From: Methanomassiliicoccaceae archaeon
GTDB lineage: Archaea > Thermoplasmatota > Thermoplasmata > Methanomassiliicoccales > Methanomethylophilaceae
Assembly (NCBI GenBank): GCA_016281925.1
Contig: JAEEJP010000038.1
Span: 1 to 52,286, forward strand
Reading direction: 5' to 3'
DNA: 52,286 bases
Below are positions 1-52,286 of the stretch, piece after piece (position 1 is the first letter of the stretch; every line of letters starts with the position of its first letter). A program made the translations under genes and the position numbers. The notes beneath the pieces were generated by a model, which was not told the DNA's origin, made no database searches, and saw only the letters and a program-made list of their open reading frames with translations.

Positions 1-133
1 GATCCGCACATATGTGCGCCCCAGCACGGACATCCTTATCTCCGGGAGCCCTATGCCCGCGGACATGACCTTGATTTCCACAGGAACCGTTATCGGTCGC
101 CCCGCGGGCCCAGCGACGCCGCCGTGACCGTGA

Positions 134-466
134 GGATGCCGGGGGCGCAACCCTTCCGCGGATGTCCCCGACAGAATCCTCATCTACATGAAGGGGAGCC
201 GGCTCGGCGCCTTTTCAGAGAGAGGGGTGGCCATCGACAACCGCGTGAAGGAAGTGGCTGCCATCGCTGGAGTACCTTTTTCAAACCATACGCTCAGGCG
301 TACCTTCGGGCGCGGCCTGTACGAAGGCGGAGTCAAGACGGAGGACATCGCCGCGATCCTGGGTCACAAGGATGTCAAGACCACACTTAGATATCTGGGG
401 CTGGACAGGACCGACCATTCAGATCACATGAACATGTTAGATTTCGGAGAGGATAAGGACGATTGA
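134..466 (+). pseudogene. C-terminal remnant of a tyrosine recombinase (integrase)
   Basis: Only the catalytic C-terminal part of a phage/plasmid-type integrase is present. It has the HxLRR box (HTLRRTFGRGL), the LGHKDVKTTLRYL helix and the final catalytic Tyr in that segment. The frame is blocked upstream by TGA at 131-133, the first ATG is at 188, and I could not find the N-terminal core-binding domain in any frame of bases 1-130. The fragment ends 140 bases from the 3' end of the tRNA-Ile gene, the usual position of an integrase next to its attachment site. I infer the decayed edge of an integrated element that extends to the left of the window. Confidence 0.75.
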
Positions 467-606
467 CATGATTACGAAAATCGCAGAGAATAACGCAGAA
501 AACGCAGTTTTCATTTTTAGCCAAATTCGGAGCTCTCAGAGCTCCAAAAACGGAGTCTCTGATACGTCAAAAATGAAGATGCTGGCTATCGCTAGAATAA
601 GAGTAG

Positions 607-681
607 TGGTCCCAATGAGATTTGAACTCATGACCTTCCGGTTATCAGCCGGACGCTCAAACCGTGCTAAGCTATGGGACC
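607..681 (-). tRNA. tRNA-Ile (anticodon GAU)
   Basis: On the minus strand a full cloverleaf can be folded: acceptor GGTCCCA paired with TGGGACC plus discriminator A, anticodon stem TCCGG/CCGGA around loop CTGATAA (anticodon GAT), and T-arm ATGAG-TTCAAAT-CTCAT. CCA is not encoded. Its 3' end faces the integrase remnant, so it is the likely attachment gene of the element on the left. Confidence 0.93.
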
Positions 682-779
682 AGTAAAACAGCACATAGAG
701 TTATTCTATATAATCATTCCTATCAACAAAAATCCTGTCCAGCATCTTGATTATAAACAGGTCAGACGATGGCGGTTCC

Positions 780-1253
780 ATGGAGACTTCGTTCATGGAA
801 TCGCGCCCGATACTTCCGAGGAATCTGTTCATGATCCTCGCCCTCGTATTGGCCGCTACCGTCGCGTTCATGGCGGTCATGCGCTTCCTTCTCAATACGG
901 ACATGCCCGATTGGTCGCTTCCGGCCACGGCAGTTCTGTTCGGAATCATATTGCTTCTGTGCGCTCTGCCAAAACTCACGGTGGAATGCTTCTCTGACAG
1001 GGTTTCGATAACGTACTTCTTCAGGAAGACGGAGATCCCTTTCGGCCAGATCATCGACAAGAAATGCGGCGACACGAACCAGATCAGGAACTACGGGTCC
1101 TGGAACATCAAAGGCGTGAAGCACAAGTTCTTCTCAGTCATAGGCGACGATTCGGGCGTGGCCCTCAAGCTCATGGGCAAGAAGGTCGTCGTGGTCTCCA
1201 CCGGAAGGATGGACGAGCTTTTCGCTCTGATACCCGTCAATAAGGAGGGATGA
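780..1253 (+). CDS. Small membrane protein with a PH-like cytoplasmic domain
   Basis: A 157-residue protein with two N-terminal membrane helices (about residues 14-33 and 42-62). They are followed by a roughly 95-residue soluble region rich in beta strands, arranged like bacterial PH-domain membrane proteins. I did not recognise a specific family. I chose the ATG at 780; a TTG at 747 would add 11 residues. The stop TGA overlaps the ATG of the next gene (ATGA), so the two are probably co-transcribed. No CGA codon occurs in it. Confidence 0.6.
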   Translation: METSFMESRPILPRNLFMILALVLAATVAFMAVMRFLLNTDMPDWSLPATAVLFGIILLLCALPKLTVECFSDRVSITYFFRKTEIPFGQIIDKKCGDTNQIRNYGSWNIKGVKHKFFSVIGDDSGVALKLMGKKVVVVSTGRMDELFALIPVNKEG

Positions 1254-1696
1254 GATTGTCTGCGACGTTCCATTGGGTGAGGGTTCAGACGTTCTGCTAC
1301 GCGACCGAGAGACAGGAGCTTCTCGAGGAGACCATGGCGGAACTGGTAGGGTCCGACGGTTTCACGGAGGATATCTCCGAAAGCGAGCACGGAGAGACCA
1401 TGCTCATCCTTGAGGCCCGCCTCACCAAGCAGAAGGAATACCGCGCCCTCTTCTCGAAGCTGGGGCCGGATATACAGGCGTGGATCCGGGAGGATATGCC
1501 CAACAGGATTGACGAGGACTGCATCTTCTATATGCGCCTCGACAAGCAGAAGGCTGTCCAGGGGATCTACGAGGTCGCGCATCACGGCGACGTCATCGCG
1601 ATCACCGCGAAGATCCAGTCCCATCCGGCCAGGAAGGACGTCGCCGAAGGGATCATGGCGGACTTCGTGGGCTCACTCGCCGGCGTCCCCCTCCGA
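1250..1696 (+). CDS. RNA-binding protein of the COG1325 (predicted exosome-associated) family, ending in CGA
   Basis: A 148-residue protein of the archaeal COG1325/PF01877 family, predicted RNA-binding proteins that often sit with exosome or translation genes. It matches across its length, with the typical opening (LSATFHWVRVQTFCYATE) and the ending RKDVAEGIMADF. The family is about 140-150 residues long. The frame has no TGA, TAA or TAG at the expected end; the first CGA of the gene is at 1694-1696, 24 bases inside the convergent gene. Read conventionally the frame stays open to 3106, entirely antisense to the CNNM gene, which is not credible protein. I therefore end it at CGA. Confidence 0.72.
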
Positions 1697-2938
1697 GGGC
1701 GCTTCCTTCCTGAATTCCGCCTCGATAACGCGGCGGCCTTTCACGCTCTTTACGGTTATGTCCACCCCGGGGATTATGACGCAGTCCCCGCGGGCCGGCC
1801 CCCTGCCGAGCTTGTAGCAGATGAATCCGTTCACGGAGTAGTCCTCGTAATCCTCCGGATCGAATGGTATCTCCATCTTCTCCATGGCGTCGTAGATGTT
1901 GGCCGTGCCTTTGACGGTGAAGACCCCGTCCGAGACGGCGGCGACGTCGTGCTGCACCTCGTCGCTTTCGTCCCATATGTCTCCGACCAGCTCCTCCAGC
2001 AGGTCCTCCATGGTGACCACGCCCATAGTCCCGCCGTAAGAGTCCAGGACGACGGCCATGTGTATCTTGGATTTCTGGAAGTCGGCCAGAAGGCTGGCGA
2101 TGCTGGCGGTCTCCGGGACCGATTTGATCGGTCTGACGATGTCGCGGATGTTCTTGGGCATGGTGCCTTTGAACGCTCTGGCATAGAATTCCTTGGCGTA
2201 TATGATGCCGACGATGTTGTCGATGGTCTTGCTGTACGCCGGGATCCTGGAGTACCCGGTCCGCACGAAGACCTCTCCGATCTCTTCGGGAGGCATGTCT
2301 ATGTCCACGGCCGCGACGTCCATTCTGGGGATGTAGACTTCCGACACCTGGATGTCATCGAACCTGATCGCCGATTTTATGAGCTCGCTCTCGCTCTCCT
2401 CCAGGATTCCCTCGTCCTCGATCTCGTCTATCATGACCTCGAGTTCGTCCTCGGTCATGGTGGCTCCAGAATCCTTCTTCGAAATGGCGCTGGTGAGCTT
2501 CCTGAACAGCCAGGACACCGGACTCAGGATGATCTCGAGGGCGCGGATGACTCCGCATATCTTGCAGCAGATCTTCTCCGGATACTGTTTGGCGAGGGAT
2601 TTCGGGACGATTTCCCCGAAGATCAGGACCAGGACGGTCATCGATACCGTGGATGCCATGGCCCCGGTCTCCGCCCCGAGCAGAACGGAGAACACGAGCG
2701 TCGCGAGCGAGGTGCTGGCGATGTTCACGAGATTGTTCCCGATGAGGATCGTGGTGAGGAATTTGTCGTAGTCCTCTATGATCGCGACGGCTTTCCCGGC
2801 TTTCGCGTTGCCGTCGTTCTCCATCTTCTTGAGTCTTATGACGTTGGCGCTGGTGAACGCCGTCTCCGACATCGAGAAGAAAGACGAGCATACGATCAGC
2901 AGAGCTATGGCGATGGCATAGACGAGGGTAAGGTCCAT
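1673..2938 (-). CDS. CNNM/CorC-HlyC family membrane protein (DUF21, CBS pair)
   Basis: A 421-residue protein in the order DUF21 membrane domain (four helices, residues 1-140, with FSMSETAFTSAN near the start), a CBS pair (about 195-320, with IPRMDVAAVD and GVVTMEDLLEELVGDI), and a C-terminal CorC/HlyC transporter-associated domain (about 335-410). The family is linked to Mg2+ or Co2+ efflux and homeostasis. The start is ATG and the stop TGA. It faces the COG1325 gene tail to tail with a 24-base overlap. None of its arginines is CGA. Confidence 0.88.
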   Translation of the reverse strand: MDLTLVYAIAIALLIVCSSFFSMSETAFTSANVIRLKKMENDGNAKAGKAVAIIEDYDKFLTTILIGNNLVNIASTSLATLVFSVLLGAETGAMASTVSMTVLVLIFGEIVPKSLAKQYPEKICCKICGVIRALEIILSPVSWLFRKLTSAISKKDSGATMTEDELEVMIDEIEDEGILEESESELIKSAIRFDDIQVSEVYIPRMDVAAVDIDMPPEEIGEVFVRTGYSRIPAYSKTIDNIVGIIYAKEFYARAFKGTMPKNIRDIVRPIKSVPETASIASLLADFQKSKIHMAVVLDSYGGTMGVVTMEDLLEELVGDIWDESDEVQHDVAAVSDGVFTVKGTANIYDAMEKMEIPFDPEDYEDYSVNGFICYKLGRGPARGDCVIIPGVDITVKSVKGRRVIEAEFRKEAPSEGDAGE

Positions 2939-3121
2939 TTACGGGCGCACGCTTCCCGTCAGAACGTAGAAACAATTCAATTCGATTCCAACCAGACCTT
3001 CAATACGTTATGGTTCGGATATAAGGGTTTTGCATGGTTTTCCGCCTTCCGGACCGCAGGAAGAGGGAGCGCGACCAATAGTTTAAAATTAAAGCGCGAT
3101 TGTTAACGGTCTGGTGCGATA

Positions 3122-3343
3122 ATGGTCGCGGAAATAAAATACGAGATAGTCGAGCAGATTGCGGTGCTATCCGAGAATTCCAAAGGTTGGACCAAAGAGC
3201 TGAATCTCATCAGCTGGAACGACAAAGATCCGAAATACGACATCAGGGACTGGTCCCCGGACCGCAAGATGAGGAAAGGCGTCACTCTCACCGAGGAAGA
3301 AGCCAGAGTCCTGATGAAGGCCCTCGAATCCAGGGGCCTCTGA
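3122..3343 (+). CDS. PC4/YdbC-like single-stranded nucleic-acid-binding protein
   Basis: A 73-residue protein matching the YdbC/PC4 (p15) family over its whole length: an N-terminal strand with KYEIVEQIAVLSEN, the core GWTKELNLISWN and KYDIRDW, and a C-terminal helix starting LTEEEA. PC4-fold proteins bind single-stranded DNA and act in transcription or genome maintenance. The ATG lies just downstream of an A/T-rich promoter (TTTAAAATTA near 3081), implying a short leader. Confidence 0.8.
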   Translation: MVAEIKYEIVEQIAVLSENSKGWTKELNLISWNDKDPKYDIRDWSPDRKMRKGVTLTEEEARVLMKALESRGL

Positions 3344-3369
3344 GAAACCTTGCCATTCCTTCCGGCGGC

Positions 3370-4194
3370 ATGATCGTGGCAGTTTCCGGCGCCGAATACC
3401 TCGGGCGTTTCTTCGATGCCGCGGATGCCGCCGAATCCGGCTGCCGCGGGTCCGTCTCCGAAGACCGGTGGCTGGCGGACAATTATTCGGGGGAGTTTCT
3501 CCCGCTCATCCGGCCGTACATCAGCGTCCGGGACGAATCCATGGCCTACGAGACCATACTTCTCCTGGCCGCCGTCAGGGAGCGCTCCGTCATGCCGGAG
3601 ATCCGGGACCTCTCCAAGAGAGGCGGCGATTCCGTCCGCATGGCCTGCGCCGCCTACATCAAGACGATGGAGGACGACGACGAGCTCATACCGAAGCTTT
3701 TCGACGGCATAGAGCACAGCGACGGCCATGTCTTCTTCAATTCCGCTTCGAAGCTGGCTAAAATCGCCCGCGCGGAGGATATGGCCCGCGTCAGACGCAC
3801 TTACGGGCAGGTCCAAGGCAGGATGCGCCTGGCCATGAAGGAGGTCATCGAAGCCATAATCCGGCGCAATCCTTCCATGTCGCAGGACGGATGGCTGTAT
3901 CTTTCGGTCCCGGTGGTTCCCGACGAGAAGTCTTTCGACAGATTCCTGACCAGATCAAAGGAATACATCGACGTCAGATACCGGAAGTCCGTGTTCCCGC
4001 GCGGCAACATCCGCGTCTCCACGTACAACAACGTCCGCGACGCCCTGATAACGATCAGGAAACGTCTGTACAACGAGGAAGAGAATCTCAGATACTATGA
4101 CATCGACAAGTCCGACCGCTTCGAAGAGCTCTCCGATCTCGCCGAATGGGCCTCCCAGGATCTTTCCGGGAAGACCGTGCTCAAAGACGATCGA
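3370..4194 (+). CDS. Hypothetical helical-repeat protein, ending in CGA
   Basis: A 274-residue soluble protein of unrecognised function. It is largely alpha-helical, with two or three HEAT-like helix pairs (for example ETILLLAAVRERSVMPEIRDL and SVRMACAAYIKTMEDDDELI). No signal peptide or membrane segment is visible. The first CGA in the gene is at 4192-4194. After it the frame has 12 more codons rich in otherwise rare ones (CGT, GTT, CAA, TTA) before TAA at 4231-4233. By analogy with the other CGA-ended genes I place the end at CGA; conventional reading gives 287 residues. Confidence 0.6.
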
Positions 4195-4318
4195 GCCCGC
4201 ATCCGTCGCAAAGTTCAATACTTATACGAGTAAAGCGATTTTAGGCAAGGCGTTCCAGTACTCTTCCGTCTCTCGCTTCGGGTGAAGGAGTTTATTAGGA
4301 TACCGAGGATTGAGAAAA

Positions 4319-4510
4319 ATGGCTTACGGCGGATACAGAGACAACGACAGGGACAGGCCCAAAGAGTTCTTCGATGCGGTCTGCTCCGACTGCGGGAAAG
4401 AATGCAAAGTTCCCTTCAAACCCACCCAGGGAAGGCCCGTCTACTGCAGGGACTGCTTCAGGAAGCATCAGCCCGACGACAGAGGCGGCAGGGACAGATC
4501 CAGATTCTGA
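4319..4510 (+). CDS. CxxC zinc-ribbon small protein
   Basis: A 63-residue protein with two CxxC pairs (CSDCGKEC and CRDC) spaced as in the archaeal zinc-ribbon family that carries the VPFKPTQGRPVYCRDCF motif. The N- and C-termini are rich in Arg, Asp and Gly and probably disordered. The start is ATG at 4319; a TTG at 4310 is possible. Its function is unknown, probably nucleic-acid or protein binding. Confidence 0.75.
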   Translation: MAYGGYRDNDRDRPKEFFDAVCSDCGKECKVPFKPTQGRPVYCRDCFRKHQPDDRGGRDRSRF

Positions 4511-4561
4511 TCCGGAAGCGGCTATAGGCCGTATTTTCATCATCAGGCCGGCCCGGGCCGG

Positions 4562-4783
4562 TCATCTTCTCTTTTTCCCTTGCATGAGGGCGGCTTGGAT
4601 ATCGTAGAGAGTGAAGAATTTCTGGAAAGAGAAGCAGATCATCAGCATCGCCAGGCCGACTATCAGAATCAGGATCCCGGGGAGCTTGGACCAGAGCAGG
4701 GCGACAGCCGCGCCGATAAGAAAGAGTGCGGCGCCGGCGGCCGCAAGATATTTGGATAGGCGGGCCCCGCCTGCCAAATCCAT
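4562..4783 (-). CDS. Two-helix small membrane protein
   Basis: A 73-residue protein with two adjoining hydrophobic helices (about residues 11-28 and 34-51) and a basic tail ending KKRR. The family is not recognised. Its ATG overlaps the CGA end of the preceding gene by one base (CGATG), the same arrangement as the common TGATG translational coupling. The stop is TGA. Confidence 0.6.
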   Translation of the reverse strand: MDLAGGARLSKYLAAAGAALFLIGAAVALLWSKLPGILILIVGLAMLMICFSFQKFFTLYDIQAALMQGKKRR

Positions 4784-5181
4784 CGGACTACCTGCGATCC
4801 GGTGAGGTTGCCGATGCCTTCGTCCCAGATGCCGATGACCCTGAACAGCCAGACGGCGGTGACTTTCATGTGCATCTTTTCCAGGTCGCGGGCCATCTTC
4901 TCCACTACGGGCCCCTCTTCGAAGCGTTCGATGGCCTCCACCTTCAGGGAGTAGGCTTCCCTGCCCTTCCAGACGAGAATCTCTGCGTTGGGATTGTTCT
5001 CGAGGTTCACAGCGGTGCGGTACATGTAGACTTCCGCCACTGCGATGGTGTCGCTGGCGGTGGCGGTGAGGCTCCCGCAGACGATGGAATGGGCCTCCCC
5101 TTCGGGGGAAACCGTGGTCAGGACTTTGTTGGTGTCCGGGTGGACGACCATCCTAAACACAGGTTCGGGCATATCTGCCAT
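4783..5181 (-). CDS. Pyridoxamine-5'-phosphate-oxidase-like flavin-binding protein, ending in CGA
   Basis: A 132-residue split-barrel protein of the PNPOx-like family, with the pattern NKVLTTVSPEGEAHSIVCGSLTA followed by NLENNPNAEILVWKG. These proteins bind FMN or F420; the substrate is unknown here. Its end is CGA at 4785-4783, sharing its last base with the ATG of the next gene. Read conventionally, the frame runs a further 38 codons inside the next gene in another frame, to 4669. The 32-residue microprotein lies 17 bases upstream, so the three genes look like one operon. Confidence 0.72.
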
Positions 5182-5198
5182 GTGAGCACCCCGCAGGA

Positions 5199-5297
5199 TC
5201 AGTTCTCGGCCCTTTTGTGGTTGAGGATGCCGAGTATGGCGAAGTAGATCGCGGACGCCGCTATGATGCAGAAGTAGTCGCTGAGTTCGAATACCAT
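5199..5297 (-). CDS. 32-residue single-helix membrane microprotein
   Basis: ATG at 5297-5295 opens a 32-codon frame closed by TGA at 5201-5199. The predicted peptide starts MVFELSDYFCIIAASAIYF and ends NHKRAEN, a single membrane helix with a short charged tail. A TATA-like ATTAAAT lies about 27 bases upstream on the minus strand (near 5321-5327), and the PNPOx-like gene starts 17 bases downstream. The position between promoter and operon supports it as real. Confidence 0.5.
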   Translation of the reverse strand: MVFELSDYFCIIAASAIYFAILGILNHKRAEN

Positions 5298-5322
5298 GGC
5301 CGGATTAACGCTCTGGTCTTAT

Positions 5323-5712
5323 TTAATCCTTAGATGGGCTGTTCTCCTCAGCCACAGGGACGAGGTGCTGCACGACGAATTTCAGCTGCCCCCTTTCGTA
5401 GTACGGGATGGCGCTGCAGTCGCACATGACGCCGGTCTTCGGTATTATCCTGCGCCTGATGGCGTTGGTCGGGCCGCCCATGTTGATCTTCACGGTGCAG
5501 TCGCTGCAAGCCATCGAGTTCCCGAACAGGCTGTGGCATTTCGTGCCTATGACGCTGTCTATGGGGCATCCGAAGGCTTTCTCGGCCGCGCGGTTCATCC
5601 ATACTATGGTATGCTCGGAATCATGGATTATGATTATATCGTCTACGAGGTCGAGAATCATGTTCATGAGCTTCTCGGTGTAGATGTCCTGTTTCTCGCT
5701 TTCCACGGCCAT
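5323..5712 (-). CDS. PAS-domain sensor protein
   Basis: A 129-residue protein made almost only of one PAS domain (DDIIIIHDSEHTIVWMNRAAEKAFG, then VIGTKCHSLFG and a CSDC pair). The C-x-x-C with the earlier Cys suggests redox, metal or thiol sensing. There is no kinase or output domain, so it would act by protein contact. I prefer the ATG at 5712 because a TATA box (TTTATATC) lies about 25 bases upstream; a farther ATG at 5745 overlaps that box. The stop is TAA. Confidence 0.72.
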   Translation of the reverse strand: MAVESEKQDIYTEKLMNMILDLVDDIIIIHDSEHTIVWMNRAAEKAFGCPIDSVIGTKCHSLFGNSMACSDCTVKINMGGPTNAIRRRIIPKTGVMCDCSAIPYYERGQLKFVVQHLVPVAEENSPSKD

Positions 5713-5802
5713 AATTATGAATCCCCATCCTACGATATAAACCATCTATTCTGAGCCGCGGGATAGGCAGAAGTTTTCTATCCAACTGCCATTCCGTCCG
5801 CC

Positions 5803-6705
5803 ATGGACGTCATCGCCGTCAAGGATCTCAGGAAGTCGTATGGAGGGAGTCCCGCCGTCGACGGGATATCGTTCTCCGTCCCGGAAGGCTCTTTCTTCGC
5901 TCTTCTGGGGCCCAACGGAGCCGGAAAATCGACGACGATCTCCATTCTGTGCTCGATTCTGAAGTGCGATTCCGGGTCCGCAGAGATATTCGGGAGAGAT
6001 GCCGCCGATCCGTCCGCCAGGCGCGACATAGGCGTGGTATTCCAGGACCCCATGATGGACAGGCTGCTGACAGTAAAAGAGAACATCTCTCTCCGCGGCG
6101 GGATGTACGGGCTCTCCGGGGACGATCTAGAAGAGGCGGCAGACAGGGCGATGCGCTCGGTCGGGATCGAGGATCTGGCCGGCAGGAAATACGGGACCCT
6201 TTCGGGGGGCCAGAGGCGCAGGGCGGACATCGCCAGGGCGCTGGTCCACGGGCCCCGCCTGCTGGTTCTGGACGAGCCCACGTCCGGACTGGATCCGGGC
6301 TCCCGCAGGCGCATATGGGACGCGGTCCTGCGCCTCAACAGGGAGGAGGGCCTCACGGTGCTCCTGACGACCCATTATCTCGAGGAGGCTGCGGGAGCGG
6401 ACGATGTCGTCATAATGGACCGCGGACGCATAGCCGCGCGCGGCACCCCGCCGGAAATCAGGGAGAGATATTCCCGGGACAGGCTGATAGCGGTCCCGAC
6501 GGATCCGGCGGCGGTCCGTTCCTATCTGGAATCCATAGGTTCAGATTTCTCCGAGGCCAATTCGTCGTTCGAAGTGGTCCTTAGCCGCACGCTGGACGCA
6601 ATCCCCATCCTTGAGGCTCTGGAAGGCAGCATATCGGCTTTCGAGGTCCGCATGGGGACTCTGGAGGACGCCTTCCTCAGGATAACTGGAGGCGGAAGGG
6701 AATGA
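5803..6705 (+). CDS. ABC transporter ATP-binding protein (DrrA-like exporter family)
   Basis: A 300-residue ATPase with Walker A GPNGAGKST (residues 37-45), the Q-loop in VVFQDP, signature LSGGQRRRADIARAL, Walker B LLVLDEP and switch His in TTHYLEEA. The C-terminal domain (220-300) is typical of DrrA/NatA-type ABC-2 exporters. It overlaps the permease gene by four bases (ATGA), so the two form a dedicated export pair. The substrate is not evident. Confidence 0.92.
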   Translation: MDVIAVKDLRKSYGGSPAVDGISFSVPEGSFFALLGPNGAGKSTTISILCSILKCDSGSAEIFGRDAADPSARRDIGVVFQDPMMDRLLTVKENISLRGGMYGLSGDDLEEAADRAMRSVGIEDLAGRKYGTLSGGQRRRADIARALVHGPRLLVLDEPTSGLDPGSRRRIWDAVLRLNREEGLTVLLTTHYLEEAAGADDVVIMDRGRIAARGTPPEIRERYSRDRLIAVPTDPAAVRSYLESIGSDFSEANSSFEVVLSRTLDAIPILEALEGSISAFEVRMGTLEDAFLRITGGGRE

Positions 6706-7559
6706 GCGGGACGATATTTCTGGCAAAAAGGAATGTCATCTGCTTCTTCCGCGACAGATCTTCGGTCGCGTTCTCCCTTATGGCCGTCATCATCCTGATC
6801 GTGCTCTACCTTCTGTTCCTCCGGGGAAACCTTCTGGAATCGAATCCAGGCATGGACGGCCTCATCGACGCGTGGGTGATGGCGGGCATCGCCGCCATAA
6901 TTCCTGTCACGGCCTCGGCCGGATGCCTCCAGACCATGGTCCAGGACAAAGCCGACGGGAGGATACGCGACATCTCGGTCACGCCCATGCGTCCGGGCGA
7001 GATCGCCGCCGGGTACATGATCAGCACCTTCGCCGTCTGCCTCATCATGAGCGCGGCCGCGCTGGCGGTGTCTATGGCATACCTCGCGGCATCCGGCTGC
7101 CCTCTTTCGGCGTCCGGCGCCGCGGTGTCGGCGGCTTTGCTGGTCCCCTCCTCCCTTTCGGGCGCTGTGATAGTGTACGCGCTCACTTCCTTCATAAGAA
7201 GCCCCGGCGCTTTCTCGGGTTTCTTCGTTTCCATAAGCGTGCTCATAGGGTTCCTGGCCGGGATCTACATGCCCATGGGGACGATGCCGGAGGCGATGCG
7301 CATAATCGGCACTCTTATGCCCGCGACGCATATGGCCTCCCTGTTCCGCGGCAGCCTGGCCGGGGACGCTCTGGAGGAGCATTTCGCCGGGGCTCCCGCA
7401 GGAATCATCGCCGATTTCCGCTCCGATATGGGGTTCGATCTCAGCCTGGGAGGCTTCGAATTCGATGCTATATCGTCTTTGGCATACGTTTTCGCCGTAT
7501 CTTTGGTATTTTTCCTGTTGGCCGCCGTCTCCACGAGGGCGGGATCCGGGCGCAGGCGA
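6702..7559 (+). CDS. ABC-2 type permease, ending in CGA
   Basis: A 285-residue membrane protein with six predicted helices and an ABC2_membrane domain. It has a long N-terminal helix with a short charged lead (LAKRNVICFFRDRS) and a last helix ending FFLLAAVSTRAGSG. It is the membrane partner of the preceding ATPase. The first and only expected end signal is CGA at 7557-7559, just after the last helix. Read conventionally the frame would add 45 low-complexity Arg/Gly/Pro-rich residues and overlap the convergent MFS gene, ending at 7697. Confidence 0.82.
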
Positions 7560-7630
7560 TCCCGGCATGCGATCGGTGCCCGCAGAAAAGCGGCTCGGGG
7601 AAAAGATGGAGGGCCGTCCCCTGGGCCGCC

Positions 7631-9112
7631 TCATCTTTCTCCGGGCGATTCCCCGTCGCGCCTGAGAGCCGATACGTCGTCCTTTTCCAAGGCATAAGCG
7701 ACTGCCGCAAGCGCAGCGGCGACGGCCGCCATGATCAGGACGGAAGCCATCAGCCCCTCATCCAAAGAGGCCGATGCCTGCCGGATGTCGGAGAAGAAGT
7801 TGGACGCCATCTCTTCCAGAGCGTTCCCCGTCGCGTTGAGGTCTATCACTCTGGTGACGCGGCTCCCGTGCAGGACCTCGCTGATATATGACCCTACGAC
7901 CGCGTTCCCGACGAGTATCCCTATCATGCGGATGGCCATGAGGCAGCCTGTATGCTGGCCCATGTCCTTCTTTTCGACCACCGTCTGCAGGGAGCAGAGG
8001 ACTTCTGTCACGATGAATCCCAATCCCAATCCGAACAGGAACAGGGAGATCCCGAACTGGAGCGTGCCTTTGTCCGCGATGAAATGCGTGATTATCAGGG
8101 ATGCGGCAACGATGGCCGAGCCGGTCAGCACCCAAGGCCTGACGCCGGTGGCGAAGACTTTGCGGCATCCCAGCATCGAAGGTCCGGCGGCTCCCAATAT
8201 AAGGAGCAGGAAGTACGAGCTTGCGGCGTAGATGTCGAACTCGTAGTACGCCAGGTAAAGCTTGAAGAAGTATTGTATCAGCCCCAGCCCGCACATGCTG
8301 AACATGAACATCAGGAACATCAGCTTCTTCTCGAATCCGCCCATCCTCACGGGAAGCGCCGGATTGCCGGACCTCTTTCCGAGAGCCAGAGCCAGAGCGG
8401 CCAATGCGATTATCGCGGCCGCGAAAACTGCGGAAGGGACGCTCAGAAGATCGAATTTATCGTTCACCGTCTGGGTATACAGGGCCGCGGTCCCGAACAG
8501 AAGGGCGACGGCGGCAGTGTCCGCGATGTCCGTCTTCTCTTCCGATCCGGAGGTCGGGGGAAGGAATTTCCAGGCGACGGCGAATCCGGCTCCCGCCATG
8601 GCGGAGAGGACGACGAATCCCGCCCTCCAGTTGAACGTGTCTGTGAGATAGTATCCGGCGGCGGAGGCGAACAGGGATCCGATGGCGAAGGCCGCGGTCA
8701 TCAGCTCATGGCATTTCCCTCTCTTGCTGGGTTCGTACAGCTTCCCTACCGCCGTGAAAGCGATGGCCAGCATGATCCCGGCTCCCGCCCCCTGCGCCAG
8801 CCTCAAGGTCGCGAGCATCCCGACCGTGAGCGACACCGTGCAAAGCAGGGAGCTCAGTATGAAAACGAAGGATCCGAGGGCAAGCACAGGCCTGCATCCG
8901 AAGCGATCCGCGGCCTTCCCGGCTACGGGGATCATCATGACTTCGGCGATGATGTATGCGGAGACTATCCATCCGACGCTGTCCGACTGCGGAAGGTCGG
9001 CTATCGACCATGCCTGGCCGAATCTCATGAACATCCATCCGGCCGCCGCGGAAAGCAGGCAGAGCGCCAGCCCCCACATGGCGACCGCGCGTTTCTTCTC
9101 CTCCGCATTCAT
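7631..9112 (-). CDS. MFS drug-efflux-type transporter (DHA2-like, 14 helices)
   Basis: A 493-residue protein with about 14 hydrophobic helices and the MFS motif-A-like AGKAADRFGCRPVL between helices 2 and 3, plus motif C-like glycine-rich helix 5. It probably exports a hydrophobic compound by proton antiport. Its ATG overlaps the stop of the lipoprotein gene (ATGA), so the two are translated together and may act as a unit. All of its Arg codons were checked; none is CGA. The stop is TGA. Confidence 0.87.
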   Translation of the reverse strand: MNAEEKKRAVAMWGLALCLLSAAAGWMFMRFGQAWSIADLPQSDSVGWIVSAYIIAEVMMIPVAGKAADRFGCRPVLALGSFVFILSSLLCTVSLTVGMLATLRLAQGAGAGIMLAIAFTAVGKLYEPSKRGKCHELMTAAFAIGSLFASAAGYYLTDTFNWRAGFVVLSAMAGAGFAVAWKFLPPTSGSEEKTDIADTAAVALLFGTAALYTQTVNDKFDLLSVPSAVFAAAIIALAALALALGKRSGNPALPVRMGGFEKKLMFLMFMFSMCGLGLIQYFFKLYLAYYEFDIYAASSYFLLLILGAAGPSMLGCRKVFATGVRPWVLTGSAIVAASLIITHFIADKGTLQFGISLFLFGLGLGFIVTEVLCSLQTVVEKKDMGQHTGCLMAIRMIGILVGNAVVGSYISEVLHGSRVTRVIDLNATGNALEEMASNFFSDIRQASASLDEGLMASVLIMAAVAAALAAVAYALEKDDVSALRRDGESPGER

Positions 9113-10503
9113 ATTCCGCGCCTCCAGATGAATGCCGCGCCGGCGAGGAGGGCGGCCAGGCCCGCCGCGGCGATGCAGATGTATTCCGCCGGTATGGATA
9201 ATTCGTATTTTTTGTCGTCTTCTATCTCCCTGTCCACCTTGTCGAACACATTCCCGATGCTTTCGGATGTTTCCGGGTCATCCCTGAGGTCCAGAATCTC
9301 GCGGGTGTCCCATCCCAATATGGCCAGTACCAGCAGGATCTTGTCGGCCTTCTCTTCGGGGAGTATGTAATTAGGAACGAGACGGAGCAGACGGTCGAAA
9401 TCAACGGCATAGGAGGAATGAGGTATGCGGATTTCCATGCCGCTCTCATCTCCAGTCTTCCTGAGGGATGTGTATCTGCGGCCGCTGTCGTCGGCGGCGT
9501 CGGACGCGGTCAGATCCGCTCTGAGATGCACGTCCGGGATTTCGGTCCCGGTCAGGGAATCGATCGTATCGAAGAGGTCGAGCATCCTGTCGCTCGACGT
9601 TATGATGTTCATTATCAGCCTGGGGAGCTTGCCGCCGAGATCGAATCCCGCCATGTCCAGCGCCTTGCTCAGAGCGCTGTCTGCGAAGTCCGAGGAGACG
9701 AGGAATTCGTCCACATGCGCCGTCATGCCGGCCTGGAGGTCCCAGGATCCCGATCCGCCCAGGATTCTGAGGCCGGTGAAGCTCAGATCCGCGCCGAGGG
9801 ATACGAACATGTTGCTGGTATAAGCGGCGGTGCCGTACCGGACCGACAGGCTTTCGGGCGATCCGTCCTCTTTCTGGACGATGTCCAGCCCGAAGTTGCT
9901 CCTGTCCTTCTCCACGGACATCATTCTGAGTTTTACCGAAGCCCCGGAGATCTCCCCGGAACCGAGATCTATGAGCGTCAGGATGTCCGCGTCGAAATAC
10001 AGCCTGAACGAAATGCCGAGTCTCAGGTCGCGCTCCGTGCCGTCTCCGGAGAGCATGGCCCTTTCCACGAGATCGGAGACGGTCTCGCCCTCGGCAGGCA
10101 GGTATGTGCCTTCGCCCGGGAAATTCCCGCGGCCGGCGAAATCGGCGGAAAGCTCGACGTATCCGGCGATCCGATCCGCGATCCTGCGCTCCGAACCGGA
10201 CTCGCCGATGGTCCTTTTGATGGCGAAATCGGAGTCCATGCCGGGGATCAGCGACAATTCGTAGCCCGGATACCTGCTCAGAAACGATTCGATCAGCCCG
10301 TCTATGCCTATCTCCTTCCCCATGAGGGCCCCGGTGACAGTCCTGACGAATCCGTCGACGGAACCGTAGTCGATCCCGAATTCTGCCCCGTATTCTTCCG
10401 CGGGGCTTTCCGCATCCGAACATCCGGACAGGATCGGAACGGGAGAGAGCAGCATGATTGCGGCCATGAGAGCCGCCGCGATCCTCGGTTTCGATTCGCA
10501 CAT
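9109..10503 (-). CDS. Secreted lipoprotein with C-terminal membrane anchor
   Basis: A 464-residue protein. It starts at MCESKPRIAAALM, giving a signal peptide with lipobox LSGC (Cys near residue 27), and ends in a hydrophobic helix (about 440-459) with the basic tail WRRGI. The long extracellular part is beta-rich and carries no recognised domain. An upstream in-frame ATG at 10584 would destroy the signal-peptide geometry, so 10503 is preferred. It overlaps the MFS gene and is probably its external partner. No CGA occurs in its 464 codons. Confidence 0.68.
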   Translation of the reverse strand: MCESKPRIAAALMAAIMLLSPVPILSGCSDAESPAEEYGAEFGIDYGSVDGFVRTVTGALMGKEIGIDGLIESFLSRYPGYELSLIPGMDSDFAIKRTIGESGSERRIADRIAGYVELSADFAGRGNFPGEGTYLPAEGETVSDLVERAMLSGDGTERDLRLGISFRLYFDADILTLIDLGSGEISGASVKLRMMSVEKDRSNFGLDIVQKEDGSPESLSVRYGTAAYTSNMFVSLGADLSFTGLRILGGSGSWDLQAGMTAHVDEFLVSSDFADSALSKALDMAGFDLGGKLPRLIMNIITSSDRMLDLFDTIDSLTGTEIPDVHLRADLTASDAADDSGRRYTSLRKTGDESGMEIRIPHSSYAVDFDRLLRLVPNYILPEEKADKILLVLAILGWDTREILDLRDDPETSESIGNVFDKVDREIEDDKKYELSIPAEYICIAAAGLAALLAGAAFIWRRGI

Positions 10504-10594
10504 CGGTCGGCCATGTCCCCATCGCTTATAAGGATGATTTATCCGCAGACATCGCCGGAGGCATATGCGCCGGTTTCCGGGCATTTTTCGCTGG

Positions 10595-10620
10595 CTCTGA
10601 TAGATATTTTTATATCAGAG
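10595..10620 (+). promoter_or_regulatory. TATA box inside a perfect inverted repeat, promoter of the flavoprotein gene
   Basis: CTCTGATA at 10595-10602 and its exact complement TATCAGAG at 10613-10620 bracket the TATA element TTTTTATAT. The gene starts at 10638, so this is the promoter, and a dimeric repressor bound here would block TBP/TFB. Confidence 0.55.
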
Positions 10621-10637
10621 TCACGATTGGGACGGCG

Positions 10638-11573
10638 ATGTGCTACGATGTCGTCATAATAGGGGCAGGTCCCGCAGGTCTTACCGCGGGGATCTACGCC
10701 AGATCGAAGATGATGAAGACTCTCATCCTCGATTCGGGACGCGTCGGAGGGCAGTTGGTCAGCCTGTACCCCGAAAAAGGTATCCACAATTATCCCGGGT
10801 TCGAGACCGTGCAGGCCAGGAAGCTTTCTGACAAGCTATACGCCCAGGCCGAGACGGTCGGATGCGATATCAAAGAGAACGAAAAGGTAAACGAGATCGA
10901 GAACGGCGACCAGGAGCTTCTCGTAATGACCTCCAAGGAAACCTATCACGCCAAATCGGTCGTAGTCGCCATCGGGATGGGCAGCTTCAAACCCAAGAAG
11001 ATGGGATGCCCTGGCGAGGACGAGCTCTTCGGAAAGGGGGTCACGTATCTTCTCCCGGCGAAAGAGGAGCTCGTAGGCAAGAAAGTCACGATGTTCGGCG
11101 GAGGGAACAGCGCCATCGATATGGCACTCGTCGCCGATTCCGTCACAGACACCACGATCGTCCACCGCAGGCCGGATTTCAGGGCAGACGAAGGCACCGT
11201 CAAGCAGCTCGAGAGGAGCGGGGTGAAGAAGATCATGTCCGCCAGCCTTCTGTCCATAAACGGGGCCGACAAGGTCGAATCCGTCACGGTCTCCCAGGAC
11301 GGAAAAGAGATGGTCATACCTACGGACCTGGCGGTCATCAACATCGGAATCTCCGCGGATCTGGAGGACCTCAAGCGCTGGAACCTCGAGCTCACAGAGG
11401 ACGGGCTGGTGAAGGTCGGTCCGGATATGTCCACGAACCGCCCGGGGATATTCGCATGCGGGGATGCGGTATCGTATCCCGGCAAATTCAAGCAGATCAC
11501 GACTGCGTGCGGGGAAGCCACCACGGCCATCCTCATGGCATATAAATTCGTCAAGAAGCCCTACTGGGCCTGA
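10638..11573 (+). CDS. Ferredoxin/flavodoxin-NADP reductase-like (thioredoxin reductase fold) flavoprotein
   Basis: A 311-residue two-dinucleotide-binding-domain protein: FAD motif GAGPAGLTAGIYA at residues 9-21, NAD(P) motif GGGNSAIDMAL near 154-164, and C-terminal FAD motif FACGDAVSYPGKFKQI. The redox-active CxxC of true thioredoxin reductase is missing; that position reads TYLLPAKEEL, as in type 2 ferredoxin-NADP reductases. I therefore expect electron transfer between NAD(P)H and a ferredoxin or flavodoxin. It is a single gene with its own TATA box. Confidence 0.8.
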   Translation: MCYDVVIIGAGPAGLTAGIYARSKMMKTLILDSGRVGGQLVSLYPEKGIHNYPGFETVQARKLSDKLYAQAETVGCDIKENEKVNEIENGDQELLVMTSKETYHAKSVVVAIGMGSFKPKKMGCPGEDELFGKGVTYLLPAKEELVGKKVTMFGGGNSAIDMALVADSVTDTTIVHRRPDFRADEGTVKQLERSGVKKIMSASLLSINGADKVESVTVSQDGKEMVIPTDLAVINIGISADLEDLKRWNLELTEDGLVKVGPDMSTNRPGIFACGDAVSYPGKFKQITTACGEATTAILMAYKFVKKPYWA

Positions 11574-11642
11574 TGCCGGGGGATCCCCTCCGGTTTTTTC
11601 CCTTCCGTTATCCAGTTATATCCGCATCCCGATTCCGCGGCC

Positions 11643-12737
11643 ATGCCTTTCACGCCGGGAGAGGGCCATCTGGCCGCCGATTCATTCGTGTTTTCCCGCG
11701 GATCATTCCGCAGGGGCTATCTTATAGCCGAGAACGGGATCATCTCGGAGGAAGGGGAAGGCCCATGCCCCGAACCTGCGGACGCCAGGATAGCGCTATT
11801 CCCCGGCGCCGTCAATGCCCATACCCACTGCGCCGACTACGGGCTCGAGGTGCCGGACGGGCTCTCCATCGAAGAGCTGGTCGCCCCTCCCGACGGCCTG
11901 AAGCACAGATATCTTTCTTCGGCGCCGCCGGAGCTTCTCTCCGACCATATGCAGAGGTTCGCGGCCGATTCTTCCGCCTACGGGGCGGCCACTTTCATCG
12001 ATTTCAGGGAGGGCGGAGCGGAAGGATGCAGGCTTCTCAGGGAATCCGTCCCGGGCGCGGCGATATTCGGCCGCCCCGTTTCGGACGCATTCGATCCGGA
12101 GGAGATGGAGGCGCTGATGCTCTGGGCGGACGGGATAGGCCTTCCGAGCATCTCCGACATGCCTCCGGGATATATCGAGGACATAGCGGATTTCGCCAGG
12201 GAAAGGGGAATCCCATTGGCTATACATGCCAGCGAGAGGGTCCGCGAGGACATAGACCTCATACTGTCCCTGGATCCCGCGTTCGTCGTCCACATGTGCG
12301 AGGCCGGCGGCTCCGATTTCCTCAAATGCGCCGAAGCGGAGGTCCCCATAGTCGTCTGCCCGGGGTCCAACGCTTATTTCGGGAAGGCCCCTCCCCTGGC
12401 CCGCATGGAATCCTGCGGCGTATCCATGGCTTTGGGGACGGACAACGGCATGCTGAGGATCCCGGATCTTGCGGCCGAAGCCGGCCTTTTCGTCAGGACG
12501 ATCAGGAAGCAGGGCGGAGACCCCTCATCGGTTTTCGGCACTTTTTCTGCCCTAAATAGCAAGTTATTAAATCAGAATATTAGGATAAGCGAAGCAATCC
12601 AAGGCCAGTGCTTGGCAGTCCCGTTCGAAGGCGAGCCTTCCGCGGAGAACATATTCCGCGCGGGTGCCCCAGGCTTTCCCTTGACAAGAAAAAGAAGTGG
12701 ATTATATGGAGTTCAAGAATATACTCGTGCCCACTGA
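11643..12737 (+). CDS. Amidohydrolase-family metal-dependent hydrolase
   Basis: A 364-residue protein with the metal-binding NAHTHCAD motif (about residue 58), a later LAIHASE His, VVHMCEA, and the catalytic Asp in LGTDNGML, in the order of the TRZ/ATZ-SsnA amidohydrolases. Possible reactions are deamination or hydrolysis of a ring nitrogen compound; the substrate is unclear. The 3' end overlaps the UspA gene by 32 bases, and an A/T-rich stretch at 12558-12582 inside it may be the promoter for the following genes. Confidence 0.8.
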   Translation: MPFTPGEGHLAADSFVFSRGSFRRGYLIAENGIISEEGEGPCPEPADARIALFPGAVNAHTHCADYGLEVPDGLSIEELVAPPDGLKHRYLSSAPPELLSDHMQRFAADSSAYGAATFIDFREGGAEGCRLLRESVPGAAIFGRPVSDAFDPEEMEALMLWADGIGLPSISDMPPGYIEDIADFARERGIPLAIHASERVREDIDLILSLDPAFVVHMCEAGGSDFLKCAEAEVPIVVCPGSNAYFGKAPPLARMESCGVSMALGTDNGMLRIPDLAAEAGLFVRTIRKQGGDPSSVFGTFSALNSKLLNQNIRISEAIQGQCLAVPFEGEPSAENIFRAGAPGFPLTRKRSGLYGVQEYTRAH

Positions 12738-13146
12738 CGGAAGCGAATACACCAAATCCGCCGTCAGAGCCGCCGTAGATTTCGCCAGGCAGGTTGGCGG
12801 CAGGATCACCGCGCTTTATGTGCTCGATCAGACGATGATCTCCAACATGCCCATGGACGCGGCCGTCAGGAACGTATACGATGCCCTGGCCTCGGAAGGC
12901 AAAGAAGCCGTCGACGTGGTCAAGAACCTGGCTTCCGAAGCCGGGATCCCGGTGGAGGTCTCCGTGAAGGAAGGCTCGCCGGTGAAAGTGATTCTGGATG
13001 AGTCGTCCAAGTATGACATAATAATCATGGGAACCCTGGGAAGGACAGGGATGTCCAAGCTCCTCATGGGAAGCGTGGCGGAAAGGGTAGTAAGGGCCTC
13101 CTCATGCCCCGTCCTAGTGGTCAGGGCTTCTGAAGCGGGGAATTGA
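12706..13146 (+). CDS. Universal stress protein (UspA family)
   Basis: A 146-residue single-domain Usp: NILVPTDGSEYTKSAV at the N-terminus and the ATP-binding signature GTLGRTGMSKLLMGSVAERV with SCPVLVVR at the end. ATG at 12706 is preferred over GTG at 12697 because the family starts just before the first strand. It lies one base from the CBS gene, so the two are almost certainly co-expressed. Confidence 0.9.
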   Translation: MEFKNILVPTDGSEYTKSAVRAAVDFARQVGGRITALYVLDQTMISNMPMDAAVRNVYDALASEGKEAVDVVKNLASEAGIPVEVSVKEGSPVKVILDESSKYDIIIMGTLGRTGMSKLLMGSVAERVVRASSCPVLVVRASEAGN

Positions 13147-13147
13147 A

Positions 13148-13999
13148 TTGCTCGGAAAGACCGTTGCCGACGTGATGACGCCGGCGCCCATCGTGGCAGA
13201 AGTTCCCGGGACCCGCAACGACGCCATCAACCTCATGGTCAGGCACAACCTCACCGGCCTTCCGGTGATACGCTCCGACGACGGGAAGCTCGTGGGGATA
13301 GTATCCAGGAAAGACGTTTTCCGCGACACCAAAGAGGACCAGCTGTCCCTCATAATGAAGACCAACATCACTTCGATCTCCTATGACCGCCCCGTCGAGG
13401 AGGCCGCCGAGATCCTGGCCAAGAACAGGTTCCACAGGCTCCCTGTCATCATGGACTCCAAGCTGGTCGGGATCATCACGCCCACTGATCTTCTCCGCCA
13501 GGCGAAGAACATCAAGACAGACATCGTCGCCGAGAAGCTCATCAAGACCACCTGCGTCACGGCCTACGAGGAGAACCCTCTCGCCTATACCATCGCAGCG
13601 ATGAGGATCAGCGACGTCACCGCGGTCCCCGTCCTGGACGCCCACGGCAAGCTGGTGGGCATATTCACCGACCGCGACCTGTTCACGGACCAGATGAAAG
13701 AGCCCGAGACCCTCAAGTCCATGGGGATATCCGGCGCCGCCGACTATGCGGGATACAGGAACGTCCTGCCGCTTTTCTATTCGGTCGACGAGAAGTATTT
13801 CGACGACAGGAAGGTCAGCGATTACATGGTCAGGGACCCCATCACGGTCTACAAGAAGACCAACGGGGCGGACATCGCCAAGATGATGCTCGACTACGAT
13901 TTCGGGCAGATACCGGTGCGCGGGAACAAGGACGAGCTCGTCGGAATGATATATGACGTCGACGTTCTGCGCGTGATCACAGGTAATATCAATGACTGA
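13148..13999 (+). CDS. Four-CBS-domain protein
   Basis: A 283-residue protein with four CBS motifs in two Bateman modules (near residues 5-60, 65-120, 130-185 and 225-283) and no fused catalytic domain. CBS modules bind adenine nucleotides and report energy state. The start is TTG one base after the UspA stop. The gene overlaps the GlyRS start by eight bases, suggesting coupling of energy sensing and translation genes. Confidence 0.85.
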   Translation: MLGKTVADVMTPAPIVAEVPGTRNDAINLMVRHNLTGLPVIRSDDGKLVGIVSRKDVFRDTKEDQLSLIMKTNITSISYDRPVEEAAEILAKNRFHRLPVIMDSKLVGIITPTDLLRQAKNIKTDIVAEKLIKTTCVTAYEENPLAYTIAAMRISDVTAVPVLDAHGKLVGIFTDRDLFTDQMKEPETLKSMGISGAADYAGYRNVLPLFYSVDEKYFDDRKVSDYMVRDPITVYKKTNGADIAKMMLDYDFGQIPVRGNKDELVGMIYDVDVLRVITGNIND

Positions 14000-15689
14000 C
14001 GCGAACAGCAACGATCTCATGTCCCTGTGCAAGCGCAGGGGATTCATCTGGCCTTCCTTCGAGCTTTACGGCGGGGTGGCCGGCATGTATGACTACGGGC
14101 CCCTCGGATGCGCCCTCAGGAACAACATAGTCGAGATGTGGAGGGCCATTTACAAAGGAAGGGAGGGTTTCGTCGAGATCGATTCCGAGACCGTCAATCC
14201 GCGCGAGGTTCTCGCGGCCTCCGGCCACGTGGAGAATTTCGCCGACCTCATCACCTACTGCCAGAGCTGCAACGCCCCGTACAGGGCCGACCACATGGTC
14301 AAAGGGTTCTACGACAACCCCGATGTGCTCACCCCCAAGCAGCTGGAGGAGGCCTTCGCCAAGCATGGGATCAAATGCCCGGCATGCGGAGGGGACCTCG
14401 GACCGGTGGGCGAGTTCAACCTGATGTTCAGGACCAACATCGGCCCCGGATCCGCCCGCATAGGGTACCTCAGGCCGGAGACGGCCCAGGGGATTTTCGT
14501 CAACTATCCCAACCTGTACAGATACAACAGGGAGAAGCTCCCGCTCGGGGTCATCCAGACCGGAAGGAGCTACAGGAACGAGATCGCGCCCCGCCAGGGC
14601 ATGATCCGCATGAGGGAGTTCAACCAGATGGAGGTCGAGCTTTTCGTGGATCCCGAGGACAAGGACTGGGCGAGATTCTCCGAGATCGAGAATGGAACCC
14701 TCGATCTGATCCCCAACACGACCCTCCAGCCGGTCACCATGACCGTCAGGGAAGCCGTCGAGAAGGGGGTCATCGCCAACCGCGTGCTGGCTTATTTCGT
14801 GTACACCACCAAGCAGCTCCTCACGGGGCTCGGAATCGATCCCTCCAGGCTCAGATTCAGGGAGCACGAGAAGGACGAGATGGCCCATTACGCCGCCGAC
14901 TGCTGGGATGCCGAGGCTCTTCTCTCATACGGATGGACGGAGATCGTCGGCATCGCGGACAGGGGCTCCTGGGACCTTTCCAGGCACGCCCAGTTCTCCG
15001 GCGCGGACCTCACCCATCTGAAGAGGTTCGACGAGCCCAAGGAGATGGAGGTCGAGAAGGTGGCCGCCAAGCACAAGGCCCTCGGACCGGCCTTCAAAAG
15101 CAGGGCCAAAGACATCGTCGCCGCCATGGAGAAGCTGAGCCCTTCCGACGTGAAGGACGGCAAGCTGAAGGTCAGCGTGGACGGGGAGGAGATCGTCCTC
15201 GGGGAGGAATACTTCGAGATCGTCAGAAGGACCGAGAAGGTCGCCGGGATACGCGTGATCCCCCATGTCATAGAGCCTTCCCACGGCCTGGACAGGATAT
15301 TCTATTCCATACTCGAGCACGCTTTCTGCCAGAACGAAGACGGATACACCGTCCTGAAGCTGGTCCCTGCCGTCGCCCCGATAAAGGTCGGAGTGTTCCC
15401 TCTGATGGAGAAGGACGGCCTCGACGTCATGGCCAAGGAAATCTACGAGAAGGTCCACACCCACAGGGTCGAGGCCTATTACGACGGCTCCGGCACCATC
15501 GGCAAGAGATACGCCCGCATGGACGAGGTCGGCACCCCCTGGTGCATAACCGTGGATTATGATTCCCTCAGGGACGGGACTGTCACCATAAGGGACAGGG
15601 ATTCCACCGAGCAGAAGCGCATCAGAGCGCAGGATGCGGCCGCCGTCGTCGATTCGCTCCTGGCAGGCAGGCCTTTCGCCGAACTCTGA
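13992..15689 (+). CDS. glyS: Glycyl-tRNA synthetase, archaeal/eukaryotic alpha2 type
   Basis: A 565-residue class II synthetase: N-terminal GLMSLCKRRGF-like opening with YGGVAGMYDYGPLG, motif 2 around YRNEIAPRQGMIRMREFNQMEVE, motif 3 near PHVIEPSHGLDRIFY, and a C-terminal anticodon-binding domain (APIKVGVFPLM onward). A zinc-type cluster CQSCNAPYR...CPACGG lies in the insertion after motif 1. The insert at residues 356-428 (ALGPAFK...EEYFEIV) resembles the C-terminal tail of the ValRS in this window. No CGA occurs in the part read codon by codon. Confidence 0.95.
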   Translation: MTDANSNDLMSLCKRRGFIWPSFELYGGVAGMYDYGPLGCALRNNIVEMWRAIYKGREGFVEIDSETVNPREVLAASGHVENFADLITYCQSCNAPYRADHMVKGFYDNPDVLTPKQLEEAFAKHGIKCPACGGDLGPVGEFNLMFRTNIGPGSARIGYLRPETAQGIFVNYPNLYRYNREKLPLGVIQTGRSYRNEIAPRQGMIRMREFNQMEVELFVDPEDKDWARFSEIENGTLDLIPNTTLQPVTMTVREAVEKGVIANRVLAYFVYTTKQLLTGLGIDPSRLRFREHEKDEMAHYAADCWDAEALLSYGWTEIVGIADRGSWDLSRHAQFSGADLTHLKRFDEPKEMEVEKVAAKHKALGPAFKSRAKDIVAAMEKLSPSDVKDGKLKVSVDGEEIVLGEEYFEIVRRTEKVAGIRVIPHVIEPSHGLDRIFYSILEHAFCQNEDGYTVLKLVPAVAPIKVGVFPLMEKDGLDVMAKEIYEKVHTHRVEAYYDGSGTIGKRYARMDEVGTPWCITVDYDSLRDGTVTIRDRDSTEQKRIRAQDAAAVVDSLLAGRPFAEL

Positions 15690-15811
15690 CTATATAATCT
15701 CTTTTGATGGGCGGATGTTGGACGCAGAGTCCGACTCCCCCAAACAATCATTTTTATGGGAAGGAACGTCTGGACCTTCCCTCCCGCCGTTTTCCGGTGC
15801 GATTCCGCCGA

Positions 15812-15821
15812 CAAGTATTAA
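15812..15821 (+). promoter_or_regulatory. TATA box of the CBS-domain gene
   Basis: AGTATTAAATG lies about 40 bases before the ATG at 15861, with a GAGGTG ribosome-binding site at 15849-15854. This rules out the in-frame ATG at 15822, which would lie on the TATA box. Confidence 0.55.
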
Positions 15822-15860
15822 ATGCCCATCCAGCCGATTTCTTATCCAGAGGTGCAAGAC

Positions 15861-17036
15861 ATGGCTGTTAAGGACCTAGAAGATCTCAAGAAGCTTTCTA
15901 TGCTCAGGTCGCAGATCGACGGGATTTCCGTCGAGAGGATCATGTCCGAGGACTTCCCAGTGGTATCGCCTGAAGACCGCATCGCAGATGTGCTTTCGGT
16001 AATGAAGAAGACCAGATACCAGGACGTCCCCGTGGTGGACCAGGGCGAATTATTGGGTATGGTGAGCTATTCATCGATACTCAGAAAGAAGAGCCTATCT
16101 TTGGATGCGAAGGTCAAGGGCCTGATACGGAATTTCCCTGCGGTCACCGCCGACATGGAGATCACCAGGATCGCCGAGCTGATAGTCACCAACAACTGCA
16201 GGCAGCTCCCCATCCTCAGCGGGAAGAAGATCGTGGGAATAATCGAGAGGAACAGGTTGATAGAGATCGTGAGGGACATACGCGCCCTGAAGGAGATCAA
16301 GGTCTGGGAGATCATGAGCAACCCGGTGCAGTCCGTCAAGGTCAACGACCTCATGGACGACGCGCTGGACCTTATGATCCGCGAGGATTACAGATCGGTC
16401 CCGGTAGTGAACGAGCAGAACCACGTAACCGGAATAGTCGGCATGAGGGAGATCATCGACAACAACTGGAAGAAGGAGAACAAGTCCATCGCGGACCTGG
16501 AGAAGAGCTCCCGCTCCCAGATCACGGTGGAATCCATCGCGACCACTTCGGCGACCGTCATCGAATGGGACTGCGACATCTCCGAGGCCGTGGACCTGAT
16601 GGTCGAGAACAAGTTCTCCTCGCTGCCGGTGGTGGAAGGCAGGAACCTGGTCGGAATAATAACCGAATTCGACATCCTGGAGCTCATCTCCGCGTGCAGG
16701 GAGAGGGACATGCTCTTCGTCCAGATCAGCGGTCTGGAGGACAACGAGAAGCCTATGGTGGAGCCCATATACGCCGACATAGAGGCGATGGTCTCGAAGA
16801 TCTCCAAGATATACAAGCCGGAATCCCTTACGATGCACGTCTCCAGATACAACGACGTCGGAGGCGCCTGCAAGTACAGCGTCAGCGCGAGGCTGTTCAT
16901 CAACGGGACCGCCGTCCTCTCCAAGGAGGTCGGATGGGATCTGGTGCAGACCTGCTCCAGCCTGATCAAGAAGCTCGAGGATTCCGTCATCAACATGAAG
17001 GATTCCAAGGTTACCTTCCGCAGGAGGAAGAAGTGA
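15861..17036 (+). CDS. CBS-domain protein with C-terminal ribosome-associated-like domain
   Basis: A 391-residue protein with four CBS motifs (two Bateman modules, about residues 18-280). A C-terminal domain (about 285-391) contains the strands SLTMHVSRYNDVGG, KYSVSARLFINGTAVLSKE and a basic tail FRRRKK. The tail domain looks like a ribosome hibernation (HPF/RaiA-type) fold, which occurs fused to CBS in archaea. I infer an energy-sensing translation regulator. The start is placed at 15861 from the TATA/RBS layout. Confidence 0.68.
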   Translation: MAVKDLEDLKKLSMLRSQIDGISVERIMSEDFPVVSPEDRIADVLSVMKKTRYQDVPVVDQGELLGMVSYSSILRKKSLSLDAKVKGLIRNFPAVTADMEITRIAELIVTNNCRQLPILSGKKIVGIIERNRLIEIVRDIRALKEIKVWEIMSNPVQSVKVNDLMDDALDLMIREDYRSVPVVNEQNHVTGIVGMREIIDNNWKKENKSIADLEKSSRSQITVESIATTSATVIEWDCDISEAVDLMVENKFSSLPVVEGRNLVGIITEFDILELISACRERDMLFVQISGLEDNEKPMVEPIYADIEAMVSKISKIYKPESLTMHVSRYNDVGGACKYSVSARLFINGTAVLSKEVGWDLVQTCSSLIKKLEDSVINMKDSKVTFRRRKK

Positions 17037-17041
17037 GATCC

Positions 17042-17072
17042 CGGGGGAGAAATCCCCCGAAACCATTTTGCG
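17042..17072 (+). terminator. Hairpin terminator after the CBS gene
   Basis: CGGGGG at 17042-17047 pairs with CCCCCG at 17054-17059, six bases after the TGA, followed by a short T-run (CATTTTG). Confidence 0.45.
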
Positions 17073-17132
17073 GACCGGTTTTCGGCCTTGATTTTTCTTG
17101 AGAATGCTCTGCCGCGACGGCGTCCCGCCGGA

Positions 17133-17393
17133 TCAGGATTTGGATTCCACGGCCTCCAGGAGCCAGCCCACGACGTCAGTTCCGACCTTAATGATGCTTC
17201 CTTCATGAAGGTCGAGTTTGGCTTTGTAGTTGGCCGTGGTGAGCGCCTTGACCTGGATCTCATGCTCCCCAGGGGTCGTCTCGAAGAATATGCTCTCTCC
17301 GTTCTTGATTTTGCCCACTTCTGCGCCGTCGACGATCACTTTGGGGTTGACCCTGACGAATATGATGTAATTCGCGGGGCGCCAAACCTCCAC
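17133..17393 (-). CDS. PEGA-like small beta protein
   Basis: An 86-residue all-beta protein (VRVNPKVIVDGAEVGKIKNGES then FFETTPGEHEIQVK) with the layout of a PEGA-type surface or adaptor domain, but no signal peptide. GTG start at 17393 with GGAAGG upstream; no ATG is available in frame. The following 300 bases to the left of the surface gene hold no clear gene. Confidence 0.55.
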   Translation of the reverse strand: MEVWRPANYIIFVRVNPKVIVDGAEVGKIKNGESIFFETTPGEHEIQVKALTTANYKAKLDLHEGSIIKVGTDVVGWLLEAVESKS

Positions 17394-17710
17394 TTTTATC
17401 TTTCCTTCCGATGCGATTGTCCCACACCCCCGGAGTGCGTGCTAAGAAACGTCGCGTTCCATATTTATCAGTGAGGATGGGGCGGGTTCTTGCTGCGGTA
17501 AATAAGGAGATGATCGGGTGCTGCGAACCGTCAGAATGGTGGAAGCTTTTCAGCCTCAAGCCATTTCTTAGTTCCCGCCACCACTATGTTTTTGAATTGT
17601 CCGAGGTATGATTCCAATCTGTTCCGCACAGAGTCCAGGAGCATTTTTTATTTCCTGATCCTATATGCATGTTATATGCGGTTCTAGCGCATGTTATATG
17701 AGGTTTGCAT
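17394..17710. other. Non-coding interval with upstream repeats
   Basis: No frame with coding character is visible. Its right end has two copies of GCATGTTATATGNGGTT at 17667-17683 and 17689-17705, 22 bases apart and directly before the surface gene. Confidence 0.4.
17667..17705 (+). repeat. Two direct repeats at the start of the BspA-like gene
   Basis: GCATGTTATATGCGGTT and GCATGTTATATGAGGTT differ at one base and are spaced 22 bases, two helical turns. The position suggests a tandem binding site for a regulator. Confidence 0.45.
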
Positions 17711-20323
17711 ATGGCAATCAAATCGATCGCTCCCTTTCCCGATCATTCCGGAGGTCTGGAGGAGGGAGGAACTCGCATTCCATCCTCCAGCGGCGGCCAT
17801 GCCTCGAGACGCAACGGCCCCGGGATGCTGGCGGTCTTGGCGCTGATGCTGATCGCGGCCGCCGCCATGATACCGATGTCCCCTATGTCCGATGAGTATG
17901 ATGCTTCGTCGTCAGGAACCTGCGGAGAAAACCTGTCTTGGAATCTTGATAGAAGCGGAAATCTGGTCATATCGGGCTCAGGGCCGATGGACGATTACTC
18001 GATCAATTCCCCCTGGGCGGACAATCGCATCAAATCTGTGACCATAGAAGATCAGGTGACTTCCATAGGGAGCTATGCGTTCTTCGGATGTTCATATCTC
18101 AGAACGATTTCGATGCCAGATTCCATAGTATCTATAGGGAGCTATGCGTTCTTCGGTTGCTCAAACCTGGGATCGATTTCGATTCCTGGGCATGTCGTAT
18201 CCATCGGCGAACAGTCGTTCGTAGGTACCCCCATAAAATCCCTGGCCATACCGGATTCCGCGGATTCCATAGGCGATTATGCGTTCTCCGGCTGCGATTC
18301 TTTGGAATCCGTGTCAATCGGAAATTCCGTCGGGCGCATAGGCGATTATGCGTTCTACGGATGCGATTCGCTGGAGTCCGTGTCCTTCGGGAGTTCGGTG
18401 GCACGCATTGGGGCATGGGCATTTTCCGATTGCGTCTCTTTGGCGTCCGTCGACATACCCTGTTCCGCGGAGTCCATCGGAGACGGCGCATTCTGCGGCT
18501 GCTTTTCTCTGGAATCGATAGCGGTGGATCAGGAGAACGCGAAGTACAGCTCGTCCGACGGCGTCCTTTTCGACAAAGACAAGACTCTGCTGATAGCCTA
18601 TCCGGCCGGAAAGCAGGATTATGTGTACGAAATCCCCTCATCCGTCGGATCGATCGGCATCCGCGCGTTCTTCCGCTGCAATCATCTGGCATCTGTGGGC
18701 ATCCCCGATTCCGTAGCGTCCATCGGGAGCTATGCGTTCTTCGGATGCGGTTCTCTGGTATCCGCCGCTATCCCCTCATCCGTCGCATCGATTGGCGACT
18801 GGGCATTTTCCGAATGCGGTTCTCTGGCTTCCCTGACGATCGGGGACTCCGCGGGACCCATAGGGATCGGCGCTTTCGACAACTGTGTTTCTCTGTCTTA
18901 TGTTGCGATCGGGGATTCCGTGGGGCCGATAGGGGCATATGCGTTCTACGGACTGGAATTCTATGCGGGAACGTCTCTGCTCGATTATGGTTCCCTCCCG
19001 GGCCATACATTTGCGGGCTCCGGGGACGGCAAGCTGTACTCCAGCGATTCGGAGCTTTCCTATTCCGTGAGGGATGGCGAGGCCATCCTGAACGGATTCG
19101 GAGCAGGATATGCCGGAGCCAGGGATATCATCGCGATCCCGTCGGAATACAATGGGTGTCCCGTGACGTCCATCGCGAGCAAGGCATTCTACGGCTGCGC
19201 AGATCTGAAGCATGTGACCATACCGGCTTCGGTGAAGACTATAGGAAGCTATGCGTTCTACAGGTGCGCATCCCTGGAATCCGTGAGCCTAGGGTTGGTG
19301 GAATCCGTCGGGCTGAAATCATTCTCCTACTGCCAGTCCCTTGCCGATATATCCATACCCAGCACCCTCAAGAGAATCGGAAGCTATGCGTTCTACAGCT
19401 GCGGCCTGACCTCTCTCACCATACCCGGTGACGACGTCGTCCTGGAAGCCAGCGCGTTCAGCGCATGCAAGAACATGAAGGACATACATTTCACCGGACA
19501 TGGAGCGGTCATAGGGACCAACGCCTTCTACAAGAACAATGGGGTGTCCAGCGTGGACCTTTCCACCGTGGCTTCCGTGGGGTTCAAGGCTTTCCCGTAC
19601 TGCAATGGGCTGACCTCTCTGACGATTCCAAGCAACATCTCAGTGGTAAGCGAGTATGCATTCTTCAACTGCATCAATCTCAAGGATCTCACGGTGGAGG
19701 ACGGGGTCAGGAAGATAGGGAAGAGCGCTTTCAGCGGATGCAGATCCTTGGAGAACGTATCTCTGCCCAAGTCTCTGATATATCTGGGGCCCAATGCTTT
19801 CTACGGGATCGTTTTCGAAGATCCCGACGGGAATGCGATGGACTATACCCTGAAGCTCCGCGGGCACACGTATGTCGGATCCGGCAGGGTCCTCTGCATG
19901 CTGGAGGATCTCATCGACGGCGAGCAGTTCTCGGCCGACGGGCTGGACTATATAATAATCTCCGCCGATTCCCGCAAGGCATCCATCACCGGATATTCGG
20001 GTGCGGTCTCTGCCATCCCCCCCTCAGTGACATACAAGGGATGGGAGATTTCGGTGGCATCCATCGCGGACAAAGCATTCTACGGATGCGATACTCTGGT
20101 CTCGGCCGATCTGAAGAGCGCGGAATCCATAGGCATGAAAGCTTTCGCCAATTGCCCCTCGATCCAAAGCATAGAATTCGGCGGGGATCTGGATAGCATC
20201 GGCTCTTATGCGTTCTACGGGCTGTCATTCTACGAAGGGAAGTCGAAGCTTACGGCATCCCCGGAGATGCTGAAAGGCCATGCGTTCTCGGGAGCCGCTC
20301 CGAAGCTTTATCTCGTATCCTGA
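17711..20323 (+). CDS. BspA-like leucine-rich-repeat secreted surface protein
   Basis: An 870-residue protein. After a hydrophilic lead of about 40 residues comes a hydrophobic helix (MLAVLALMLIAAAAM), then more than 20 LRR_5/BspA repeats of the type SIGSYAFFGCSSL-SIxIPDSV. Most of the protein would lie outside the cell as a solenoid; adhesion to host or bacteria is the usual role. The type is common in gut bacteria and probably arrived by transfer, yet the gene uses no CGA, so it has adapted to the local code. The long lead before the membrane helix is unusual. Confidence 0.85.
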   Translation: MAIKSIAPFPDHSGGLEEGGTRIPSSSGGHASRRNGPGMLAVLALMLIAAAAMIPMSPMSDEYDASSSGTCGENLSWNLDRSGNLVISGSGPMDDYSINSPWADNRIKSVTIEDQVTSIGSYAFFGCSYLRTISMPDSIVSIGSYAFFGCSNLGSISIPGHVVSIGEQSFVGTPIKSLAIPDSADSIGDYAFSGCDSLESVSIGNSVGRIGDYAFYGCDSLESVSFGSSVARIGAWAFSDCVSLASVDIPCSAESIGDGAFCGCFSLESIAVDQENAKYSSSDGVLFDKDKTLLIAYPAGKQDYVYEIPSSVGSIGIRAFFRCNHLASVGIPDSVASIGSYAFFGCGSLVSAAIPSSVASIGDWAFSECGSLASLTIGDSAGPIGIGAFDNCVSLSYVAIGDSVGPIGAYAFYGLEFYAGTSLLDYGSLPGHTFAGSGDGKLYSSDSELSYSVRDGEAILNGFGAGYAGARDIIAIPSEYNGCPVTSIASKAFYGCADLKHVTIPASVKTIGSYAFYRCASLESVSLGLVESVGLKSFSYCQSLADISIPSTLKRIGSYAFYSCGLTSLTIPGDDVVLEASAFSACKNMKDIHFTGHGAVIGTNAFYKNNGVSSVDLSTVASVGFKAFPYCNGLTSLTIPSNISVVSEYAFFNCINLKDLTVEDGVRKIGKSAFSGCRSLENVSLPKSLIYLGPNAFYGIVFEDPDGNAMDYTLKLRGHTYVGSGRVLCMLEDLIDGEQFSADGLDYIIISADSRKASITGYSGAVSAIPPSVTYKGWEISVASIADKAFYGCDTLVSADLKSAESIGMKAFANCPSIQSIEFGGDLDSIGSYAFYGLSFYEGKSKLTASPEMLKGHAFSGAAPKLYLVS

Positions 20324-20329
20324 ATAAAA

Positions 20330-20356
20330 GGGGCAGAAATGCCCCAAACCTTTTGC
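20330..20356 (+). terminator. Hairpin terminator of the BspA-like gene
   Basis: GGGGCA at 20330-20335 pairs with TGCCCC at 20340-20345 over a GAAA loop, seven bases after the TGA, followed by CCTTTT. Confidence 0.5.
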
Positions 20357-20379
20357 TCGCCATACACAGTTTTTTCAAA

Positions 20380-20448
20380 AGAGAATATTATAATGCTCTT
20401 TATTGACATCTTCATATGAAAAAGAGTATTACGATACTCCTTTATACG
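20380..20448 (+). promoter_or_regulatory. Double palindrome and TATA box upstream of the DUF4143 ATPase
   Basis: GAGTAT-TACG-ATACTC (20424-20439) is a perfect palindrome and AGAGAATATTATAATGCTCT (20380-20399) an imperfect one of similar composition. The TATA element TTTATACG follows at 20441-20448, giving a near-leaderless transcript at ATG 20468. Two operator-like sites just upstream suggest tight repression. Confidence 0.45.
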
Positions 20449-20467
20449 AAGTTATAGGTATCCGATT

Positions 20468-21667
20468 ATGGATGAGATACCGAGGACGCAGTATCTTTAT
20501 GAGCTTGACGAGTGGAAGGACAGCCCGGACATCGTGAAGGTCATAATCGGCGTCAGACGCGCCGGAAAATCCGTGGTTATGCAGCAGTTCATCAGGAGGC
20601 TGATAGGGAGCGGCATAGATCGGAATTCAATTCTGCTCATGAATTTCGAGTCCTCCGATTTCGATTCCATCGCCGGCTACAGGGATCTGAATGCATGGAT
20701 CGCTGAAAGGATCCCCCGCGACAGGAGAGCCTATGTTTTCCTCGACGAGGTCCAGAGAGTGGAAGGCTGGGAGCGCACTATCAACTCCCTTATGGCTGAC
20801 TACGATGCAGACGTCTACGTCACGGGTTCGAACGCATATCTCCTCTCATCGGAGCTTTCCACATATATATCTGGGAGGTACGTCGAGATAGAGGTCTATC
20901 CCCTGTCTTTCAAAGAATTTCTCATCGGGCATCCGGCGACTCCGGACATAGATAGGAACGCGAGGTTTCAGCAGTATCTCCGCACCGGCGGCATGCCGCT
21001 CACGGATCCTGACAGAGGGGACAGATACAATTCGATGATCCTTGAAGGCATTTACAACACCGTTCTGGTGAAGGATGTCGCGGCCAGAATGGGAATCAGG
21101 GACCTTTCCGGGCTGGATTCCATAGCAAGGTTTCTCTTTGATAACTTGGGCAATGTCACCAATATCGACAATATAGCTAGGGCGACGGGACTGGCGAAGA
21201 AGACAGTGGCGAAATATATACGCGCCTTGACCGAGGCGTTCCTGTTCTACAAGGCGGACCGTTACGATGTGGTGGGGAAGAAACTTATGGGCTCCCATGA
21301 GAAGTACTATCCGGTGGATACCGGCCTGGCAAGAGCCGTCCTGGACAGGGGCATCGCCGGCACTTCGAGGCCGTTGGAGAGCATCGTGTTCATGGAGCTG
21401 AAGAGGAGGGGATACAGGGTCAGGGTCGGTTCCTTCCGCGACAGAGAGGTCGATTTCACTGCGGAGAAGAACGGCAGGATCGAATACTATCAGGTCTGCC
21501 TGACGATGCTGGATGACGCTACTTTCGACAGGGAAGTCCGCTCGTTCAAGGCTATAGGCGACAATTATCCCAAAACCGTGCTTTCATTGGACCCGATAGT
21601 CAGGGATGTTCCGGACGGGCTGATACATAGGAATGCGGTGGAATGGCTGGCAGGCCCGGACAGCTGA
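20468..21667 (+). CDS. AAA+ ATPase with C-terminal DUF4143
   Basis: A 399-residue protein: Walker A GVRRAGKS (residues 28-35), Walker B AYVFLDEVQ (about 90-98), sensor-1 VYVTGSNA, a winged-helix segment (NVTNIDNIARATGLAKKTVAKYI) and a DUF4143 C-terminus with a PD-(D/E)XK-like core (ESIVFMELKRRGY...REVDF). This family is widespread in archaea and host-associated bacteria with uncertain function, perhaps in defence. It is a single gene with a distinctive palindromic promoter. Confidence 0.85.
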   Translation: MDEIPRTQYLYELDEWKDSPDIVKVIIGVRRAGKSVVMQQFIRRLIGSGIDRNSILLMNFESSDFDSIAGYRDLNAWIAERIPRDRRAYVFLDEVQRVEGWERTINSLMADYDADVYVTGSNAYLLSSELSTYISGRYVEIEVYPLSFKEFLIGHPATPDIDRNARFQQYLRTGGMPLTDPDRGDRYNSMILEGIYNTVLVKDVAARMGIRDLSGLDSIARFLFDNLGNVTNIDNIARATGLAKKTVAKYIRALTEAFLFYKADRYDVVGKKLMGSHEKYYPVDTGLARAVLDRGIAGTSRPLESIVFMELKRRGYRVRVGSFRDREVDFTAEKNGRIEYYQVCLTMLDDATFDREVRSFKAIGDNYPKTVLSLDPIVRDVPDGLIHRNAVEWLAGPDS

Positions 21668-21743
21668 ATCCGGGCTCTGGCGCAGCCATCCGCTCTTTTT
21701 GACACCCCTTATATAGGTTTTCAATAATGCATGGCCGTTAGCC

Positions 21744-24362
21744 ATGGCACAGTACGACTCAGCTTCCATAGAGAAACGCTGGCAGGACATGTGGGATTCC
21801 GAGGCCGTCTACCGCTTCGACCCCAAATCCGAAAAGCCGGTATTCAGCATCGACAATCCCCCCAGGTATACTTCGGGTCCGCTTCATCTCGGGCACGCCA
21901 CCGGGTATTCCCTGATCGATTTCGCCGCCCGTTTCAGGAGGATGAGAGGCTACAACGTGTTCTTCCCCCTGTGCTTCGACGTCAACGGCACGCCTATCGA
22001 AGTCAAAGTCGAGAAGAAGCACCACATCACGAAGCTCGACACCCCCAGACAGGAATACAGGAGGCTGTGCGAGGAGTACGCCAACGGCTTCATCGCCCAG
22101 ATGACCGAGGATTTCAAGATGCTCGGGGAGTCCATGGACCCCAGCATCTATTACCAGACGGACGCCCCCTACTACAGGAAGATCACCCAGCTCTCCTTCG
22201 TCAATCTGTTCAGAAGGGGCCTCGTGTACAAGGCGAACTTCCCCGTGAACTGGTGCCCCGGGTGCATGACCGCTCTTGCCGACGCAGAAGTCGAGTACAG
22301 GGACAACGTCAACAAGCTCAATTACATCAAGTTCATGGTCGCCGATTCCGACAAAGAGGACGATTACGTCCTGGTTGCGACCACCAGGCCCGAGCTGCTC
22401 TGCACATGCAAGGTCGTAGCCGTCCATCCGGACGACAAGGAGAAGGCCCATCTCATAGGCAAGGAGCTCATCACCCCGCTGTACGGCAGGAGGGTGAAAG
22501 TCATATCCGATCCTGCGGTCAAGCTCGACTACGGGACCGGGAACGTCATGATATGCACCATCGGGGACAAGGACGACCTCATGTGGGTCATGAAATACCA
22601 TCTCCCGATGGAGAAGGGAATCGACGAGAGCGGGAAGATGACCGAGCTCTCCGGGAAATACGCGGGCATGCCCGTCCTCGAGGCCAGGGAAGCCGCGATC
22701 GAGGATCTCCGCGCCGCCGGCCTTCTGGTGAAGCAGGAGGACAACCCCCAGCAGGTCTCCATCTGCTGGAGATGCCACACGCCCATCGAGTTCCTCCAGG
22801 TTCCCCAGTGGTTCCTCAAGACCACATCCTTCAAGGACACGATCCTCAAGAGAGCGGACGAGATAAAATGGCATCCGGAATTCATGAAGACCAGGCTCCG
22901 CGACTGGACCAACTCCCTGGAGTGGGACTGGGTCCTCAGCAGGCAGAGGGTCTTTGCCACCCCCATCCCCATCTGGGAATGCGAATCCTGCGGGCACGCG
23001 GTCTGCGCCACCGAGGAGCAGTGCTATGTCGACCCCGTTTTCGACGCTCCGCCCGTGGAGAAATGCCCGAAATGCGGCGGCAAGCTCGTCGGATGCCCGG
23101 ACGTGTTCGACACGTGGATGGATTCCTCCGGGTCCTCGCTGTACAATACTTTCTGGGGCAGGGACGAGGAGCTCCACAAGAAGCTGTTCCCCATGAGCCT
23201 CAGACCCCAGTCCCACGACATCATCAGGACCTGGGCGTTCTATTCCATACTCAGGGCGGAGCAGATCGAGGAGAGCATCCCCTGGGAGGACATAATGATC
23301 CACGGGTTCATCATGGCCCCGGACGGCACCCCGATGCATTCGTCTATCGGGAATGTGATCGATCCCATACCTATCCTCAAGAATTACGGGGCCGACGCGC
23401 TCAGATACTACGCCGCGACCTGCTCCCTCGGAATAGACCACGCCTTCAGGGAGAAGGACGTCATCCGCGGCAGGAAGCTCTGCAACAAGGTGTTCAACCT
23501 CGGCCAGTTCGCCGGGAGATTCCTCTCCGATGTCCCGAAGGAATGCCCCGAGCTCAGGGTTTCCGACAGGTGGATAATCAGCAGATACACCGAGACCCTG
23601 AAGAACGTCACCGCCTGCCTCGAAGAGTACCAGTTCGACAAGGCCATGAGAGAGGTCGAAGGCTTCATCTGGCACGAGTTCGCCGACAACTATGTCGAGA
23701 TGGTCAAGGCCAGGAACGATCCCGCGGTCAGATACACGATCTACAACGTCTTCCTGGGAAGCATCAAGATGCTCGCGCCCTTCATGCCCCACGTCACCGA
23801 GGACGTCTACCAGGAGCATTTCAAGGCGGCGGACGGATGCAGGAGCGTCCATCTGACCCCCTGGCCGGAGCCCATGTTCATAGACGGGGAAGCCGAAGAG
23901 GCGGGAGAGAAGCTCAAAGACGTCCTGGCGGAGATACGCTCCTGGAAGTCCGAGAAGAAGATCCCGCTCAACGCGGAGCTTTCCCTGATCGAGCTGGTCG
24001 GTGCGGATGCCAGGGCCCTCGAATGCGCCAAGGACGACATCAGGGAGACCACCAAGGCGAAGGAGATCAGAATCGCGCCGGAAGCCCGCCTCACCGAGGA
24101 GGTCGCCGGAGTGAAGCCTGTGCATTCCAAGCTCGGCCCCGCGTTCAAGGCCAAAGCTAAGACTATAGTCTCCGCGGTTGCGGCCATGGATCCCGAGGAA
24201 GTCTCCAGGAAGCTGGAATCCGGCGCCGTGGAAGTCGAGGCCGACGGAGAGACCGTCTCGGTCGGCAAGGAGTATTTCGAGGTGGAGAAGCGTCTCATGC
24301 TCGACGGAAAGGCGGTCGACACCATCCAGGTCGGCGGGATACTCATCCTCATCGAGCTCTGA
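21744..24362 (+). CDS. valS: Valyl-tRNA synthetase
   Basis: An 872-residue class I synthetase. The HIGH region is PRYTSGPLHLGHA, the editing domain follows (VATTRPELLCTCKVVAVHP), and a zinc cluster (CESCGHAVC and CPKCGG) and the typical W-rich catalytic half are present. The KMSKS site is replaced by PMHSS in GTPMHSSIGN, a marked deviation in a normally conserved loop. A C-terminal extension (about 789-872) resembles the GlyRS insert. A TATA box (CTTATATAGG) lies near 21709. No CGA codon was found. Confidence 0.9.
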   Translation: MAQYDSASIEKRWQDMWDSEAVYRFDPKSEKPVFSIDNPPRYTSGPLHLGHATGYSLIDFAARFRRMRGYNVFFPLCFDVNGTPIEVKVEKKHHITKLDTPRQEYRRLCEEYANGFIAQMTEDFKMLGESMDPSIYYQTDAPYYRKITQLSFVNLFRRGLVYKANFPVNWCPGCMTALADAEVEYRDNVNKLNYIKFMVADSDKEDDYVLVATTRPELLCTCKVVAVHPDDKEKAHLIGKELITPLYGRRVKVISDPAVKLDYGTGNVMICTIGDKDDLMWVMKYHLPMEKGIDESGKMTELSGKYAGMPVLEAREAAIEDLRAAGLLVKQEDNPQQVSICWRCHTPIEFLQVPQWFLKTTSFKDTILKRADEIKWHPEFMKTRLRDWTNSLEWDWVLSRQRVFATPIPIWECESCGHAVCATEEQCYVDPVFDAPPVEKCPKCGGKLVGCPDVFDTWMDSSGSSLYNTFWGRDEELHKKLFPMSLRPQSHDIIRTWAFYSILRAEQIEESIPWEDIMIHGFIMAPDGTPMHSSIGNVIDPIPILKNYGADALRYYAATCSLGIDHAFREKDVIRGRKLCNKVFNLGQFAGRFLSDVPKECPELRVSDRWIISRYTETLKNVTACLEEYQFDKAMREVEGFIWHEFADNYVEMVKARNDPAVRYTIYNVFLGSIKMLAPFMPHVTEDVYQEHFKAADGCRSVHLTPWPEPMFIDGEAEEAGEKLKDVLAEIRSWKSEKKIPLNAELSLIELVGADARALECAKDDIRETTKAKEIRIAPEARLTEEVAGVKPVHSKLGPAFKAKAKTIVSAVAAMDPEEVSRKLESGAVEVEADGETVSVGKEYFEVEKRLMLDGKAVDTIQVGGILILIEL

Positions 24363-24369
24363 CATCGGG

Positions 24370-24394
24370 TGCCGGTTCCGGCCGGCATCCTTTT
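24370..24394 (+). terminator. Hairpin terminator after valS
   Basis: TGCCGG (24370-24375) pairs with CCGGCA (24382-24387), followed by CCTTTT, seven bases after the TGA and just upstream of the next start. Confidence 0.45.
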
Positions 24395-24398
24395 CCCT

Positions 24399-25154
24399 AT
24401 GATATTCTGCTTCTCCGCCACAGGCAATTCCCTTTATTTCGCCCGCAAGATATCTGAGGCGGATGGTAGCACTATAGTCCATATGGACCGCTGCCTCAGA
24501 GAAGACGATCTGTCGTTCCGCGTGCCTCCGGGAGAGTCCCTGGGCTTCGTGTTCCCGGTGTATTTCTCCGGGCTTCCCACTATAGTCTCCGACTTTCTGG
24601 GCAGAGCCGAGATAACGACCGATCCCGGGACGTATGTTTATGTTGCAGTCACCTGCGGGTCATCCCCCGGTGACGCCGGAGGCATGGCGGCCAGGATCCT
24701 TTCCGGTAAAGGCATCGGCGTATCCGGAATGTTTCGCGCGGTCATGCCGCATACCTGGACGCCTCTGCACGATCTCTCAGACAAGAAGAGGATAGAGAAG
24801 GTTCTGGCCGGGGCCGAGCCGCAAATCGCGGACGCCGCCGAAGGGATCGCATCCCGCCGCAGATGCAGGATGCCGGACGCCACGTCGAAGATCATGGCAA
24901 AGCCGCTCTATGCGATCTACGGGATGCAGAGGACCAAGCTGTTCTGGGTCACCGATCTGTGCGACGGGTGCGGCGAATGCAGGAGGATCTGCCCCGTGCG
25001 CGCGATTAGGATGGAGAACAGGAGGCCGGTGATAGTCCCCGACAGGTGCCCGATGTGCCTGGCGTGCCTGCACAGGTGCCCCATGTTCGCCATCCAGTAC
25101 GGGAAAGCCACTATAGTGCACGGGCGCTATACGCACCCCGATTCAGGGCTGCGA
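24399..25154 (+). CDS. EFR1-type flavodoxin-ferredoxin protein, ending in CGA
   Basis: A 251-residue protein: N-terminal flavodoxin-like domain with FSATGNSLYFA, and a C-terminal 2x[4Fe-4S] ferredoxin with CDGCGECRRICP and CPMCLACLHRCP, then QYGK and a short GRY tail, exactly the EFR1 family layout and length. It probably transfers electrons between ferredoxin and a flavin. No TGA, TAA or TAG closes the frame here. The first CGA is at 25152-25154, 12 bases inside the convergent gene; conventional reading would run to 26825, antisense to that gene. Confidence 0.8.
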
Positions 25155-27164
25155 TACGGCTCCGGCCATATAGGCATCCAGGACCCGGTCCGCCGTTCTC
25201 TTCGCTTTGGCCATCTCCTTGGGTCCTGGGTTTTCGCTTTCGTCCCAGCGCACGGCGGCATCTATCTCGTCCATGAGGTCCAGGAGCTTCTCAGATCCTT
25301 TCCATCCTTTCCTCAGGGCTTCCATCTCCTCGGGGCTGGATCCCGAGATCCTGGAGGAGATCCCGCCGGCCAGATAAGAGACGAATTCCATGTTCCTCTT
25401 CAGCTCGGCCATGTCCTGGCTTTTGGTCTGGGGGCAGACCTCCGGATCCTTGAGCCTGGTTTCCGCCATCCCCATGATCGCCATCGCTTTCCCGCACAGG
25501 CTTTCCCACGCCTGGAGATAGGGGTTGCCGCTCATGCTGAACGTCATCAGTCTCGGCATGGAAAGGGCGCAGACCGCGATGCTGACTTCGTTGCCCATGC
25601 CGCCGGTTTCCATGATCCTGTCTATCAGCTCCTCCAGGAACCTTCTGTCAGAGATGTTCTCGGCGTTCCATATCAGGGAAGGAAGATAGATCAGAGAGAG
25701 AAGGTCGTCCTCTGCGGAGGCGTTCGCCATGCCTTCGGCGAGGATCTCCTCCGCGATATCGCAGAACTCATCCGCGCCGCCCTTTTTCCCGAGGGTCGAG
25801 GATCCCTCCGAAATCATCACCGCGGCCACCGACAGGTTCCCGTCCAGGACGCAGGATTTCCCAATGGCCAGATTCCCGAGCCACTCGTCCGCGTCCCTGT
25901 CGAGTATGCGCTCCCCGAGGTTGTTCAGGAGCTCCGAATCGTTTCCTTTGAGGGCTTCCCTCGCCATCCCGCGGAGCTCTCCGATGTCTTCCGGCAGCTC
26001 CTCTATTGCCGGGGTGACTATGCGGCCTCTGAACCCGCAGCCGCATTCCAGGATCCCGCCGGGCCCGCTGGCTATGAACTTCCCGCAGTCGGGGCATTCC
26101 CTGCCGGCATATTCGCTTCCGGGGCCCTCTCCGGCCTCTTCCTCAGGGGCATCCAGCCTCTCGTCGTTCAGAGCATCCCTGATGATCTCTTCATATTTCC
26201 TCAGGGCCTCGTCCATCTTCTTCTTCCGGCCTTTGTTGCGGCCGTCGGACATCATGTATCCGACGAAATTCTCGAAGGCTTCCCTCAGAACGCCGCCGTG
26301 CCCGTCGTCTTCCTCTACCCACAGGTCGCAGAGCCTTCCTATCCTTTCTTCGTCGAATCCGCACTATACCGATTCCTCCAGTTTCCTGACGTCCTCCAGG
26401 AATCCGGACATCATCCTGATCTTGGGAGCGTTCCTGCCTTTCGGCCCGTCCAGCTCCTCCGCCCTCGAAGCCATCGCTCCGGCGGCCCAGGAAGCGGCCT
26501 CCAGCACGGAGCCGTGGTCGAGAAGAAGCATGTCGTTGCAGGCATAGCACACCGCCATGTCCGCGGCTTCGAACGCGAAATTCAGGCAGGCGCCTCCGCT
26601 TCCGGCGCAGTCGTCGCTGTATCCTATCCTGGTGGCCAGATCCTCTTCCAGCGTTACGTCCATGAGGTTATGGAAGCGTTCGTCCATGACCTCCGAGAAT
26701 TCCATCATGCCGAGGTGGTCCTCGTCCCAGCGCCTTCCCTCTGCGCACGCGGCCGCCAGCGAATCCATGCACGCATCGGTCACGAGCGAATAGAACTCGT
26801 CGAAGTTCTCCTCGTCCAGGAATGAAGCCGCGAGCGAGAAATCGTCGAATCCCTTCCCGGCCTTCCCGGACATCATCTCGTACCAGCCTATGAAGAACCA
26901 GGCGTACCAGGACGATACCCCTTCCTTCGCCACCTTCTCGGCCAGCGGCGCCATGGCTCCGGCGTCCCCGGTCTCGAACAGCCGCTGCATCTCCGGGATG
27001 TATTTCTCGGACAGCTCGTCCCTTCTGGATTCGGCGTCCCCGATCTCCTCCTTGGTGAAGGCCCTGGAGCGGCGGCACAGCAGGCATTCGCCCTCCAGAT
27101 CCTCGGTGTCGGCTATCATGAAATTCTCGCCGCAGAAGGGGCACTTCGTCATCAAAAGGGTCAT
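25143..27164 (-). CDS. Large zinc-ribbon protein with an in-frame TAG (probable pyrrolysine)
   Basis: A 673-residue protein if TAG at 26366-26364 (codon 267) is read through. The N-terminal half has a zinc ribbon (CPFCGENF...CLLC) and alpha-helical repeats. After the TAG the same frame continues for 406 codons, with a second zinc ribbon (CPDCGKF...CGCGF), a Lys-rich helix and more helical repeats similar in style to the first half, closed by TGA. The joint reads LEESV-X-CGFDEER. Neither half contains CGA, and codon use is the same on both sides. Function unknown. Start ATG 27164 lies just before the first zinc ribbon. Confidence 0.72.
26364..26366 (-). other. In-frame TAG, probable pyrrolysine codon 267
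   Basis: TAG lies between two coding halves of one open frame; the downstream half has no strong start until ATG 26255, 36 codons later, and those 36 codons look coding (GRLCDLWVEEDD). Confidence 0.65.
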
Positions 27165-27193
27165 GGCAAGGCATCGGCCTAGGCGGTAAAAGG

Positions 27194-27739
27194 TTATTGC
27201 GGTACGCGCAGATCCCTGAAGGAGCGTATGTTGCGGTTCAGGGAGGTCGCCCTGGAATTGATGGCCAGATCCTCCAGTGCTCCCGCGAAATATGTGGAGC
27301 ACACCACGGCCACGACTGTCCCAAGGTCAGCGAACACCATGAAATAAGGGGCGAGGCGCAGGAGCAGCCCGCCGATCTTGTTCATGTCGGTATGGAGCAG
27401 AGCCGTCCTGCGGAACCTGTACGTGCCTATGCACAGGGAGATCCCGCGGACGGCCGCGATGAGCGCTATGAACAGGATCATCCACGGCTCCCAGGGCTGG
27501 GTGGGTATGAGCACGGCCAGCATCGCCAGGACCAGCGAGAAATCGGCGGCGCTGTCCAGTATCTCCCCTCCGGGGGAGCACAGCCCGTACTTCCTGGCCA
27601 GGTATCCGTCGAGGACATCGCTGGCGCTGCAGTAAGTGAAGACCGCCAGGAACCATGCGTTCAGCTCCCCCGTAAGGAGCAGAAGCGCCGAGCCTATTAT
27701 CCTGGAGACGGATAGGATGTCTGGCACCAGGCGATGCAT
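27194..27739 (-). CDS. CDP-alcohol phosphatidyltransferase
   Basis: A 181-residue membrane enzyme with the family signature D-x2-D-G-x2-A-R-x8-G-x3-D-x3-D complete (SDVLDGYLARKYG...GGEILDSAAD) and five or six helices. It would join a CDP-activated lipid to an alcohol in archaeal polar-lipid synthesis. It lies six bases downstream of the DEAD-box helicase end, in the same operon. Stop TAA, one of only two TAA stops in the window. Confidence 0.88.
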   Translation of the reverse strand: MHRLVPDILSVSRIIGSALLLLTGELNAWFLAVFTYCSASDVLDGYLARKYGLCSPGGEILDSAADFSLVLAMLAVLIPTQPWEPWMILFIALIAAVRGISLCIGTYRFRRTALLHTDMNKIGGLLLRLAPYFMVFADLGTVVAVVCSTYFAGALEDLAINSRATSLNRNIRSFRDLRVPQ

Positions 27740-27744
27740 CCCGC

Positions 27745-29166
27745 TCAGTCCTGTATCACGCGGACGGTCACCTTCTTGCTTTTGTGCTTCGCTTTGGTCA
27801 GATCCATGGTCATGCGGTTGCCGAAATCCTTGTGCACCTCCACCACAGAGGAATCCGGCCCTATCTGTATCTTACCTATGGAAACGTCCCTGACCCTGGC
27901 GTTGCGGATGATGAAATCCGCCAGCGACACCTTCCCGAACCCGTCGTTCCTGCCGAGATTGATCTCGAACCTGCACATGCCGAAGACGTCGGAGATCTGG
28001 TCGTAGTCGACGACCCTCTTGATGCTGTCCTTCTGTCCGGGCTCCGCCTCGGGGACGCTCCTCTTCTCGATGTCGATTCCGGTGCGCATCTGGAACTCTT
28101 TGATCAGATGCTCCTCTTCGGAAGTGACGAACGATACCGCGGTGCCTTCCTTCCCCGCTCTCCCGGTCCTTCCGATGCGGTGGATGTAGGTGTCTATGTC
28201 GTCCGGCATGTCATAGTTGATGACGTAGCTGATGTCGTCGATGTCCAGCCCCCTGGCCGCGACGTCGGTGGCGATGAGGACGTCGGTCCCGCCCTCCTTG
28301 AAATCCCTTATGACCTTCTCCCTCTTGGACTGGGGCATGTCCCCGTGTATGGCTTCCACCTGGTAGTCCAGCTCGGAGAGCCTCTCGTCCAGGACATCCA
28401 CCATCTTCTTGGTCTGGCAGAATATGATGGCTTTGGGCCTGTCGATATCCAGGATCCTGCACAGGGCCCAGGATTTGTTCCTCCTTCCGACGGAGATGTA
28501 ATACTGTTTGGTCAGGTCGAGGACCACTTCGTCCTGGGACACCGAGATCTCCCTGGGGTTCACCATGTAATCGAAGGCCAGCTGCTTGACGTTCTCCTGC
28601 ATGGTGGCCGAGAACAGCATGGTGTGCCTCTCCTTGGGCATCGCCTTCAGTATGAACTCGATGTCCTCGATGAATCCCATGTCGAGCATCCTGTCCGCTT
28701 CGTCCAGCACCAGCGTCTTTATCGCGGAGAGGTTCAGCGCCCCCCTGTTGATCATGTCTCTGACGCGTCCGGGAGTCCCGGCGACTATGTCGCATCCCGC
28801 CTTCAGCTTCTTCAGCTGCCCTTCGATGCTGGCCCCCCCGTATATGGGTATGCTGACGTGCCCGGAGTATTTCGCCAGCTTCGTCAGCTCCCCGGAGACC
28901 TGGTTGGCCAGCTCCCTGGTGGGGACCAGAACTATCGCGGACGGCACTTTCGTCCCCGACGGATTGGTCCCGAGCATTATCGTCCCGTACGCCCCCGTCT
29001 TTCCCGTTCCGGTCTGCGCCTGGGCGAACATGTCGATTCTTTCGAGCCCGAGAGGGATCGACTGTATCTGGATGGGGGTAGGCTCCGTCCATCCCATGTC
29101 ATCCATCGCCTTCGCTATCTCTTCGGGTATACCTATGTCCGTGAAATTGGAGATCATCTGCATCAC
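27745..29166 (-). CDS. DEAD-box RNA helicase with C-terminal DbpA-like RNA-binding domain
   Basis: A 473-residue helicase: Q-motif (GWTEPTPIQIQSIPLG), motif I AQTGTGKTGA, PTRELA, DEAD, SAT, and the C-domain motifs (RGLDIDDISYVINYD, HRIGRTGRAG). A compact RNA-binding domain follows (about 390-473), as in the DbpA/CsdA class. It resembles the second helicase at 32205, suggesting an ancient duplication. It is divergent from the dehydrogenase gene. Codons checked: no CGA. Confidence 0.92.
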   Translation of the reverse strand: MMQMISNFTDIGIPEEIAKAMDDMGWTEPTPIQIQSIPLGLERIDMFAQAQTGTGKTGAYGTIMLGTNPSGTKVPSAIVLVPTRELANQVSGELTKLAKYSGHVSIPIYGGASIEGQLKKLKAGCDIVAGTPGRVRDMINRGALNLSAIKTLVLDEADRMLDMGFIEDIEFILKAMPKERHTMLFSATMQENVKQLAFDYMVNPREISVSQDEVVLDLTKQYYISVGRRNKSWALCRILDIDRPKAIIFCQTKKMVDVLDERLSELDYQVEAIHGDMPQSKREKVIRDFKEGGTDVLIATDVAARGLDIDDISYVINYDMPDDIDTYIHRIGRTGRAGKEGTAVSFVTSEEEHLIKEFQMRTGIDIEKRSVPEAEPGQKDSIKRVVDYDQISDVFGMCRFEINLGRNDGFGKVSLADFIIRNARVRDVSIGKIQIGPDSSVVEVHKDFGNRMTMDLTKAKHKSKKVTVRVIQD

Positions 29167-29319
29167 TGATCTGAATCACTGCCTGCGACTGACACAGACA
29201 ACTTTTCGTTTTCGGATTCATAAACGGCGCTTCTCTTAAATAATGATGTGCAATCGGCCGCGCCCCGGCCCTCTTTGCGATGTTTTAATAGTAGGATTCC
29301 GTTGGGAGGTCCGATTCAA

Positions 29320-30534
29320 ATGGTCGACGAACAGGCTATCAAAAAGGCGCAGGAAAGATTCGGCGCTCTCCTGAGGAAACAGCTCGAGAGGGTGGAGACT
29401 CTCAAAGGGGAAGGCGATTGGACCGATTATTCCGGCCTTGACAAGCTTGTGATAGGGGTGTGCGGAGGGGACGGCATCGGCCCTTACATCTGCGCTTCCG
29501 CCCAGAAAGTATTGGAATTCCTTCTCGCCGATAAGATCAAGGCAGGGAAGGTCGAAATCAGACAGATAGACGGCCTGACCATAGAGAGGCGCGTCGAAGT
29601 CATGAAAGCGATACCCGACGACACTCTCGCGGAGCTGAAGAAGTGCCACGTCATCCTCAAAGGGCCCACCACCACCCCCAAGAAGGGAGATCCCTGGCCC
29701 AACATCGAGAGCGCCAACGTCGCTATGAGGAAGGAGCTCGATCTTTTCGCCAACGTCAGGCCCGTATCCGTCCCGGAGCTGGGCATCAACTGGACGTTCT
29801 TCAGGGAGAACACCGAAGGCTCGTATGTGATGGGCAGCGACGGGATCAGCGTCACCGACGACCTCGCCATGGATTTCTGCGTGGCCACCGCCCAAGGGAC
29901 CGAGAGGATAATCAGGCTCGGATTCGACTACGCCGCCAAGAACAACCTCAATTATGTCTCTCTGGTGACCAAGGCCAACATAATCAAGACCACCGACGGC
30001 CTGTTCCTCAGCACAGCCGAGAGGGTCGCCAAAGATTACCCCCAGGTGCGCTGGGACGACTGGTTCATAGACATCGCCACGGCAAAGCTGATCGATCCCG
30101 CCAGAAGGAGCGATTTCCGCGTGTTCGTGCTTCCCAACCTCTACGGGGACATCATCACAGACGAGGCCGCGCAGATCCAGGGAGGAGTCGGAACCGCCGG
30201 CTCCGCCAACATCGGGAAGAGATACGCAATGTTCGAGGCGATCCACGGTTCTGCCCCGAGGATGGTCACAGAGGGCAGGGCCCAGTATGCCGATCCGTGC
30301 AGTATGATCAAAGCCGTCGCCATGATGCTGAACCACATCGGCGAGAACGAGAAAGGAAGGAAGCTCGAGATGGCTCTCGACATCTGCTGCCAGTTCGAGA
30401 AGAAACTCGTCATGACCGGCAGGGACACCGGAGCCACCGGCGACCAGTTCGCCCAGTACGTCATGGACACAATCCAGAGGCCGGATCTGGAGAAGGCCTG
30501 GAATTCCTACATAGAAGCGGCGAAATCCCGCTGA
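29320..30534 (+). CDS. Isocitrate/isopropylmalate dehydrogenase family enzyme, probably isocitrate dehydrogenase
   Basis: A 404-residue beta-decarboxylating dehydrogenase: GDGIGPYI near the N-terminus, the FFRENTEGSY substrate loop, KANIIKTTDGLFL, the metal-binding NLYGDIITDEAAQIQGG segment and EAIHGSAP. Size and the ENTEG/YGDIITDE pattern favour NAD(P)-isocitrate dehydrogenase, supplying 2-oxoglutarate. I start at ATG 29320 because GGGAGG at 29304-29309 precedes it and a TATA (GTTTTAATAG, near 29282) fits. A hairpin terminator follows. Confidence 0.82.
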   Translation: MVDEQAIKKAQERFGALLRKQLERVETLKGEGDWTDYSGLDKLVIGVCGGDGIGPYICASAQKVLEFLLADKIKAGKVEIRQIDGLTIERRVEVMKAIPDDTLAELKKCHVILKGPTTTPKKGDPWPNIESANVAMRKELDLFANVRPVSVPELGINWTFFRENTEGSYVMGSDGISVTDDLAMDFCVATAQGTERIIRLGFDYAAKNNLNYVSLVTKANIIKTTDGLFLSTAERVAKDYPQVRWDDWFIDIATAKLIDPARRSDFRVFVLPNLYGDIITDEAAQIQGGVGTAGSANIGKRYAMFEAIHGSAPRMVTEGRAQYADPCSMIKAVAMMLNHIGENEKGRKLEMALDICCQFEKKLVMTGRDTGATGDQFAQYVMDTIQRPDLEKAWNSYIEAAKSR

Positions 30535-30546
30535 AACAAACAGATT

Positions 30547-30566
30547 CCGGGCATATGCCCGGTTTT
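30547..30566 (+). terminator. Palindromic terminator after the dehydrogenase gene
   Basis: CCGGGCATATGCCCGG (30547-30562), a perfect 16-base palindrome, is followed by TTTT, 13 bases after the TGA. Confidence 0.6.
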
Positions 30567-30622
30567 AGCATTCTTATTTCCCGTCGGGTCCGCTTTTAAC
30601 CGCGGCATCCGATGGCTTCCCG

Positions 30623-31777
30623 ATGTCAAGATTCAGATGCGTCAGGTACAGGCTGTATCCCACCAGGAAGCAGGCGAATCTCATGGGGTCTGCTCTCGAA
30701 GGGTGCAGATTCGTGTACAACAAGGAGGTTGAGATGTGCAGGAATGCATACGAAACCTGCGGGCGCATCTTCGATCGGAAAGACATCGACGAGTACTGCG
30801 AATATGTCCTGAAACTCGAGCATCCAGAACTGAGCAGGATACATCCGGATTGCATCAGCGAAGTATCGCACCGCGTCGGATATGCCTTCAGGAAGTTCGA
30901 GTCGGAAATCAGGGGAGGCCAATCCCCGCAATTGCCGGCATTCCGGAGATCGGAGAGATACGCGTCGTTCACCTTCACAAAATACGGAAGGGACATCCGT
31001 CTGATCGGGAACAGACTGCGCATCAGCTCCATAGGAGACGTAAAATGCGTGGTGCACAGGTCTTTCGAAGGCCGCCCCATATCATGCACCATCTCCAGGT
31101 CCCAGACGGGGAAGTGGTTCGCAACATTTTCGTGCATACAGAACGAGATGCCGCGCATGCCTTCTGCCGGCAAGGGGCCTGTGGGAATAGATCTGGGGCT
31201 CTACAATCTTGCCGCTTTTTCAGACGGAACGGTCTACGACAATACGAAGCTGTTTGACAGAACGGCTTCGGAGATGGCCAAAATCCAGAGGAAGATGAGC
31301 GAGTGCGACCCAGATTCCGATGAATCCAGGAAATATAAGCGCAGGCTGTCCCATCTCCTCGAGCATTATAACAATAAAATGCGCGATGAGATGCACAAGC
31401 GTTCGACAGAGATTGTGAGATCATACTCCATAATCATTCTGGAAGATATCAGCGTAAAAGAGCTGATTGCCAGTTACCACACAAGCGCAGGAAGAAGAAG
31501 CCAATACGCCTCTGCATGGAAGATATTGGTTGGGATGATCGAATACAAAGCCGAAGAATCCGGAGTCCAGGTGATATTCGTAGATCCCAGAAACACCTCT
31601 CAGATATGTTCCCGCTGCGGATTCTATGTCAGAAAAAATCTGGGAGTCCGTGTGCATAGCTGTCCCGCATGCGGTCTTCAGATCGATCGCGACATAAACG
31701 CGGCGATAAACATCCTTAATCGCGGCCTGGGCATGCAGGCCTCCTCATCCGGAAAAGGGAATAGCCAGTTTTTCTGA
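30623..31777 (+). CDS. tnpB: TnpB (IS605 OrfB) RNA-guided nuclease-like protein
   Basis: A 384-residue TnpB: N-terminal helix-turn-helix/wedge part (RYRLYPTRKQANLM), split RuvC motifs with catalytic Asp in GIDLGLYNLAAFSDG, Glu in IIILEDISVKEL and Asp in DRDINAAINIL, and the zinc finger CSRCGF...CPACG. All catalytic residues are present, so it appears active. It is shorter than the RNA-guided TnpB of Deinococcus (408) but within range. The codons avoid CGA like the host's. Confidence 0.9.
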   Translation: MSRFRCVRYRLYPTRKQANLMGSALEGCRFVYNKEVEMCRNAYETCGRIFDRKDIDEYCEYVLKLEHPELSRIHPDCISEVSHRVGYAFRKFESEIRGGQSPQLPAFRRSERYASFTFTKYGRDIRLIGNRLRISSIGDVKCVVHRSFEGRPISCTISRSQTGKWFATFSCIQNEMPRMPSAGKGPVGIDLGLYNLAAFSDGTVYDNTKLFDRTASEMAKIQRKMSECDPDSDESRKYKRRLSHLLEHYNNKMRDEMHKRSTEIVRSYSIIILEDISVKELIASYHTSAGRRSQYASAWKILVGMIEYKAEESGVQVIFVDPRNTSQICSRCGFYVRKNLGVRVHSCPACGLQIDRDINAAINILNRGLGMQASSSGKGNSQFF

Positions 31778-31879
31778 CGCATGCACACCCTACACTACTA
31801 CACCCGGGGGCGGAAGCTCTCGGGCACATTCGTTGCTCAGCCGTCACGGTCGCAACACTTAGTATGAAATAATGAAAAG
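31778..31879 (+). ncRNA. Candidate omegaRNA/right end of the tnpB element
   Basis: This interval between the TnpB stop and the tRNA is G/C-rich around CACCCGGGGGCGGAAGCTC and can fold into hairpins; omegaRNA scaffolds sit at this place in IS605 elements and continue into the guide. I cannot define its exact ends. Confidence 0.4.
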
Positions 31880-31951
31880 TGCGGTAGCCGGGAATCGAAC
31901 CCGAGGTCTAACCTTGGCAAGGTTAAGTGTTAACCCCTACACCACTACCGC
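31880..31951 (-). tRNA. tRNA-Gly (anticodon GCC)
   Basis: Minus-strand cloverleaf: acceptor GCGGTAG with CTACCGC and discriminator A, anticodon stem TAACC/GGTTA around TTGCCAA (anticodon GCC), T-loop GGTTCGATTCC. CCA is not encoded. Confidence 0.95.
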
Positions 31952-32138
31952 GCGGTTTGGAGGATTAGATTATCGCATTTAAATTTTTTGTCGTTATCGA
32001 TGATGCCGGGGGCCCTCCTCATCCGGTGTTTCCGCTTTCATCCGTATTTGGATTCCAGGACAGTCATTCTTAATCCTTGTTTTTCATCGGTCGAATGGAT
32101 TTGTTGTTCATATAGAGTATTATTAAATGACAATTAAT

Positions 32139-32204
32139 TTTATATATAATCAATTGTACAAGGGCTCAGAAAACTGCCTTGGGCAGTATTTTTAAGAGGT
32201 TCAA
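32139..32204 (+). promoter_or_regulatory. Promoter and hairpin leader of the second DEAD-box helicase
   Basis: TATA box TTTATATATAAT at 32139-32150 predicts a start near 32171. The leader opens with hairpin ACTGCC-TTG-GGCAGT (32173-32187), a T-run (TATTTTT), then AAGAGGT as ribosome-binding site before ATG 32205. It looks like a terminator or thermosensitive hairpin in front of a cold-shock-type helicase gene. Confidence 0.45.
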
Positions 32205-33728
32205 ATGGCATCCTTCGAGGAATTAGGCATCAACAAACGGCTGTGCAGAGCCATCGCAGAGATGGGATGGACAGAGCCGACTCCGATCCAGCTTCAGGCA
32301 GTGCCTGTGGGCATGTCTGGCAAGGACATGTTCGGGCAGGCTCAGACCGGAACAGGCAAGACCGGAGCATTCTCAATGGTCGCAATAGGGCGTACCAAAT
32401 CCGGTTCCCAGGTGCCTTCCGTCCTGGTTATGGCCCCGACCAGGGAACTGGCCGTTCAGATATCGAAGGAGATGTCAAACATCTCGAAGTACACCCGCCA
32501 TTCGATAGTGGCTGTCTATGGCGGCGCATCATACGTCGAGCAGATAAAAGGCTTGGAATCTGGGTGCGACATCGTAGTCGGGACTCCCGGAAGGATCATA
32601 GATCTCTGCAAAAGAGGGAATCTGAAATTGGATTCGGTAAGGGAGCTTGTAATAGACGAAGCCGACAGGATGTTGGACATGGGATTCATCGACGACATGG
32701 ATGAGATAATATCTATGGTTCCTTCGCACAGACAGACCATGATGTTTTCGGCGACACTTTCCGATGAAGTCCGTTCAATCGCCGAGCGTTCGATGAAAGA
32801 GCCCGCAGAAATATCCGTCTCACACGACTCTCTTGTCCCGGAGCTTGTGCGCCAGTATTACATCGAAGTGAAAAGGAACGGAAAAATGGACGTTCTCCGC
32901 GATATAATGGCGAATGGCGATCCTAAGATGGTCATATTCTGTTCCACCAAGAAAATGGTCGACGATCTCTATGAAGGTCTGAGCAAAGAAGGCCTACGCA
33001 TCGGAGCAATACACGGGGATATGCCGCAGTCCCGCAGGGAGAAGACCATACGCAGTTTCAAAGCCGACAAGATGAACATGCTCATCGCTACCGATGTTGC
33101 GGCCAGAGGCCTTGACATAGACAACATAGAATGCGTCGTGAACTATGATGCGCCTCTCGATCCCGAGACTTACGCCCATCGCATCGGCCGCACGGGAAGG
33201 GCCGGAAGAGAAGGGGTGTCATTCACATTCATCACTCCCAAGGAGGATCTCAGGATACCCGCTTACCAGGAGTTCATGGGAAAGTCGGTAGAGCGCGTCA
33301 CCAGAAAGCAGATCGCCAAACTGCAGATAGCCAACCCCGAACTGAAAGCGCTGCATGGAACGAAAAGCATACAGGATGCCGCGGCCAAGGACAAGCGCCA
33401 TGCGCCGCCCTCCCGCAGCGGACCCAATCCCAAAAACGAGGGCCCGGCCGCCCCCGAGTTCGCTGTGATTGCCTTGGACATACCCAAAAGTTCCGAGATA
33501 AACCGCACGGACATCGCCGAATACATCGCCCTTTCGTCAGGCATCGGCCGCGACAAAGTCGGCCGCATAGGGATGGGGTCGCACCTCACTTTCGTCGAGG
33601 TCGAATCATCGTCGGTCGATGCGGTCATAAAAGCAGTCAACAGCACCAAGCTCAACGGGAAGAAAGTCAGGGCATCACACGCCCCCGCAAAAACAAAGTA
33701 CAAAGACAAAATCGGCAGGAAGAACCGA
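32205..33728 (+). CDS. DEAD-box RNA helicase, CsdA/DbpA-like, ending in CGA
   Basis: A 507-residue helicase with all motifs (AQTGTGKTGA, PTRELA, DEAD, SAT, RGLDID, HRIGRTGRAG) and a C-terminal RNA-binding domain (about 415-500) after a Pro-rich linker, related to the helicase at 27745. The first CGA is at 33726-33728 after a basic tail (KDKIGRKN). A hairpin GGCGG-GTATT-CCGCC (33732-33746) followed by T-rich DNA starts three bases later, where the next ten codons would lie before TAA at 33758. I read CGA as the stop and the hairpin as terminator. Confidence 0.82.
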
Positions 33729-33731
33729 TCT

Positions 33732-33755
33732 GGCGGGTATTCCGCCGATTTATCT
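33732..33755 (+). terminator. Hairpin terminator directly after a CGA stop
   Basis: GGCGG (33732-33736) pairs with CCGCC (33742-33746), then GATTTATCTTAATTTT. It lies within the last codons if the frame is read to TAA 33758, but directly downstream if CGA 33726 is the stop. Confidence 0.5.
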
Positions 33756-33812
33756 TAATTTTATACGCCATTATTGGAATCAATTAAATAGTGGCCTTAG
33801 TGTCGGCCCATC

Positions 33813-36392
33813 ATGATATTCGACAGGCTCGCAGACGCGATAGCGAAGCATGCAAAGCTCATCGTCGTGCTGTGGATAGCCATACTTCTGGTTTCGGTGC
33901 CTCTCGCGCTGAAATCCGGCGACGTCATGAAGTATGATGTCAATGATATGGCGGCCGAGGACTCAGAGTCCATCCAGGGTATGATGGTGATGGGCCAGTA
34001 CTATCCATCCGGAGGGGTGGACGTATCTTCCGTTCCCATCATAGTCATCAAGTATTCCACAGCCGAAGAGATAGCTCTCTCAGAGAAATTCGTCGGTTAC
34101 CTTACCGAACATGCGCCGGAATACGTCGATGCCGACGGGAAGCAGAAGCTGTCATCCAGGGCTCCGTTCGTAAGCATGGGGACCCAGGAGAAAGCAGGCC
34201 TCGAAGGCGGCATATTCCTGGCAGGGGTGGTCTATGACAGCTCTTTCGAAGGGAATATCACCGACGATACTTCCGCGCTAAGAAGTTTCATCTCCCAGCA
34301 GAAGGAAAAGTTTGACGGGACGAATCCCGGATTCGCCGGCGTATCCACATATCTCACCGGAACCACGGCGATCTCCGCCGATATGGCCGAAGGCGCTCTG
34401 AAGGACATCTCGAGGATCGATCCTTTCACGGTCCTTCTGATTCTGGTGCTCGTAGGGCTGTTCTTCAGATCGTTCGTGACCTCGGCCACGCCCCCGATGA
34501 CTATAGGGTTCGCTTTCATCGTCACTCTGGCGCTGATATACGGCATAGGCCAGATACTGAATATCTTCTTCATCACGGAGATGATGATCCTCGTGTCCAT
34601 GATGGGAGCCGGGTGCGACTACTGCATCTTCATTATCGCCCGCTACAGAGAAGGGCTGCGCTCCGGCCTCGGCCATGACAAAGCCCTCCACGAGGCTGTC
34701 GTGTGGGCTGGCGAGTCCATCGCCACTTCCGGGGCATCGGTCATCATAGGGTTCGGCGCGATGTCGATATGCTCGATAAGCATCGTCTCCACCATGGGCA
34801 TCTGCCTTGCGATAGGCATTCTCGTCGCTCTGCTGGCCGCCCTCACCATGATCCCGGCGATCCTGGAGCTCATCCATGACAAGATCTTCTGGCCGACCTC
34901 CGTCGATTCCTTCAGGGAAGGTGGGAAGGCGACCAAAGGCTGGTTCGGCTGGTTCGGAAGGCTCGGGGAGAGATACTTCGAGGGTTCCTCCAGATTCTCC
35001 CTGAAGCATGCCAAAGCGATCGTCATCGCCACGGTTCTGGTCACGGTGCCGGCGGCATACATGATGGCGAATGCCGAGCTGTCCTACGACATGGTGAGCT
35101 CCATGCAGACCGGGGAATCCGGTGAGGGGATGGATCTCATCGGAGACTATGCCAACCAGGGCATGCTCATGCCCAATTACGTCGTGTTCGAATCTTCCGA
35201 GCCTCTCGCCGATATCCAGAGCTTCGATGCCTCCGCATTTGCGCCGCTTATAGGGATGGGGCTGGTGACGCAGGAGACCGCGGCGATGATGTCGCAGATG
35301 AAATCGCTGACGTGGTCGCGGTCCTACGGAAGTCTGGATGTAGACGGCCTGTGCTCCGGCATAGCGAAGGATCCCAACGTGGCGGCGATAAGCGGGCCGT
35401 TCGTCTGGGAATCAGAAGTCAGTAAAGCGACCAGGGAGCTCATCGCAGAAGGCACGGCGGATCCCACTCCGACGCAGATCGTCGACAGGGTAATATCCGA
35501 TTCCCCGGAGACCATGGCGCTGTATGTCACGAACACCCTCCAGACCATCCGCGCCGCCGGCCTGCCAGATGCCATGATCGTCGCGGGAGCCGGCTCGGCC
35601 ATCGACTATCTGGTGAACACCCTCAGCAGGTCGGTCGGAGGGAGCTTCGCGAATTCCGCCGACGGGAACGGCACCGTGGATTACATCACGGTAACCTATT
35701 CCACCGTCGACGCGGCGATGTCGCCCAAATCCATGAGGACCATAAGCGGGGCCGAGAGCACCATCAATTCATTCATGGACGCCAATCCCGTCCTGGAATC
35801 CAAGTGGGTCACCGGAAGCGCCGCGGTAATGTACGACATATCCAACGCCGTCGGGGCCGAGTTCGACAAGATCGAGATCATCGTGGTCATCCTGATCATC
35901 ATACTGCTCTTCGTCGTCATGAAATCGTATCTCATCCCGATAAGGTCCGTGCTTACGATCCTGATGAGCATATGCTGGACCCTGGCTGTGACTCATCTCC
36001 TGTTCACTGACGTCCTCGGCGTGAGCGTCATGTGGCTGATCCCCATGATCCTGCTGGTCATATGCCTCGGGCTCGGGATGGATTACGACATACTGCTCAC
36101 CACCCGCATCAAGGAGAACGTCATCAAGGGCATGTCCAACGACGATGCCATACACCACGCCGTGACCCATACGGGGTCCGTCATCACCATCTGCGGGCTG
36201 ATAATGGGGGGCGCCTTCGGGACCCTCATGCTGTCGTCCATGGTGATGATGCAGCAGTTCGGCTTCGCGCTCTGCTTCGCCATCCTATGCGATGCTCTGG
36301 TCGTGCGCACTTACATAGTGCCAGCGATCATGCATCTGCTCGGGAAATGGAACTGGGTCGGGCCTAAGTTCATGCGCCGCGGAACCGCCTGA
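33813..36392 (+). CDS. MMPL/RND-superfamily transporter
   Basis: An 859-residue membrane protein with the RND layout in two repeats: helix 1 (KLIVVLWIAILLVSVPL), a large extracytoplasmic loop, then helices 2-6 with GAGCDYCIFIIARYREGL, and a second half with the matching GLGMDYDILLTTRIKE. It would export lipids or hydrophobic compounds, or act on cell-envelope glycolipids. There are no partner genes of a tripartite system, as expected in archaea. The stop is TGA, no CGA found. Confidence 0.88.
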   Translation: MIFDRLADAIAKHAKLIVVLWIAILLVSVPLALKSGDVMKYDVNDMAAEDSESIQGMMVMGQYYPSGGVDVSSVPIIVIKYSTAEEIALSEKFVGYLTEHAPEYVDADGKQKLSSRAPFVSMGTQEKAGLEGGIFLAGVVYDSSFEGNITDDTSALRSFISQQKEKFDGTNPGFAGVSTYLTGTTAISADMAEGALKDISRIDPFTVLLILVLVGLFFRSFVTSATPPMTIGFAFIVTLALIYGIGQILNIFFITEMMILVSMMGAGCDYCIFIIARYREGLRSGLGHDKALHEAVVWAGESIATSGASVIIGFGAMSICSISIVSTMGICLAIGILVALLAALTMIPAILELIHDKIFWPTSVDSFREGGKATKGWFGWFGRLGERYFEGSSRFSLKHAKAIVIATVLVTVPAAYMMANAELSYDMVSSMQTGESGEGMDLIGDYANQGMLMPNYVVFESSEPLADIQSFDASAFAPLIGMGLVTQETAAMMSQMKSLTWSRSYGSLDVDGLCSGIAKDPNVAAISGPFVWESEVSKATRELIAEGTADPTPTQIVDRVISDSPETMALYVTNTLQTIRAAGLPDAMIVAGAGSAIDYLVNTLSRSVGGSFANSADGNGTVDYITVTYSTVDAAMSPKSMRTISGAESTINSFMDANPVLESKWVTGSAAVMYDISNAVGAEFDKIEIIVVILIIILLFVVMKSYLIPIRSVLTILMSICWTLAVTHLLFTDVLGVSVMWLIPMILLVICLGLGMDYDILLTTRIKENVIKGMSNDDAIHHAVTHTGSVITICGLIMGGAFGTLMLSSMVMMQQFGFALCFAILCDALVVRTYIVPAIMHLLGKWNWVGPKFMRRGTA

Positions 36393-36467
36393 GGCGCGGG
36401 AATCCGTTGCGGCGATTCCTGTCCCTCTTCCCCGAGGGGCAGGAAACCCTTCCTCCATCCTGTCAAT

Positions 36468-36488
36468 GCGTATTTATGCGATATACGC
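36468..36488 (+). promoter_or_regulatory. TATA region bracketed by an inverted repeat, upstream of the SSS symporter
   Basis: GCGTAT at 36468-36473 and ATACGC at 36483-36488 flank the A/T-rich TTATGCG core, about 30 bases before the ATG at 36509. The upstream ATG at 36407 would sit before this promoter, so the later start is used. Confidence 0.4.
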
Positions 36489-36508
36489 GATTATCGCCCG
36501 GTGCATTC

Positions 36509-38002
36509 ATGGATATCTTCGTGCTGACAGCGTTCATAGCCTATTTCGCCTTGGTGCTGGGCGTAGGATTCTATTTCTACAAGCGGTCCAGCAGCATGGA
36601 GGATTACATACTGGGCGGACGCTCTATGAACCCTTACGTCACCGCGCTTTCGGCGCAGGCATCGGATATGAGCAGCTGGCTGCTCATGGGGCTGCCTGGG
36701 GCGGTGCTTCTCGCAGGCATGGGGGAGGCATGGATAGGGATAGGCCTGGCGATAGGCTCCTATCTTTCGTGGCTCTTCGTGGCCAAGAAACTCAGAAAGC
36801 ATTCCGTAGTCGCCGGGAATGCTCTGACGGTGCCGGAATTCTTTTCCAACCGTTACAAAGACGAGAAAGGATACCTCAGATTCATCTGCAGCCTGATCAT
36901 CCTCTTCTTCTTCGTCATCTATGTGGCCTCCGGATTCAAGGGATGCGGAGTCACCCTCCAGACAATTTTCCCGGAGATCTCCTTCAGCATAGCGATGGCC
37001 GTCGGAGCGATCATCATCATAGCGTACACTTTCATGGGAGGCTTCAAGGCCGTCTGCTGGACGGATTTCTTCCAGGGCATGCTGATGCTCGTCGCCATTC
37101 TTGTCGTGCCTCTGGCCGCCATAGGGTCGCTGGGCGGATGGAGCGAGCTCCAGGCCGGATGGGATTCCGTCGGGGTGGAGAACTTCATGGATCTGTTCTG
37201 GGACGGCGGCGCCCCTCTGAGCGCAATAGCCATCCTTTCGCTGCTGGCCTGGGCGTTCGGATATTTCGGGATGCCGCACATAGTCGTCAGATACATGTCC
37301 ATCAGGGATCCCGAAGAGGTCAAGATCTCGCGCAGGATCTCTCTGATATGGATCGTCATCGCGCTTTCCGCGGCCATCCTCGTCGGTCTGGTCGGGAGAG
37401 TATACGTCGGAGAGGCCGAAGTCGTCGCGGACGGGTTCAACGCCGAGCACATATTCATCATGATGGCCGGGGACCTGTTTCCGCCGATAATCGCCGGGCT
37501 GCTGTTCGCCGCCGTCATGGCCGCGATCATGTCCACTGCGGACTCCCAGCTTCTGGTGGCATCCTCGGCCATCACCAACGACATCCTCGGCAAGTACGGC
37601 AGGTACAAGGGCCAGCCCAAGGCTCTCATGTGGATCTCCAGGCTCATCGTCGTTCTGGTGGCTGTGTTCGCGCTGATCCTCGCGCTGTACGGAGGCGACA
37701 GCATCATGGGCCTCGTCTCTTACGCCTGGGCCGGATTCGGAGCCGCCTTCGGGCCGCTGATGATCCTGTCCCTTTATTGGAAGAGGATGAACCTCTACGG
37801 GGCGCTGGCCTCGGTGTTCGTCGGGTTCATCACGGTCATAGCGTGGAACACTTTCCTGTCCGGGACCGGGATCTACGAGCTCCTGCCCGGATTCATCTTC
37901 GCGCTGATCGCCGGCGTCCTCGTCTCCTTGGCCACGCCTGCGCCTTCCGCAGAGATCCAGAAGGAGTTCGACGAAGCCCAGTCTTACGTCGAAGGCCAAT
38001 GA
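36509..38002 (+). CDS. putP: Sodium/solute symporter (SSS family, PutP-like)
   Basis: A 497-residue, 12-13-helix symporter. It has the conserved start of PutP-type transporters (EDYILGGRSMNPYVTALSAQASDMSSWLLMGLPGAVLLAGMGEAWIGIG, here quoted only by its parts: GGRSMNPYVTALS and QASDMSSWL), GGFKAVCWTDFFQG, and the Na+ site helix MAAIMSTADSQLLVASSAITND. Most likely substrate proline or another small solute; the exact one is inferred. It overlaps nothing and precedes the YigZ gene by 60 bases. Confidence 0.87.
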   Translation: MDIFVLTAFIAYFALVLGVGFYFYKRSSSMEDYILGGRSMNPYVTALSAQASDMSSWLLMGLPGAVLLAGMGEAWIGIGLAIGSYLSWLFVAKKLRKHSVVAGNALTVPEFFSNRYKDEKGYLRFICSLIILFFFVIYVASGFKGCGVTLQTIFPEISFSIAMAVGAIIIIAYTFMGGFKAVCWTDFFQGMLMLVAILVVPLAAIGSLGGWSELQAGWDSVGVENFMDLFWDGGAPLSAIAILSLLAWAFGYFGMPHIVVRYMSIRDPEEVKISRRISLIWIVIALSAAILVGLVGRVYVGEAEVVADGFNAEHIFIMMAGDLFPPIIAGLLFAAVMAAIMSTADSQLLVASSAITNDILGKYGRYKGQPKALMWISRLIVVLVAVFALILALYGGDSIMGLVSYAWAGFGAAFGPLMILSLYWKRMNLYGALASVFVGFITVIAWNTFLSGTGIYELLPGFIFALIAGVLVSLATPAPSAEIQKEFDEAQSYVEGQ

Positions 38003-38062
38003 AACTTCCGGGGGCCTTCCGGGGCCTCCGCCTTTTTTAATTCCTTCTGCCATTCCGCAGCC

Positions 38063-38686
38063 ATGGCGATGTCCGATTATGATGCGCTGGCCGGGAAGGC
38101 GTCCGCGGAGATCGCCGTCAGAGGGTCCAGGTTCATAGGGGTCGCCATGCCGTGCCCCGATGAGAGCCATATCCAGGCGAACCTTGCCGCGGTGTCTGCG
38201 GAGTTCCCGGGCGCCACCCATTACTGCTACGCCGCCGTTTTCGGAGCTTCGGACAGGAATCTCCGCTTCAGCGACGGGGGCGAGCCTTCCGGGACGGCGG
38301 GGAGGCCGATCCTCAGCGTCCTCAGCGGCGCCGGGCTGTCGGATTCCATGGCCGTGGTCGTCCGCTATTTCGGAGGGACCCTTCTGGGGACCGGCGGTCT
38401 GGTCCGCGCATATTCCGAGGCGGCATCCCTCGCGCTGGGGAAGTCCGCCAAGGTCAGGAGGACGGCGTGCGCCGTGTTCGAGGTCGGGATGGGATACAGC
38501 CATTACAGCGCGTTCGAGGCCAAATGCAAAGGTTTCATGGCAAGGAAGCCGGAATGCTCCTACTCCGACAGGGTAGACGTGAAAGCCTGGGTGCCTCTGG
38601 GGGAAGCCGAGGGATTCCTGCGCAGGCTGGAAGGCATCACCGGCGGCAAAGCGCATCCGATCCGCCTCCGGGACGAGTACGTCCGA
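38063..38686 (+). CDS. yigZ: YigZ/IMPACT family protein (UPF0029), ending in CGA
   Basis: A 207-residue protein matching YigZ over its full length (E. coli YigZ is 204): FIGVAMPC near the N-terminus, the signature RFSDGGEPSGTAGRPIL, VVVRYFGGTLLGTGGLVRAYSEAA and a second ferredoxin-like domain. The role is translation- or stress-related in the IMPACT family. The first CGA is at 38684-38686, exactly where the family ends; without it the frame runs to 39805 through the ABC-F gene in another frame. This is the cleanest case for CGA as stop. Confidence 0.85.
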
Positions 38687-38723
38687 GCGAAGCATCATCT
38701 ATCAGCCGCGCTTATCGGGCCGC

Positions 38724-40535
38724 ATGCTCATCAAGGCCCAGTCGATAGCCAAGTCATTCGGCCCGGTGAAAGTCCTGACGGATGTCAGCCTCCAGATCAA
38801 CGAAGGCGATGCGATAGGCCTGATCGGGATAAACGGCGCCGGCAAGAGCACTTTCCTGAAGATACTCCTGGGGGAGATGAAGCCGGACACCGGGGAGCTC
38901 ACCCGCTATACCGAGAGGATAGGCTATCTGGAGCAGTTCGCCGAATCGTCGGCGGAATTCACCGTCCGCGACGTGCTGGGGAGGCCGTACGGGCACATCG
39001 AGAATCTGAAGCGCCGCCTGGCGGAGATAGAGGCCGAGATGGCGTCCGGCGGCGACATAGACTGGAACGCCCTGGCGGAAGAGAGCGCCATGCTGGAATC
39101 CATGCTGTCGAAATCCGATGCCGACGACGAGGGAAATCAGAGGGCCGCGCTGGAAAAGGTGGGTCTGAGCTGGGATTTCGCAGACAGGACCATGGATTCC
39201 CTTTCCGGAGGGGAGAGGGCCAAAGTGATGCTCTCCCGCATAGTCGTCCAGGCCGACGACTGCGATCTTCTCGTGATGGACGAGCCAACCTCCCATCTGG
39301 ACATAAACACTGTGGAGTGGCTGGAGGACTATCTTCTGAAGACCCGCTGCGCCGTGCTGGTCATCAGCCACGACAGGTATTTCCTGGACAAGATCGCGAC
39401 GCGCATGCTGGAGATTTCCAACGGGAAATCCAGGGAGTACAAGGGCAACTATTCCGATTTCATCATGAAGAAGATGCTGGACCTGGACCGGATGGAGAAG
39501 GAGTACAGGAAATACTCCTCCCAGAAGAGGAAGCAGGAAGAGATCGCCAGGGAGCTCCACCGCGACCAGTGGTTCATGACCACCCACAAGACCAGGGAGA
39601 AGATGATCGCCAAGATGGAGGAGAAGGAGAAGCCGGAGGAGAGCAGGGAGATCTCGGTCAGAATCCAGACCGCCCGCAAATCCGGCAAGAACGTCCTCAC
39701 GGCGAAGGATCTTTCCGTTTCCATAGGCGGGAAGAAGATACTGGAGCATGTCGACCTGGACATACAGAAAGGCGACAGGATCGGGGTCTTCGGGTCCAAC
39801 GGTGAAGGGAAAACCACCCTGATAAAGGCGCTGCTGGAGCAGATCCCGTCCGAAGGGGAGCTTTGGACGGCTCCCGGCGCCAAGATAGGGTACTATTCCC
39901 AGCATCACGACAGCCTGGACAAGAGGCTCACCGCCGAGGAGCAGCTCCTGCAGCTCATAGGCAAGGAGAGGAGGGGCGAGGCCCGCTCGATGCTGGCAAG
40001 GTTCCTTCTGACCGGCGACGATGTGGACCGCCCGATATCCACGCTTTCCGGCGGGCAGAGGGCGAGGGTGGCGATGTGCCTGCTGCTTCTGAGCGAGACC
40101 AACCTTCTGGTGCTCGACGAGCCGACGAATTATATGGACATCCCCGCGAAGCATGCGATAGAGGAGGCTCTGAACGAATACGGCGGGACGCTGATAGCCG
40201 TCACCCACGACAGGTATTTCCTGGACACCGTCTGCACCAGCGTGATCGAGGTCGCAGGCGGCCGCATCAAACTGTTCGCAGGGACGTATTCGGAGATGAA
40301 AGGCCGCCCCAACGTCAGGGAGGTGGTCATGGACGCCGACGAATACAGGGTCCTGTCCCCGTTCACCAACTGGACGACCGGCCGCAGATACGCCAAAGGC
40401 GACCGGGTGCTGATTGCCCCCGCCGAGCAGAAGAGCTTCGAATGGGCCCTCGGCCAGGGGAAGCTCAGGAAGACCGGCGGGCGCCAGAGGAAGAAGGTGG
40501 ATGTCGCCGAAACCCCGCCGAAAGACGGTTTCTGA
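38724..40535 (+). CDS. ABC-F family ATPase (translation factor type)
   Basis: A 603-residue protein with two ABC domains and no membrane part: first Walker A GINGAGKST, signature LSGGERAKVML, Walker B LLVMDEPTSHLD; linker 240-320 rich in Lys/Glu (the P-site tRNA interaction motif); second Walker A GSNGEGKTT, LSGGQRARVAM, LLVLDEPTNYMD. The C-terminal extension of about 80 residues ends in basic residues. ABC-F proteins bind the ribosome and relieve stalling. The start lies 37 bases after the YigZ CGA; probably one operon. Confidence 0.93.
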   Translation: MLIKAQSIAKSFGPVKVLTDVSLQINEGDAIGLIGINGAGKSTFLKILLGEMKPDTGELTRYTERIGYLEQFAESSAEFTVRDVLGRPYGHIENLKRRLAEIEAEMASGGDIDWNALAEESAMLESMLSKSDADDEGNQRAALEKVGLSWDFADRTMDSLSGGERAKVMLSRIVVQADDCDLLVMDEPTSHLDINTVEWLEDYLLKTRCAVLVISHDRYFLDKIATRMLEISNGKSREYKGNYSDFIMKKMLDLDRMEKEYRKYSSQKRKQEEIARELHRDQWFMTTHKTREKMIAKMEEKEKPEESREISVRIQTARKSGKNVLTAKDLSVSIGGKKILEHVDLDIQKGDRIGVFGSNGEGKTTLIKALLEQIPSEGELWTAPGAKIGYYSQHHDSLDKRLTAEEQLLQLIGKERRGEARSMLARFLLTGDDVDRPISTLSGGQRARVAMCLLLLSETNLLVLDEPTNYMDIPAKHAIEEALNEYGGTLIAVTHDRYFLDTVCTSVIEVAGGRIKLFAGTYSEMKGRPNVREVVMDADEYRVLSPFTNWTTGRRYAKGDRVLIAPAEQKSFEWALGQGKLRKTGGRQRKKVDVAETPPKDGF

Positions 40536-40576
40536 GGGCATTTCCCGCCTGAATCCGGGGCTCTTCCTTTCATTCT

Positions 40577-40727
40577 ATTAATAAATTTATATTAAGGGAC
40601 AGCCATCTAGAATTGCGCCGGCGCATCCCAGCCGGCTCCGGATAGGGATGACCGGGGCCGAGCTGACCGCAAAGATGCGGCGGCAGTCTCCGGGCGCTGG
40701 AGCCCGGTTCATAGGAGCAGATGTTCT
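40577..40727 (+). promoter_or_regulatory. TATA box and structured leader of the giant surface protein
   Basis: TATTAATAAATTTATAT (40577-40593) predicts a start near 40605, leaving about 120 bases of leader, long for this genome. The leader has hairpins GCGCCGGCGC, CCGC-AAAGAT-GCGG and CCGGGC-GCTGGA-GCCCGG. Confidence 0.45.
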
Positions 40728-43700
40728 ATGGAATTGACAAACAAAAATGCATTCAGGAGCAAGGAGAAATTCCTTGCAGCAGCCGTCATTCTGGCGGTCG
40801 TGGCGTCCTGTATCGCCGTCTCCTTCTCTGCCGACGCGGAGACATCGGACGACAAGGTACTGTACATCCACGGAACCCTTGATGCGAGCATAATCGGAAG
40901 TTCTCTTCAGATTATCATCGTCGACGGCGATCTGGCAGTCGAGAACGGCCAGTTCATCGAGGCGAACAACAATTTCATCGTGAATGAAAATGTTACGCTC
41001 ACTCTCAGGAGCGGTTCCCATGTCACTATCGCATCGGGAAGCGCCGATATCAAGGGAAAAGTCGTGTGCGCCGAAGGCACAGAGGCCGCCCCCACCTTCC
41101 TCGTGAAGAGCGGAGCCTCGGCCGGCATCAGCGGAAGCGTCACCGTCGACGGGCCCTACGGGTTCGTCTGCGAGAACGGAGCCGCCGCATCCGTCAGCGG
41201 AAACTTCACCGTCTCCGAGACCGGAACCGCCGTCATCAGCGGAGCCGCGATCAAGAACGGAGGAACCCTCGCCATCGAAAGCGTCGGAACCGCAACCCAC
41301 ATCCAGAGCGTCAGGGCCGAGTCCGGATCCAACGTCAGCATATCCGGTCTCGCGACTTACGACTCGATGGTCATCGATGACGGAGCAACTTTCGTCGTCG
41401 CCGACGACGGTTCTCTCGTCCAGCCCGGAGTGGCCGCAGAGTCTCTGCCCGCCACCTGGATTTCCAACAACGGGAACATGACCGTCAACGGAGAATTCTC
41501 CGGCGCGGTCTCCAACTCCGGAGTCATCGTCGCGCACAGCGACAAGGAATGCCTGTATGTCGTCACCGCGAACGCCGGATCCACATTCGAGTCCAAGACC
41601 CTCAAAGGAACCGCTTCGTTCAACAACAGGGGTGCCACCCAGTTCATCGTCAAGGACGTCAACGGAATCGTCGTCACCGGAGAATCCACCGGGGTCGCTC
41701 TCGCGGGAGCCCCTGACGCCTCCACTTCCGAGGCCGCCATGGAGGCCGTCGGAGTCCTTCTCATCAAAGAGGACATGACCTTCCCCAAGGAAGTCAACAT
41801 CAACCTCCGCGAGGGATCCGTCCTCAACGTTTCCTCTTACGTCACCATGATCGACAACACGGCCTCCGCGCCCATAACCGGAACCGGAACTCTCACCGTC
41901 ACCGGAACCGTCAAGACCGCGGTGCCCCTCGTCATCAAATCGCCTCTCAAAGGCACTCCGGGAATCACCCTGAACGCTGTCTACTACATGAAAGGCGGAT
42001 ACCACTACTACACGACCTTCGCCAATGCCCTCGAGGCCAACCCCGACTATCTCAAGGTGTACGGAGACATAGTGTTCGACAAGGACACCATCATCCCCAG
42101 CACGATGACCGTCGACATGACCGAGGCAAACTCCGTCAGGATCATCAACGACGCCACCGTTACTGTCGAGGCCGGCGGAAAGTTCATGAACGGCACCGTC
42201 CCCATCAACGTGGAAGACGGAACCCTCATACTCCTGGACAAGACGAAGAGCGAAACCAACGTGGACATAGTCATCTCCGAGGTTCTCGTGGGCTCCGGCG
42301 TGACCGCCAAGTTCACCAACCTCAAGAGAGCCCTCGACGAGTCCCAGCCCGGAGACATCATCGAGCTCAGGAAAGACCACGTGTACATCTCCGAGGACAC
42401 CGTCATCCCCGAGGGAGTCACCCTCAAGATCGGAGAAGGACACATCCTCGAGCTCATCAACGGCGCGAAGCTCACCGTCAACGGAACTCTCGATGCCCAT
42501 CCCGGAACCTACGTCATCACCAACGGAACCACCGTGGTCAACGGATGCTTCTTCTTCGACGTACCCTTCGCCACCTATTCCTCCGCCATAGCCGGAGCTT
42601 ACTACACTCTCGACGGCGTCAACACCATCTCTCCCCTGTCCTACATAGCCGGGAAGGAGCCGAGAGTCAGCGACATCATCGAGATGTACGGCGACAACGA
42701 GGTCGGAAACGTCTCGCTCAGCGGAGCCGGAAAGACCATCTACGTCAGGTCCGGCGCTTTCTCCGCCGAATCTCTCGCTCTCAGCGGATTCGTGTTCGAC
42801 GCCTCCCAGGCTTCGTCCGTTAACGGAAGAATCGCCATGGGCGGCGGTTCCATCGAATTCGTCGACGCCAAGGGATTCGTCCTCGGCCAGAGCCCCGAAG
42901 GCGGCATCAGCATCGACGGCGCTCCCGCCGCATCCGCGCCCGGAGCGTCCGCGACCTTCTCCGGAAAGTCCAGGATCAATGTCCAGACCCTCGAAGGGCT
43001 CGGCATCGCTTTCGCATCCGACGCTGACACCTACATCACCAACCCGTTCACTTTCTTCGGAGATGTCTCCATTCCCGAGGGAGCGAAAGTCACCGCCGAG
43101 AACAGCATCATCGGAAAGGCGTTCGGCATCGCGGGAACCTTCGCGGCTTCCAGCATCGCCGCCGATTCCGTCGACGTCAACGCCGGCGGATCGCTGACTT
43201 CCGGAGACGCGGCCATGAACCTCATCGCGAAGGCGCTCGCCGTCGACGGAACCCTTGCTGGAGGAAACGGAACCAACATCGCGATAAACGGTCTCAGCGG
43301 AAACGGAAAGATCGTCCTCGGAGACAGCAGCCGCATCATCGTCGACGGAGATGTCACCTCCATCGACAGCATCAAGGCCGGAAACGGATTCCTGCTCACC
43401 GCCAACAACATCAACCTCGGCAGCGCCGAGCTCAGCGACGGAATGACCCTCGAGGCCAAAGGGAACTTCGTTTCCACGGGCAAGATCGCAGCCGGAAACA
43501 ACGCGGCCATCAGAGCGAAGGACGTGTCCATCGCCGATGCCGAGTTCGGAGAATCCGCATCCATCACCGCCGAAACCGCCAAGCTCACGGACCTCGTCCT
43601 CGGAAAGAAATCCGTTCTCTCCGTCGCCGGAGACCTCTCCATACTCGGAAACACCACCGTCAGGGAAGAGTCCGAGATAACCGCGAACAACGTGAACGTC

Positions 43701-45146
43701 ACCGGAACCTTCGTAATAGACTCCACGGACAAGACCGTCATCAAGGGCGATCTGACCGTGCCCGGAACCCTTTCCGTCTACGAGCCCGCGACTGTCGCAG
43801 GATCGTTCACCGTCGCAGGGAACACCGATGTCGCAGGAACCCTGGACATCAACCAGATCGCCGTCCAGACCTTCTCCGGAGACCTCAAGGCATCCGGACT
43901 CGTCGCTATCGGAGCGGCCGACTGCTCCTCCAGCGTGCTCGGCGCTGTCGACATCGCCGAAGGAGGGGTTCTGACCGTCGTCAAGGACGCCAACGTCGCT
44001 TTCGCCAAGACGCTCAGTTCCGCCGGAACCGTCAATGTCGGAGAGGGCGCCGATGTCTCCATCGCCGGAGCTCTCTCGGTCCCCGGATCCTTCAACACCG
44101 GACTCGGATCCACCGTGGCCGCGCCCGCTCTGTCCGTTCCCGGAACCTTCGTCAACTCCGGAGACACCACCATCGGATCCCCCGAGATCGGCGGGACCTC
44201 GACCGTGGACGGAACCATCGACGCGAAGGACGGCAATTTCATCATGTACCAGACCGTGCACATCTACGGCAACATCCCCACCGAGAACGGAGTGTTCAAG
44301 GCCAGCAAGATCTATGCCGGAGTCAACGAGAGCATCTTCGGAACCGGAGCCGCTCCCGCCACCAAGACCCCGTCCCTGGGATCCGGAGTCACCATCTTCC
44401 CCGACGGTGTCGCCTACGTCGCTCCCGGAGCGGCCGCAAGCGGAGCCTTCAGCGGATTCGACAGCACGAAGTTCTTCAAGGGCGACGATCTGTATCTGAC
44501 CGTCTTCGCAGACACCGATGCATACAACGATTACACCACGTCCGGCGGAAAGATGGTCAGGCGCACCATCGACAGCATCGAAGCATCCGCCGACAACGCT
44601 TACGTCAACGGATGGAGGGCCACCAAGACCGTGAAGAACGCGGATGAAGTCGCCAAGGCGAGAGTCTACGATCCCTACGGAACCTATGACAGCGTCTGGC
44701 TCAACTACACCACCGCCATCTACAACTTCAAGCTGTACGTCGCCGACGAGACTGCGACCCCCATGGTCGGAAAGCTGGTCGGCGGACAGTTCGTGCCTCT
44801 GACCCTCGCCAAGACCGGTCTCAACTGCTACGAGTCGCCTGTCGATCTCGAAGCCGGCGATTACCGCGTCAAGCTTACCTATGCTCTCGGACACGAGGAC
44901 GAGTACATCGACAACCCGATGGTCGTCAACGGCATTCTGCAGCCCGATTACGACTTCTCGTTCAGCGGCAACCCCGACAACGACAGGCGCGTCACCAGCC
45001 TCATACAGTTCAGCTATGACGAGGCCGAAGCGCCGATCATCGCGGAGCCCCACTCCCTGAGCATCACGGACATCCTCCTGATCATCATCGTGATCCTGAT
45101 CATCATCGTCGCGGTGGTTGTGATTTGGAGAGTAAGGCGCTCATGA
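40728..45146 (+). CDS. Giant adhesin-like surface protein
   Basis: A 1472-residue secreted protein. A signal-peptide-like helix (about residues 16-32, LAAAVILAVVASCIAVSFS) is followed by more than 1200 residues of short beta repeats rich in G, T, V, S and A, of the right-handed beta-helix type. It closes with a C-terminal membrane helix (ILLIIIVILIIIVAVVVIW) and basic tail RVRRS. Codon use is far more uniform (GGA, GTC, AAC, ACC) than in the neighbours, which suggests very high expression. It may be the main cell-surface or S-layer-like protein. There is no CGA in it. Confidence 0.8.
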   Translation: MELTNKNAFRSKEKFLAAAVILAVVASCIAVSFSADAETSDDKVLYIHGTLDASIIGSSLQIIIVDGDLAVENGQFIEANNNFIVNENVTLTLRSGSHVTIASGSADIKGKVVCAEGTEAAPTFLVKSGASAGISGSVTVDGPYGFVCENGAAASVSGNFTVSETGTAVISGAAIKNGGTLAIESVGTATHIQSVRAESGSNVSISGLATYDSMVIDDGATFVVADDGSLVQPGVAAESLPATWISNNGNMTVNGEFSGAVSNSGVIVAHSDKECLYVVTANAGSTFESKTLKGTASFNNRGATQFIVKDVNGIVVTGESTGVALAGAPDASTSEAAMEAVGVLLIKEDMTFPKEVNINLREGSVLNVSSYVTMIDNTASAPITGTGTLTVTGTVKTAVPLVIKSPLKGTPGITLNAVYYMKGGYHYYTTFANALEANPDYLKVYGDIVFDKDTIIPSTMTVDMTEANSVRIINDATVTVEAGGKFMNGTVPINVEDGTLILLDKTKSETNVDIVISEVLVGSGVTAKFTNLKRALDESQPGDIIELRKDHVYISEDTVIPEGVTLKIGEGHILELINGAKLTVNGTLDAHPGTYVITNGTTVVNGCFFFDVPFATYSSAIAGAYYTLDGVNTISPLSYIAGKEPRVSDIIEMYGDNEVGNVSLSGAGKTIYVRSGAFSAESLALSGFVFDASQASSVNGRIAMGGGSIEFVDAKGFVLGQSPEGGISIDGAPAASAPGASATFSGKSRINVQTLEGLGIAFASDADTYITNPFTFFGDVSIPEGAKVTAENSIIGKAFGIAGTFAASSIAADSVDVNAGGSLTSGDAAMNLIAKALAVDGTLAGGNGTNIAINGLSGNGKIVLGDSSRIIVDGDVTSIDSIKAGNGFLLTANNINLGSAELSDGMTLEAKGNFVSTGKIAAGNNAAIRAKDVSIADAEFGESASITAETAKLTDLVLGKKSVLSVAGDLSILGNTTVREESEITANNVNVTGTFVIDSTDKTVIKGDLTVPGTLSVYEPATVAGSFTVAGNTDVAGTLDINQIAVQTFSGDLKASGLVAIGAADCSSSVLGAVDIAEGGVLTVVKDANVAFAKTLSSAGTVNVGEGADVSIAGALSVPGSFNTGLGSTVAAPALSVPGTFVNSGDTTIGSPEIGGTSTVDGTIDAKDGNFIMYQTVHIYGNIPTENGVFKASKIYAGVNESIFGTGAAPATKTPSLGSGVTIFPDGVAYVAPGAAASGAFSGFDSTKFFKGDDLYLTVFADTDAYNDYTTSGGKMVRRTIDSIEASADNAYVNGWRATKTVKNADEVAKARVYDPYGTYDSVWLNYTTAIYNFKLYVADETATPMVGKLVGGQFVPLTLAKTGLNCYESPVDLEAGDYRVKLTYALGHEDEYIDNPMVVNGILQPDYDFSFSGNPDNDRRVTSLIQFSYDEAEAPIIAEPHSLSITDILLIIIVILIIIVAVVVIWRVRRS

Positions 45147-45246
45147 AAACCATAAAAACGGAAACGCCCGGAAACGGCAAAGGATCGAATGCCTAAACAT
45201 CTGCTCCGGCGGCTCCGAAGGCCGCCGACCAAACCCCTTCCCAAAC

Positions 45247-45425
45247 GGGACCCGGAGATAAAGGGCCCGGGTCCCCCCTTACTGCTTTCTCCTCCGCGAT
45301 GCGGCGGAGGATACGGACCAGATCCTCGGAGATCCGAGGGACAGAGGCATACCGGAGGGGCCATAGAGGTGTTGAGGTACCTCACCTGCGATACGGCGGT
45401 CCCGTAAGGGCCATATCCGCCGCAC
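45247..45425 (+). ncRNA. Candidate structured RNA: five consecutive hairpins
   Basis: GGGACCCGG (45247-45255) with CCGGGTCCC (45267-45275); CCTCCGC with GCGGAGG (45291-45310); CCTCGG with CCGAGG (45324-45339); AGGTG with CACCT (45367-45387) around GAGGTACCTC; CGGCGG with CCGCCG (45394-45422) with CCC-GTAA-GGG inside. No coding frame fits. The first may be the terminator of the giant gene; the rest is unexplained. I could not match it to RNase P or SRP RNA. Confidence 0.5.
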
Positions 45426-45727
45426 AGCCGGGAACGAAACCGCGACTAAGGTGAAGCTCCCCGATCCGGCCCGCAATACGGACGGGACAGGATGCTGCCG
45501 CCCCATGAACGCGTAAGAGCTCGGCAGGCAGGAGAAGCACAGGAAAGCTCAGAAGCTTCCGCCCGAAGCCCAGGGCCGCCAGACGGTCCGATTCTGTCTC
45601 TGAATGCGGATCATGGGCCGATTTTTTCAGAGCGCGATCCGGGCGGATCAGAGCGGCAGCCCTGCCCTGATCCGGCGCTGCCCTCCGCCGGCGCAAATGA
45701 AATAGGCAGGGCCGGCATCGGAGTAGC
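45426..45727. other. Non-coding interval before the HMBS-like gene
   Basis: GC-rich stretch with no convincing frame; more short inverted repeats (for example CCGGCGCTGCCCTCCGCCGG around 45672). A GGAG lies near the ATG at 45728. Confidence 0.35.
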
Positions 45728-46516
45728 ATGCGCGTCTATTCCGGAGGGGGATTCGCCGAGCGCGCCGCGGCGGAAAGATTCATCGAGGAGGCAGCGGCGA
45801 AGAAGGCCGGCGTCACGGCCGAGTATTGCGGCGACCGCCCCGATCAGTTGGGCTAGGACGAAGTTTCCGTATGCATGCTCAGAAATCTTCCGCCAAGATT
45901 GGATGGCGGTCTGGCGGTGGCAGCCATGATGGAGCGCGGGAGCAGAGCGTATGCCGCGTTCCCATCCGCGTTGGAGGATCTGCCGCCCGGTTCTTCGGTG
46001 TCGGTATGCGTGCCCATAGCCGCCCGCATTCTGGCGGAATCCTTCCCCGGACTGGAATTCATCCTGGAGCAGCGCCCGGAAACATGTCTGGAAGATGCCG
46101 CCGAGGGCAGATCCGCGTCCGCCATAGTCCCCGAGGAGGAATTCAGGCTGTCCTTTCCGGATGCCGGATGCGAAATTCTCGAAGGCATCATGCCTGCCGC
46201 CTCCCAAGGGATAATCGCCGCCGTATGCAGAGCGGACTGCTGCCGCGCGAAAGAGTGGGCCTCTTCCGTGAACCATATGCCCACGCGCATAGAGGCGGGA
46301 GCGGAGAGAGGTATCATGAAGCTCATGGGCGCCGGACCGTCCGCGATGGTAGGGGTGTCTGCCGAGACGGATGACATCTTCGTCCGCATCCGCGCAGCTT
46401 CGTATGTCACCGGGGAGATCCGGGAAGCCGACGAATATGTCCAGGCGGATTACGTGATGGATGACCTTCTGGGCATCGCGGAGTATCTGGACGGGAAGCG
46501 CGGCGAAGTGATCCGA
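45728..46516 (+). CDS. Degenerate hydroxymethylbilane synthase-like protein with in-frame TAG, ending in CGA
   Basis: A 262-residue protein if TAG at 45854-45856 (codon 43) is read through. It aligns with HMBS (HemC) along its length: VCMLRNLPPRLDGGLAVAAM corresponds to VHSxKDLPxxL, and PAASQG, CRAD and IEAGAERGIMKLM to the usual sites. But the catalytic Asp (KD) is Asn, the cofactor-binding Cys loop (GGCQVPIG) is GAGPSAMVG, the GTSSLRR motif is gone and about 40 residues before the KD site are missing. It cannot be a normal HMBS. The first CGA is at 46514-46516; the conventional end is 46540. Confidence 0.6.
45854..45856 (+). other. In-frame TAG, probable pyrrolysine codon 43 of the HMBS-like gene
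   Basis: TAG sits between DRPDQLG and DEVSVCM. The frame is HMBS-like on both sides and starts with ATG 45728 after a GGAG. A conventional reading would start at ATG 45875 and lose the N-terminal strand. Confidence 0.55.
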
Positions 46517-46564
46517 GGTCGGCATGCACATAAACGATGAAGGCGTTGGGAAGGGCAGGATAAG

Positions 46565-47251
46565 ATGACCAGATTGGCATTCATGCGCACAACCAGGAGG
46601 ATAATCGATTCCGTAAAGGAGGCGGAAGCCATGGGATTCAAGGTCATGGCCGCCCCGAACATCACGATAATCAAAGGCGGCGACGGAGAATACGCCAAGG
46701 TCTCCGAAGCGGCATCTTCAGGGAAGCCGGTCTTGTTCATGACATCCACCGCCGTCGAGGAGTGCTCAGACCATTTCAAAGGCGGTTTCAGGGGCATGTT
46801 CAGGGGACCGGTCTATGCATCGGGATCGGCCGCCGAATGCCTCCGCCGCAAAGGCATCGAGCCCTCGGCCGCCGGCGGGGACGGCGCCCTCATGATCGGT
46901 GATGAAACGGATCTGTCGGGGATGGAAGGCGGAGACAAGGCCATGGTATACAGATCGGCGCCCGCCGGAATCGGCAATCCGCTGCTGCACATAATGATCG
47001 CGATAAAACGCGGGGAACTCGATTGGATCGCCATGACTTCGCCCGAATCGGTGGGGTACCTGTACGGTTTTATGGACGAAAAGTACGGGGAGGACGATTC
47101 CAGGGCGTATATGGACGGCAACGTCAGGATTGCGGCCGTGGATTCCCGCACCGCCGAGGCTCTGAGGGAATTCGGAAGGGAACCCGATCTCATCTCCCCG
47201 GTTCCGACGTTCAGCGGGATTCTCGAGGCCATCAGCAAAGAAGGGGAATGA
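46565..47251 (+). CDS. hemD: Uroporphyrinogen-III synthase
   Basis: A 228-residue HemD-fold protein: LAFMRTTRRIIDSVKEAEAMGFKVMAAP at the N-terminus, the LFMTSTAVEEC motif, DWIAMTSPESV and RIAAVDSRTAEALREFGREPDLISPVPTFSGILEAI at the end (given in parts). It cyclises the linear tetrapyrrole for F430, corrinoid and siroheme synthesis. It lies 48 bases after the HMBS-like gene and is probably transcribed with it. TGA stop. Confidence 0.82.
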   Translation: MTRLAFMRTTRRIIDSVKEAEAMGFKVMAAPNITIIKGGDGEYAKVSEAASSGKPVLFMTSTAVEECSDHFKGGFRGMFRGPVYASGSAAECLRRKGIEPSAAGGDGALMIGDETDLSGMEGGDKAMVYRSAPAGIGNPLLHIMIAIKRGELDWIAMTSPESVGYLYGFMDEKYGEDDSRAYMDGNVRIAAVDSRTAEALREFGREPDLISPVPTFSGILEAISKEGE

Positions 47252-47273
47252 CAGGGGGCGGGATTCCCGCCTT

Positions 47274-48254
47274 TCAGACCTGCCCTTCTGCGGCTACCCA
47301 TCTGCCTTTCCGTCTGCTTCCTTCCCTGACGATCCTGCCTTCTTCCATAAGCTTGGACATGACCCTCGTGAACTGGCGCCTGTTCATCCCGAGGGCGTCG
47401 GATATCTCCTGCCCGGTCCTGCGCTTCCCTTCCGCGACGATCTCGACTATGCGGTCCTCGACATCGCTTTCTATCCGGATGGTGCCGGCCTCTTCTTCCT
47501 GGCATTCTGTCCCGGACGCAGCGGATTGGGCTGTGAAGACCACGGTGAAATCGGAGCCGCTCGCATGCAGCCCGGGGAACGGGGTGCCGGCGGATCTGCA
47601 TTCGCTGGCGATTTTTTCGATCCCTTTGCCCCAGCATTGCATCAGTCCGGCGTCATGGAATGCGTCGGCTATGCGGACATTTCTGGGCCTTGATCTGTGG
47701 TCTCTGAGAAGATCGGATTCCGACCATCCTTCCGGGAGCCCTCCGCAGTTGGAAACGGAGATGCTGTCCGGGAGAACCCTGATCTCCACCGGGCATCCGG
47801 ATCCGAAATCGCGGTGGGCGCACGCGTTGATCACAGCCTCCCTTACGGCTTCGATCGGGTAGTCATAAGCCGAATCTATGTGGAGATTCCCGTAGACGAC
47901 TTTGCTTTCGAGATATCTGGAGTATAATTTGCGGACCGCCGTGTTCGGCTGGAGAATAAGCGGCTCTTTGATTATGTCCTCTTTACGCAGGGCGCCGTCA
48001 TCTCCGAACAGCCCTATTCTGATGTATGTGCCTTCTATGTAGCGGTCAGGCCTTCCGCAGAGCAGGGCGGCCCCGGCCATCGTGAGGCAGTTCCCGTCCG
48101 CGAGGCACAGGGCTTCAGCGATCTCTTTGGCGTCCGGATCTCCGTTCTCGCCTATGAGTTCGCGTTTTTTCATCTCGGATGCGATGAACTGCACCGCATA
48201 CGGCGAAACGCTCCCCCAAGCCGAAATATCAGCTGCGCTATCCAAGTAATTCAT
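47274..48254 (-). CDS. ATP-binding HATPase_c_4 regulator (RecG-related family), N-terminally short
   Basis: A 326-residue protein: C-terminal GHKL-type domain with EAVREAVINACAHRDF, the G-rich SNCGGLPEGWSESDLLRDHRSRPRN motif, and a winged helix at the end (RRTGQEISDALGMNRRQFTRVMSKLMEEG). Full members carry an AlbA_2 domain before this, which is missing here; the gene starts at ATG 48254 with its own upstream region. It may be a truncated but intact regulator. Its Arg codons were read: no CGA. Confidence 0.75.
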   Translation of the reverse strand: MNYLDSAADISAWGSVSPYAVQFIASEMKKRELIGENGDPDAKEIAEALCLADGNCLTMAGAALLCGRPDRYIEGTYIRIGLFGDDGALRKEDIIKEPLILQPNTAVRKLYSRYLESKVVYGNLHIDSAYDYPIEAVREAVINACAHRDFGSGCPVEIRVLPDSISVSNCGGLPEGWSESDLLRDHRSRPRNVRIADAFHDAGLMQCWGKGIEKIASECRSAGTPFPGLHASGSDFTVVFTAQSAASGTECQEEEAGTIRIESDVEDRIVEIVAEGKRRTGQEISDALGMNRRQFTRVMSKLMEEGRIVREGSRRKGRWVAAEGQV

Positions 48255-48350
48255 CCGATCCCTTCTGAATACCGCATCGCCGTAGGTAATGATATTGGTA
48301 TTGAAAGGGAAGAGAAAATGGTAAGGGGGCCGGGAGTCCGGCCGTTTAGT

Positions 48351-49718
48351 TCAGCGTATCGTGACTGCGATTTTGCTGGAGGGCGCGACGAATGTGAACC
48401 TTCCGTCGCCGAGAGGCGTGACCGCGATGGAGCTTCCGCTGGCGGTGGCGGTCGCCGAAGTTCCAGATTCGCTGCTGACGAAGACGCTCTCTCCGACGTA
48501 GATTCCGGTGACATCCTGGGTCGAACTGGATTCTGTGATAGTCATGGAAACCTCGTCGTTCGGGAAATCCGAGAATATGACGGGGTTGTGCGCGATGTAT
48601 CTCTTGAGGAGAAGCGAATCCAAAGCGTTGACTCTGGTATCGCCGTTGAGGTTGAGATCCTCCTCGGAGACGCTTACGGGGTTGTGCGCGATGTATTTCT
48701 TGAGGATGAGGGAGTCCAGCGCGTTGATCCTTCCGTTCCCGTCGAGATCTCCGCGCATCTTCTCGCCTACGGTTATCGCGCATCCGGATGCGGTAGACGG
48801 GAGCAGCTTTCCGTACTGGTCTTCGGCGGAGGTGACGGCAATCGTCACGGGGTACTGCCCTTCGATGGCGTCCTGGGATACGGTGAACGTAAGCGTGAGA
48901 AGCGTACCGAGCCCCAGAGAGTTGATCTTGCTGGAGAGGTTCGCCACGAACGGATAGTCGGAGACCGAGTATTTTCCGAGGGTCATTATGGAGCCGGCAG
49001 AGACGCTTTTGAGCCTCATGGCGCTGCGGTCATATCCGATGCTGAGATCCAGCTGGGATATTCCGGAGTTGTTGTCGAGCTCGAGGATGACGGTGGAATC
49101 GGCCCCGGGGATGACCGTGAATGTGTCGGACACAATGGAGATTCCGGTGCTTCCGCTCTTGAACGCATAGAGAGTGAGGGAATAGTCGTTGCTGAAATCG
49201 GCGAGGGAAAGATCGGAGATCCAAGCTCCCGTTCCGTTGCTGTTGGTGTTCCAGTTGTAGCCTGCGGGGAGGCCGTAGTTGGAAAGCGTGTCGGTGGACA
49301 GGTGCGCGGTAGTGGATTTGTAAGCGGTCCCATTTCCGTTGAATACCACTTTCATTATGCTGAACTCGTATTCTTTGACCGTCTGGTCGAAGAAGAGATG
49401 ATACGGGCCGTCGGTGAACGTCATGGTGTGGGTTCCTTTGGTGGAATCTATGGAGAAGACGTTGGACGGAGACGTGGCAATTCCGGAGAACTGCAGCGCA
49501 TTGTCTTTGTTATAGATCTGATAATGGCAGATCCTGCTCTCGAAATTGATGTCAGTGGTGATGATTATGTTGGTGCTTTTTGTTGAATCATATTCCACTG
49601 AAACGACCTGAGGGCTGATCTCGCCGTAGGCATCGTCTGCGAATGCAATGCATGCGGATGCCGCTCCAGCGAACGCAAGCACAGCGATAACAATCGCAGT
49701 GATTCTCCAATCGGTCAT
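48351..49718 (-). CDS. Secreted protein with cohesin-like and dockerin domains
   Basis: A 455-residue protein: N-terminal signal peptide (MTDWRITAIVIAVLAFAGA), beta-rich unknown part, a cohesin-like domain (about 205-330) and two dockerin calcium repeats (DLDGNGRINALDSLILKKYI and LNGDTRVNALDSLLLKRYI; residues 332-390), then a beta tail. Cohesin and dockerin in one chain can form chains or self-cap. It is archaeal and not linked here to a cellulosome. TATA box TATTTAAAT (near 49745) on the minus strand. Confidence 0.75.
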   Translation of the reverse strand: MTDWRITAIVIAVLAFAGAASACIAFADDAYGEISPQVVSVEYDSTKSTNIIITTDINFESRICHYQIYNKDNALQFSGIATSPSNVFSIDSTKGTHTMTFTDGPYHLFFDQTVKEYEFSIMKVVFNGNGTAYKSTTAHLSTDTLSNYGLPAGYNWNTNSNGTGAWISDLSLADFSNDYSLTLYAFKSGSTGISIVSDTFTVIPGADSTVILELDNNSGISQLDLSIGYDRSAMRLKSVSAGSIMTLGKYSVSDYPFVANLSSKINSLGLGTLLTLTFTVSQDAIEGQYPVTIAVTSAEDQYGKLLPSTASGCAITVGEKMRGDLDGNGRINALDSLILKKYIAHNPVSVSEEDLNLNGDTRVNALDSLLLKRYIAHNPVIFSDFPNDEVSMTITESSSTQDVTGIYVGESVFVSSESGTSATATASGSSIAVTPLGDGRFTFVAPSSKIAVTIR

Positions 49719-50030
49719 GTTTGCTTACTCGCATATCTCAGATTTAAATATTATTGAATGGGGGAGTATGCGGGCACAGCGACCCTGTCATGCGGCCATT
49801 CAATTGCAATTAGTCATAATAATCTGAAAAGGCACATCAGACATGCGATGGAAGGAATGTATAACGGCCAATTCTGGCATGTAGGTTAGAATTAAATAAT
49901 CACATTGCATAAAGCAGGAATGAAGGCTTGCACGCGATTCTGTAAGAAGGGTTTCGTGTACTCGGAGGGCTGATTACCCGAAGGTGGTGTCTAACGGCAT
50001 CTAGCCTCGTCCACAAGTGGAGAAATATAT
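49719..50030 (+). promoter_or_regulatory. Intergenic region with TATA box and structured leader of the repeat adhesin
   Basis: ATTAAATAAT at 49891-49900 predicts a start near 49920, so the leader has about 110 bases with hairpins (GGCT...AGCC across 49967-50006; TCCAC-AAG-TGGA at 50010-50021) and GTGGAG before ATG 50031. Left of the TATA box I see nothing further. Confidence 0.45.
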
Positions 50031-52286
50031 ATGAATACAGCATACAAATCGGAGAAATCCCTGTTCGCAGCGATTCTTGCCGTCATTGCTGTTTCCGCAA
50101 TCGTTCTTGCCGCAGTTCCTGCCGCTATGAGCGACGCGGACACCGCCGTCGACAAAGAATTCTCTGAGCAGACCGGACTTCCCCAGAGGAACATCGACTT
50201 CGATGTGACTCTCGGGTACGACTATTATCCGATCAGCGAAGTCGCTCCTGCTTGCGACTACAGCAAATTCTGGACTGTCTCTTTCGACTTCAGCGAGAGC
50301 ATCCTTGAAGGAAAGGCTTGGCCCTACAGGAACCAGGCCAACATGGCTGTCACCTTCTTCTTCTCTGATGGCGCTTCCAACATCATCAGCTCGAAGCAGG
50401 TTTGCTACCAGGTTTTCGAAGTCGACGGAATGCCCTACGTTGAGGACATCGTCTGCACTCCTGACCTCTGGCCCAACGTCAACGGTCAGTCTGCTTACCC
50501 CGTCTACGTCGAAGCCTTCATCTACTACTACCTCGACGCAGTCAAGGACACCCACTAGTACATCGTCGGATCCGAATTCGACTACGGAGCTTTCCCCTAC
50601 GTCGTTGACTTCTACGATGTCACCACCGAAGCCCCTGTCATCAACCCCGAGACCAACGTCGCTCTCGCATCCGAGTACGGATGGGGAAGCTGGGGAGTCG
50701 ACAGGAACAACAATGGACTCTACGCTTACAACGAGTTCTACGTCTTTGCCGATGATGTTCCCGGATTCGAGCTCACCAACGAAGATGGTGTGACCGCTGA
50801 CAACGCCAGCGCCCAGAACTTCTACGACAAGACCAAGGCTCTTCAGAAGTACTCCACGTACTACCTGAAAGCCGGAATCAAGACTCCCGCAGATGCTCCT
50901 CAGGAGCTCTTCGGACTCACCCTTGCTGAGTACATCAAGAGTGTCGGTGGAAAGACCATCGAGCCCCAGGTCAGCGGAATGGGCAAGCCTGCCATCACTG
51001 AAGACATGATTGCCGCTTACGTCGCTGCCATGGCCGAGTACAACCACTACATCTTCTGGTACCAGCCCATCATGTACACTGTTACCATCCTGACTCAGGG
51101 AGAGAGCGGAACCGTCGACGTCAACAAGTTTGTCGTCCCCTACGGAACCACCCTCACCACCAACGGCAACGAGCTTTCCGCTTCTTACGACAGCCTCGTT
51201 TCCGTCGCTACCCCTGACGCACCCACCGCGCAGTTCACCTACTTCTTCGCCGGCTGGACCGATGTCCCCGCCAAGGTCGTTGAAGACTGCACTGTCTACG
51301 CCAACTTCGCTCCTGAAACCAACGAGTACACTGTCACTGTCATCGCTCAGCCTGAGGGCTACGGATCCGTCTCTGTCGCCAACTTCTACGGTGTCCCCTA
51401 CGGAACCGCTCTGAGCACCGCTGACAACGTCTTCACCGTCGCTGAAAAGGGAGACTCTGTTGCCACTCCTGCTCCCGCTGACGCTCAGTACACCTACTTC
51501 TTCGTCAACTGGACCAACGTTCCCGCGATGGTTACCGGAGACACCACTGTCTACGCTAACTTCGACAGGTCTGTCAACGGATACACCGTTACCGTCATCG
51601 CTCAGCCCGAGGGATACGGAACCGTCTCCGTCGCCAAGTTCGAGGCTGTTCCCTACGGAACCACCCTGAGCTCTGCTGACAACGTCTTCACCGTCGCTGG
51701 AAAGGGCAACTCCGTTGCTACCCCCGCCCCCGCTGACGCTCAGTACACCTACTCGTTCATCGACTGGACCATCCCCACCACCACTGTTACCAGTGACGTC
51801 ACTGTCATCGCTAACTTCCAGAGGGTTGTCAACCAGTACACTGTCACTGTAATCGCTCAGCCTGCCGGATACGGAACCGTCTCCGTCGCCAAGTTCGAGG
51901 CTGTTCCCTACGGAACCGCTCTGACTGCTGCCGGCCAGACCTTCACCGTCGCTGGAAAGGGCAACTCCGTTGCTACTCCCACCCCCGCTGACGACCAGTA
52001 CACCTACTTCTTCGTCGACTGGACCATCCCCACCACCACTGTTACCAGTGACGTCACCGTCATCGCTAACTTTGACAGGGAAGTCAACAGATACGTCGTC
52101 AATGTCATCGCTCAGCCTGCCGGATACGGAACCGTCTCCGTCAGTGTCATCCCCGTTGACTACGGCGACAAGATCTCTGCGGCCGGAAACGTCCTGACCG
52201 TCGATGGAACCCAGTCCATCGCTACCCCCACCCCCGCTGACGCCCAGTACACCTACAAGTTCGTAGGATGGGACATCCCCGAGTAC
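50031..52286 (+). CDS. Repeat adhesin with in-frame TAG (probable pyrrolysine), partial
   Basis: At least 752 codons, still open at the window end. A signal-peptide-like helix (residues 10-30) is followed by a unique domain with TAG at 50556-50558 (codon 176), then about 170 further unique residues and tandem 84-85-residue repeats of the InlB/Listeria-Bacteroides type (YTVTVIAQP...YANF). On both sides of the TAG the codon pattern is identical (GTC, TAC, GAC, GGA, GCT) and no in-frame start with ribosome-binding site exists just after it. No CGA found. Extracellular adhesin role is inferred. Confidence 0.78.
50556..50558 (+). other. In-frame TAG, probable pyrrolysine codon 176
   Basis: The frame continues for 1728 bases (576 codons) to the window end with the same codon bias, through the ordered repeat units, so the TAG cannot be a real terminus. 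Confidence 0.7.
51075..52286 (+). repeat. Tandem 252/255-base coding repeats
   Basis: Units start at 51075, 51327, 51582, 51837 and 52092 (252, 255, 255 and 255 bases), each with YTVTVIAQP-like start, PYGT, SVATP and YTYFFxxW. They code for surface modules, and near-identity suggests recent expansion. Confidence 0.85.

What the first reader, a model, noticed from the sequence alone, without database searches (positions are those of the whole stretch)
38063..39805. YigZ frame only closes at CGA; otherwise it runs through the next gene
The YigZ protein has family length (207) at CGA 38684. Without a stop there the frame stays open 373 more codons through the ABC-F gene in a different frame. The latter starts 37 bases after the CGA, a normal operon spacing.
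Basis: seen in the sequence. Interest (0 to 1): 0.85.

Follow-up and report, generated by a model that had tools for sequence, protein, structure and literature searches.

The report
CGA is a fourth stop codon
In one genus of gut methane-producing archaea the arginine codon CGA appears to have become a stop signal (it ends the yigZ gene and roughly 6-20% of genes in the well-sampled species), and the release-factor gene itself carries one conserved in-frame CGA that probably regulates how much release factor is made.

Summary
The window is G000:C61, a MAG of Methanomethylophilaceae (Methanomassiliicoccales). The yigZ frame has no TAA/TAG/TGA for 580 codons, but the protein and its coding signal end at codon 208, CGA. 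Sister species G029 has TGA there; six other species' yigZ orthologues have CGA (five at the same codon). Genome-wide, G000 codons aligned to a standard stop of G029 are TGA 154, CGA 20, TAA 10, TAG 3; no other sense codon exceeds 4. Inside genes CGA is 0.14% of Arg codons, against 2.2% outside the genus. Treating CGA as a stop costs no coding signal. Every genus copy of tRNA-Arg(UCG) has a broken 31:39 anticodon-stem pair or the gene is missing; the stem is intact outside. The only conserved interior CGA is codon 68 of the release-factor gene aRF1: CGA in 25 of 26 species, CGC in the species where CGA is the commonest stop, never CGA in 7 sister-genus genomes. That looks like release-factor autoregulation. 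Best reading: sense-to-stop reassignment of CGA, read by aRF1, leaky in the aRF1 gene. No experiment supports this yet; C-to-U editing of CGA to UGA is the main rival.

The parts
38063..38683 (+). yigZ (IMPACT/UPF0029 family), 207 codons
   Evidence: PF01205 2.1e-32, TIGR00257 2.6e-43; orthologues in 30 of 31 genus genomes
38684..38686 (+). CGA acting as the stop codon of yigZ
   Evidence: TGA here in G029 and outgroups, CGA in 5 other species; coding signal ends here
38687..39805 (+). open continuation of the yigZ frame, mostly inside ABC-F in another frame; not coding
   Evidence: no coding signal; not conserved between species
38724..40535 (+). ABC-F ATPase gene downstream of yigZ, ends at TGA
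   Evidence: NF000355 7.7e-135; also directly downstream of yigZ in several relatives (by reading)
1694..1696 (+). CGA stop of an RNA-binding (PF01877) gene 1250-1693; next standard stop 470 codons on
   Evidence: G029 orthologue has TGA here; Pfam
4192..4194 (+). CGA stop of the gene whose coding signal runs 3361-4191
   Evidence: GAC GAT CGA in both G000 and G029 with unrelated tails
4783..4785 (-). CGA stop of a PNPOx-like gene (4786-5181, minus)
   Evidence: G029 orthologue: ATC TGA against GTC CGA
7557..7559 (+). probable CGA stop of an ABC-2 transporter gene (6702-7556); weaker case
   Evidence: ABC2 families end by residue 276 of 285; coding signal falls 28 codons earlier
25152..25154 (+). 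CGA stop of a ferredoxin-domain gene (24369-25151); frame otherwise open 557 codons over two minus-strand genes
   Evidence: G029 orthologue: TTA TGA against CTG CGA
33726..33728 (+). CGA stop of a DEAD-box helicase gene (32205-33725)
   Evidence: CGA in both G000 and G029, tails 5% identical; DbpA domain ends at residue 491 of 507
46514..46516 (+). CGA stop of gene 45875-46513
   Evidence: G029 orthologue: GAA GTG ATC TGA against GAA GTG ATC CGA

Best explanation
In this genus of Methanomethylophilaceae, CGA has changed from arginine to a stop codon used beside TGA, TAA and TAG. Proposed order: (1) CGA became very rare as an Arg codon in the family; (2) the cognate tRNA-Arg(UCG) decayed (broken 31:39 pair) or was lost, while tRNA-Arg(CCG) and (GCG) kept reading CGG, CGC and CGU; (3) aRF1, with genus-specific changes in its codon-reading domain beside the NIKS motif, came to accept CGA as well as UGA; (4) TGA stops then drifted to CGA by single transitions, giving gene ends such as yigZ. 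In the aRF1 gene the one conserved in-frame CGA (codon 68, +4 C) works as a leaky stop: plentiful aRF1 ends its own synthesis there, scarce aRF1 lets a near-cognate or weakened tRNA insert Arg. Shown from sequence: gene ends at CGA, interior depletion, tRNA lesion or loss, aRF1 substitutions, conserved CGA68. Inferred: recognition by aRF1, the autoregulation, and the order of events.
For: Gene ends: G000 codons aligned to a standard stop of G029 are TGA 154, CGA 20, TAA 10, TAG 3, next sense codon GGA 4; TGG, the other transition of TGA to a sense codon, 0. Whole genus: TGA 474, CGA 40, TAA 23, next sense codon 11; outside the genus 0 CGA of 50 ends. At CGA ends, other species' orthologues have CGA 37, TGA 29, next AGA 7; identity 82% before and 44% after the CGA. 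Interior: 25 CGA in 320,435 aligned codons (0.14% of Arg) against 34 in 28,680 (2.2%) outside, P 4e-22. CGA as a stop keeps 100.0% (G000) and 100.2% (G021) of coding score, the best of all 61 codons. Strict CGA-ended share: G000 36/268, G021 51/268, G029 26/416, G028 8/15. tRNA-Arg(UCG): A-A or C-A at 31:39 in every genus copy read, paired in all 10 outside copies; gene not found in about 12 genus species including single-contig G007 and G030. aRF1: Y/F43Q and S46A beside NIKS in 23/23 genus sequences. aRF1 codon 68: CGA in 25/26 genus genomes, CGC in G028, CGC/AGG/AGA in 7/7 sister-genus genomes. Base +4 is T after 57/113 CGA stops against 215/780 TGA stops (P 2e-6), but C at all aRF1 sites.
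Against: A tRNA gene with anticodon UCG persists in about 18 genus species and ARAGORN still calls it a tRNA; whether it is charged and used is unknown. CGA68 of aRF1 must be read as an amino acid part of the time. Some genus members (G005, G010, G014, G015, G016, G018, G020, G024, G027) showed no CGA-ended gene in 7-40 kb each, so its use as a gene end may not be genus-wide. aRF1 has many genus-specific substitutions on a long stem branch (0.24); A46 also occurs in Halobacterium aRF1, so the causal residue is not identified. No protein, ribosome or RNA data.
Confidence: 0.9

Rival explanations
1. CGA is edited to UGA in the mRNA by a C-to-U deaminase, and ordinary aRF1 then stops at UGA; the genetic code itself is unchanged.
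For: Every CGA end is one C-to-U step from UGA. Editing would explain both the gene ends and the interior avoidance.
Against: It does not call for the genus-specific lesion or loss of tRNA-Arg(UCG). No archaeal mRNA editing of this kind is known to me. It would need an editor for CGA everywhere, with aRF1 CGA68 at least partly spared. I did not search for deaminases.
Confidence: 0.04
2. CGA is still Arg; the genes lost their stops and run on as long non-functional tails.
For: tRNA-Arg(UCG) genes exist in many members, and aRF1 codon 68 sits at a conserved Arg.
Against: Tails run up to 557 codons over other genes, have no coding signal and are not conserved. Lost stops should scatter over codons, yet CGA is far in excess. 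CGA is almost absent inside genes.
Confidence: 0.02
3. CGA is unassigned and ribosomes stall there, to be freed by rescue (Pelota-like) rather than by true termination.
For: tRNA-Arg(UCG) is missing in about 12 genus species.
Against: Genes ending in CGA are many and conserved, the commonest end in the G028 sample; the +4 T preference and the in-frame CGA in the aRF1 gene point to the release factor.
Confidence: 0.04
4. Assembly or sequencing error, or a pseudogene, at this yigZ only.
For: The window is from a MAG, 86% complete.
Against: The same CGA occurs in five other species' yigZ, and dozens of genes in several assemblies behave alike.
Confidence: 0.005

Closest known systems
Sense-to-stop reassignments in mitochondria (UCA and UCG in sphaeroplealean green algae, PMC6821328; AGA/AGG in vertebrates, from general knowledge)
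   Same: A sense codon vanishes from gene interiors, lacks a normal cognate tRNA and is used at gene ends; release-factor changes accompany it.
   Different: There: small organelle genomes and a bacterial-type release factor. Here: a cellular archaeal genome of about 2 Mb, single omnipotent aRF1, codon CGA, use from none seen to about half of genes across species.
Bacterial CGA/CGG reassignments found by Codetta (PMC8629427)
   Same: The same rare Arg codons change meaning, with tRNA(UCG) involved.
   Different: Those are sense-to-sense (to Trp or Gln) in low-GC bacteria (0.26-0.38 GC); here sense-to-stop in archaea of 0.52-0.63 GC. The screen infers amino-acid meanings, not stops (my reading).
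prfB (RF2) autoregulation by an internal UGA (PMC13245932)
   Same: The release-factor gene carries an early conserved stop codon read by its own product; lost in some lineages.
   Different: prfB uses UGA and a +1 frameshift; here CGA with the frame unchanged, so read-through as Arg, in archaeal aRF1.
4-bp anticodon-stem tRNAs (PMC13092985)
   Same: The last anticodon-stem pair is lost, tied to code change.
   Different: There tRNA-Trp(CCA) gains UGA reading; here tRNA-Arg(UCG) seems to lose its role.

Membership tests
Sense-to-stop codon reassignment | Codon aligned with standard stops of orthologues far more than other sense codons | tested here: met
   CGA 20 against 4 or fewer; 40 against 11 or fewer genus-wide, 0/50 outside
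Sense-to-stop codon reassignment | Codon nearly absent inside genes | tested here: met
   0.14% of Arg codons, 14 of 25 cases being aRF1 codon 68
Sense-to-stop codon reassignment | Cognate tRNA lost or impaired | tested here: met
   31:39 mismatch in all genus copies read, gene not found in about 12 species; loss of function itself not shown
Sense-to-stop codon reassignment | Release factor recognises the codon | not testable with these tools
   Genus-specific residues beside NIKS only
Release-factor autoregulation (prfB-like) | Conserved early in-frame stop in the release-factor gene, read by its own product | tested here: inconclusive
   CGA68 conserved 25/26; recognition by aRF1 not testable here
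Release-factor autoregulation (prfB-like) | +1 frameshift past the stop | tested here: not met
   Reading frame unchanged across CGA68; works like it, is not a prfB-type frameshift site
C-to-U mRNA editing creating stops | C in DNA, U in RNA at the site | not testable with these tools
   No RNA data
YigZ/IMPACT (UPF0029) | UPF0029 domain above Pfam cut-off and family length | tested here: met
   PF01205 111.7 bits, cut-off 27; 207 aa. TIGR00257 147.9 bits is below its cut-off of 167.95

The most novel reading that the evidence does not exclude
A fourth stop codon in a cellular genome: archaeal aRF1 reads CGA as well as UAA, UAG and UGA, tRNA-Arg(UCG) is decaying, species run from few or no CGA-ended genes to about half, and aRF1 is autoregulated by one leaky in-frame CGA that became possible only through the reassignment.
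Probability: 0.8. Interest if true: 0.97.

Novelty: new variant of a known kind. Interest (0 to 1): 0.95.

Why it matters
The papers found report sense-to-stop changes only in mitochondria. Here one genus shows stages of such a change side by side: CGA rare, tRNA damaged, tRNA lost, CGA the commonest stop in the sample of one species. It makes testable how an omnipotent archaeal release factor gains a codon starting with C, and how a release factor is held in balance meanwhile. In practice, gene calls in these gut methanogens under table 11 carry false C-terminal tails of up to hundreds of residues, and some short genes may be missed.

Tried and rejected
(a) CGA unassigned because its tRNA is absent: rejected for G000, which has a tRNA-Arg(UCG) gene; replaced by 'damaged or lost'. 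(b) +1 frameshift at CGA making a YigZ-ABC-F fusion: possible in G000, but in G001 the shifted frame stops after 6 codons and in others it does not reach ABC-F; dropped. (c) CGA conserved as a promoter element of ABC-F: dropped when CGA ends proved genome-wide. (d) Self-trained codon scoring may favour ends at CGA: repeated with Arg codons neutral, which blurred the ends, so the case rests on orthologue tests. (e) Counting codons as hypothetical stops: rare codons such as TTA and CAA also cost little score, so this is supporting evidence only. (f) Self-training per genome locked on to antisense frames in G008, G015, G020 and G032; those rows ignored. (g) CGA being rare is not itself proof: sister genera also use it little (G034 1/319, G051 0/203).

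Full report
OBSERVATION. The window is G000:C61, a 1.96 Mb MAG in 122 contigs, 85.9% complete; named relatives are Candidatus Methanomethylophilaceae archaea from ruminant guts. ATG 38063 opens a frame without a standard stop to 39805 (580 codons). The YigZ family fills residues 12-196, and the ABC-F gene begins at 38724 in the +1 frame. A codon-usage model places the end of coding in the yigZ frame at 38683, the base before CGA.

YIGZ IN RELATIVES. All 31 genomes held for the genus were searched (30 have a match). Sister G029 has GTA TGA at codon 208. Ten outgroup copies (eight with EYI) end in TGA at this codon. G001, G004, G008, G021 and G022 have CGA at the same codon, followed by unrelated tails; in G001 and G004 the frame runs into ABC-F as in the window. 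G009 has CGA at its own family end.

GENOME-WIDE TEST. I took about 400 kb of G000, 390 kb of G021 and 740 kb of G029, and 4-40 kb from about 36 further genomes. Comparing ends of G000 genes with G029 orthologues, the G000 codon at a standard G029 stop was TGA 154, CGA 20, TAA 10, TAG 3, and no other sense codon more than 4. TGG, the other sense codon one transition from TGA, was never seen. Over the genus: CGA 40, next sense codon 11; outside the genus no CGA in 50 ends, a small sample. Examples: GAC GAT TTC TGA against GAT GAC TTC CGA; GGG TAC GAA TGA against GGA TAT GAG CGA. Two convergent genes on L174 both end in CGA 6 bases apart, with frames otherwise open 219 and 168 codons into each other. 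Where both orthologues end at CGA, amino-acid identity drops from 82% to 44% across it; part of the remainder comes from tails lying over other conserved genes.

INTERIORS. In alignments away from their ends, CGA is 25 of 320,435 genus codons, 0.14% of Arg, against 2.2% outside (P 4e-22). Of the 25, 14 are one site in aRF1 (my notebook entry says 16; a recount gives 14), and most others lie in misaligned stretches past a CGA end. Declaring CGA a stop keeps 100.0% (G000) and 100.2% (G021) of coding score. Strictly counted CGA-ended genes: G000 13%, G021 19%, G029 6%, G001 6/32, G026 7/28, G009 3/13, G028 8/15. Several members showed none in small samples.

TRNA. The genus has tRNA-Arg(CCG) (ARAGORN confirms it in G007 and G011) and tRNA-Arg(GCG), so CGG, CGC and CGU are covered. 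tRNA-Arg(UCG) is present in about 18 members; in every copy read, the 31:39 pair is A-A or C-A, while all 10 copies read outside the genus are paired there. For G049 I read the pair from its printed sequence (TTCGGC CTTCGGA GCCGAA), because the script mis-anchored that row. In G003, G007, G009, G012, G013, G016, G017, G019, G023, G025, G028 and G030 no copy was found: the best similarity hit is tRNA-Arg(GCG). G007 and G030 are single-contig assemblies. G009 has an unexamined 74% hit (C38:105622-105698), and G017 is only 66% complete.

RELEASE FACTOR. One aRF1 gene per genome was found, with weaker Pelota-like hits. The genus is monophyletic on the aRF1 tree, 100/100, stem 0.24. In 23/23 genus sequences ...E[Y/F]SQSSNIKS... 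reads EQSQASNIKS, the positions of human eRF1 F56 and A59, next to E55 (E55 is implicated in stop-codon reading, PMC4698671). A46 occurs in Halobacterium too, so this is a lead, not proof.

AUTOREGULATION. Codon 68 of aRF1 (numbered in the 399-codon aligned stretch), a conserved Arg, is CGA in 25 of 26 genus genomes where the stretch is present, always as [G/T]CT CGA CTN with C at +4; sister genera have CGC, AGG or AGA, 7/7. Codon 67 ends in T in all 25 although T is rare in third position (9% in G000). The single exception, G028, has CGC and is the species in whose 20 kb sample CGA is the commonest stop. A codon that is 0.14% of Arg elsewhere is thus nearly fixed in the gene for the factor expected to read it. 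By analogy with prfB (PMC13245932) I infer negative feedback by termination at codon 68, with read-through rather than a frameshift. The +4 base agrees: T at 50% of CGA stops against 28% of TGA stops (P 2e-6); T at +4 reduces read-through in E. coli and yeast (abstract of PMC5289835), while the aRF1 site has C.

WHAT IS KNOWN. The searches found no report of CGA as a stop or of this code in Methanomassiliicoccales; the library holds open-licence papers only. PMC8629427 reports CGA reassigned to Trp in bacteria. PMC6821328 calls sense-to-stop changes rare and describes them in mitochondria.

LIMITS. All evidence is sequence. Recognition by aRF1, autoregulation and the order of events are inferred; C-to-U editing cannot be excluded without RNA. 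Counts for most genus members rest on 7-40 kb.

Noticed in passing
L296 (G028:C35:46000-65999): In G028 CGA ends 8 of 15 strictly counted genes, including its own aRF1 gene; it lacks tRNA-Arg(UCG) and has CGC at aRF1 codon 68.
   Followed up: partly
L030 (G046), L197 (G006), L039: yigZ of these genomes has an in-frame TAG; pyrrolysine or a pseudogene.
   Followed up: no
window:38687-38723: The 37-base spacer before ABC-F is partly conserved (CGAnCGAA..CATCATCTATC) and resembles a BRE/TATA promoter for a leaderless ABC-F transcript; judged by eye.
   Followed up: no
window:40728-45146: A 1472-codon gene with strong coding signal and no Pfam match.
   Followed up: no
window:11631-12737: Coding signal ends about 71 codons before the TGA without a CGA at the break; possible frameshift or unusual C-terminus.
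   Followed up: no
L175:6147 (minus): A lone interior CGA where G029 has GGA in a gene otherwise 95% identical; possible error or recent mutation.
   Followed up: no
L231 (G029), end of the ABC-F gene: The G029 ABC-F orthologue ends CAG CGA GGA TAA where G000 has TTC TGA: a CGA stop in the other direction.
   Followed up: partly
G009:C38:105622-105698: A 77-base stretch 74% identical to tRNA-Arg(UCG) in a species that otherwise seems to lack the gene; not fetched.
   Followed up: no
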